In this document: piece by piece, positions 1 through 40,141 of the stretch
How positions within the stretch are numbered: position 1 is the first letter of the stretch
How the letters are laid out: the number at the start of each line of letters is the position of its first letter
Assembly: GCA_020849655.1 (NCBI GenBank)
Contig: JADLFU010000133.1
Span: forward strand, 1 to 40,141
Length of the DNA stretch: 40,141 nt
Direction: 5' to 3'
From: Polyangiaceae bacterium
Lineage (GTDB): Bacteria > Myxococcota_A > Polyangia > Polyangiales > Polyangiaceae
Notes under the pieces: generated by a model
Told to the model about the DNA's origin: nothing
What the model saw: the letters and a program-made list of their open reading frames with translations, nothing else
The model's database searches: none
Translations under genes and position numbers: made by a program

Positions 1-476
1 ACAAGCACCCGAACGCGGCCGTCACGTGCGTCAACTGGTGCGACGCGATCGCGTACTGCGAGTGGGCTGGCAAGCGTCTGTGCGGGAGGATCGGCGGCGG
101 ACCGTCGGCCGGGCTGGGGTACGCGCTCGAGAACCAGTGGGACTTCGCCTGTTCGCAAGGCGGGAAGACGAAGTACGGGTACGGGAACGACTTCAAGGAC
201 GGCGCCTGCACGTCCGCCGACCCCGGTGCGCTGACGGAGCCCGTTGGTCAGGGGGACTGTCATGGTCAGGCGCCACCGTTCTCGTCCCTCGACCGCCTCT
301 CCGGCGGCGTGCACGAGTGGCTGGATGCATGCAAGGAAGAGCCGCCGCACAATTGCCGCATCGCTGGGGGAGCGAGCGACTGGATCGCCCCGGACGGTAC
401 GATCTGCGCGACGGCCGCGGAGACCGCCGCGCAGGAGCACTACCCCGCCATGGGGTTCCGGTGTTGCGCGGACTGA
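1..476 (+). CDS. Formylglycine-generating-enzyme (SUMF1)-like protein, C-terminal part
   Basis: The gene enters from the left edge; the frame begins at base 3 and stops at TGA 474-476, so only about 157 C-terminal residues are visible. The translation has the usual end of the FGE-sulfatase fold: CVNWCDAIAYCEWAGKRLCG near the left edge, a GGVHEWLD segment in the middle, and the terminal GFRCCAD, which matches the family ending GFRC. Members with this fold either oxidise a sulfatase cysteine to formylglycine or, very often in myxobacteria, are divergent secreted or kinase-linked domains. The many cysteines (at least ten here) favour an extracytoplasmic protein rather than a true FGE, but the N-terminus and any signal peptide lie outside the window. 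The following 233 bases hold no convincing gene. Confidence 0.85.
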   Translation, partial: KHPNAAVTCVNWCDAIAYCEWAGKRLCGRIGGGPSAGLGYALENQWDFACSQGGKTKYGYGNDFKDGACTSADPGALTEPVGQGDCHGQAPPFSSLDRLSGGVHEWLDACKEEPPHNCRIAGGASDWIAPDGTICATAAETAAQEHYPAMGFRCCAD

Positions 477-721
477 ACATCGCGACCTCGGCTCGTCGGG
501 CGGTCGAGCCGACCGACCTGTCGTGGGCGCCGTCTCTCGAGAGCGCATCCCGACCAATTGAAGCTCACGGAGCGCGCGACGGGCGCCGTCGACGACCTCT
601 CGCCGCCGAAGACGCGCGCGGCCGCGGGTGCGCCCTGTGCGGAGAGCTGACCACACGCCCCCACCCTTCGCGATCCGATCGCGGAGAGGCGCGAGAGAAT
701 GCTGGTAGCGTGGCCGATCGG

Positions 722-1909
722 ATGCACGCGCGGCGCTCGACAGGATCGCTCCCGACCGCCGCGAGGCTCGCGCGCGACGTGTCCTCGGCTGCGACCAAGA
801 AGGCGTCGACCGAGCTGAGGCTCGCCGGCGCGGTGCGCGTGCTCGGGCCGCTCCTCCCGGAGGCCTCGGCCGCGATCTCGGGCGCGTGCGCGCGCCTCGC
901 GCGGCGAGGGGCGTGGGCGCGGCCGCTGCTGGTCGCCGGGATCGGCGCGCTGCTCGACGCCGGTCACGAGGACGGCGTGGCGCTCGCCGAGTCGGGGCTC
1001 GCGTCGCCGGAGGCCGCGCCGCTCGGCCTCTGCGCCGCGGTGGCGCGCTCGCGCGCGCGTGGGCTCGAGCCGCCCTTGCTCCGTCTGGCATCGGGTCGCC
1101 ATCCCCACCTCGCGTACGCCGCGGAGCTCGCGCTCGTCGCGCGGGGCTCGTCGCCTGGAGCGCGGCTCGCGGAGCTCGGGCCGAGGCTGCGCGAGTCGTC
1201 GCGGGTCGCGCTGGTCGACGAGGTCGTGGTGCCGCTCCTCGCCGGACCTCCGCTCTCGGCCGCCGCCGCGGCGCACCTCTCCATCCTGCGGGACGCCGAG
1301 CGGCACCTCGGGCGCTGGCTCGCGCTCGCGGAGCTCGCGCACAGGGCGGGGGACGGCGCGCCCCTCCTCGAGGCGGAGTCTCGGTCGCGCGCGGGCCCGA
1401 GCGCGACGCGCGCGTCGTGGTCGCTGCTGGCGTGGGCGCTGCGTGGGGGCCCCCCGCCCGGCGTGCGCCCCACGTTCGATCTGCTCGCGCGGCTCTCCGA
1501 CAGGCCCACCGCGAAGAAGGACCTCACCTTCTTGCACCGCCTCGGCGACGCGCGCGCGCCAGGGGTCGAGGCGCTGCTCGTCTCGACGATGGGCGCAGGC
1601 CCGCTGACCGATCTCGACGGCGTGCGCGCGGCCCGCGCGCTCGCGCTCCGCTACGCCCACGACGGGGCGCGCGCGCGGCTCGTCGAGGCGGCCGAGGGGA
1701 GGCGAGAGGCGGCGAGGGGCCCCGCCACGGCCGCGCTGTACGATCTCGGCGACACCGCGCGCGCGGTCGAGCTGGCGGGGCGGCTTCTGGAGGCTCGCGC
1801 GCTAGCGCCGTTCGCGTGGGGCGCGCTCGTGCGCCTCGCGGCGGACGGTCGCACTTCGCGCCCGCTCCTCACCGAGGTGTCGGCGCGCGCGCTGGCGGGC
1901 GAGGCGTGA
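722..1909 (+). CDS. Predicted alpha-helical repeat (HEAT-like) protein of unknown function
   Basis: 395 residues from ATG 722; a GTG at 710 is an alternative start and neither has a strong Shine-Dalgarno. The open frame continues upstream but there it only shadows the FGE-like gene, so those residues are not counted. The product is built from Leu/Ala/Arg-rich amphipathic helices of about 30-35 residues with small-residue turns, as in HEAT or armadillo solenoids, and shows no signal peptide, transmembrane segment or catalytic motif. Its stop overlaps the GTG start of the next gene (GTGA at 1906-1909), so the two are almost certainly co-translated. A scaffold or partner for the downstream secreted protease is possible, but that is inference from linkage only. 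I do not recognise the family. Confidence 0.7.
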   Translation: MHARRSTGSLPTAARLARDVSSAATKKASTELRLAGAVRVLGPLLPEASAAISGACARLARRGAWARPLLVAGIGALLDAGHEDGVALAESGLASPEAAPLGLCAAVARSRARGLEPPLLRLASGRHPHLAYAAELALVARGSSPGARLAELGPRLRESSRVALVDEVVVPLLAGPPLSAAAAAHLSILRDAERHLGRWLALAELAHRAGDGAPLLEAESRSRAGPSATRASWSLLAWALRGGPPPGVRPTFDLLARLSDRPTAKKDLTFLHRLGDARAPGVEALLVSTMGAGPLTDLDGVRAARALALRYAHDGARARLVEAAEGRREAARGPATAALYDLGDTARAVELAGRLLEARALAPFAWGALVRLAADGRTSRPLLTEVSARALAGEA

Positions 1910-3351
1910 GGCGCGTCGTCCTCGCAGCCCTCACGCTCGCGACCAGCGCCCGGAGCGCGGGGCCTCAGCTCGAGTGGATCACCGACGACGGCGCGCCCGT
2001 CACGCGCGTCGACGTCGTCCGCACGCCGCCAGCCGAGGAGGCGTCCCGGCCCGCCGACGAGAATTCTTACCGCGTGCGCGCGCGCGTCGAGGGCCCCGCG
2101 CCCGTCGTGAGGCTGCGCTCGACCGGCGAGCGACGCGCCGAGCTCGGCACCCTGCTGCCGACGATGACGCCGTGCCGGGGCGGCGTCGCGGGCTGCTACG
2201 AGAGCGCGCCGATCCGCCTGGTCGCCGACGCGGCCGATCTCGCGCATCCGGCGTCACGCGGGCGCTCGATCGAGGTGTCGCTCGGCGGAGAGATCGAGGC
2301 GACGCTCGGCGACACGCGCGCCTCGGCGCGGGTGCTCGGGCCGCGGGTGAGCCCGATCGGGCCGCTCGGTCTCCACGTCGCGCGGCTGCGCGCGCTCATC
2401 GTGCGGCAGTCCCCGGGCGGGGCGCCGGCGCTCGGCGCGACGGTCGACTCCGCGGTGAAGCAGGTCCGCCGCCAGGTCGCCCGCGCCACCACGGTGTGGG
2501 CCTCGTGCGGTATCAGCTTTGTTGCAGAGATCTCCGCGGTCGATCCTCCGCCGGCCGACGTCGTCGCGCTCGGCTGCGAGATCGGCGCGCGCGCGGCGAG
2601 GGCGGGATCGCTCGCGGTCGTGGTCGACGGCGCGCGCGTCACGTCGGCGTTCGCGGCGGGCGACGATCCGCGCGCGGCCGCGCGCAAGCTCTCCTCCGCG
2701 CTCGCGGCGGCGGGTCTCACCGTCGAGCTGTTCGACAACCGCAGGAGCGGCCAGTCGGGTGAGCCCACCGTCGATCTGCGCGTCCGCCGCGCCGGCCGGG
2801 CCGCGGTGATCTCGCGCGTCGAGAGCACCGACGACGCGCTCTCGATCTGCGCGCCCACGCCCGACTTCGCGCGCGGGCTGCCGCACTTCACGGACGCGGA
2901 CGCCGTCCCCGGGACGATGTCCGAGCGAGCGCTCCTTCGCGCGCTCGACGACGGCGATCCCTCGACGATAGAGGTCGTCATCGTGCCGAGCTTCGCGACC
3001 GCGGGGCGCATCGGCGAGAGCTTCATCCCGAGCGACGACGGCACCGCGACGCGCGCCATCCTCGAGGACAGGGCTGGGGTGCGCGCCGACGCGGTCTCGT
3101 TCGCGCTGGCGCACGAGCTCGGGCACGTGCTGCTCGACGTGCCGGGGCACGCGGACGACCACGGCGTCGACGCCCCGACGCGGCTGATGGACAGCGACGC
3201 GGCCGATCCGTCGGTGTTCGGGCCGCGGCGGCTGACGGTCGACGAGTGCGCGCGCGCGGTGCGAGCGTCGGGGCCCGGATCGCGCTCGCCAGCGCTGCGC
3301 GAGGTGGGGCGGAGTGCCGCGGCTGACGCCCGGTGGCCCCGGAAGTTCTGA
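1906..3351 (+). CDS. Secreted zinc-metalloprotease-like protein (zincin motif HELGH)
   Basis: 481 residues from GTG 1906, a start fixed by the GTGA overlap with the preceding stop. A short hydrophobic N-terminus (VVLAALTLATSARSAG) looks like a cleavable signal peptide. The C-terminal third contains HELGHVLLDVPGH, a HExxH zinc site with another His eight residues after the second ligand, followed by Asp-Asp-His and a conserved-looking LMDSDAAD segment resembling the Met-turn region of metzincin-like enzymes. The spacing to the third His is longer than the metzincin HExxHxxGxxH, so the exact clan is uncertain. The N-terminal 300 residues are beta/alpha mixed with no recognised domain. Role: probably an extracytoplasmic peptidase; substrate unknown. 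No gene follows closely, so it ends the two-gene unit. Confidence 0.75.
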   Translation: MRRVVLAALTLATSARSAGPQLEWITDDGAPVTRVDVVRTPPAEEASRPADENSYRVRARVEGPAPVVRLRSTGERRAELGTLLPTMTPCRGGVAGCYESAPIRLVADAADLAHPASRGRSIEVSLGGEIEATLGDTRASARVLGPRVSPIGPLGLHVARLRALIVRQSPGGAPALGATVDSAVKQVRRQVARATTVWASCGISFVAEISAVDPPPADVVALGCEIGARAARAGSLAVVVDGARVTSAFAAGDDPRAAARKLSSALAAAGLTVELFDNRRSGQSGEPTVDLRVRRAGRAAVISRVESTDDALSICAPTPDFARGLPHFTDADAVPGTMSERALLRALDDGDPSTIEVVIVPSFATAGRIGESFIPSDDGTATRAILEDRAGVRADAVSFALAHELGHVLLDVPGHADDHGVDAPTRLMDSDAADPSVFGPRRLTVDECARAVRASGPGSRSPALREVGRSAAADARWPRKF

Positions 3352-3696
3352 GCGCGGGAGGCGTCGTTGGTGGAGCGCCTCCAGCACGAGCAGCTGGTGG
3401 GCACCCGAGCCGGGCTCGCGGCCGACGGGTCGCGAGCTGTGGAGGCGCGCGTCACCGGCGTGACCCGATGCATGACGACGAGGAACGTTCGACCGTTCGC
3501 CGGTGGCGGCGCGCCTCGTCCTGGCGCGGTCGGCGTCGGGCGCGGGCGGTGCCTGTGCACTGCTCGGATCGCCGTCTCGTCGACCCCGCCGGTGTTCGTG
3601 GGGGCGTTTGGTTTTCCTGTTCGCACGCGCGCCGGAAGAGGTGCCAGTCTCCAGGTTCACCTTGACGCTTCGGCGACCGCATGCGTGCATGCGTGC
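3352..3696 (+). other. Intergenic region, no supported gene
   Basis: About 345 bases between the zincin and the next lipoprotein. Open frames exist on both strands but their composition is Arg/Gly/Ala-rich and domain-free, so I call no gene. The last ~100 bases are visibly less GC-rich (for example gtttggttttcctg near 3607-3620), which fits a promoter and leader for the lipoprotein operon. I could not pick a specific -35/-10 pair. The region ends in the octamer repeat described separately. Confidence 0.5.
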
Positions 3697-3704
3697 ATGC
3701 GTGC
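3679..3704 (+). repeat. Octanucleotide tandem repeat at a translation start
   Basis: Three perfect copies of ATGCGTGC lie at 3681-3688, 3689-3696 and 3697-3704, preceded by GC, followed by a near-copy ACGCGTCC. Each copy carries an ATG, and because the unit is 8 bases the three ATGs at 3681, 3689 and 3697 fall in three different frames. Only the 3697 ATG (or GTG 3685 in the same frame) opens the lipoprotein gene. Three units are too few to prove slippage, but the placement exactly over the start codon is unusual. Confidence 0.8.
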
Positions 3705-4839
3705 ACGCGTCCGTCTGGTAGCCGGCTCGGCCCTCCTCCTGGCTGCCTTCACGGCCGCCTGCGGTGGCAGCAGCGGCGACCCAGCGCCGAAGGTGCCCGC
3801 CGCCAGCGAGGAGACCGCTCGCTTGACAATCTTCGTCGGCATGCCGGAGGAGGAAAGAGCTGCGCCCCTGGCGCGAAAGCTCCAGTCCGCCATCGTGGCG
3901 AGGCTCTCCGGCCTCGGATACAGCGTCGCGACGGAGGAGGCCGAGGCGGACGTCGTCGCGACCCTGGAGCTCACCGTGACGCCGAAGCCCAGCGTCCTCG
4001 TGGTCTACGTGAACGGGGTTCAGAAAGTGAACTACGCCGTCCACGCCGCGCTGACCGCGAAGGCGGAGCGCCAGGTGTTGAGCACGGCGACGGTTGACTA
4101 CGACGCAGAGGAGGGGGCGTCCTCCCGGCAGGTCGACGTCCTCGTCCAGGCCGTGAGCGGGCGGCGCCTTCAGGCCCTCGCGAAGGCCAGGAAGGCGCGG
4201 GCGGACAAGGAGGCCAAGGCCGAGGCCGACCGACGTGACGCAGAGGACGAGCGGCGCGAGGAGGCCGCGGCGGCGCAGCGGAAGGCGCGTGAAGACGCTG
4301 ACGCGGCCGCGTGGGCCGCCGTCAACCTGGCCGCGTGCACCGAGCCCGTCGACCTGTCCGGCTGTGAGGCCCTGGCCGCCTACTTGAAGAAATTTCCCGA
4401 GGGTGCTCACGCGAGAGAGGGCAAGCCCGCGCTCGAGAGAGGGCAGGTGGCGCAGGCGCGGCTGCGGGACGAGCGAGACTGGACGGGCGCCGGGGTCGAG
4501 ACCTGCAAGGCTCCCAAGGCCGCCGCCGACTGTGACGGTGTGAAGGGGTACCTGGAGAAGCACCCCGCCGGCAAGCACGTCGACGAGGCGAGGGCCGCCC
4601 TGGCGTCGACGCGCGATACGATCGAGAAGCTTCGCAAGAAGGAGGAGGCCGAGGAGGCGAAGGCGACGCAACGGAGGGAGGCGGAGGAGGCCCGCTCCGC
4701 CGCCAAGGCAGCAGCGGAGCAGAAGGCGCGGGAGCGCCAGGAGTGCGTCTCCGATTGCAAGGAGAACCAGTGCGGTTGGAGGATGCGAAACTACGAGACC
4801 TGCGTGAGCGTGTGCATCGCCCGGGTCTGCAACAGGTGA
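3697..4839 (+). CDS. Lipoprotein with coiled-coil and Cys-rich C-terminus
   Basis: 380 residues from ATG 3697 (GTG 3685 is in frame four codons earlier). The N-terminus RVRLVAGSALLLAAFTAACGG is a lipoprotein signal with the lipidated Cys at about residue 22. Residues ~40-150 form a mixed alpha/beta domain; two Glu/Lys/Arg/Ala-rich coiled-coil stretches (about 155-205 and 305-350) flank two short repeats of the type C-x-(8-12)-C-x(5-7)-YL-(E/K)K-(F/H)P-(E/A)G, which look like degenerate TPR-like tails seen in myxobacterial proteins. The final 33 residues hold six cysteines (ECVSDCKENQCG ... CVSVCIARVCNR), probably disulfide-bonded. The stop overlaps the GTG of the next gene (4836-4839), so it belongs to an envelope operon with the two genes downstream. 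Function unknown. Confidence 0.8.
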   Translation: MRARVRLVAGSALLLAAFTAACGGSSGDPAPKVPAASEETARLTIFVGMPEEERAAPLARKLQSAIVARLSGLGYSVATEEAEADVVATLELTVTPKPSVLVVYVNGVQKVNYAVHAALTAKAERQVLSTATVDYDAEEGASSRQVDVLVQAVSGRRLQALAKARKARADKEAKAEADRRDAEDERREEAAAAQRKAREDADAAAWAAVNLAACTEPVDLSGCEALAAYLKKFPEGAHAREGKPALERGQVAQARLRDERDWTGAGVETCKAPKAAADCDGVKGYLEKHPAGKHVDEARAALASTRDTIEKLRKKEEAEEAKATQRREAEEARSAAKAAAEQKARERQECVSDCKENQCGWRMRNYETCVSVCIARVCNR

Positions 4840-6173
4840 GGGTGACGCGGGGCCGCGGAGCGACGCGCGCGACGGTGCGCCGGGCCGTGTGCCTCGCGTC
4901 CCTCGCCGTCTGCCTCTCGACGACCCTGTCCGCGCGCGCGGACCGCAGGAAACCGTCCCCGGGCGGAGAGCCCGTCGCCACCGAGACGGACGAGCGCGCC
5001 GAGGCGGGGGGACGGTCCGGCGCGCGCGGCAGGAAGGCGCCGCGGGAGCCGCTCGTGCTGCCTCCCGACGCTGACGACGCTGACGCCCCACCTCCGGCCG
5101 CGAACACCGTGGACCGGACGGGAGCGCCCAGGTTCATCGTTCACGTGGACGCCAGCGCGCGGTTTCTCGCCTTTCAGGGCGCGACCGGCGCGCCTGGGTC
5201 CAGCGGAGACAACGAGGTCTACGGGGCCAAGCAAGTGCTGGCGTTTCGAGTCGACCCGGTCGTGGTGGCCGGGGTGCGTGCGGGCATCACCCTCCCGGAC
5301 GCCAAGGGCTGGGAGCGGTTCGGCCTGCGCTCCTCCTACGAGACGGACAGGTTCTACAGGAGCGGCGGGACGATCGACACCAGCGGCAGCCTCGCGTCCA
5401 GCCTCGGCGTGAGGGGGACCTCCGCTGATCTCATCGAAGCGGGCCTGCACTTCGCTGGCGTGGGGTTCGAGGCGGAGGTCGTGCGGTTCGTCGCGGGGCG
5501 GGTCCAGGCGCGAGATGTCAACACGGGGGCCGTCTCCGGGGACTCCCCGCTGGCCTTCACACGTACGCGGCTGGAGGCGAGCTTCGACATCGGCCGCTAC
5601 ATCAGCTCGCCGCCTGCCGAGCGGCCGGTCGCGCAGCGCGACACGATCGTGCTGCTCGCCGACGCCTACTCCGTGACGCTCCCACGGATCGTGTACCTGA
5701 CACAGGAGCGGCCCTACGGGGCGCCAGCCAGCGACGGCACCCAGCCCACGAGGACGACAGTCGTCGTCGAGACCCCGCCGCAGCCGGTCACGCTCTCGAT
5801 CAAGGCCGCCGGCGCGATGGCCAAGGTCGTGGTGGTCCGGGGCGTCTCCGGCACCTGGGCGCTCACGGGCGCCGGCCTGGCGGGCGTGGCCACCCCACAC
5901 TTCGACCTCCCGGCTCGCCTCGGGGAGCCGATGTCAGCCGACAACCGGGTCGCCTCCGGCGGGACGGCGTTCGCCGCGATCGGCCGCCTGGGGACGGAGT
6001 TCGAGGCCCACCTGTCGGGCGGCAGCCCCTCCGTATGGGTCGGAGGGCGGCTCGCGGGTGAGGTCTACTACGCGTCGATCGAGATCCCCGGAGAGGTGTC
6101 AGGCACCGTCGGCTTTCAGGACTTCTTCATCACGGGTCAAGGGTTCGTCTCCGTCCACTTCGCAGGTCGCTGA
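4836..6173 (+). CDS. Predicted exported outer-membrane/beta-rich protein
   Basis: 445 residues from GTG 4836 (overlapping the previous stop as GTGA; GTG 4842 is an alternative). An Arg-rich N-terminus followed by AVCLASLAVCLSTTLSARA is a signal peptide. After a charged, Pro-rich linker (to about residue 95) the protein is made of alternating Gly/aromatic/hydrophobic strands, such as FIVHVDASARFLAF, AGVRAGITLP, FGLRSSYETDRFY and the final FFITGQGFVSVHFAGR. This suggests an outer-membrane beta-barrel or beta-rich surface protein, although the last residue is Arg and not the aromatic typical of barrels. No named family recognised. It sits between two lipoproteins in one transcription unit, consistent with an envelope complex. 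Confidence 0.75.
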   Translation: MRVTRGRGATRATVRRAVCLASLAVCLSTTLSARADRRKPSPGGEPVATETDERAEAGGRSGARGRKAPREPLVLPPDADDADAPPPAANTVDRTGAPRFIVHVDASARFLAFQGATGAPGSSGDNEVYGAKQVLAFRVDPVVVAGVRAGITLPDAKGWERFGLRSSYETDRFYRSGGTIDTSGSLASSLGVRGTSADLIEAGLHFAGVGFEAEVVRFVAGRVQARDVNTGAVSGDSPLAFTRTRLEASFDIGRYISSPPAERPVAQRDTIVLLADAYSVTLPRIVYLTQERPYGAPASDGTQPTRTTVVVETPPQPVTLSIKAAGAMAKVVVVRGVSGTWALTGAGLAGVATPHFDLPARLGEPMSADNRVASGGTAFAAIGRLGTEFEAHLSGGSPSVWVGGRLAGEVYYASIEIPGEVSGTVGFQDFFITGQGFVSVHFAGR

Positions 6174-6181
6174 GGAATACG

Positions 6182-6727
6182 ATGAAGCATCTCTGGCACA
6201 TCCGGCCTGCGGGCTCGGCCATCATCACCCTGGCGCTGCTCGCCTGCGGAGCCCCGGAGTACAAACCCGTTGGCGCCGGAGGTGCCGGCGGCCAGGTCGC
6301 CCAGGGCGGGAGCGCCCAGGGCGGGAGCGCCCAGGGCGGGGGCGCCTCGCCAGCCGCTGGGGCGGCCGGGGCGTCCCCGGCGATCTCCCAGGTGATCGGA
6401 CAGTGTTACACCGTCTATCCCACGCAGAGCGGCTGTGATCACTGCGTCGCGCAGCACCTCCTCGTGGGGGTGCCGAAGGAGCAGACGCTGCCTTGCATCT
6501 GTCAGACCGCCAACTGTCGAGAGGTCTGTGGGGATTCCTACTGTCACCAGCCGGACCCCAACACGACGTTGCCTGGTGACCCTTGTGATCTCTGCATCGT
6601 GCGGGCGCTCGCGGGGGCGTGCGCCGGGACCTGGCAGGACGTCTGCGCGAAATACGCCGGGCTGGCCTCCCCCGACGGCACCCTGTGCGCCTGGCCGTCG
6701 GACGGCCTGGGCGTCTGCGGCCACTGA
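6182..6727 (+). CDS. Small Cys-rich lipoprotein with Gly/Gln/Ser repeat linker
   Basis: 181 residues. It starts 8 bases after the previous stop, with a TGAGGA Shine-Dalgarno-like sequence seven bases before ATG 6182. The signal ends in LALLACG, a clean lipobox (Cys at residue 21). A low-complexity linker follows, encoded by three 15-bp direct repeats of about GCCCAGGGCGGGAGC between roughly 6300 and 6344 (AQGGS units). The C-terminal ~110 residues contain about 14 cysteines in pairs and short loops (CDHC, CICQTANCREVC, CDLC), pointing to a disulfide-rich periplasmic or surface domain. I know of no assigned function for this arrangement. It is the last gene of the set; a GC-rich imperfect hairpin (around 6740-6760) follows, without a T-tract. 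Confidence 0.8.
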   Translation: MKHLWHIRPAGSAIITLALLACGAPEYKPVGAGGAGGQVAQGGSAQGGSAQGGGASPAAGAAGASPAISQVIGQCYTVYPTQSGCDHCVAQHLLVGVPKEQTLPCICQTANCREVCGDSYCHQPDPNTTLPGDPCDLCIVRALAGACAGTWQDVCAKYAGLASPDGTLCAWPSDGLGVCGH

Positions 6728-6997
6728 CGCGGCGGTCGGAGGCCCCTCGCGCGCGGGGAGCGCCGCGCCGAGGTGCGGTACGGGCCCCGGCCATGGTCTG
6801 CTACGAGCGTGGCCTCGCGTGCGGCGGGCCTCGGGATGGCGGCGGTTCATCGCCGCGCTCTGTGTGAGGTTCGTGAAGAATTCGGGCGCGCTGCGCATGA
6901 TCCCCGCCCGGCCCGCGCTCGACGTGCGAACACCGCCCGCCGCCGCGCAATGACCGATGCCATCCCGCCGCGCTTGGCCCGCCGGTACCCTGCGGCC

Positions 6998-8512
6998 ATG
7001 GGCGACGAGTACGCTCCGGGGGCGGTCATCGGCAGAAAATACCAGCTCGAGCGGACGCTCGGGCGGGGCGGCATGGGCGTGGTCGTCGCCGCGCAGCGCC
7101 TCCACCTCGGGGATCTCGTGGCGCTGAAGATCCTGCTGCCCGAGTTCGGCAAGCGCCCGGACCTCGTCGCGCGGTTCCTCCGCGAGGGGCGCGCCGCGGC
7201 GAGCCTGCGGAGCGAGCGCGTGGCGCGCGTCTTCGACGTCGACACGCTCGACGACGGCGCTCCGTACATCGTGATGGAGCTGCTCGAGGGCGAGTCGCTC
7301 GACGTGACGGTCACGACGCGCGGCGCGCTCCCGGCGACGGAGGCGGTCGAGCTCGTGCTGCAGGCGTGCGAGGCGCTGGCGGAGGCGCACTCGCTCGGGA
7401 TCGTCCACCGCGATCTGAAGCCCTCGAACCTCTTCGTCGTCACCGGCCCTGACGGCACGCCGTGCGTCAAGCTCCTCGACTTCGGCATCAGCAAGGTGCG
7501 CGAGGCGGGGCAGAGCGCGCAGCTCACCTCGACGGACGGCATCGTCGGCTCGCCGAGCTACATGTCACCCGAGCAGATCGCGAACCCGTCGGACGTCGAC
7601 GCGCGCGCCGACGTGTGGGCGCTCGGCGTGATCCTGTACGAGCTCCTCTCGGGGCGGCGGCCGTTCGAGGGCGACGGGCTCACCTCCCTCATCATGAAGA
7701 TCGTCACGGAGCGACCGCCCGATCTCGCCGCCGTCGCGCCGAGCACGCCGCCCTGGTTGCAGGAGACGGTGGCGCGCTGCCTCGAGAAGCGCGCGGTCGC
7801 GCGGTTCCAGAGCGTCTCCGAGCTCGCGCTCGCGCTCGCGCAGGTGGGCACGCAGGAGGCGGCGAGGTCGGTCGCGCGCATCACGCGCACGGCCGAGCTC
7901 GCGCGCCAGCGCGGGGGCGCAGGGTCGCCCGTCACCCCTCCCCCGTCGCCCGCGCGCCCGGAGGCGAGCCCGCGCGAGGAGCCGACGAGGGCGCACGTCA
8001 GCGAGGCGGCAGGCACCGGAGCGCGCGAGCGACGCCCCGACGAGACGACGGGCAGCAGGCCGCGAGGCGCGATCGACGCGCGCTCGTCGCAGACCCTGAT
8101 GGCGACGCTGAAGGGCCACCACCTCACGATCAAGCTGACCGCGAGGCAGGTGACCGCCGCGCTCGACGCGGAGGACGCTCGCGCGGCCGCGTCGCTGCTG
8201 AGGCGGCTGCGCGAGGTCATCGTCACGCACGTGCAGCTCGAGGACGCGCGCCTCTACCCGGAGCTGCGGCAGCTCGCCGAGCAGTCGCGCGACGCGGACA
8301 TGATCGCGATCGTCGCCGAGTTCTCCGAGGGCATGTCCGACATCGGGGCGGTGCTGACGGGCTTCTTCGAGCAGCACGGCGACGCGAAGGATCTCGCCCG
8401 CGCCCGCGCCGAGTGGGCCGACGTCTACGACGCGCTCTCCTCGCGGCTCTCGGCCGAGGAGGGCTCGCTCTACCCGCTCCACCGCGATCTCGCCGACTCG
8501 CAGTCCCGATGA
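6998..8512 (+). CDS. Ser/Thr protein kinase fused to a C-terminal hemerythrin-like (HHE) domain
   Basis: 504 residues from ATG 6998; an in-frame ATG at 6950 would add 16 residues, but the kinase alignment begins naturally at MGDEYAPGAVIGRKY. Residues ~12-275 are a Hanks-type kinase: glycine loop LGRGGMG, ATP-binding Lys44 in VALKIL, catalytic HRDLKPSN (His137, Asp139), DFGISK and the SPEQ activation-loop end. All key residues are present, so it should be active. A Pro/Arg/Glu-rich linker (about 300-365) leads to a helical domain at about 368-500: HH at 374-375, HVQLED (His411, Glu415) followed by LYPEL, His460 in FFEQHGD, and EEGSLYPL (Glu487/488). That is the layout of hemerythrin-type di-iron proteins. 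There is no transmembrane segment, so it is cytosolic. The fusion suggests that O2, NO or iron status controls the kinase; this is inference. Its end is 12 bases from the convergent prfB. Confidence 0.9.
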   Translation: MGDEYAPGAVIGRKYQLERTLGRGGMGVVVAAQRLHLGDLVALKILLPEFGKRPDLVARFLREGRAAASLRSERVARVFDVDTLDDGAPYIVMELLEGESLDVTVTTRGALPATEAVELVLQACEALAEAHSLGIVHRDLKPSNLFVVTGPDGTPCVKLLDFGISKVREAGQSAQLTSTDGIVGSPSYMSPEQIANPSDVDARADVWALGVILYELLSGRRPFEGDGLTSLIMKIVTERPPDLAAVAPSTPPWLQETVARCLEKRAVARFQSVSELALALAQVGTQEAARSVARITRTAELARQRGGAGSPVTPPPSPARPEASPREEPTRAHVSEAAGTGARERRPDETTGSRPRGAIDARSSQTLMATLKGHHLTIKLTARQVTAALDAEDARAAASLLRRLREVIVTHVQLEDARLYPELRQLAEQSRDADMIAIVAEFSEGMSDIGAVLTGFFEQHGDAKDLARARAEWADVYDALSSRLSAEEGSLYPLHRDLADSQSR

Positions 8513-8524
8513 AGCGCCTGCCCG

Positions 8525-9674
8525 TCAGTCGTCGTCGGCCTGCACGACCCCGCCCTTCTTCAGCGTGCCGCCCGCGGACGCGAGCAGGTACGCCTCGAGG
8601 AAGGGATCGAGGTCCCCATCGAGCACCGCGTGGACGTCGCCCGTCTGCTCGCCCGTGCGCAGATCCTTCACGAGGCGGTACGGCATCATCACGTACGAGC
8701 GGATCTGGTTGCCCCACGCGATGTCGGTCTTGCCGGCGTTGTACTGCGCGACGGCGTCCTCGCGGCGCTGCTGCTCGATGGCGTAGAGCTTCGCCTTCAG
8801 GAGCTTCATCGCGAGCGCGCGGTTCTGGTGCTGGCTGCGCTCGGCGCGGCAGACGATGACGATGTTCGTCGGCAGGTGCTTCAGGCGCACCGCCGTCTCG
8901 ACCTTGTTGACGTTCTGCCCGCCCTTGCCGCCGGCGCGCATCGTCGTGATCTCGACCTCCTCGGGCTTCACCTCGATGTCGATCTCGTCCTCGATGTCGG
9001 GCGTCACGTCGACCGCGACGAACGCCGTCTGGCGGCGCCCCTCGGAGTCGTACGGCGAGATGCGGACGAAGCGGTGCACGCCGATCTCGGCCCGCAGGAA
9101 CCCGTACGCGTTCGGGCCCTCGATGCGGAGCGCGGCGTCGTCGAGGCACTCGCCGCCGTGGTCCTCGCTCGGCTGGATGTCGACGATCTCGACCTTGTAG
9201 CCGTGCGCGGTCGCCCAGCGCGTGTACATGCGCACCATCTCGAACGCCCAGCCCTTCGCGTCCTGGCCGCCTGAGCCCGGGTGCAGCGTGAGGATGGCGT
9301 TCGCGTGGTCGACCGGGCCGCTCAGCATGCGGCGCAGCTCGGCCTTGCGCAGGCGCGACTCGAGCTCCGGCAGCGTGCCCTCGACCTCGGCGCCCATCGC
9401 GGCGTCGCCCTCGGCCTCGGCGAGCGCGTACAGCTCGACGGCGTCGGTGACGTCCTTCGTCAGCTTGTCGGCCGACTGGAGCTTCTCCTCGACCTCGGCG
9501 CGCTTGCGCAGCAGCACCTGCGCCTTCGCAGCGTCGCTCCAGAGGTCGGGGTTGGACGCCTCGGCGTTCAGCTCCTCGAGGTGGCGGGAGAGCTTGGGGA
9601 CGTCAAAGATACCCCCTTAGCGCCTCGAGGCGCCGTGAGAGATCGGCGAGCCTGTCGCGCGTCTCGGTTGCCAT
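8525..9674 (-). CDS. prfB: Peptide chain release factor 2, expressed through a +1 programmed frameshift
   Basis: RF2 terminates translation at UGA and UAA. The gene starts at ATG 9674-9672, encodes 23 codons ending in Leu (CTT, 9608-9606), then meets an in-frame TGA (9605-9603). Skipping one T continues in the +1 frame as [12 protein letters not shown] to the stop at 8525, giving about 382 residues, the usual RF2 size. The GGQ catalytic motif sits at about residues 251-253 ([14 protein letters not shown]). The stop-recognition tripeptide is SPY (about 206-208) where the family consensus is SPF, a conservative but noteworthy change; the surrounding [15 protein letters not shown] is otherwise typical. 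RF2 autoregulates: low RF2 lets the ribosome pause at the UGA and shift frame. A broken copy of the first ~28 codons occurs at 18868-18958. Confidence 0.97.
9603..9620 (-). promoter_or_regulatory. RF2 programmed +1 frameshift site
   Basis: Read on the minus strand, the sequence is AGGGGGTATCTTTGAC. It has the internal Shine-Dalgarno-like AGGGGG, a three-base spacer (TAT), the slippery CTT codon and the UGA stop followed by C, the poor-termination context. This is base for base the arrangement known from Escherichia coli prfB. The upstream reading frame ends at this UGA and the rest of RF2 lies in the +1 frame, so the site is required for the full product. Confidence 0.97.
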
Positions 9675-9782
9675 GGTCGCGCCGATGTACCCGCTTCTCG
9701 CCGGACCGCAAGCAAATCACGGCGCGGCGCGCGGGTTTGGCTGGCCGCGCCCCGGACCGTGCTCCAACGACGCCGCGGTCCC

Positions 9783-9916
9783 GTGGTCCCGAGGGAGATT
9801 CGCCGCAAGCTTCGCCGCATCGAGATCACCACGACGGGGCTCGCGAACGATCAGCTCGCCGGCCGCTGCGCGTCGGTGGTCCGCGGGCAGGGCTCGCGCT
9901 CCGCGAGGTGCGCCGT
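9783..9916 (+). pseudogene. Truncated 5' fragment of a DUF58 gene
   Basis: From the GTG at 9783 the sequence reads VVPREIRRKLRRIEITTTGL and continues ANDQLAGRCASVVRGQG. It matches the first ~38 codons of the intact DUF58 gene at 19067. A single G is missing in the run gcaggggctc (here gcagggctc, around 9887-9893), which destroys the frame, and the homology ends about 8 codons later. No VWA-like core follows. This is a non-functional leftover of the duplication, read in the same direction as the intact gene. Confidence 0.9.
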
Positions 9917-9992
9917 GCGAGCTCGAGGCCGGTCAAGGCGATGGCGCGATTCGTCCTCACGCAGCCGGCGCGCATGCAGTAGGCCTCGCTGC

Positions 9993-10313
9993 ATGAGCTG
10001 GTACGACGTCTTCTCGAAGTTCTACGACGGTTCGCTCGAGCGCCTCTACCTCCCGTTCCGCCAGGCGGCCGCGGAGCGCCTCGCGCTCGCGCCCGGTCAG
10101 TACGTGCTCGACGCGGGCTGCGGCACCGGGCAGAGCCTCGACGTGCTGAGCCCGCCCGTCGGATCCACGGGCAAGGTGATCGGCGTCGATCTCTCGAAGG
10201 GCATGCTCGACGCAGCGAAGCGTCGCGTCGCGTCCAAGGGCTTCGGGAACGTCGAGCTCGCGCAGGGCTCCGTCCTCGAGCTCGATCGCGCGATGCTCGC
10301 GCCGCACCTCCTC
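9993..10313 (+). pseudogene. Truncated class I SAM-dependent methyltransferase
   Basis: From ATG 9993 about 105 residues match the N-terminal half of a small class I methyltransferase: MSWYDVFSKFYDGSLERLYL, then motif I VLDAGCGTGQSLDVL, an acidic GVDLSKGMLDAAKRR (motif II region) and ELAQGSVLEL. Homology breaks off after about base 10290-10313; the frame stays open to 10427 but with Pro/Arg-rich filler and none of the later motifs. A family member would normally have another 90-100 residues. I take it as a gene cut by the same rearrangements that left the repeat copies on both sides of it. An alternative is a very short methyltransferase-like protein, which I consider unlikely. Confidence 0.75.
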
Positions 10314-10741
10314 CCCACCGACCACCGCCGCCCTCGCCGTCGATGTCGCCTCGCCGCCCCACCCACGCGTCATCCCCGCGCCTTGCGGCGCAGCACTGGT
10401 GCGCGCGCACGGTCTTCGGATCGGTGACCATCGATGGCAAAGGCGCGTGCGAGCAGCTCGGTCCCGCTTCTCGCCGGACCGCAAGCAAGTCACGGCGCGG
10501 CGCGCGGGTTTGGCTGGCCGCGCCCCGGACCGTGCTCCAACGACGCCGCGGTCCCGTGGTTCGTCGAGGAGCGCGCGCCTACAGGCGAAGCGTGGTCCTC
10601 TCGGTGGTGGTGGCCCTCGCGCTGGGCTGCGGCGCAAGCGGCTCACGACGCTCGCGCAGGTCTTCTCGATCCACCGCCACGAAGCGTCGGCGGGGCTCGC
10701 GCCCGACCTCGCGGGGTTCGCAGGGCGAGTACAGTCCCCTC
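10314..10741 (+). other. Rearranged non-coding stretch before the SNF2 gene
   Basis: About 430 bases between the broken methyltransferase and the SNF2 start. It contains the third repeat copy (10463-10560). Directly after it, at 10583-10648, is a short in-frame stretch RRSVVLSVVVALALGCGASG that resembles a lipoprotein signal peptide with Cys at 10628, followed by Arg/Ser-rich nonsense. The GTG at 10556 (equivalent to the DUF58 start codon) is in frame with both the signal-like stretch and the SNF2 gene. I regard the stretch as another gene-start remnant rather than the true N-terminus of the SNF2 protein, because a lipidated helicase makes no sense. Confidence 0.5.
10463..10560 (+). repeat. 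Third, 98 bp copy of the prfB/DUF58 intergenic repeat
   Basis: Bases 10463-10560 equal 9690-9787 except for one substitution (A to G at 10489). The copy carries the intergenic spacer and ends just after the DUF58 GTG start codon; none of prfB is included. It is much closer to the left copy (1 of 98) than to the right copy (about 12 of 98), so it arose later and from the left one. It lies 182 bases upstream of the SNF2 start in the orientation in which the original drives DUF58. Confidence 0.93.
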
Positions 10742-13700
10742 GTGAGCAGAACTCGCCCGTCGAGCACGAGAGCTACGCGCGAGCAGCGACATGACAGGCT
10801 CGCCGAGCTCGAAGGTCGCGAGCGGGCCATCGTGGAGCTCGTCTCGGTGTTCTTCGAAGGGGTCCCTCGGACGGACCTCGCCAGCGCGCTCGGTCGCGTC
10901 GAGGAGCGCGTGCAGGGACGTGCGCCTCGCGGCGCGGAGATCCTGCCGCTCCTCGAGTCGCTCGCGGCGCGAGGCTGGCTCGTCGGAGATCCGCAGTGGC
11001 GGGTGCAGCCGGACCTCGCGCACGGCGTGACGCTCGAGCTCGCGGGCCAGGGTCGGCTCGCGTCGATGGCCGAGGCCGTGCGCGCGGTGTGGCCGGCGGT
11101 GCCGGCGGAGCGCGCGGGGTGGTGGACCTTCGTGCGTGAGGCGCGCATCGAGCTCTACAAGGGGAACTGGGAGGCCGCGCGCGAGCGTGCGGTCGATGGG
11201 ATGTTCACGGAGATCTGCCATCCCTTCGATCGCGCCTGGGTTGCCGCACTGCCAGCCGATCTGCGCGTTCGAGCGCTGAGCGAGGTGCTCGACGCCTCGG
11301 TCCGCGCGCTCTCGGACCGGAGCGACGCGCTCGAGCTCCTCGAGGCGAGCTGGCGGGATGACGCCGACCAGGTGAGCGATGGTAGTCACCATCTCCTCGT
11401 CGAGCAGCTCCTCCTGCGCGGCAGGCTCGAGGACGCGGCGCGAGTCCTTCGCGGGCGCACGTCGGTTCAAGCGGAGGTCTGCGCCGGCCGGCTGCTCGCG
11501 GTCCAGGGCAAGTGGAGCGAGGCGAACGCCGCGTACGAGCATGCGCTCACGAGCTACCTGAAGAAGGTCGGCAAGCGTAGCCCGTTCTTCCCCGATCGAG
11601 GTGGCCTCTTCTTCGTCCTCTCGCTCCTCGCGGCCGGCGGGCCCAAGAACCTGACGCGCGCCAAGCAGCTCGCGACGAGCGCCCAGCGCAAGGACGTGAG
11701 CAGCTACCCCGGCGCGCACGCCATCCTGGCCGAGGCCGCGTCGGTGCTCACAGGCGAGCGTGACGCCGAGTTCGTCCGCTACATCGGCGACGGGCTCCGT
11801 GTCGAAGACATGGACCCCGTCGCGCTCTTGCTGAGCATCGCCGCCGCGCAGTGGATCGGGAGCGCGGTCGACGCAGAGGCTCGAGCCGAGCTCGCCAAGC
11901 GCAGCGTGGCGGCGGACGCCGCGGGCTATGCGTGGATCGCGACGCAGGCCGCGGATGCGGTGCTCGCGGCGGGCGGCGAGGACCCGGACGGGCGCCTGTC
12001 CTCGCTGCGCGCAGGCCTCGTGGGGTGCAGCGTCACGCGCGCCGTGACCCGCAAGGAGAGCTGGTCGGAGTCCCTCGATGCCCTGCTCGAGATCGCGACG
12101 CCTGCGCGGTCGCGGCGCGCGCCCGAGGCCGCCGAGCCCACGAGCGCGACGCGGCTCGCGTGGGTCGTCGCGGAGAACACCTGGGGCTTCTCCGTCACCC
12201 CGCGCGAGCAGTCACGCACCAAGAGCAGCTGGTCCAAGGGACGCCCGGTGGCGCTCGAGCGCCTCGCGACCGAGTCAGCCGCGATGGACTTCCTCACCAG
12301 GTCGGACAGGGCGGCGTGCGCTGCGATCGAGCAGCATGTGGAGACGCGGTACTACGGCCGTTACCGCAACGTGTCCTACACGCTCGACGCCGCGGCCGCG
12401 CTCCGTGCCCTCCTGGGCGCGACCAACGTGTTCACGGAAGTCCGAGGTGAGCTCGTGCCGCTCGAGGTCCGCGAGCGCCAGGCCAAGCTGAAGGTGGAGC
12501 GCGTGGCGGCGGCGGGAGGCTTCCGGATCCGGCTCGATCCGATGCCGAGGCACGACCGCGAGACGACCATGCTCGCGAGCGCAGGACCGACGACGCTCGA
12601 GATCGTCGAGCTCGGGGACGAGCACCGCGAGATCGCGAAGGTGCTCGGAAAGAAGGGGCTCGAGCTACCCGCGACGTCGGAGCTTCGCGTCCGGGAGGTC
12701 TTGGCGGCGCTGTCTCGGATCGTTCCGTCGGACGCCGAGCTCGGCCCGGGAAACGCCTCGACGCCAGCGTGTCGCGAGTCCGGCGACCTCGTCGCCGCCG
12801 ACCCTGCGCCGACGTTCCTCGCCCGCCCGCTCGGCGAGGGCGTCACGCTCCAGGCGATCGTCCGCCCGCTCGGGATCGGCGGGCCTACCCTCCCGCCGGG
12901 CGGTGGCGGAACAGCCACGTTCGCGGAGATCGACGCGAGGCGTGTCCGCGCCGAGCGCGATCTCGCGGAGGAGGCGCGACAGCTCTCGACCGTGATCGAC
13001 TCCTGTCCCGCGATCGCATCGGCAGAGCGCTCCGAGGCCGGCCATGCGCTGCGCGATCACGACGCCGCCCTCTCGGCGCTCGTCGAGCTGCGCGCGGCCA
13101 AGGCGCGCGTCGAGTGGCCCGACGGCGGCGCGATCGACGTCACGGACGAGGTCGCTCCGCGCGCGCTCGCGATCTCGCTGCGCGCGACCGCCGAGGGCTT
13201 CGAGGCCGACGGAACGCTCGATGTCCCGGGCGGGCGGGCGCTCGCCCTCTCCACCGTGCTCGGCTACCTCGACGCGTCGCCGGGACGCTTCCTCCGGCTC
13301 GCTGATGGCCGCTACCTCGCGCTGAGCCGCGACATCCGCCGACGTCTCGACGAGCTCCGAGCGCTCGGTGAGCGAGGTGCCAAGCGCCTGCGGTTCCACC
13401 CGCTCCTCGTCCCCGAGGTCGAGGAGGCGCTCGACGGGGCGCGCCTCGACGCCGACCAGCCCTGGCGCGCGCAGCGCGATCGTCTCACCGCCACCGGCGT
13501 CGAGAGCGAGGTGCCGTCCACGTTCCGCGGCGAGCTGCGCGCGTTCCAGCTCGACGGCTTCCGCTGGCTCGCGCGCCTGGGTCGCTGGGGCGCGGGCGCT
13601 TGCCTCGCCGACGAGATGGGCCTCGGCAAGACCGTCCAAGTCCTCGCGCTCCTCCTCTCGCGCGCGCCCGAGGGGCCGAGCCTCGTCGTGGCCCCGACGT

Positions 13701-14977
13701 CGGTCCTCTCGAATTGGGCGGAGCACGCGGCGCGCTTCGCGCCGACCCTCCGCGTGCGCACGTACGCGGGCGAGGATCGCGCCGGCACGCTCTCGGGCCT
13801 CGGGGCGTTCGACTTGGTGCTGACGAGCTACACGCTCCTCTCGACGGATGTCGACGCGCTCGCGGCCCTCCGGTTCGTGGTCGCCGTCATGGACGAGGCG
13901 CAGGCGATCAAGAACCCCGATTCGCAGCGGGCCCAGGCCGCTTGCCGGCTCGTCGCGGAGCAGCGCGTCGTCGTCACCGGGACGCCCGTCGAGAATCGGC
14001 TCGAGGATCTCTTCAGCCTCTTCCGCTTCGCGAGCCCCGGCCTCCTCGGGACGCGCGCGAGCTTCGATGTCCGCTTCGCTCGGCCCATCGAGCAGGGGCA
14101 CGATCGCGCCGCGCGCGAGCGCCTCCGCCGCATGGTGAGGCCGTTCCTCCTGCGTCGCACCAAGACGAGCGTGCTCGAGGAGCTGCCCGCGCGCACCGAG
14201 GTCACGCTGCGGGTCGAGCTCGCGCGCCGGGAGGTGGCGCTCTACGAAGCGATCCGCGAAGAGGCGCTCCGCGGGCTCGAGGCAGAGGGCGGGCTCGAGG
14301 CAGAGCGGGGCGGACCGAGTCGCCGCATGCACCTCCTGGCCGCGATCACCCGCCTCAGGCGCGCAGCGTGCAGCGAGCGGCTCGTCCTGCCGAGCGAGCA
14401 GCCGCGTCCGTCGCGCGGTCGATCACGGGCCTCTGCCGCGAAGGACGTCGCCGCGAGCGCGACGAGCGCGAAGCTCGAGGCGCTCGGGGACCTCCTCGAC
14501 GAGATCCTGCCGAACAAGCACAAGGCGCTCGTCTTCAGCCAGTTCGTCGATCACCTCGCGCTCGTGAAGGAACTCCTCGACGCTCGAGGGATCTCGCATC
14601 TCTACCTCGACGGCGGCACACCGCGCGCGAAGCGCAGCGAGGCGATCGATGCGTTCCAGGCGGGGCGCGCGGACGTCTTCCTGATCAGCCTGAAGGCCGG
14701 GGGCTTCGGGCTCAACCTCACCGCTGCCGACTACGTGATCCACATGGACCCGTGGTGGAACCCCGCAGTCGAGGACCAAGCCTCCGATCGCGCGCACCGC
14801 ATCGGACAGGCCCGCCCCGTGACCATCTACCGCATCGTCGCGAAGGACACGATCGAGGACCGCATCGTCGCCCTGCACCGCGACAAGCGCGAGCTCGCCG
14901 ACGCCCTCCTCGACGGCGCCGAGAGCCCCGCGCGATTGGGCGAGGAGGCCCTGCTCGAGCTGATCCGCGCTCGATGA
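10742..14977 (+). CDS. Large SNF2/HepA-family DNA-dependent ATPase
   Basis: 1411 residues from GTG 10742; the open frame runs further upstream, but there it crosses the repeat and has non-coding composition. GTG 10833 is another possible start. The last ~480 residues are a full SNF2 motor: DEMGLGKT (Walker A, about residue 956), TSYTLL, DEAQAIKN (Walker B, about 1051), TGTPVENRLEDLFSL, then SLKAGGFGLNLT and DRAHRIGQ of the second RecA lobe. The usual Thr in AGGTGLNLT is Phe here. The preceding ~900 residues are mostly helical, with a TPR-like part (about 150-400) and the beta-rich SNF2-associated region before the motor. Such proteins remodel protein-DNA or polymerase-DNA complexes, and related ATPases occur in phage-defence loci, but no nuclease or methylase partner is intact here. 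It lies inside the block flanked by the duplicated junction. Confidence 0.9.
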   Translation: MSRTRPSSTRATREQRHDRLAELEGRERAIVELVSVFFEGVPRTDLASALGRVEERVQGRAPRGAEILPLLESLAARGWLVGDPQWRVQPDLAHGVTLELAGQGRLASMAEAVRAVWPAVPAERAGWWTFVREARIELYKGNWEAARERAVDGMFTEICHPFDRAWVAALPADLRVRALSEVLDASVRALSDRSDALELLEASWRDDADQVSDGSHHLLVEQLLLRGRLEDAARVLRGRTSVQAEVCAGRLLAVQGKWSEANAAYEHALTSYLKKVGKRSPFFPDRGGLFFVLSLLAAGGPKNLTRAKQLATSAQRKDVSSYPGAHAILAEAASVLTGERDAEFVRYIGDGLRVEDMDPVALLLSIAAAQWIGSAVDAEARAELAKRSVAADAAGYAWIATQAADAVLAAGGEDPDGRLSSLRAGLVGCSVTRAVTRKESWSESLDALLEIATPARSRRAPEAAEPTSATRLAWVVAENTWGFSVTPREQSRTKSSWSKGRPVALERLATESAAMDFLTRSDRAACAAIEQHVETRYYGRYRNVSYTLDAAAALRALLGATNVFTEVRGELVPLEVRERQAKLKVERVAAAGGFRIRLDPMPRHDRETTMLASAGPTTLEIVELGDEHREIAKVLGKKGLELPATSELRVREVLAALSRIVPSDAELGPGNASTPACRESGDLVAADPAPTFLARPLGEGVTLQAIVRPLGIGGPTLPPGGGGTATFAEIDARRVRAERDLAEEARQLSTVIDSCPAIASAERSEAGHALRDHDAALSALVELRAAKARVEWPDGGAIDVTDEVAPRALAISLRATAEGFEADGTLDVPGGRALALSTVLGYLDASPGRFLRLADGRYLALSRDIRRRLDELRALGERGAKRLRFHPLLVPEVEEALDGARLDADQPWRAQRDRLTATGVESEVPSTFRGELRAFQLDGFRWLARLGRWGAGACLADEMGLGKTVQVLALLLSRAPEGPSLVVAPTSVLSNWAEHAARFAPTLRVRTYAGEDRAGTLSGLGAFDLVLTSYTLLSTDVDALAALRFVVAVMDEAQAIKNPDSQRAQAACRLVAEQRVVVTGTPVENRLEDLFSLFRFASPGLLGTRASFDVRFARPIEQGHDRAARERLRRMVRPFLLRRTKTSVLEELPARTEVTLRVELARREVALYEAIREEALRGLEAEGGLEAERGGPSRRMHLLAAITRLRRAACSERLVLPSEQPRPSRGRSRASAAKDVAASATSAKLEALGDLLDEILPNKHKALVFSQFVDHLALVKELLDARGISHLYLDGGTPRAKRSEAIDAFQAGRADVFLISLKAGGFGLNLTAADYVIHMDPWWNPAVEDQASDRAHRIGQARPVTIYRIVAKDTIEDRIVALHRDKRELADALLDGAESPARLGEEALLELIRAR

Positions 14978-15284
14978 GCGATTCCTCCTGGAGCCTGCGA
15001 GGTCGAGGTCGTCGAGAACGGCAGGCTGGTGGGCGCCGCCGAAGCTCTCTTCGCCTAGGCGACGCTCCGGCGGGTCGCCGAGTTCGTCGGGTGAACGCCG
15101 AGGTTCGTGACTCCAAGGGTGGCGCCGCCGGCCGGCGAATATGCCGTGCTCCGCGGCGCACAGGCTCGCCGCGGCGCCAAGAGCCCGAGCGGCAGCGGGT
15201 TGATTTCCCATCCCGCACATCCCGCACCTGGAAAAACGCTAAGAGTTACTGGGCGCTAACGATGATTGGAGGAGGAATGCGACC
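14978..15284 (+). other. Intergenic region with possible gene remnant and 9-bp direct repeat
   Basis: An ATGAGCGATTCC start overlaps the SNF2 stop at 14974. After about eight codons (MSDSSWSL) a one-base change of frame leads to EVEVVENGRLVGAAEALFA and a TAG at 15056, which reads like the end of a real protein. It may be a collapsed downstream gene; confidence is low. Further right, ATCCCGCAC is repeated perfectly in tandem at 15210-15218 and 15219-15227, in a slightly AT-richer stretch just upstream of the next gene, and could be an operator. The Shine-Dalgarno sequence of the next gene ends the region. Confidence 0.4.
15268..15275 (+). promoter_or_regulatory. Strong ribosome-binding site (GGAGGAGG)
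   Basis: GGAGGAGG ends nine bases before the TTG at 15285. It decides the start of the lipoprotein gene below: the TTG opens a frame with a perfect lipoprotein signal, whereas the nearer ATG at 15277 opens a two-codon frame only. Confidence 0.75.
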
Positions 15285-15825
15285 TTGAAATCGAGATGGT
15301 GGACACTGTGCTTTGGGCTGCTCGTGGTCGGGTGTTCGTCTTCGAGCGGCGACGGCGAGGGAGCGGGCGGCGGGGGGTAATTTCCCGGGGAGCGGAGGAA
15401 CCAGCGGCGGAGGGAGCGGAGGGAGCGGAGGGAGCGGCGGCGGCGACTCCACGACGTGCCCTCCGCAGGTGGTCGCTCCGGCGCTGTCGGGAGGGTGCGT
15501 GCCTCAGATCGTGACACCCCGCGCCTGCGAGGCGATCGACCTCTCGGGAGGGCGGACGTACGAGATCGGGTGGACCACGAACGGCACCGGCTGTGAGACG
15601 CCCTGGAAGCTCTGCGTGGTGGGGAGCCCCGCGACCGAAGCGAACGGCGGATGCGTCGAGCTGTCGACGGACGTGACGCAGGGGATCAGCTCCACCGGCG
15701 GGGTCATCCGGTTGAACGCGAGCAACCTCACCGGGATCACGAGCGACACCGGCTACTACCACCTGGTCATCGCGAGCTTCTACGGCTCCCACAACGGCTC
15801 GGTCGCGTTCCGCCCGATCTTCTAG
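15285..15825 (+). pseudogene. Lipoprotein gene interrupted by a frameshift at a G6 tract
   Basis: From TTG 15285 the frame encodes LKSRWWTLCFGLLVVGCSSS, a lipoprotein signal with lipobox VVGC, then GDGEGAGGGG and a TAA at 15378. The continuation lies in the next frame: NFPGSGGTSGGGSGG and a ~130-residue domain with paired cysteines (CPPQVV, GGCVPQ, RACEAIDLSGG) ending HNGSVAFRPIF at 15825. The Gly-rich linker is split exactly at the G run 15372-15377; one G fewer would join the halves into an intact ~180-residue lipoprotein. Possibilities are a recent mutation, a sequencing error, or slippage-controlled expression. The product would be a surface lipoprotein of unknown role. It faces the MopE-like gene convergently with 21 bases between them, containing the palindrome CGCTCGAGCG. 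Confidence 0.75.
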
Positions 15826-15846
15826 GCGGCGCGCTCGAGCGGCGTG

Positions 15847-18621
15847 TCAGGGCGGCGGCGCGAAGTAGATGGTGTCGCTGCGCGTGCCCCAGTTGCAGCC
15901 GTTCAGGCCCGCGAGCGCAGGCAGCAAGCACCCGACGCCGCTGCAGAACCCGACGAGGCCGCCCGGCAGCTTGTACTGCACGACGGGCAACCAGCCCGGG
16001 GGGGAGTTGGTGCCGACATAGCCGACCCGGACCCCCGACCACCCGGACGGACACGCGAGGTTCCCCCCGATGACCATCGTGTGCAGCGTGCCCGCGGGGT
16101 TCGTGCAGCGGTTCATCTCGACCAGACCCGGGCCGCTCGCCGCGGCGGCGTACGTGAACGCCCAGGTCTTCGAGTTGGCCGTCCCCGAGGTGCCGTTCGA
16201 GTCGTTCGGCGCGAGGCAGCTCGACGCCTGGGCCGAGAACGAATTCGTCGCGTTCATGTTGATCTGCTTCTTGCAGCTGGCGCTGCCGTTGCCGACCACG
16301 CCGTCGCAGTCCAGATCCTTCGACGGATCGCACGTGTCGGTGCCCGGATCGACGGAGCCCGAGCATGCCCCCCAGACGGTGCCGCCGCCCGAGGTGACGC
16401 AGGTCTGGCTGCCCGCCTTGCAGACGCCGACGCCGTCGAGACCCGGGTGGGTGTCGCACGCGGCGACGTCGCCGGCCTTGCAGGTGCAGACGCCATCCAT
16501 CGTGTTGTCCGCCTTGCCGTCGCAGTCCTTGTCGCTCGACGAAGAGCAGTCGCGCTTCGACATCTCGACGGAGCCGACGCACGAGCCCCACGCGCCGTCG
16601 AGCCCGCAGGTCTTCACGCCCGTCCTGCAGACGCCGACGTTGGCCGCGCCCGCCGCGTTCAGGCCGCCGCAGACCGCGATCGCCCCGGCGAGGCACGCGG
16701 GTGCGACGCAGCGCCGCACCGCGCCCGCGGCCGTCGACAGGCCGTCGTCGGGCGTCAGTGAGCAGTCGTTGTCCTTGCCGTCGCACGCGTCGGCGCGCGT
16801 CCCATAGCTGCTGTCGTCGTGCGTCGCGAGCGGCCGCTTCGTGAACGTCGGCCCCGCCCACTCGACCAGCAGCGAGCCCGAGCCCGTGTACTCGTAGTAG
16901 TCCACCTGCACGTCGTGGGGCCCGACGGCCAGCGTGGCGTCTGCGCTCGTCGCGACCGGCGTCGTCGAGTTGGACCAGTGATCGACGACGAGCGCGCCGT
17001 CGACGTACACGCGGACGCCGTCGCCGGCGGTCGCGGTGAACGTGTACGTCCCCGCGTCCGCGACGAGCACCGTGCCGGTCGCGCGCAGCACGAAGTAGTC
17101 CTTCGACGAGCCGGGGAACGGCGTCGACGTGCCCCACGACCAGTCGAGCGTGTGCGCGGTCGTCGTCTTCGACGGTTGCTCGGTCGCCGACGGCGCGGCG
17201 GAGTAGTTGAGCAGGTTGCGCCCGAAGAGCGCGACGCTCCACGGCGCCTCGAGCCCGACCTGCGTCGTCACGGGGCCGTCCCAGTTGCCCGGGTACCGCG
17301 CGGCGTCCGCGTCGTCGCAGTCCTGCTGGGTGATCGGAGTCGTCGTCCAGTGGGAGCTGCAGGGCACCGTCAATCCGAAGCACTCGGGAGCCGTCGTGCC
17401 GGGTTGTGCGCACTGTTTCAGCGTCTTCGGGACGGGCAGCGCGTGACCGTCGCCGTCCTCGTCGAACGTCCACGTCGCCACGCCCGAGACGTTGTCGTCG
17501 ATCGAGCCGTTGCAGTCGTTGTCCTTGCCGTCGCACACCTCCGTCTGCCCGGGGCGCCGAGACGCGTCGGTGTCGTCGCAGTCGTCGTCGACGAGGCTCT
17601 GCTTCCACGCGCTCGGCGTGACCTTGCAGCTCGCGCACTCCGCGGGCGGCGTGGTGGGTGGAGAGCACGCGAGGACGGGCAGGTACCCCTTCGCGGCGTG
17701 GTAGTCGTTGTCGCCGTCCCACCACCAGTACACACGGTTGATGGCGTCGGACTCGTCGGTCAGGCCGTCACAGTCGTTGTCCTTCCCGTCGCAGGCCTCG
17801 CCCGTCGGCTGGCGCGCGTCGGTGCACGGCCCCCAGCTTCCGTTCTGTTGGCAGGTCTGGGAGCCGTACTCACACTCACCCTTCGGCGCGCCGGTCGGCC
17901 AGGAGATGGGCTTGCCGCTCGAGTCTTCGCTGCACGCGCGCACGTCGCCGGGCGCGCAGGTGCAGGTCGTGCCGTCCGCCAGCGCGCCGTCGTCCGCCTT
18001 GCCGTTGCAGTCCTGGTCGACGCCGTCGCCGCAACGATCGGGGTGGCCGTCGCCCCTCGGTCCGTCCCAGCCTGCGGGTTTGGTGTCGGGATCACTGTCA
18101 TCGCAGTCGTCGCCGACCACGATGATGACGCCCGCGAGCTTCGACAGGCACGTCTTCGCGGTGTGGCCGTCGGCGTCCTTGTCGCGCGCCACGAACCTGC
18201 AGGTCTTCGGTCCCGGATCGCACACGCCGCGCGCGCAGCCGGGCGGCGACGTCTCCGGCACGAAGCCCGTGCAGTCCGCGTCGATCGCGCACGGGGTCGC
18301 GGCGGACCCGCCACCGCCGGACGCACCGGCTGCGCCGCCGCCCGCCTGCCCCGCGGCGCCTGCCTTGCCCGCAGCGCCCGCCTGCCCAGCCTGCCCCGCA
18401 GCGCCCGCCTGCCCAGCCTGACCTGCTCCTCCGGCCTTGCCCGCGGCGCCGGCGCCCGCCTGCCCGCCGCCACCCTTGCCCGCGCTGGCCCCGGCGCCCG
18501 CGCCCGCGGCGCCGCCCGACGCCGACGCGGGGGAGGTCGCCTCGTCTCCGCTCCCGCCGCAGGCGCCGAGCACGAGGAAGGCGAGAGACAGCGTGGCGAG
18601 CGGGGTGTGGTGACGACGCAT
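15847..18621 (-). CDS. MopE-like Cys/Asp-rich lipoprotein with an inserted PA14 domain
   Basis: 924 residues from ATG 18621, preceded by GGGAGG eight bases upstream. The signal ends LVLGAC (Cys21), so it is a lipoprotein. Residues 22-105 are a Gly/Ala/Gln/Lys linker of AGQAG/AGKAG units. Then come repeated motifs of the putative metal-binding MopE type: DCDDSDPDT (about 172), CGDGVDQDCNG (about 196), CDGKDNDCDG (about 277), DCDDTDAS (about 347), CDGKDNDCNG (about 362), DCDDADAA (about 434). A PA14-like carbohydrate-binding domain is inserted at about 446-585 (DYFVLRATGTVLVADAGTYT, DGVRVYVDGALVVDHW), after which the Cys/Asp repeats resume. The last ~130 residues form a separate Cys-paired domain. 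The Asp-rich loops suggest Ca2+ or another metal; a PA14 domain suggests glycan binding on the cell surface. Function not established. Confidence 0.88.
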   Translation of the reverse strand: MRRHHTPLATLSLAFLVLGACGGSGDEATSPASASGGAAGAGAGASAGKGGGGQAGAGAAGKAGGAGQAGQAGAAGQAGQAGAAGKAGAAGQAGGGAAGASGGGGSAATPCAIDADCTGFVPETSPPGCARGVCDPGPKTCRFVARDKDADGHTAKTCLSKLAGVIIVVGDDCDDSDPDTKPAGWDGPRGDGHPDRCGDGVDQDCNGKADDGALADGTTCTCAPGDVRACSEDSSGKPISWPTGAPKGECEYGSQTCQQNGSWGPCTDARQPTGEACDGKDNDCDGLTDESDAINRVYWWWDGDNDYHAAKGYLPVLACSPPTTPPAECASCKVTPSAWKQSLVDDDCDDTDASRRPGQTEVCDGKDNDCNGSIDDNVSGVATWTFDEDGDGHALPVPKTLKQCAQPGTTAPECFGLTVPCSSHWTTTPITQQDCDDADAARYPGNWDGPVTTQVGLEAPWSVALFGRNLLNYSAAPSATEQPSKTTTAHTLDWSWGTSTPFPGSSKDYFVLRATGTVLVADAGTYTFTATAGDGVRVYVDGALVVDHWSNSTTPVATSADATLAVGPHDVQVDYYEYTGSGSLLVEWAGPTFTKRPLATHDDSSYGTRADACDGKDNDCSLTPDDGLSTAAGAVRRCVAPACLAGAIAVCGGLNAAGAANVGVCRTGVKTCGLDGAWGSCVGSVEMSKRDCSSSSDKDCDGKADNTMDGVCTCKAGDVAACDTHPGLDGVGVCKAGSQTCVTSGGGTVWGACSGSVDPGTDTCDPSKDLDCDGVVGNGSASCKKQINMNATNSFSAQASSCLAPNDSNGTSGTANSKTWAFTYAAAASGPGLVEMNRCTNPAGTLHTMVIGGNLACPSGWSGVRVGYVGTNSPPGWLPVVQYKLPGGLVGFCSGVGCLLPALAGLNGCNWGTRSDTIYFAPPP

Positions 18622-18744
18622 GTGAAGTCCTCCCTGAACACTCGAGGGTATCGGGCGGCGCGGCGCGTTCGCAAGCGCCGGTCTCCGGGGTGGGGAACCC
18701 CGCCGCCAACCTGCGGCGTGCATGGGATCACCATCCGCGGCGTG

Positions 18745-18872
18745 GCGAGGGGGTCGACGTGCAGCCGGGCGACGGCCGTCGCCGCCCTCGGCACGGCCGT
18801 GACGACGGCCGACGAATCGCCGTCGCGCTCGCGGTACGCACCGTCGAGGAAGACGACGTGCAAGTGTGGGAG
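18745..18872 (-). pseudogene. Possible IS91-like transposase fragment abutting the right junction repeat
   Basis: On the minus strand, immediately beyond the end of the prfB remnant, the sequence reads LPHLHVVFLDGAYRERDGDS and continues for about 25 more residues. HLHxxxLDGxY is reminiscent of the His-hydrophobic-His motif region of IS91-type (Y2, rolling-circle) transposases, often written LHFHxLxLDGVY. There is no start, no catalytic tyrosine and no terminal sequence here, so at best this is a scrap of about 40 codons. The remaining bases 18622-18744 between it and the MopE-like gene hold no recognised feature. Confidence 0.4.
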
Positions 18873-18958
18873 AGCTTGGGGACGTCAGGGAGCCCCCCTC
18901 GGCGCCTCGAGGCGGCGCCGAGAGACCGGCGAGCCTGTCACGCGTCTCCGGTCGCCCT
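18868..18958 (-). pseudogene. Broken 5' fragment of prfB
   Basis: This aligns with codons 1-28 of the intact prfB. The start codon has become AGG (18958-18956), small indels put a TGA into the early frame, and the sequence stops at the point where the transposase-like scrap begins. The RF2 frameshift cassette is still visible in decayed form on the minus strand: AGGGGG, then GCTCCC in place of TATCTT, then TGAC. Nothing of the RF2 body follows, so it cannot be functional. Confidence 0.9.
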
Positions 18959-19199
18959 GGCCGCGCCGATGGGCCCGCTTCTCGTCGCACCGCGAGCAAA
19001 TCACGGCACAGCGCGCGGTTCTGGCTGGCCGCGCCCCGGACCGTGCTCTACAAACGCCGCGGTCTCGTGGTCCCGAAGGAGCTCCTCCGCAAGCTTCGCC
19101 GCATCGAGATCACCACGACGCGGCTCGCGAACGATCAGCTCGCCGGCCGCTACGCGTCGGTGATCCGAGGGCAGGGGCTCGCGTTCCGCGAGGTGCGCC
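18868..19199 (+). repeat. Right copy of the ~330 bp prfB/DUF58 junction duplication
   Basis: It is the partner of 9587-9916 in direct orientation. It contains the decayed prfB start, the 108-base spacer and the first ~44 codons of the functional DUF58 gene. The spacer therefore is the native leader of the DUF58 operon. The distance between the two copies is about 9.28 kb. Confidence 0.93.
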
Positions 19200-19948
19200 C
19201 GTACCAGGCGGGCGACGACGTCCGCGCGATCGACTGGAACGTCTCCGCGAGGATGAACGAGGCCTACGTCAAGGTCTTCGTCGAGGAGCGCGAGATGACC
19301 GTGATGCTCGTCGTCGACGCGTCGCGCTCCCAGCGGTTCGGCACGACGCGCGCGACGAAGATCGAGGTCGCCGCCGAGGTGACGGCGCTCTCCGCGTTCT
19401 CGGCCATCCGCGGCAACGACCGCGTCGGGCTCATCCTCGCGACCGACCGCGTCGAGAAGATCGTGCCGCCGAAGAAGGGCGAGAAGCACGCGATGCGCGT
19501 CGTGCGCGAGGTGCTCGGCTTCGAGCCGGCGCGCGCGGGCACCGATCTGCGCGAGGCCCTCTCCGCGCTCGTGAAGGTGACGAAGCGCCGCAGCGTCGCG
19601 TTCGTCGTCAGCGACTTCTTCACGAGCGGGTTCGAGCGCGCGCTCGGGCTCGCCGCGGCGAAGCACGACGTCATCCCGGTGATGCTCGTCGACGCGCGCG
19701 ACGAGGCGCTGCCGGACGTCGGCCTCGCGGAGTTCGAGGATCTCGAGACGGGTGAGCTCGTCGTCGTCGACACCTCCAGCCGGCGCGTGCGCGAGGCCTA
19801 CGCGGAGGACGTCCGCGCCGCGCGCGCCGAGAAGGTCACGCTGTTCCGCAAGCTCGGGCTCGACGTCGTCACCATCGACACGGGCGGCAGCTTCGTCGCG
19901 CCCATCCGCGATCTTTTCGCGCGCCGCGCCCGGAGGGCCCGGAGGTGA
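19067..19948 (+). CDS. DUF58 domain protein, first gene of a Bat-type operon
   Basis: 293 residues from GTG 19067 (VVPKELLRKLRRIEI); GTG 19043 is in frame but precedes the conserved start. The DUF58 signature RPYQAGDDVRAIDWNVSARM is near residue 45-65, followed by EEREMTVMLVVDASRSQRFG, a VWA-like fold with a DxSxS-type start. There is no membrane segment, so it is cytosolic or peripheral. DUF58 proteins nearly always accompany MoxR AAA+ ATPases and VWA membrane proteins, and are thought to act in chaperone-like assembly or maturation of envelope complexes; the exact role is unknown. No moxR precedes it: the native upstream neighbour was divergent prfB, as the duplicated junction shows. The stop overlaps the next GTG start. 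Confidence 0.93.
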   Translation: MVPKELLRKLRRIEITTTRLANDQLAGRYASVIRGQGLAFREVRPYQAGDDVRAIDWNVSARMNEAYVKVFVEEREMTVMLVVDASRSQRFGTTRATKIEVAAEVTALSAFSAIRGNDRVGLILATDRVEKIVPPKKGEKHAMRVVREVLGFEPARAGTDLREALSALVKVTKRRSVAFVVSDFFTSGFERALGLAAAKHDVIPVMLVDARDEALPDVGLAEFEDLETGELVVVDTSSRRVREAYAEDVRAARAEKVTLFRKLGLDVVTIDTGGSFVAPIRDLFARRARRARR

Positions 19949-21177
19949 GGCGCTGGCACGCCGCCCTCGCCGCGGCCGCCTCGGGCGCGCTCCCCGCGGT
20001 CGTCGCGATCGCCGCGCCGCCCTCGCCCTCCGGCGCCTCGTCCTCGCAGCCCGCGTCGTCCTCCGCGCCCACGCCGCCCTCCGCGCCCGCGTCGTCCTCC
20101 GCGCCCGCGTCGTCCTCCGCGCCCACGTCATCCTCCGCGCCCGCTGCTCCGGTGGTCTCCTCGTCTGCGCCCGCCGCGTCCTCCGCGTCGCTCGGGCGGG
20201 TGTACGCGACGTGCGTCGAGCACGTCCCCGAGGGCGCGACGCGGCCCACGTGGACGCTGAAGGCGCCCCCGGTCGCGACGGCGGGCTGGGCGCTGCGCCT
20301 CGAGATCGAGCTCACGCACGGCGCGGGCGAGACGGTGCTGCACCCGGGGCTCTCGTCGCAGCGGGGAGCGGAGGCCGACGGGCTCGCGAAGGCCGGGTTT
20401 CGCCTGCCGAACCCCGACGGCGGCGCGGGGACGGAGGTGCGATCGACGGCGCCCGGCAAGACCGTCGTGATCGTGCACGTCGTGCCGCTGCCGAAGGAGC
20501 CCGGTACGGTCGAGCTCGAGCTGCCGCCGCTGCCCTTGTCGATCGCGCGCGCGAGCGGCGAGGTCGTCACCGTCTGCACGCAGCCGCTCGCGGTGCGCGT
20601 CGTCGATCCAACGGCGAGCATCCCCGACGCGCGCGCGCGTCCCAACCCGCCAGCTCGCCGGCAGCTCGAGGACTGGGTCGCCCTGCGCGACGGGCTGATC
20701 GCGGGCGGCGTCACCTTGCTCGGCGCGCTCGTGGGGTGGCTCGCGCTGCGCGCGTGGCGACGACGACCGCGCAGGCTGCCTCCGCCTCCGCCGCCGCGCC
20801 CCGCGTGGGAGCGGGCGCTCGAAGACCTCTCGGCCCTCCGCGCGCGTGAGCTGGTCGAGCGCGGCGAGCTCATCGCGCACGTCGACGCCCTCAGCGAGAT
20901 CGTCCGCAGGTACCTCGGCGACAGGTTCGGGTTCGACGGGCTCGAGGCGACCACGCGGGAGATCCAGCGCGCGCTCCGCGCGGTGACGCCGCCGCTGCCG
21001 GTGATGGCCGAGATCGAGCGCGTCCTCTCCGACGCCGATCTCGTCAAGTTCGCGAAGGCGCCGCCCGATCCGGAGGGCTGCCTGCAGCTGCTCGCGCTCG
21101 CCGAGGCGATCGTGCACGCGACCATCCCCGCCAGCCTCGCGCCGGGCGAGGCGGGCGCCGGGCAGGTGCCCCGATGA
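19945..21177 (+). CDS. Exported single-pass membrane protein of the Bat operon (DUF4381-like position)
   Basis: 410 residues from GTG 19945, overlapping the DUF58 stop by four bases. A signal peptide (ALAAAASGALPAVVAIA) is followed by a Ser/Ala/Pro-rich spacer up to residue ~75, then a beta-rich extracytoplasmic domain. There is one transmembrane helix at about 249-271 (GLIAGGVTLLGALVGWLALR), an Arg/Pro stretch, and a cytoplasmic helical domain of ~125 residues containing ELIAHVDALSEIVRRYLGDR and ADLVKFAKAPPDP. That last domain resembles the C-terminal part of BatD/DUF4381-type proteins, which commonly stand between DUF58 and VWA genes. It probably connects the cytosolic DUF58 protein with the membrane VWA proteins; this is inference from position and topology. 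Confidence 0.8.
   Translation: MRRWHAALAAAASGALPAVVAIAAPPSPSGASSSQPASSSAPTPPSAPASSSAPASSSAPTSSSAPAAPVVSSSAPAASSASLGRVYATCVEHVPEGATRPTWTLKAPPVATAGWALRLEIELTHGAGETVLHPGLSSQRGAEADGLAKAGFRLPNPDGGAGTEVRSTAPGKTVVIVHVVPLPKEPGTVELELPPLPLSIARASGEVVTVCTQPLAVRVVDPTASIPDARARPNPPARRQLEDWVALRDGLIAGGVTLLGALVGWLALRAWRRRPRRLPPPPPPRPAWERALEDLSALRARELVERGELIAHVDALSEIVRRYLGDRFGFDGLEATTREIQRALRAVTPPLPVMAEIERVLSDADLVKFAKAPPDPEGCLQLLALAEAIVHATIPASLAPGEAGAGQVPR
20041..20150 (+). repeat. Ser-Ser-Ala-Pro coding tandem repeat
   Basis: An 18-base unit, approximately GCGCCCGCGTCGTCCTCC, is repeated about five times with small changes, encoding APASSS-like units in the spacer of the membrane protein above. It is a likely flexible or glycosylatable linker and a candidate site of length variation. 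Confidence 0.8.
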
Positions 21178-22295
21178 AGCGCAGGGTAGCCTTCCTCCTC
21201 TCGCTGTTCGTCGTCGTGCTCGCGGCGGGGCTCGCGTGGGCGGCGGCGGCGCGGCTCGACGATTTCCTCTCGGCGCGCTGGGAGGCGAAGGCCTGGCTCC
21301 TCTTGCTCGTGCCGCTGCCGTACCTCGCGTACCGGGCGACGGTGGGCGCGGACGCGCGCCTGCCGCGGCTCCTGCTCGGCTCGACGCGTCCGCTCGCGCG
21401 GGCGCCGCGGGGGGTGCGCGCGCGGCTGCGAGATCTCCCGGGCGTCGTGCGCGTCGTCGCGCTCGCGCTCCTCACGCTCGCGCTCGCGCGGCCGGTGTCG
21501 CTCGTGCGGCCGGACGAGACGTTCGAGTCGGGGATCGACATCGTGCTCGTGCTCGATCTGTCCGGCTCGATGAAGGCCGTGATGGACGGGCCGCAGAAGG
21601 CCCCGGCGTCGAAGCGACGACCGACGCGCCTCGACGTCGCGAAGGACGTCATCCGCGACTTCGTCTCGCGCCGGAAGACCGACCGCATCGGCGCCGTCGT
21701 GTTCGGCCGCACCGCGTACGTGCTCGCGCCTCCGACGCTCGACTACCAGCTGCTCGACACGCTCGTGTCGCGCATCGAGCTCGACATGATCGACGGCTCG
21801 GGCACGGCCATCGGCGACGCGCTGGGGGTCGGCGTCGCGCGGCTGCGACGCTCGACGGCGCGCTCGAAGGCCATCGTGCTGCTGACAGACGGTGACAACA
21901 ACGCCGGCAGCGTCGCGCCCGAGTACGGCGCGAAGCTCGCGAAGGCGCAGGGCTGCCGCGTCTACACGATCCAGATCGGCAGCGGCGACGACGTCGACGT
22001 GCAGGACGGCACCGATCTGTTCGGCAACCCGAAGTACGTGCGCGCGCACTTCCCGGTGAACCCCGCGCTCCTGCGGCGCATCGCCGACGAGACGGGCGGC
22101 TCGTCGTACGTCGCGACCGACGCCGAGGCCTTCAGGAAGAGCATGCACGACGTGCTCGACCGGCTGCAGAAGACCAAGTTCGAGGCGCAGCGCGCGACGT
22201 ACGAGGATCTGTACCCGTTCCTGCTGCTGCCGGGGGTCTTCTTGGTCGCGCTCGACGCGCTGTTGCGCTCGTGGATCTTGAGGAGGTTCCCGTGA
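21174..22295 (+). CDS. VWA-domain membrane protein, BatA-like
   Basis: 373 residues; ATG 21174 overlaps the previous stop (ATGA). It has hydrophobic segments at about 5-25, 40-56 and 92-107, and a C-terminal helix near 345-362 (FLLLPGVFLVALDALL). The VWA domain between them has a complete MIDAS: DLSGS at 128-132, a Thr region in GSGTAIGDAL, and LLTDGDNNAG. Metal-dependent protein binding is therefore expected, in the periplasm or at the cytoplasmic face depending on topology. The topology (N-terminal helices, VWA, C-terminal helix) is that of BatA. It is followed by a second VWA gene in the usual BatA-BatB order. Confidence 0.92.
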   Translation: MKRRVAFLLSLFVVVLAAGLAWAAAARLDDFLSARWEAKAWLLLLVPLPYLAYRATVGADARLPRLLLGSTRPLARAPRGVRARLRDLPGVVRVVALALLTLALARPVSLVRPDETFESGIDIVLVLDLSGSMKAVMDGPQKAPASKRRPTRLDVAKDVIRDFVSRRKTDRIGAVVFGRTAYVLAPPTLDYQLLDTLVSRIELDMIDGSGTAIGDALGVGVARLRRSTARSKAIVLLTDGDNNAGSVAPEYGAKLAKAQGCRVYTIQIGSGDDVDVQDGTDLFGNPKYVRAHFPVNPALLRRIADETGGSSYVATDAEAFRKSMHDVLDRLQKTKFEAQRATYEDLYPFLLLPGVFLVALDALLRSWILRRFP

Positions 22296-23335
22296 GGTTC
22301 GCGGCGTCCGGGTGGCTGTTCGGGGCGCTCTTCGCGCTCGTCGTGGCGGCGCTGTTCGTCGCGGGCGCGGTCGGGCACGGGCGCGCGCTCGCGAGGTTCG
22401 GTGAGCTCGCGCTCGTGTCGCGCCTGCGCACCTGGGATCCGTCGTCGCGCCGCGCGGTGAAGGGCGTGCTCGTGGTGGCGGCGGTCGCGCTCGCGTTCGT
22501 CGCGCTCGCGCGGCCGCAGGTGCGGCGCGGGCAGCGCCTCGTGCCCGCGACGAACCTCGACGTCGTGCTCGTCGTCGATTTCTCGAAGAGCATGTACGCG
22601 CGCGACGTCGCCCCGTCGCGGGTCGGCCGCGCGAAGGCCGAGGTGGCGCGGCTCGTGAAGGAGCTCGCGGGCGCGCGGTTCGGCGCCGTCGCGTTCGCGG
22701 GCGAGCCGATAGGGTTCCCGCTCACCTCCGACGGCGCGGCGATCGCGCAGTTCTTGAGGCAGACCGAGCCGAACGAGATGCCCGTCGGCGGCACCGCCAT
22801 CGCGCGCGCGCTCGAGCGGGCCCGCGAGATCCTCGCGCGCGATCCGCGCTCGAAGGACCACCGGCGCGTCATCCTGCTCATCACCGACGGCGAGGACCTC
22901 GAGGGAGATCCGGTCGCCGTCGCCGAGAGCATCGCGAAGGAGGGCACCACCGTGGACGTCGTGCAGATCGGCGGCAGGACGCCGGAGCGCATCCCCGAGG
23001 TCGGCGCGGACGGCCAGATCCTCGGCTACCGCCTCGACGAGCGAGGTCAGCCGCTGACGACGCAGCTGACGGCCGACGGCGAGGCGCAGCTCGCGCGGAC
23101 GGCGCAGGCGGGCGGCGGCCGCATCGTGCGCAGCGAGCGCGGCAAGACGGGCATCGAGGAGATGACGAGGCACCTGCGCGCGATGATGACCGAGGAGCTC
23201 TCCGAGCGCGTCGAGACCGTCTACGACGACGAGTACCGCGCGCCGCTCGCGCTCGTGCTCTTGCTGCTGATCGTCGACACGCTGCTCGGCGACGCGCCGC
23301 GGCGCCGGAGGGAGGAGGCCCCACGTGAGGCGTGA
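22292..23335 (+). CDS. VWA-domain membrane protein, BatB-like
   Basis: 347 residues from GTG 22292, with AGGAGG six bases upstream and a GTGA overlap with the preceding stop. Transmembrane helices lie at about 8-27 and 62-78, plus one near 305-322 (LALVLLLLIVDTLLG). The MIDAS is DFSKS at 96-100, with GGTAIARAL and LITDGEDLEG completing the site. The domain order and lengths match BatB. It is paired with the preceding BatA-like protein, and the two probably form a membrane complex with the TPR and BatD-like products downstream. Confidence 0.92.
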   Translation: MRFAASGWLFGALFALVVAALFVAGAVGHGRALARFGELALVSRLRTWDPSSRRAVKGVLVVAAVALAFVALARPQVRRGQRLVPATNLDVVLVVDFSKSMYARDVAPSRVGRAKAEVARLVKELAGARFGAVAFAGEPIGFPLTSDGAAIAQFLRQTEPNEMPVGGTAIARALERAREILARDPRSKDHRRVILLITDGEDLEGDPVAVAESIAKEGTTVDVVQIGGRTPERIPEVGADGQILGYRLDERGQPLTTQLTADGEAQLARTAQAGGGRIVRSERGKTGIEEMTRHLRAMMTEELSERVETVYDDEYRAPLALVLLLLIVDTLLGDAPRRRREEAPREA

Positions 23336-24326
23336 GCGCGCGCGCGCCGCGGCGCTCGGGCTCGCGACGACGGCGCTCGTCGCGGCGTGCGGCTGGGATC
23401 CGAAGAAGCCCTTCGAGCGGTACAGCCCCGCCGTCGACAAGGCGGTGGCCGAGCTCGACGCGGGCCGCGCGCGCGAGGCCCGCGACCGGCTCGGCGCGTA
23501 CGTGTCCGCGACGGCGTGCGACGGCGGCGCGATGGCGGTGCTCGGCGCGCCGGACGCGTCGAGCGCGTCGTTCGACCTCGGCCTCGCGCTGTTCAAGCTC
23601 GCCGAGCAGTACGGCCGCAGGCTCGACGACGCGGTGATCCTCGGCGACGGCGGCCCGCAGGGTGACAAGCAGCTCGACCTCGCGCGGGGCGACCAGCTCG
23701 ACTGCGCGAAGGCGGCGCTCGACGCCATCCTCTCCCGCGACCTCCCCGTCGAGCTCGAGGCGCGCGCGCGCTACCTGCGCGGCAACGTCGCGTTCCTCGA
23801 CCACGCGTGGCAGGCCGCGATCGACGACTACGACAAAGCGCTCGTCGCCATCCCCGGCCTGCCGCCCGACGCCGGCGACGGGATCGGCCGCGACGTGGCG
23901 CACAACCGCGCGCTCGCGCTCCGCTACCGCGACGACGAGCAGCGCCGCGACGCGGGGGCCGACGCGGACGCGGACGCAGACGCAGACGCAGACAGCGACG
24001 CGCCCGACACGGGGGCCGACGCCGACGCCGACGCGCCCCCGGACGCGCCGCCCGACCAGGGCAGCGACGCGCCGGACGACGCGGCGGACGACGGCGCCCC
24101 GAAGCCAGGAGACGACGGAGGCAAGGACGGCGGCGACGGAGACGATCGCCCTGACGCCGGCCACGGCGACGCCGGGCGCGACGCGGGCGCGAGGCCGGAG
24201 GGATCACCGTCGCCGAGCCAGGACGAGCGCATGTTGGATATGTTCGAGCAGGCGCCGACGTTCCAGCGCGAGGAGTCGAAGAGCCGCGCGACGGGCCGCA
24301 AGCTCCGGGGGTCGCAGGACAAGTGA
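23325..24326 (+). CDS. BatC-like TPR lipoprotein with acidic repeat tail
   Basis: 333 residues from GTG 23325, 11 bases before the end of the previous gene and preceded by the strong ribosome site GGAGGGAGGAGG. The signal ends ALVAACG, with the lipidated Cys at residue 22. Helical TPR-like repeats run from about 35 to 200 (AVAELDAGRAREARDRL; FLDHAWQAAIDDYDKAL). Then comes a remarkably acidic tract to about 285 made of Asp-Ala pairs and Gly-Asp runs, encoded in part by a GACGC(G/A) hexamer repeat near 23955-24010. The short conserved end DERMLDMFEQAPTF is typical of these TPR/BatC-type proteins, which often end in a similar motif. The acidic tract could bind cations or a basic partner. Confidence 0.85.
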   Translation: MRRERARAAALGLATTALVAACGWDPKKPFERYSPAVDKAVAELDAGRAREARDRLGAYVSATACDGGAMAVLGAPDASSASFDLGLALFKLAEQYGRRLDDAVILGDGGPQGDKQLDLARGDQLDCAKAALDAILSRDLPVELEARARYLRGNVAFLDHAWQAAIDDYDKALVAIPGLPPDAGDGIGRDVAHNRALALRYRDDEQRRDAGADADADADADADSDAPDTGADADADAPPDAPPDQGSDAPDDAADDGAPKPGDDGGKDGGDGDDRPDAGHGDAGRDAGARPEGSPSPSQDERMLDMFEQAPTFQREESKSRATGRKLRGSQDK

Positions 24327-26149
24327 GCGTCTCGCGCCGCACCTGCGCCCTCGCCGCGGTCGCCGCGCTCACGGCGTCGCCCTCGCGCGCGCCGGCGCAG
24401 AGCGTGCCCGACGTGTCGCTCCAGGCAGACGCCCACGACGTCGAGGTCGGCGAGCCGGTGACGGTGACACTGACGGTGATGATCGACGGGGGCTCGGTCG
24501 GCTCGCCCAGGCTCTCCGCGCCGGCGACGGCGTCGGTGGACGGCCCGAGCGTGACGACACGCTCGCAGATGTCCATCGTGAACGGCCGCGTCACCCGCCG
24601 CGAGGGGTTCTCCGCCACGTGGCAGGTGACGCCGTCGCGCCCCGGCGCGCTCGAGATCGGGCCCGTCTCGTTTCGCTGGGACGGCAAGCAGAAGCAGGCG
24701 GGCAGCGTGCGGGTGACGGCGCACCCGGCGGGCAACGGCCCGCGGCTGCGAGGCAAGCGACGCCAGTCGAACCCGTTCGGGTTCCCGTTCTCGACGCCGG
24801 ACCTCGACGAGCGCCCCGCTCCCGAGCCGCCGCCGATCGATCCGTCGCTGTCGCTCGACGCGCCGCTCGAGCCGACGGCGTTCCTGCGAACGGTGCTCGA
24901 CAAGCCGCGCGCGGTCGTCGGCGAGCAGGTGACGGCGTCCGTGTACCTGTACGCGCAGCCGCGGGTGTTCCAGCCGCTCGATCCGCACGAACCCACCGCC
25001 CCCGATTTCTTCCAGCGGCCGATCCCCGGCGGCGAGGGCGAGGCCCACCAGCTCGTGCTCGGCGGCGCGCGGTGGACGGTGCAGCTCATCCGGCGCGTCG
25101 CGCTCTTCCCGCTCCACGCGGGCGACCTCGTGATCGGGCCGATGTCGGTCACGCTGGTGGGTCCGGGGTTCCGCGGAGGCGGCATCCGCGGCGGCCTGGT
25201 GCGCGCATCGAAGCCGACCGTCGTGCACGTCGAGGAGCCGCCGATCGCGGGGCGACCGCCCGGCTACGCGCTCGGCGACGTCGGCGACTACACGCTCACG
25301 GCGAAGGTCGAGCCGCGGGCGGTGCCGGTCGGCGGGAGCGTCGCCGTGCAGGTGATCCTGCGGGGCAACGGCAACGTGCCGACCCGCGTGCGCCTGCCGG
25401 AGGTGCAGGGCGTCGCGTTCACCGAGGCCGAGGCGCGCGAGTCGATCGACGCCGCCGCGGGGATCGTCAGCGGCAGCCGATCGTTCTCGTACGTCGCGCA
25501 GATCGACGCGCGCGGGACCGTGGACCTCGGCGCCGTGACCCTGCCGTTCTACGATCCGCGCGCCCGCGCCTACCGCACCGCGACGGCCAAGCTCGGCGTG
25601 GTGCAGGCCCACGGCGATCCTCCCGCCGCAGCGCCCGCGTCGTCGGGAGATCCGCTCGCTGCGCTCGCTCCGAGGGGCGCGCCCGCGCCCGCGCCCGCGC
25701 TGGCGGCGCCGCTCGGGGACCGCCCGTGGTTCTGGGCGCTGCTGCTGGGTCTCCCGTCGCTCGCGCTCATCGGCGATCTCGGCGCGCGCGGGTGGGTGAC
25801 GCTGCGCCGGCGCCGGAGGGAGCGCGCGCGCTCACCGGCGGCGGACGCGCGAGCGGCGCTCGCCCGCGTGAAGGCCGCGACGGACGACAGGTCCCGCGAC
25901 CGCGCCTGCATCGACGCGCTGCTCTCCGCCACCGAGGCCGCGTGCGGGGTCGCGCTGCGCGGCCTGACAGCCGCGGAGTCGGAGCCGGCGCTCACCGCCG
26001 CCGGGCTGCCGGAGCCGCTCGCAGCCGAGGTGCGCGACGCGCTCGCCGCGCTCGAGGCCCGCGCCTACTCGGGGGGGGATCCCGATCACGAGGCGCACGC
26101 GCGCGCGACCAAGCTGGTGTTGGTTTTGTTGAAGAGGGCGCGAGGGTGA
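24323..26149 (+). CDS. BatD-like protein (oxygen tolerance / aerotolerance family)
   Basis: 608 residues from GTG 24323 (GTGA overlap with the previous stop). The signal peptide ALAAVAALTASPSRAPAQ is followed by repeated Ig-like beta domains beginning VSLQADAHDVEVGEPVTVTL, a pattern characteristic of BatD N-termini (VSASVDRNxVxxGExFxL type). A later domain contains EPRAVPVGGSVAVQVILRGNG and LPFYDPRARAYRTA. A membrane helix near 468-488 (FWALLLGLPSLALIGDL) leads to a basic stop-transfer (LRRRRRER) and a cytosolic helical tail of ~110 residues. BatD acts with BatA-C in an envelope complex; the old link to aerotolerance is debated. The tail resembles that of the 410-residue protein two genes after DUF58. 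Confidence 0.9.
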   Translation: MSVSRRTCALAAVAALTASPSRAPAQSVPDVSLQADAHDVEVGEPVTVTLTVMIDGGSVGSPRLSAPATASVDGPSVTTRSQMSIVNGRVTRREGFSATWQVTPSRPGALEIGPVSFRWDGKQKQAGSVRVTAHPAGNGPRLRGKRRQSNPFGFPFSTPDLDERPAPEPPPIDPSLSLDAPLEPTAFLRTVLDKPRAVVGEQVTASVYLYAQPRVFQPLDPHEPTAPDFFQRPIPGGEGEAHQLVLGGARWTVQLIRRVALFPLHAGDLVIGPMSVTLVGPGFRGGGIRGGLVRASKPTVVHVEEPPIAGRPPGYALGDVGDYTLTAKVEPRAVPVGGSVAVQVILRGNGNVPTRVRLPEVQGVAFTEAEARESIDAAAGIVSGSRSFSYVAQIDARGTVDLGAVTLPFYDPRARAYRTATAKLGVVQAHGDPPAAAPASSGDPLAALAPRGAPAPAPALAAPLGDRPWFWALLLGLPSLALIGDLGARGWVTLRRRRRERARSPAADARAALARVKAATDDRSRDRACIDALLSATEAACGVALRGLTAAESEPALTAAGLPEPLAAEVRDALAALEARAYSGGDPDHEAHARATKLVLVLLKRARG

Positions 26150-26874
26150 CCTCGGAGGCGGACGCCGTCTCGGGGATCGCCGCGGCGCTGGCGGCGGGCA
26201 AGGTGCGCGACGCCATCGAGCAGGCGGAGGCCGCCGCCGACCGCGGCGTCACGCACCCGGATCTCGCCTTCGACCGCGGCGTCGCGTACGTCCGGCGCGC
26301 GCACGGCGCCGACTCGCGCCCCGGCGATCTCGGGCGAGCGGCGGCGGCGTTCGAGGAGACGCTCTCGCTGCGCCCCGGAGACACCGAGGCCGCGCGCGCG
26401 CTCGAGCTCGTCCGCGAAGAGGCCGCGCGCCGGCGCGCGCGCGCGGGCGGCACCGTCGACGTCGTGGAGGGGCCCGGCCTCGCCCGCACGGCCGTGACCG
26501 TGATGCCCGAGCCCGCGTGGGAGGCCATGGCGGTCGTCTCCAGCCTGGCCCTGGCCCTCGCGTGGCCTGCCCGACGCCTGCCTCGCGCCCTCCGCAGCGC
26601 GTACGTGATCGCGGCGGTGGCGGCGATCGCGCTCGGGCTCTCGGCGTCGGCGCTCGCGGTGCTGCGGCACACGCGCGCCACCGTCGAGGTCGGCGTGGTG
26701 ATCGACGACGTCGCGCGCCTCTCGTCACGCGATCCCCGAGGAGCGGTCGAGCTGCCCGAGGGCGCGAGGATCGACGTGCTCGGCCGCCAGGGCGCGGAGG
26801 TCCGGGTGCGCTGGGGCGGCCGCGAAGGGACGCTGCCCGCGACCGCCGTGCGCGTGATCGGGCGCGCGCGCTGA
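26146..26874 (+). CDS. TPR membrane protein with C-terminal SH3-like domain (BatE-like)
   Basis: 242 residues from GTG 26146, overlapping the BatD stop. Residues 1-100 hold two TPR-like repeats (AAALAAGKVRDAIEQAEAAA; LGRAAAAFEETLSLRPGDTE). Two hydrophobic helices follow at about 126-143 and 152-172 (YVIAAVAAIALGLSASALAV), and the last ~60 residues are a bacterial SH3-like domain (ARIDVLGRQGAEVRVRWGGR, EGTLPATAVRVI). This TPR, membrane, SH3 order is that of BatE-type proteins. It is the last gene of the seven-gene run; the convergent Cys-rich gene ends 26 bases away. Confidence 0.85.
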   Translation: MTSEADAVSGIAAALAAGKVRDAIEQAEAAADRGVTHPDLAFDRGVAYVRRAHGADSRPGDLGRAAAAFEETLSLRPGDTEAARALELVREEAARRRARAGGTVDVVEGPGLARTAVTVMPEPAWEAMAVVSSLALALAWPARRLPRALRSAYVIAAVAAIALGLSASALAVLRHTRATVEVGVVIDDVARLSSRDPRGAVELPEGARIDVLGRQGAEVRVRWGGREGTLPATAVRVIGRAR

Positions 26875-26900
26875 CGCGGCCCGATCGTCTCGGCCCCGGA

Positions 26901-29900
26901 TCAGGCGCGACGGCGGCGACGACGACCGAGCGCCGCGGCGACCAGCACCCCGAGCCCGCCGAGCGCCGCGGAGCTCTGGCCGCCGGGTCCGATCGCGCAG
27001 CCGCCCTCGGCCTCCGAGCCGTCGAGCCCGAACCCGCCGCTCGCGCCGCCCTCGGGCACACCCGCGCCCGTCGAGCCGGCGCTCGGCGCCGCGCCCGCGC
27101 TGCCCGCCTTCGCGCCGCCCGCGCCCGTCGAGCCGCCGGCCCCTGCCTTCGCGCCGCCAGTGCCCGACGCGCCGCTCGCGCCCGCCTTCGCCCCTGCTGC
27201 GCCCGACGCGCCGCTCGCGCCCGCCTTCGCCCCTGCTGCGCCCGACGCGCCGCCCGCCCCGGCCTTCGCGCCGCCCCCGCCCGACGCGCCGCTCGCGCCC
27301 GCCTTCGCGCCGCCCGCGCCCGACGCGCCTGCAGCGCCGGAGGCGCCGCCCGCGCCGCTCACGCAGGCGCCGCCGCTGCACAGGAGTCCGCTCGCGCAGT
27401 CCGCCGCGGTGACGCAGGTCGTCTTGCACTGGCCGTTGGCGCCGCAGGCGAAGTCGCCGCACGACTTCTGGGTCGGCGCGCCGCACTTGCCCCCGCCGTC
27501 GCACAGCGGCGCGCTGCTCTGCACGCCGGCCGAGCAGGACGCCGGACCGCACGCGACCGCGACCCCGGGGAAGGTGCACGCGTCGCCCTTCGTCCCGTCG
27601 CAGGTCGCCCCGCACGGGCCGGAGCCTGTGCAAGCCTGCTTGCCCGCGTGAGGCGCGCCGGTCACCGGCGCGCACGTCCCCAGCTTGCCGGGGACGTTGC
27701 ACGCCTCGCACTGCCCCCCGCACGAGGTCGCGCAGCAGACGCCGTCCGCGCACACGCCGCTCGCGCACTGCGCGGCGCTCTGGCAGTCCTTGCCGTCCTC
27801 CACCTTGGACTTGCAGATCCCGCCCGAGCAGAAGCTGCCGGGCTGACAGTCGACGTCCGTCACGCAGTCACCGGCGCACAGGCCCGTCACCGCGCACTGG
27901 AAGGCGCCGCACGACTGCTGCTGCGCGGGCGGGCAGCTGCCGGTGCCGACGCAGCTCGCCGCCAGCGTCGCCGTGGCGTTGGCGCAGCTGGCGGCGCGGC
28001 ACTCGACAGCGGCGCCGGGGAAGCTGCAGCCGTCCTTCTTCACGCCGTCGCACGCGCCGCCGCACGCCGAGCCGTCCGACGCGCACTGCGCGCGGGCGTT
28101 GTGCGGGGTGCCGGTGACAGCGGTGCACGACCCGACCGCGCCCGCGTTGTCGCACGCCTCGCACTGACCGTCGCACTTCGAGTTGCAGCAGACGCCGTCG
28201 ACGCAGTTGCCGGAGACGCACTCGCTCGCCTTCGAGCAGACCCCGCCGTCGACGATCTTGTCCTTGCACACCCCCGCCGAGCAGAACTTCGACCCGCCCT
28301 GACAGTCGGCGTCGACCGTGCAGTTGCCCGCGCAGGCGGCGCCCGAGCACTTGAAAGGCGCGCAGTCCTGGGTGGCGACGGCGGGACACTTGCCCGCGCC
28401 GTCGCAGGCCGCCGCGACGACCGCGACGTCGTTCGCGCAGCTCGGCGCGCGGCACGTCGTCGCCGCGCTCGGGTAGCTGCACGTCGCGGTGACGGCGCCG
28501 TCGCACACCCCGCCGCAGGGCGAGCCGTCGGTGACGCAGGCGGGGCGGGCGCCCCGCGGCGCGCCGGAGACCGGGCTGCACGTGCCGACCTTGCCGGGCT
28601 GGTCACAAGCTTCACACTGCCCGTTGCACGCGCTCCCGCAGCACACGCCGTCGACGCAGTTGCCCGACGCGCACTGGCCCGCGTTCTGGCAGGCGGTGCC
28701 GGGGTCGAGCTTCGGCTTGCAGATGTTCGACGAGCAGTAGAACCCGGGCGAGCAGTCGCTGTTGACGGAGCAGTCGCCCTTGCAAGTGAAGGCGTCCTGG
28801 CAGACGAACGGCGCGCAGCTCTGCGTCGTCAGCGCCGGGCACTTGCCCGCGCCGTCGCAGTTGGCGCCGATGGTCGCCTGGTTCGTCCCCGCGTCGCACG
28901 CGGCCGCCCGGCAGCTCGTGCTCCCGCTCGGGTAGGTGCACGCGAGCGTCTGCACGCCGTTGCACGCGCCGCCGCAGAGCGAGCCGTCCGTCGTGCACGC
29001 CGCGCGCGCGCCGTGGGGGGCGCCGGTGGCGGGCGAGCAGGTGCCCACCGAGCCCGGATTGTCACAAGCTTCACACTGCCCGGCGCACGCCTTGTCGCAG
29101 CACACGCCGTCGACGCAGCTGCCGCTCAGGCACTCCGTGGCCGCCTGGCACGCTGCGCCCGGGGCCTTCTTCGGCTGGCAGACGCTGGCGTTGCAGTACG
29201 ACGAGGCCAGGCAGTCGACGTCGGCGGCGCAGGAGGACTTGCAGGCCGTCGGGCCGCACACGTAAGGGTTGCAGCTGCTGGTGACCGCCCCGGGGCAGGC
29301 GCCGACCGCGCCGTCGCAGGAGGCCGCCTGCGTGGCGACGCCGCCCGCGCAGCTCGCCGCGCGGCAGGAGGTGCCGGCGGGCACGACCACGTCGGCCGGG
29401 CACAGGCCGTTGACGCCGCAGATCTCCTCGACGTCGCAGTTGCCGACCGCAGGACGACACACGGTCCCGGGCGTCGCGACCGCGTCGGCGGGGCAGTCGT
29501 TGCCGGCGCCGTCGCACGTCTCGGGGATGTCACAGCTCGCGCTCGCCGCGGGCCGGCAGACGGTGGCGTTGCCGAGCTTCACGTCGGCGGGGCACGCCGC
29601 GCTCGCGCCGTCGCAGACCTCGATGGCGTCGCAGACGCCAGCCGCGCCGCGGCACGGGGTGTTCGCTGGCGTGCGGGCGTCCGCGGGGCAGTTGTTGCCG
29701 ACCCCGTCGCAGCTCTCGGCCGGATCGCACGCGCCTGCGCTCGCGCGGCACTGGCCGGAGAGCTTCCCGTCGCCCGGGCAGGCCGCGGTGACGCCGTCGC
29801 ACACCTCGACCGCGTCGCAGGCGCCCGCGCTCGCGCGACACGTGGTGCCAGCGTTGCCCGCCGGGTGCTGGCACGCGTTCGCGGCGCCGTTGCACTGGTC

Positions 29901-30962
29901 GAGCGTGCATGGGTTGGCGTCGTCGGTGCACGGCGTCCCGTTGCCCTTCTTGCCGTCCGCGGGGCAGCTCGTCGCGCCGCCGCACGTCTCGGCCTGGTCA
30001 CACTCGCCCGCCGCCGCGCGGCACACCGTGTTCGCGGGCGCCGCGGGGTGCTGGCAGGTGTTGCTGACGCCGTTGCACTGATCGGTGGTGCAGACGTTGC
30101 CGTCGCTCGAGCAGGGCGTCCCGTTGGCGTCCTTGAGATCGGCGGGGCAGGTCGTGGCGCCGCCGCAGGTCTCGACCGCGTCGCACTCGCCGGCAGCGGC
30201 GCGGCAGACCTTGTTCGAGGCCGCCGGGTCGCACGTGCCGCCGCCGCAGGTGCCGGCGTGGCAGACGCCGAGGCAGGTCGGCGTGCCGCAGCACACACAA
30301 CCAGTGTCGCCGGGGCCGCAGTCGGTGCCGTCGCTGGCGACGCACTGGCTGTTCTCGCAGTTGTAGTCGTCGGCGCACGACTCGCCGAGCCCAGAGCAGG
30401 GGATGGTCGCGGTGAAGGTGCCGGTGACGGGCGTGTCGCCCGTGTTGTACGCCATGCAGTTGGCGTCGACCGCGTTCAGCGCGTAGGTGAAGGTGACGGT
30501 CACGTTGTTCGTCGCGTTCAGCGTGGCGCACGTGGGCACCGTGACGTTGACGGCCCACATCGGGGCGCTCCCCCCGCGGGGCGTCTGATGCACGAGGACG
30601 GACGCCGTCGCGCCGTTCCGCGTCGCGGCGGTGGGCGCCGTGCCGCAGTACGCCGTGTAGCCGGAGCCGCCATCGCTCAGCGTGACCCCCTGGTTGGCGC
30701 TGAGGTAGAACCCCGCGCGCGAGTGGCCCGATCCGAGCGCGCTCGCGCCGAACGTGTACGTGCTGGTCGTGCCGGGCGTGAGCGTCGACGGGATCGTGTC
30801 GGCGCGCGTGGCCCCGTTCGACGCGCCCTGGTGGCAGCCGCTGCAGGAATTGCTCGCGTCGTAGCCGCCGGCGAAGCCCTCCGATCGCCCGGCGGTGAGC
30901 AGCGCCACCGCCGAGATCGCCATCGCCCCCGCCAGCCCCCTCTGAAAATGACGTCGCATCAT
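26901..30962 (-). CDS. Giant Cys-rich surface protein: choice-of-anchor-V-like N-terminus, Cys repeats, MYXO-CTERM-like tail
   Basis: 1353 residues from ATG 30962 (ATG 30959 is possible). A signal peptide ends near residue 30 (EGFA). The N-terminal ~170 residues carry CSGCH (Cys40, Cys43, His44) and a beta-rich domain resembling choice-of-anchor-V/Reeler-like proteins, which have a similar CxxCH near the N-terminus. Then come about nine short repeats of the type (T)VCRAAAGECDAVETCGGATT with CPAD, followed by five long Cys-rich repeats containing CVDGVCC, GQCEACDxPG and GTCxPVTGAPHG. A Gly/Ala/Ser/Lys linker (about 1215-1300) leads to the tail: Cys about 32 residues from the end, a small-residue hydrophobic helix, and six Arg before the last Ala. 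That is the layout of MYXO-CTERM sorting signals. The protein is probably surface-attached after processing. Ligand unknown. Confidence 0.88.
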   Translation of the reverse strand: MMRRHFQRGLAGAMAISAVALLTAGRSEGFAGGYDASNSCSGCHQGASNGATRADTIPSTLTPGTTSTYTFGASALGSGHSRAGFYLSANQGVTLSDGGSGYTAYCGTAPTAATRNGATASVLVHQTPRGGSAPMWAVNVTVPTCATLNATNNVTVTFTYALNAVDANCMAYNTGDTPVTGTFTATIPCSGLGESCADDYNCENSQCVASDGTDCGPGDTGCVCCGTPTCLGVCHAGTCGGGTCDPAASNKVCRAAAGECDAVETCGGATTCPADLKDANGTPCSSDGNVCTTDQCNGVSNTCQHPAAPANTVCRAAAGECDQAETCGGATSCPADGKKGNGTPCTDDANPCTLDQCNGAANACQHPAGNAGTTCRASAGACDAVEVCDGVTAACPGDGKLSGQCRASAGACDPAESCDGVGNNCPADARTPANTPCRGAAGVCDAIEVCDGASAACPADVKLGNATVCRPAASASCDIPETCDGAGNDCPADAVATPGTVCRPAVGNCDVEEICGVNGLCPADVVVPAGTSCRAASCAGGVATQAASCDGAVGACPGAVTSSCNPYVCGPTACKSSCAADVDCLASSYCNASVCQPKKAPGAACQAATECLSGSCVDGVCCDKACAGQCEACDNPGSVGTCSPATGAPHGARAACTTDGSLCGGACNGVQTLACTYPSGSTSCRAAACDAGTNQATIGANCDGAGKCPALTTQSCAPFVCQDAFTCKGDCSVNSDCSPGFYCSSNICKPKLDPGTACQNAGQCASGNCVDGVCCGSACNGQCEACDQPGKVGTCSPVSGAPRGARPACVTDGSPCGGVCDGAVTATCSYPSAATTCRAPSCANDVAVVAAACDGAGKCPAVATQDCAPFKCSGAACAGNCTVDADCQGGSKFCSAGVCKDKIVDGGVCSKASECVSGNCVDGVCCNSKCDGQCEACDNAGAVGSCTAVTGTPHNARAQCASDGSACGGACDGVKKDGCSFPGAAVECRAASCANATATLAASCVGTGSCPPAQQQSCGAFQCAVTGLCAGDCVTDVDCQPGSFCSGGICKSKVEDGKDCQSAAQCASGVCADGVCCATSCGGQCEACNVPGKLGTCAPVTGAPHAGKQACTGSGPCGATCDGTKGDACTFPGVAVACGPASCSAGVQSSAPLCDGGGKCGAPTQKSCGDFACGANGQCKTTCVTAADCASGLLCSGGACVSGAGGASGAAGASGAGGAKAGASGASGGGGAKAGAGGASGAAGAKAGASGASGAAGAKAGASGASGTGGAKAGAGGSTGAGGAKAGSAGAAPSAGSTGAGVPEGGASGGFGLDGSEAEGGCAIGPGGQSSAALGGLGVLVAAALGRRRRRRA
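27070..27360 (-). repeat. Imperfect tandem repeats encoding the Ala/Gly/Ser/Lys linker
   Basis: Units of about 36-39 bases, such as the near-identical blocks around 27176-27211 and 27212-27250 on the plus strand, encode AGASGASGAAGAK-type peptides in the protein above. Such collagen-like low-complexity blocks expand and contract easily. Confidence 0.75.
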
Positions 30963-31020
30963 CGTGCCCTCTCGCGCAAGAACAAGCCCAACGCGATAGG
31001 AGCCGGAGACGTGACCTACG

Positions 31021-31746
31021 TCAAGGTTCTCCGGCGGCGCCCGCGTCGATCTCGACGGTCTCCTCGCTCACCTTGCGGCCCATGTCCCAGCGCGTGCGGC
31101 GCTCCTTGTCGCCCGATCTCCGCACCTCGACGCCGTGCAGCGAGCTCCTCGAGAACCAGCGCTCGGCGATGACGTTGCCCTGCGCGTCGTACTCGCGCTC
31201 CGGGCCGTCGAGCTGCCCGTCGTGGTCGTAGTAGGTGATCTTCACCTTGCGGCCCTCCTCGTCGAGCCACGTCCAGGGGCCCTGGCGCCGCCCGTTGAAC
31301 CACTGCCCGCGCTCGACCCTCCGCTCGTTGATCCTCGCCTCCCCCGGCCCGTGGAGGACGAGGCCGCCGTCGGCGTCGCGGTACGCGCACCCCGCGCCGG
31401 CGTCGCTCTCGGCGCGCTGGGTGCCCTCGGGGCAACCTCCGTCGGGCACGTCGAACGGCGGCGGGGTCTCCGACGCGATGACGAGCGGCGGCGCGGGGGC
31501 GTGCTCGTCCGGGCCGACCGAGGGGCGCGCCGCGGAGGCGATCACTCCCGGCGGCGCCGCCGGCTGGAACACCGGCACGACCGTCGAGGTCGACGAAGGA
31601 GGGGGCAGGGGGCGCGTCGCGCGCGACGAGGGCGCGCCTGGCGTGCCGCGCGGTGACGGGGTCGCGACGTAGAACGACACCGCCGCGGCGCAGACGATCG
31701 CGGCGCCGAGCAGGACGGGCGCGCGGACGTCACGACGGCGAGGCAT
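31021..31746 (-). CDS. Membrane-anchored MORN/YwqK-like repeat protein
   Basis: 241 residues from ATG 31746. Basic residues (MPRRRDVR) precede one hydrophobic helix (APVLLGAAIVCAAAVSFYVA), so the protein is probably anchored by its N-terminus. A Pro/Ser/Thr-rich spacer (about 30-100) and a paired-Cys segment (GGCPEGTQRAESDAGAGCAY) follow. The last ~130 residues are MORN-variant units: GQWFNGRRQGPWTWLDEEGR, KITYYDHDGQLDGPEREYDA, WFSRSSLHGVEVRR. These units are common in myxobacterial envelope proteins and do not reveal a substrate. There are 58 bases between it and the Cys-rich gene upstream on the map; the two may be co-transcribed (this gene first). Confidence 0.8.
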   Translation of the reverse strand: MPRRRDVRAPVLLGAAIVCAAAVSFYVATPSPRGTPGAPSSRATRPLPPPSSTSTVVPVFQPAAPPGVIASAARPSVGPDEHAPAPPLVIASETPPPFDVPDGGCPEGTQRAESDAGAGCAYRDADGGLVLHGPGEARINERRVERGQWFNGRRQGPWTWLDEEGRKVKITYYDHDGQLDGPEREYDAQGNVIAERWFSRSSLHGVEVRRSGDKERRTRWDMGRKVSEETVEIDAGAAGEP

Positions 31747-31815
31747 GACGCCGGATGTACCTCACCCGGCGCCGCCCGCGCACGCCGACCGTCCGATCGT
31801 CCGGCGCGTCGCCGC

Positions 31816-32400
31816 TCAGCGCGTCGCGCGCGGCGCCTCCGGGCCTCCCGAGAGCGCGACGTACGCCACCGGCACGGCGACGCCGACCGCGACCAGCACC
31901 GCGCCGCGGCCGAGCAGCCCCTTGCGCCCCGGTATCATGAACAACCCCGACAGAGCCAGGAACAGCAGGCCCGCGGCGTACGCGTCCGCGAAGTAGGTCC
32001 ACGCCTTCTTCCCGCGGTTCAGGTGCAGCCAGTTGGCGAGGCGCAGCAGCGGCCGCGCGGTCTGCCCTTCCTCGTGCACCGCGCCGGTCGTCGGATCGAC
32101 GTGCACCGTGCGCGCGTCGAACGACAGCTCGAGCCTGTCGTCGGCGACGCGGTCGATCGAGCGCGGCCTGTCCGCGATGCCCAGCCGGTCGAGCGCGACC
32201 TTCGCGATCTGCTCGTCGTCGCCGGCGATCGGTCCGCCGGTCTGGACGGTGCGCTCGTAGCTCCGAAAGCTCGGATCCCAGTCGGCGATGTGGTTCACCG
32301 CGAGGCCGGACAGCGCGTACACGAGCGTCAGGCCCACGGCGAGGTAGCCGAGGTCACGGTGCGCCGCGCGCACCCACGGGCGCAGGGCCGGGCGCTTCAC
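31816..32400 (-). CDS. PepSY-type transmembrane protein, partner of the molybdoenzyme
   Basis: 194 residues from GTG 32400, which overlaps the stop of the molybdopterin oxidoreductase (GTGA), so the pair is translationally coupled. The N-terminus RAAHRDLGYLAVGLTLVYAL is the first PepSY-associated membrane helix and is followed by LAVNHIADWDPS, a periplasmic PepSY domain (RLELSFDARTVHVDPTTGAV), then RLANWLHLNRGKKAW, a second helix (YAAGLLFLALSGLFMIPG) and a third (AVLVAVGVAVPVAYVAL). Conserved-type histidines occur in AHRDLGY, VNHIADW and WLHLNRG; in PepSY_TM proteins such residues are proposed heme or flavin-chain ligands. It is likely the electron-supplying membrane subunit. It ends the operon. 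Confidence 0.85.
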   Translation of the reverse strand: MKRPALRPWVRAAHRDLGYLAVGLTLVYALSGLAVNHIADWDPSFRSYERTVQTGGPIAGDDEQIAKVALDRLGIADRPRSIDRVADDRLELSFDARTVHVDPTTGAVHEEGQTARPLLRLANWLHLNRGKKAWTYFADAYAAGLLFLALSGLFMIPGRKGLLGRGAVLVAVGVAVPVAYVALSGGPEAPRATR

Positions 32401-33083
32401 GAATAACGCTCCTCCGTCCAGGGATCGGCGTGGTTGTGGTAGCCGCGCGTCTCCCAGTAGCCGGGCTCGTCCTTCGCGACGAACCGGACGCCCGTGATCC
32501 ACTTCGCGCTCTTCCAGAAGTAGAGGTCGGGCACGAGGCCGCGCACCGGCGCGCCGTGCGAGCGCGAGATCGCCCTGTCGTGCAGCCTGTGGGCGATCAT
32601 CACGCCGGGCCGCAGCGCCTCCGCGAGCCGCACGTTGGCCGTGTAGCCGTGCGCCGCCTCGAAGATCACGTGCCGCGCCGCCGCCTTCACCCCGGCCTTC
32701 TTCGCGAGCTCGCGCACGAGCACGCCCGTCGCCTTCACGTCGAAGCACGACCAGCCGGTCACGCAGTGCACGTCGACCGCGAGGTCGGCCTGGGGCAGCG
32801 CGAGCAGCTCACGAAAATCCACCTCGAACGGGCGCTCCACCTCTCCGTGCACCCTGAGCCTCCACGCCGCCGCGCTCGGATCTCCCGGCTCGCCGCCCAT
32901 CGGCTTCAACGAGGAGAGCAGGCGCTGCCCGGGCGGCAGCCGCGGTCTGCCGTCGGGGCGCCGCTCCTTCGCGCGGGGATCGTCGCCCGCGAGCACCGCG
33001 GTGCCGCCGAGCGCGGTGACGAGGGTGCCGGCGGCGGCGGCGAGCAGGAGGCGGCGGCGTTGCTGGGCGTCGGTCGGGGTCAT
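32397..33083 (-). CDS. Tat-exported molybdopterin-dependent oxidoreductase (sulfite-oxidase fold, MsrP/YedY-like)
   Basis: 228 residues from ATG 33083. The N-terminus has a twin-arginine signal, QQRRRLLLAAAAGTLVTALG, so the folded enzyme is exported. The oxidoreductase domain shows WRLRVHGEVERPFEVDFREL, the cofactor-binding VHCVTGWSCFDVK (the first Cys is the probable Mo ligand), AAHGYTANVRL, SRSHGAPVRGLVPDLYFWKS and AKWITGVRF. At 228 residues it is one short sulfite-oxidase-type domain without heme or dimerisation domains. MsrP repairs oxidised periplasmic methionines with electrons from the heme protein MsrQ; here a PepSY protein takes the MsrQ place, so substrate and electron route remain open. 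The 102-base gap to the divergent phosphate genes presumably holds both promoters. Confidence 0.9.
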   Translation of the reverse strand: MTPTDAQQRRRLLLAAAAGTLVTALGGTAVLAGDDPRAKERRPDGRPRLPPGQRLLSSLKPMGGEPGDPSAAAWRLRVHGEVERPFEVDFRELLALPQADLAVDVHCVTGWSCFDVKATGVLVRELAKKAGVKAAARHVIFEAAHGYTANVRLAEALRPGVMIAHRLHDRAISRSHGAPVRGLVPDLYFWKSAKWITGVRFVAKDEPGYWETRGYHNHADPWTEERYS

Positions 33084-33185
33084 CGGCGTGATCAGCCTAC
33101 GGGCGAGCCCCGCGCGGGGTTGCGCGGAAAGTTCGGGTGGCTCGGTGACACCGGGGCCAAGGTCCGGTAAGCGACGCGCACCCAC

Positions 33186-33824
33186 ATGGCCGTCCAGGAT
33201 CTCGTGCGGTGGCTCTTGCCCAAGGAGGAGGGCTTCTTCGAGGTCATCCACCAGCAGGCCGAGACGCTCGTGAAGACGACCGCGGCGCTCGCCGAGTTCG
33301 AGGCGGGCGTGCCCGCGAGCGACGTCGCGAAGCGCGTGCAGGCGCTCGAGCACGAGGGCGACCGGCTGCTGAAGATCGTCGAAGACCAGCTCGCGAAGAC
33401 GTTCGTCACCCCGATCGACCGCGAGGACATCCAGTCGATCGCCGCGCGCATGGACGACGTCATCGACAAGGTCAACCTGACGGCGCGCTCGATCTCGCTG
33501 TTCGGCATCACGGAGCCGAGCGAGCCGATGACGCGCCTCTTCTCGCTGCTCGTCGCCGCCTCCTCCGAGCTCGTGAAGGCGACGGCGGCCCTGCGGCGCA
33601 CGGCCTTCGGCGAGCTCGGCGACATCGCGAAGCGCGTGAAGGTCATCGAGAAGGAGGGCGACTCCGTGTTCCGCGACGCCGTCGCCTTCCTGTTCCGCGA
33701 CCCCGCGATCGACGCGAAGGAGCTGCTGCGACAGAAGGAGATCCTCGAGGATCTCGAGGAGGCGATCGATCTCTGCGAGGACAGCGCGGAGTTCTTCGTC
33801 ACCGTGGCCGTCAAGCATGGCTAG
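33186..33824 (+). CDS. DUF47/PhoU-like Pit accessory protein
   Basis: 212 residues from ATG 33186. The protein is an all-helical bundle with the DUF47 pattern: WLLPKEEGFFEVIHQQAETL at the start, EHEGDRLLKIVEDQL, FVTPIDREDIQSIAARMDDV (the most conserved segment), IEKEGDSVFRDAVAFLF and LEEAIDLCEDSAEFF at the end. DUF47 proteins resemble PhoU and sit next to Pit permeases, where they are thought to control phosphate uptake. The end overlaps the start of the Pit gene by eight bases, which fits that role. Confidence 0.95.
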   Translation: MAVQDLVRWLLPKEEGFFEVIHQQAETLVKTTAALAEFEAGVPASDVAKRVQALEHEGDRLLKIVEDQLAKTFVTPIDREDIQSIAARMDDVIDKVNLTARSISLFGITEPSEPMTRLFSLLVAASSELVKATAALRRTAFGELGDIAKRVKVIEKEGDSVFRDAVAFLFRDPAIDAKELLRQKEILEDLEEAIDLCEDSAEFFVTVAVKHG

Positions 33825-34860
33825 CGCGCTCACGCTGCTCGTGCTGGTGCTCGTGATGGCGCTGGTGTTCGACTACATCAACGGGTTCCACGACGCGGCC
33901 AACGCCATCGCCACCGTCGTGTCGACGGGCGTGCTGCCCATCCGCACCGCCGTCATCCTCGCCGGGATCCTGAACTTCGTCGGCGCCGTCAGCGGCACGG
34001 CCGTCGCGAAGACCATCGCGTCCGGGTTCGCCGATCCGGGGACGGTCACGCAGGTCGTCGTGCTCGCCGCCGTCACGGGCGCCTCGGTGTGGAACCTCAT
34101 CACCTGGTGGTACGGCATCCCGTCGAGCTCGTCGCACGCGCTCATCGGCGGGCTCGCGGGCGGCGTCGTCGCGCACGCGGGCGTCGCCGGCTTCAAGTGG
34201 TCCGCGCTCGGCGTGAAGGTGCTCGTGCCGCTCGTCGTGTCGCCGACCGCGGGCTTCATCGTCGCGTTCGCGCTGATGGTGGCGCTCACGTGGATCCTGC
34301 GCCGCGCGTCGCCGCGGTTCGTCGCCCGCGCGTCGCGCCGGATGCAGCTCGTCTCGGCGTGCCTGATGGCGTTCTCGCACGGCTCGAACGACGCGCAGAA
34401 GTCGATGGGCGTGATGACGCTCGCGGTCGTCGCGTTCCTCACCGCGGGCCACGGCGGGCTGCCGGCGTGGATGCACCCGGCGAGCGACGGGCACGTCCCC
34501 TTGTGGATCATCGGCTCGTGCGCCGCGGCGATCGCGCTCGGGACGTTCGCGGGCGGCAAGCGCATCATCCGCACGATGGGCTCGAAGATGCTCCGCATCA
34601 CGCCGCTCCAGGGCTTCGCGGCCGAGACGGCGGGCGCGGGGACGCTGCTGGCCGCGTCCTCGTTCGGCGTCCCCGTCTCGACGACCCACGCGATCAACGC
34701 CTGCATCATGGGGGTCGGCGCGAGCCGCCGCATCTCGGCCGTGCGCTGGGGCGTCGCAGGGAACATCCTCGTCGCGTGGGTGCTGACGCTGCCCGCGAGC
34801 GCCGCCATCTCGTTCGCCTGCCAGCTGGTCTTCGAGGCGATCTTCGGCGCGGGGATCTGA
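33817..34860 (+). CDS. Low-affinity inorganic phosphate transporter (Pit family)
   Basis: 347 residues from ATG 33817. It is a polytopic membrane protein of ten or so helices with the two Pit signature halves: FDYINGFHDAANAIATVVST near the N-terminus and AFSHGSNDAQKSMGVMTL in the middle, each with the conserved Asn-Asp/Ala pair. SSSSHALIGG and VPVSTTHAINA are the matching loop motifs. It imports phosphate (as a metal-phosphate complex) coupled to H+ or Na+. It is coupled to the DUF47 gene upstream and followed nine bases later by a pyrophosphatase, so uptake and intracellular phosphate release are linked. Confidence 0.95.
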   Translation: MASALTLLVLVLVMALVFDYINGFHDAANAIATVVSTGVLPIRTAVILAGILNFVGAVSGTAVAKTIASGFADPGTVTQVVVLAAVTGASVWNLITWWYGIPSSSSHALIGGLAGGVVAHAGVAGFKWSALGVKVLVPLVVSPTAGFIVAFALMVALTWILRRASPRFVARASRRMQLVSACLMAFSHGSNDAQKSMGVMTLAVVAFLTAGHGGLPAWMHPASDGHVPLWIIGSCAAAIALGTFAGGKRIIRTMGSKMLRITPLQGFAAETAGAGTLLAASSFGVPVSTTHAINACIMGVGASRRISAVRWGVAGNILVAWVLTLPASAAISFACQLVFEAIFGAGI

Positions 34861-34869
34861 GCCGCCGAG

Positions 34870-35436
34870 ATGCCGCGATCTCCCTACGACAAGCTGCCCG
34901 CGCGCACCTCGGCGGGCCACTTCAACGTGGTCGTCGAGACGCCCGCGGGGTCGCAGAACAAGTACAAGTACGATCCGAAGCTCGGCGTCTTTCGGCTGAA
35001 CCGCGTGCTGTTCTCGGGCGCCTCGTTCCCGTTCGATTTCGGCTTCGTCGCGGGCACGCGCGGCGGCGACGGCGATCCGCTCGACGCCCTCGTGCTCGCG
35101 CCCGCGCCGATGTTCCCTGGCTGCCTCGTCCGCGCGCGCGTGCTCGGCGTCCTGCTCGCGAAGAAGGCCGGCAAGGAGAACCACCGCGTCATCACGACGC
35201 CCGTCGTCGCGAAGCGCCTGCAGGCGGTGCGAGGGATCGAGGATCTACCCGTCGGGCGGCTGGCGGAGATCGAACAATTCTTTCGTGCCATCCTGAACGT
35301 CGACGGCCAGGAGCACGCGCTGCTCGGGTTCGGCGGGCGCGACGAGGCCGAGGCGATCATCACGCGCGCGGCGGCCGCGCTGACGAAGAGCAGGCGCGCG
35401 GCCGTGAGGTCCGCTCCGAAGCGCGCCCCCAGTTGA
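34870..35436 (+). CDS. ppa: Inorganic pyrophosphatase, family I
   Basis: 188 residues from ATG 34870. Hydrolyses pyrophosphate to two phosphates in the cytosol. Visible family I features: VVVETPAGSQNKYKYDP (the Glu and Lys of the active-site entry), FPFDFGFVAGT, and the metal-binding signature DGDPLDALVL with its three Asp residues; KENHRVI follows. The fit is good although the chain carries a basic Lys/Arg-rich tail. Position directly behind Pit suggests a shared phosphate operon. I see no terminator in the 38 bases before the next gene. Confidence 0.93.
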   Translation: MPRSPYDKLPARTSAGHFNVVVETPAGSQNKYKYDPKLGVFRLNRVLFSGASFPFDFGFVAGTRGGDGDPLDALVLAPAPMFPGCLVRARVLGVLLAKKAGKENHRVITTPVVAKRLQAVRGIEDLPVGRLAEIEQFFRAILNVDGQEHALLGFGGRDEAEAIITRAAAALTKSRRAAVRSAPKRAPS

Positions 35437-35474
35437 CAGCACGCCCGCGACATCCCCAGAGTTGCCGACGTCCG

Positions 35475-36320
35475 ATGCGCCGCCTCGCCTCCCTCGTCCT
35501 CGCGTCGCTGGGGCTCGCCGTCGCCGGGCAGGGCTGCGCCTTCGAGCAGTACGGGTCGGGGGAGCGCAACGCGGGCCGCCCGACGGGCGCGGGTAGCGGC
35601 GGCGTCGAGGGCGCGGCAGGCGAAGGAGGCGCGACGGCAGGCGCAGGGCAAGCGGGCGCGGCAGGCGACGCAGGGCAAGCGGGCGCGGGGCAAGCGGGCA
35701 CGAGCGGCGCTGCGGGTCAAGCGGGCGCGGGGCAAGCAGGCGCAGGGCAAGCGGGCGCAGGGCAAGCGGGCGCGGCAGGCGACGCAGGGCAAGCGGGCGC
35801 GGGTCAAGCGGGCGACGCAGGGCAGGCCGGCGCAGGCGGCGCCGCGGGGCAGGCCGGCGCGGCAGGCGACGCAGGGCAGGCCGGCGCAGGGCAGGCCGGC
35901 GCAGGGCAGGCCGGCGCGGGCGGCGACGCAGGTCAGGCGGGCGCGGGGCAAGCGGGCGCGGGCGGCGCCGCGTGCGTCCCGGGGATGGTCCCGTGCGATC
36001 TCGACTGCGACGGGCACCTCCGCGCCGATCCCGACTGCGCGGGCGGTGACGACTGCTGCGACTCCGACGCGAACACCTTCCCTGGCCAGTCGGGCTGGTT
36101 CTCGAGCGCGAACAGCTGCGGATCGTTCGACTACGACTGCGACACCAAGGCGGTCCAGCGCACGGGCCAGGGCTCGAAGTGCGTCGGCTGCTGGTTCAGC
36201 TGCTGCTTCGACGCAGGCTACGAGGGCACGCCGCCCGCCTGCGGCGTCTCGGGCCCGATCACCGGCTGCGGCGACTGGTGCAAGGACACCGACGGCACGC
36301 TCGTGCAGCAGTGTCATTGA
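35475..36320 (+). CDS. Lipoprotein with long AGQAG repeat and Cys-rich C-terminal domain
   Basis: 281 residues from ATG 35475. The signal LVLASLGLAVAGQGCAF ends in a lipobox-like AGQGC (Cys at residue 21). Residues ~35-165 are almost only Gly, Ala, Gln and some Asp in AGQAG/AAGDAGQAG units, encoded by the tandem repeat listed separately. The C-terminal ~115 residues have about 17 cysteines (CDLDCDG, CDSDANTFPG as in MopE-type loops, CVGCWFSCCFDAG, CGDWC), so it probably binds metal or is disulfide-bonded. It shares the linker style with the MopE-like and Cys-rich proteins, suggesting a common export or surface role. The domain is otherwise unknown to me. Confidence 0.85.
   Translation: MRRLASLVLASLGLAVAGQGCAFEQYGSGERNAGRPTGAGSGGVEGAAGEGGATAGAGQAGAAGDAGQAGAGQAGTSGAAGQAGAGQAGAGQAGAGQAGAAGDAGQAGAGQAGDAGQAGAGGAAGQAGAAGDAGQAGAGQAGAGQAGAGGDAGQAGAGQAGAGGAACVPGMVPCDLDCDGHLRADPDCAGGDDCCDSDANTFPGQSGWFSSANSCGSFDYDCDTKAVQRTGQGSKCVGCWFSCCFDAGYEGTPPACGVSGPITGCGDWCKDTDGTLVQQCH
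35600..35972 (+). repeat. 15-bp tandem repeat array encoding AGQAG units
   Basis: Variants of GCGGGGCAAGCGGGC and GCAGGGCAGGCCGGC occur about 20 times with interruptions encoding AAGDAG. Codon use differs between sub-blocks (caa for Gln to about 35820, then cag), which points to at least two rounds of expansion from different parental units. Confidence 0.85.
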
Positions 36321-36378
36321 CGTCCCGGGCGAATTTTTCACGGCACAGCGGGCCTCGTCGGGTATCTCTCCCCGCCTC

Positions 36379-37428
36379 ATGAGTCGATCCTTGAAGGTCG
36401 AGACCAAGCCGGCCGCGCTGCGAGAGGCGGGCGTCGCGCGCCTCCACCGCCGCCTGGCCGCGAACGGCGCCGTCGTCGTCCCGGCCTTGCCCGCGGCGCG
36501 CCCGGAGTACGCCGAGATGCTCGCGGCGCAGTTCGCCAGCGTCGGCCGGGCGCTGAACTCCGACCAGAAGAAGCACCTCTCGGAGGTGCTCGACAACCAG
36601 CTCGGCGAGGCGTTTCGCTACTCGCCGCACGCGCGCATCCGCATCGACTGGAAGACCGATCCGCCCCCCGCGGTGACGCTCTCGTACAACGTGACCGTCC
36701 TCTACTCGACGATGACCGAGCAGTACGAGGAGTGGACGCGCACGCGCACGCCGCCGCTGTTCGGCGCGCACCCGGACGGCAAGGTGCTCGAGGCGGCGGC
36801 GTCGCTCGGCGAGCCCGGCGCGGTGCGGTGCCTCGACGTCGGCGCGGGCACCGGGCGCAACTCGCTCCCGCTCGCGCGGCGCGGGCACCCGGTGCACGCG
36901 GTCGAGATGACGGGCGCGCTGCGACAGCAGATCACCGAGGCGGCGGCGACCGAGGGCCTCGACGTGCGCGTCGACGAGGCCGATTTCTTGAAGGACGAGC
37001 TCGCGGTCGAGCCGGGCGCGTACCAGCTGGTGTTCCTCTCCGAGGTCGTGTCGCACTTCCGGTCCGTGGCAGACCTCGAGGAGCTGCTCCGCCGCGCGGC
37101 GCGCGCGCTCTCGCCGGGCGGCAAGCTGCTGTTCAACGTGTTCGTCCCGCACGACTCGTACACGCCCGACAGGTTCGTGCGCGAGCTCACCGAGATCGTG
37201 TGGTCGACGGTGTTCACGCGCGCGGAGCTGCGCGCCGCGGCGAAGTCGGCCGGCCTCGAGCTCCTGTCGGACGAGTCGGTCCACGACTACGAGAAGGAGC
37301 ACGCCGCGCCCGAGGCGTGGCCGCCCACCGGGTGGTTCATCGACTGGACCCAGGGCGGCGACATCTTCTCGCTGCCGATCGGGCGCGCGCCCATCGACAT
37401 GCGCTGGCTCTGCTACCGCCGCGCGTGA
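36379..37428 (+). CDS. Class I SAM-dependent methyltransferase
   Basis: 349 residues from ATG 36379. The first ~140 residues form an all-alpha/beta N-terminal domain without known motif (FASVGRALNSDQKKHLSEVL; TLSYNVTVLYSTMTEQYEEW). The methyltransferase core begins at about 152 with CLDVGAGTGRNSLPLARRGH (motif I), HAVEMTGALRQQI (acidic motif II), VDEADFLKDEL, YQLVFLSEVVSHFRS and SPGGKLLFNVFVPHDSY. The nearest style is TehB-like or small-molecule methyltransferases; the substrate cannot be told. The end overlaps the convergent ABC ATPase gene by 16 bases. It is distinct from the truncated methyltransferase at 9993. Confidence 0.88.
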   Translation: MSRSLKVETKPAALREAGVARLHRRLAANGAVVVPALPAARPEYAEMLAAQFASVGRALNSDQKKHLSEVLDNQLGEAFRYSPHARIRIDWKTDPPPAVTLSYNVTVLYSTMTEQYEEWTRTRTPPLFGAHPDGKVLEAAASLGEPGAVRCLDVGAGTGRNSLPLARRGHPVHAVEMTGALRQQITEAAATEGLDVRVDEADFLKDELAVEPGAYQLVFLSEVVSHFRSVADLEELLRRAARALSPGGKLLFNVFVPHDSYTPDRFVRELTEIVWSTVFTRAELRAAAKSAGLELLSDESVHDYEKEHAAPEAWPPTGWFIDWTQGGDIFSLPIGRAPIDMRWLCYRRA

Positions 37429-38204
37429 CGCCGGTGGCTCGCGGGCAGCACGTGCAGCCCGCCGTCGAGCGGGCTCGCGGCGACGTCGACCGCGACGCCG
37501 AACGCGCGCGAGAGCGCCGCGGCCGTGAGCGTCTCCTCCGGCGCGCCCGCCCCGACGACGCGCCCTGACGCGAGCAGCGTCACGCGATCGGCGAGCCGCG
37601 CCGCCGCCTCGAGATCGTGCAGCACGACGAGCACCCCCCTGCCGCGCGCCGCCTCGTCGCGCGCGAGCTCGAACAGGCGCGCCTCCCCGTCGAGATCGAG
37701 GTTCGCCGCCGGCTCGTCCATCAAGAGGTAGTCAGCGGCTTGCGCGAGCGAGCGCGCGAGCGCCACGCGCCGGCGCTCGCCGCCCGAGAGCTCGTCGACG
37801 GCGCGCGACGCGAGCGCCCGGACGCCCGCGCGCTCCATCGCCTCGTCGACCGCGGCCTCGTCCGCGCGCGACGCGAGCATCAGCGCGCCCTGGTGCGGCG
37901 CCCGGCCGAGCGCGACGATCTGCCGCGCCGTGTACCCAGGCGGCGCGGGGGCGTCCTGCGTCACGACCGCGACGCGGCGCGCGATGGCCTGCCGCGAGAG
38001 CGTGGCGAGGACCTGCCCGTCGAGCTCGACGGCGCCGCGGGAGGGCGCGACCGTCCCCGCGAGCGCGGCGATCAGCGTCGACTTTCCAGCGCCGTTCGGC
38101 CCGACGAGCGCGTCGATGCTCCCGGGCTCCAGCGACAGCGAGACCCGCTCCAGCACTGGACGCCCGCGCAGCGCGACCGTGACCTCCAGCGCCACGAGGC
38201 TCAT
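37413..38204 (-). CDS. ABC transporter ATPase of the FecE/HmuV/BtuD type
   Basis: 263 residues from ATG 38204. It has Walker A GPNGAGKST (35-43), a Q-loop in VVTQDAPAPPGYTARQIVAL with the typical GRxPHQG segment, the signature LSGGERRRVALARSLAQ, Walker B YLLMDEPAANLD and the H-loop VVLHDLEAAAR. The chain and loop style fit ATPases of hemin/siderophore/cobalamin importers. No permease or binding-protein gene adjoins it in this window, so the substrate is open; they may lie elsewhere or the gene may be an orphan. Its start lies 42 bases from the divergent PhaR-like gene. Confidence 0.92.
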   Translation of the reverse strand: MSLVALEVTVALRGRPVLERVSLSLEPGSIDALVGPNGAGKSTLIAALAGTVAPSRGAVELDGQVLATLSRQAIARRVAVVTQDAPAPPGYTARQIVALGRAPHQGALMLASRADEAAVDEAMERAGVRALASRAVDELSGGERRRVALARSLAQAADYLLMDEPAANLDLDGEARLFELARDEAARGRGVLVVLHDLEAAARLADRVTLLASGRVVGAGAPEETLTAAALSRAFGVAVDVAASPLDGGLHVLPASHRRHARR

Positions 38205-38246
38205 CGGGCCTTGACGCTATGCGACGCCGTGGCTGAAGTGCCGCCC

Positions 38247-38825
38247 ATGGCCACCGAGATCGCCGCCGGCAACGAGAAGTCGCGTCGCATCATCAAACGC
38301 TACTCGAACCGCAAGCTGTACGACACGCGCGACTCCCGGTACGTGACGCTGGCCCAGATCGCCGAGCTCGTCCGGGGCGGCGAGGAGGTGCAGGTCATCG
38401 ACAACGCGAGCAAGGAGGACAAGACCGAGGCGACGCTCGCGTTGATCATCTCCGAGGAGGTCAAGAGCCGCCCGCGGTCGGCGACGCAGATCACCTCGTC
38501 CTTGCGCGACAAATTCCTCGCGCAGCTGCGCGAGACGCCCCTCGCGCGGTTCATCACCGAGGGCGAGGGCGAGGAGCCGCAGGTCGACGTGCCGCCGATG
38601 CCGCCGGAGCCCGCGAAGCCCGCCGAGGCCGCCTCGAAGAACCGCCTCCAGGAGCTCGTCGACTCGTCGAAGCGCACCATCGACGACTGGCAGGGCGCCA
38701 TCGACGAGCGCGTCCGCGCCCTCTTCCCTGCGTCGCTCCGCGAGCTGCAGGGCGAGGTGAAGCGCCTCTCGCAGCGCGTCGACGAGCTCGAGCGCCGCCT
38801 CGCCGACAAGCGCGGGCGGGAATAG
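38247..38825 (+). CDS. PHA/PHB accumulation regulator (PhaR-type DNA-binding) protein
   Basis: 192 residues from ATG 38247; GTG 38229 would add six residues. The N-terminal domain reads RIIKRYSNRKLYDTRDSRYV and continues TLAQIAELVRGGEEVQVIDN, the highly conserved PHB accumulation regulator DNA-binding domain (family signature I-x-KYxNRRLYDTxxSxYVTL). A Pro/Glu linker and a C-terminal coiled coil (ELQGEVKRLSQRVDELERRL) follow; the coiled coil may bind granule-associated phasin or PHA. In PHA producers, PhaR represses phasin genes until polymer is present. No PHA synthase or phasin gene is in the window, and in myxobacteria the protein may have another role. Confidence 0.9.
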   Translation: MATEIAAGNEKSRRIIKRYSNRKLYDTRDSRYVTLAQIAELVRGGEEVQVIDNASKEDKTEATLALIISEEVKSRPRSATQITSSLRDKFLAQLRETPLARFITEGEGEEPQVDVPPMPPEPAKPAEAASKNRLQELVDSSKRTIDDWQGAIDERVRALFPASLRELQGEVKRLSQRVDELERRLADKRGRE

Positions 38826-38855
38826 CCCCCCCGGACCGTAGGTTCCCCCGCAGCC

Positions 38856-39488
38856 ATGTCCGATCGATCGCCGCCGCCCGATCCCGAGAACTTCGAGGAG
38901 CAGGCGATCGCCCATCTCGACGCGATGTACGCCGTCGCCTGCCGCATGACGAAGAACCCCGCGACCGCGGAGGATCTCGTCCAGGACGCGATGGTGAAGG
39001 CGCTCCGCAGCCGCGACCAGTTCCAGCCCGGCACCAACCTGAAGGCCTGGCTGCTCCGCATCACGACCAACACGTTCCTGAACCACTACAAGCGCGGCGG
39101 CCTCGAGCGCGGCGTCTTCGAAGGGCCCGACGCGGAGACCCTGAACGACGGCTGGATGAGCGCCGAGAGCCTGCGCGGCCTGCGCGACGCCGAGGCCCTC
39201 GCGGTCTCGCCGCTGCTGCGCGACGAGCTGTCCGCCGCGCTCGACTCGCTCCCCGAGGAGTTTCGCCTGCCGGTCGTGCTCTGCGACATCGAGGAGCTCT
39301 CGTACAAGGAGATCGCGGAGGTCGTCGGCTGCCCGATCGGCACCGTGATGTCCCGCCTGCACCGCGGCCGGAAGCTCCTGAAGGGCCGTCTCTACCAGCA
39401 GGCGCTCGAGATGGGCATCCTCCGCGAGGGCGACCGCGAGCCCGCCAACCTCGACGAGTACCGCGCGAAGAGGAGCGCCGCGCAATGA
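38856..39488 (+). CDS. ECF-subfamily RNA polymerase sigma factor
   Basis: 210 residues from ATG 38856. Region 2 (about 15-80) has [19 protein letters not shown] and [19 protein letters not shown]; region 4 (about 128-180) has [20 protein letters not shown] and [20 protein letters not shown], then HRGRKLLK. It directs RNA polymerase to stress or envelope promoters. The stop overlaps the ATG of the next gene (ATGA), and that gene encodes a ZAS anti-sigma factor, so the pair is coupled. Confidence 0.96.
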
Positions 39489-40141
39489 CGACCGCGCGCG
39501 CGCTGGTCCGCAGCACCTGCCGTCGCCTCGCGGTGGCGGTCGAGACGTTCGTCGACGGCGAGCTGCTCCCGTCGCAGGTCGTCGAGGTCGAGACCCACCT
39601 CGCCGAGTGCCCCACGTGCCGCGAGGAGGTCGCGCTCACGCGCGCGGCGCGCATGAGCCTGCGCGCGCAGGCCGCGCGAGCGCCGTCGTCGCTGCGCGAT
39701 CGGCTCAAGCTGCGGCTCGAGCAGGAGCGGGCGTCCCTCGAGGTCGAGGCCGCGCCCCCGTCCGCGCCGCGCGTCGAAGCGCCGCTCGCCCTCGTGTCGC
39801 CGAGCGAGCCGGTCGCGCCGGTCGCGCCGATCATGCAGGGGGCCGCTCCCCCGCGGCGCCCGTCGCGCCGCTCCCGCGCCGCCCTCTTCGTGCCGCTCGC
39901 CGCGGTGGCCGCCGCCGCCACGTTCGTCGCGCTGCGCGAGCCGACGAAGCAGCCCGTCACCGCCGAGGCCCGCCCGACGCTCGTCAACTCCGCGGGTGTG
40001 ATGCCGCTCGACGGCATCCTCGACGAGCTCGTCGCGCTGCACGCCCAGCCGCTGCCCCCCGAGGTCACGACCCCGGAGGAGGTGCGCAAGTTCGATCCGT
40101 TCGTCGGCGTCCCTGTCGAGGCCCCGAAGCTCCAGCCGTTC
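39485..40141 (+). CDS. Zinc-finger anti-sigma factor (partial, runs off the window)
   Basis: At least 219 residues from ATG 39485. The N-terminus has the ZAS zinc motif: Cys12, then His38-x3-Cys42-x2-Cys45 in [14 protein letters not shown], preceded by [19 protein letters not shown] Pro-rich cytosolic linker and one membrane helix at about 132-150 ([20 protein letters not shown]) follow, then an extracytoplasmic part that continues beyond 40141. It should hold the upstream ECF sigma factor inactive until a redox or envelope signal releases it. Confidence 0.92.

Follow-up and report, generated by a model that had tools for sequence, protein, structure and literature searches.

In the 40,141-nucleotide stretch of a Polyangiaceae contig analysed here (the window), a 98-bp intergenic spacer occurs three times, and we favor, with moderate confidence, the reading that the third copy is a scar, recent and probably without function, left by a rearrangement next to a decayed element of the IS91 family (HUH/Y2 rolling-circle), and not a leader that drives the SNF2 helicase gene behind it. 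If so, the region would be a small, clear case of IS91-family remnants and short duplications building chimeric regions in a high-GC genome.

The three copies lie on the forward strand at positions 9690–9787 (left), 10463–10560 (third) and 18974–19071 (right). Pairwise comparison of the left and third copies finds a single mismatch in 98 positions, A to G at offset 26, which separates exact runs of 26 and 71 bases, and a chance match is excluded by the expectation value for this pair (E = 6e-45 when the region is compared with the window by blastn). Set against the right copy, the left shows 12 differences in 98 positions and the third 13. The original prediction had put the left and third copies at 97 of 98 identical positions and the left and right copies at about 12 differences, and both figures are borne out. 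Judged by one difference against 12, the third copy arose long after the right one. Its identity to the left copy breaks off sharply on both sides, with base 10560 as the exception. The genome-wide hunt for further 98-mers that had been proposed earlier returned three places only (E ≤ 0.001) in the organism's own draft genome (G000; 6.56 Mb in 307 contigs, 4.17% contamination), all of them in the window and thus on one contig inside 9.5 kb. No exact match to a 27-base core that all copies share turned up in our genome contig collection, from which the own genome is possibly absent, and no RNA family matches positions 9500–10800 up to E = 1.

The left and right copies are parts of a longer direct repeat (9586–9914 and 18868–19199, both on the forward strand) with 88.25% identity over 332 columns, and each arm contains the 5′ end of prfB, the spacer and the 5′ end of a DUF58 gene. 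In the left arm the DUF58 portion is broken; in the right arm it is intact and the prfB portion is decayed. The prfB gene itself (RF2; 8525–9674, reverse strand; Pfam PCRF and RF-1) begins with an ATG at 9674–9672, at the left copy, and its product has 95% amino acid identity to that of G001, the sole other genome of the genus examined, which served as an outgroup. Reading of the sequence finds the RF2-type frameshift site, AGGGGGTATCTTTGAC, intact at 9617–9602; the counterpart at the right copy (18884–18899) reads AGGGGGGCTCCCTGAC and is degraded, a dead site beside the live one. The outgroup prfB is 93% identical at the DNA level, and its homology ends at window position 9729, where another gene follows. 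In the aligned columns, the left copy agrees with the outgroup against the right at 19 sites and the reverse occurs at none; a further 116 columns are alike in all three, nine have left and right agreeing against the outgroup and one differs in all. Because of this one-sided count, the left copy is to be read as the native prfB side and the right copy as decayed there. At the sole site that separates the left and third copies, the outgroup carries the base of the left copy, so the change sits on the third. This one site supports copying from left to third, as well as the earlier proposal that the third copy is recent and closest to the left. When 59 genomes (own included) were queried with positions 9561–9987, the spacer was found outside the own genome only in the outgroup, where it forms the opening portion of the prfB leader. 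The duplicated piece had also been described as the native DUF58 leader up to its GTG start codon; it does extend as far as that codon, yet what is native to the left copy is prfB, and the intact DUF58 gene stands at the right copy.

That intact gene (19067–19948, forward strand; Pfam DUF58, E 2.3e-81) has orthologs in relatives. A motif search of the upstream DNA places moxR immediately 5′ of DUF58 in five of seven relatives (G018, G019, G020, G015 and G022) and did not find it there in G007 and G014. The closest moxR in the own genome is on a different contig (C232:23521–23913, L078), and the closest in the outgroup (C86:2659–3642, L097) has no DUF58 gene behind it; the outgroup DUF58 gene is interrupted by a contig end. 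Since the two genes are neighbours in most of these relatives and moxR lies on C232 and C86 in the two genomes of the genus, their separation probably predates the divergence of G000 and G001, and the present case shows the location of a DUF58 gene after its parting from moxR.

A search of the own genome with positions 9890–10462 gave 22 matches, among which those to 10329–10462 are dispersed on several contigs. The matches covering 10301–10464 correspond to the 3′ part of IS91-family elements, and other short ones fall in a methyltransferase gene. Full homologous copies in the genome score above the Pfam Y2_Tnp cut-off, with five Y2_Tnp matches on contigs C219, C182 and C123. When these elements were compared by BLAST with 80 kb of the contig, two places only were found at E < 1e-4 (the best reversed-sequence control reached 3.8e-4). 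Remnant A (10331–10464, reverse strand) is a decayed 3′ part of a transposase gene plus downstream DNA with internal deletions, and it matches the elements on the three contigs only through short pieces of their 3′ part. The best piece lies at 10398–10433 (E 7.7e-8) and others reach 10331 and 10464, the piece 10331–10402 by itself giving just E 1.4e-4. Remnant B (18718–18870, reverse strand; E 1.2e-16 and 1.2e-11) is a decayed 3′ end, extending to 18816, joined to a transposase piece (18817–18870) that encodes PHLHVVFLDGAYRERDG in frame, which contains the HUH motif. BLAST delimits remnant B to 18735–18870, and positions 18718–18734 come from the element-end alignment alone. The end of remnant A, at 10464, lies 2 bases inside the third copy, a junction that had been overlooked in the earlier work, and that of remnant B, at 18870, lies 3 bases inside the right repeat arm. 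With both remnants on the reverse strand, it is the upstream side of the transposase that meets the left edge of the duplicated DNA in each case.

Alignment of element ends, drawn from contigs with matches in the own-genome DNA search or the Y2_Tnp search and so giving a lower bound on copy number, shows that several genome copies have a common 3′ terminus near TGCATAGGAAAATCAAACG, which we take to resemble the oriIS of ISCR elements. This terminus is decayed in remnant B and absent in remnant A, and a terIS at the 5′ side is lacking in both, each being cut inside the transposase gene. The likeness to the IS91 family (IS91, IS801, ISCR) therefore lies in the Y2_Tnp transposases of the genome, the in-frame motif of remnant B and the common 3′ end, whereas both remnants here have suffered truncation and decay and cannot transpose by themselves. 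Their ends are too decayed to display the fixed tetranucleotide next to which elements of this family insert. We also note that on contig C123 (L054) three IS91-family 3′ ends occur within 6.4 kb, at 45–134, 6150–6239 and 6326–6414, and one of these seems to lack a transposase gene.

Between the repeat arms lies an island with a truncated methyltransferase gene, the SNF2 helicase gene and a gene for a protein with MopE motifs and a PA14 domain. The first is the 5′ part of its gene (9993–10300, right border approximate, forward strand; Pfam Methyltransf_25 positions 1–59 of 97, E 1.8e-12), cut where remnant A begins. The third (15847–18621, reverse strand; Pfam Cu-binding_MopE and PA14) encodes a lipoprotein-like N terminus; it starts about 100 bases past the decayed 3′ end of remnant B (18718–18735) and is oriented away from that end. 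A like geometry is described for the outward promoters of ISCR1 (PMC6218425). A direct repeat around foreign-looking cargo is what a segmental duplication bracketing an acquired island would look like. Here, however, no integrase or tRNA site was found (0 tRNAs in the window), and the arms are a divergent gene junction.

At the right edge of the third copy, the 16 bases at 10560–10575 (forward strand) are identical to DUF58 positions 19277–19292. No other exact match of that length to DUF58 exists in the window once the gene itself and the left copy are set aside (some 39,000 positions). By score the match is not significant (16 of 300 shuffles reach it), and other 882-base segments of the window often show from zero to several exact 16-mer matches; the notable part is its exact position. 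DUF58 similarity does not rise above shuffled sequences either past the 16-mer (29 of 300 reach the score) or past position 9914 in the left copy (35 of 300). The placement suggests that the third copy formerly ran on into DUF58 and then lost about 205 bases. Because the left copy is now without the part corresponding to 19277–19292, the third copy would in that event derive from a longer form of the left copy.

These observations can be arranged into a sequence of events that begins at the IS91-family ends. Copying beside such ends, or recombination there, would have duplicated the prfB–DUF58 junction around the cargo. In a later event, a fresh copy of the left spacer would have been joined to the truncated transposase of remnant A through the 2-base overlap, and a deletion of about 205 bases would then have removed the DUF58 part of the third copy. 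At least two events are required, since the third copy is far younger than the main duplication, and this requirement counts against the scheme. In its favor, the only two IS91-family matches in 80 kb each reach 2–3 bases into a copy from the same side, the genome holds the five Y2_Tnp matches, the left arm is native and the right arm decayed, and the third copy, with one change against 12, is by far the younger of the two duplicates. The cargo is also patchy: the N-terminal 600 residues of the SNF2 protein have matches in six of 59 genomes including the own, two of them strong (G046, 46%; G055, 41%) and three weak, and no homolog reaches into the third copy.

Known behaviour of the family bears on this scheme in both directions. 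IS91-family elements move by rolling-circle transposition from oriIS to terIS (PMC6218425). IS801 has been reported to mobilise the DNA directly upstream of it, in lengths of 290–1431 nt, and the transposase-upstream side that it mobilises is the side that adjoins the copies here; in the same report, most IS801 genome fragments are ascribed to reorganisation rather than to one-ended transposition (PMC3189936). By the criteria of that report, a product of one-ended transposition needs a right end that is intact and a left end that resembles ter (PMC3189936), and remnant A has no right end while that of remnant B is decayed. Thus neither remnant has both of the ends that would prove transposition. 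The 16-base DUF58 piece, which exceeds today's left copy, is likewise a poor fit with simple copying from it. The geometry fits copying or recombination at IS91-family ends, as far as the arrangement of the sequences can tell.

A close rival to rearrangement at the remnant is that ordinary replication or repair produced the third copy, either when the polymerase switched template over a short range or through a tandem duplication of the 773-base stretch and a later deletion, with the IS91-family remnant as a passive bystander. The 773-base distance between the left and third copies, their direct orientation, the high identity and the 2–3-base overlaps at the junctions are all what such a process would leave, and we regard it as a tentative but serious possibility. 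It gives no account of why IS91-family remnants adjoin two copies on the same side, when none is found elsewhere at E < 1e-4 in the 80 kb.

It is less likely that the third copy is a product of misassembly or of mixed strains, with the join made at the exact stretch of 71 bases, in which case the true order might be prfB–spacer–SNF2, with the 773-base stretch located elsewhere or missing in some cells. The fragmentation and contamination of the draft lend this some weight, and 71 bases falls within the range of assembler word lengths. Against it, one base distinguishes the left copy from the third, the sequence on either side of the third copy is unlike that around the left one, and the window sits inside a 113-kb contig.

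The original prediction had suggested that the third copy supplies a promoter to SNF2, and we consider it very improbable that a transplanted prfB–DUF58 spacer promoter drives this gene in the way that the right copy would drive the DUF58 group. The idea draws on the right copy standing at the head of an intact DUF58 gene, with moxR, the usual neighbour on that side, located elsewhere, and on the third copy ending 182 bases 5′ of the point where SNF2 likely starts, both being on the forward strand. A consensus scan restricted to sigma-70-like promoters found no site in any copy, and a terminator consensus scan also gave none. The youth of the third copy explains its identity without selection, and what the outgroup shares is the region upstream of prfB, a region serving the opposite strand. 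On reading the sequence, the GGGTACAT motif of the prfB-side leader, also common to the outgroup, is lost at the third copy's border. A leader active at the third copy would be a natural promoter transplant, but the present data give no support for one. In an elaboration that we consider equally improbable, an intact IS91-family element mobilised truncated fragments in trans, and these twice took the prfB–DUF58 leader at their upstream side, re-homing the DUF58 group, parted from moxR, and the acquired SNF2 gene so that one leader came to serve three unrelated genes.

The small mobile unit that had been put forward as an alternative to the promoter is not supported, given the copy number. With about 100 non-coding bases the 98-mer resembles miniature mobile repeats (MITE or REP-like), but these occur as many dispersed copies, whereas the one genome searched holds its three on the same contig, and the third copy is bounded by an IS91-family remnant on one side and by what may be a deletion on the other.

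The reading as a scar draws in part on the start of the SNF2 gene, whose homologous part begins some 180 bases past the third copy. The gene (10742–14977, forward strand; Pfam SNF2-rel_dom and Helicase_C) encodes a protein of about 1411 amino acids whose long N-terminal half has no Pfam domain, and its likely start, GTG 10742, is placed by 80 homologous loci and by codon-position GC. These loci were aligned from among at least 584 full-protein relatives with 34–41% identity in cyanobacteria, Methylococcales and others. When the open frame from 10343 is compared with them, alignment starts at residue 95 (10625) or later in all 80 and at residue 130 or later in 72, and none shows homology into the third copy. 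Codon-position GC is 0.79/0.76/0.75 in the copy, 0.65/0.77/0.77 in 10561–10741 and 0.81/0.54/0.85 in 10742–11100, so that a coding-type pattern begins at about 10740.

The GTG at 10556 had been proposed as a start codon in frame with SNF2 and with a lipoprotein-signal-like stretch (10583–10648). The frame holds, in that this GTG is in phase with the 10343–14977 open reading frame, but that is a mere open frame in 74% GC DNA, and a role as SNF2 start finds no backing in any of the 80 loci. An SNF2 start at GTG 10556 with a lipoprotein signal was rejected on the grounds that homologs begin near 10742 and the coding GC pattern does likewise, and the lipoprotein-like stretch is for the same reason not supported as SNF2 sequence. 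Since the homologs stop short of the copy and coding GC appears only from about 10740, the in-frame GTG and the stretch behind it are best seen as chance occurrences. The alignments may nonetheless be compatible with a short, unconserved N-terminal extension of SNF2. The case carries a warning that long open frames in high-GC genomes make fused genes look real.

As to the protein itself, the NCBIfam cut-offs for DpdE, ZorD and DrmD are not reached (scores of 40.6 against 500, 222 against 1500 and 51.5 against 610, respectively), but the PADLOC DpdE models give a strong match over the second half of the protein. Elsewhere in the window, tandem-like repeats in coding DNA, with 39-base spacing and units of the GGGCAAGCGGGC type, occupy positions 27048–27377 and 35609–35957.
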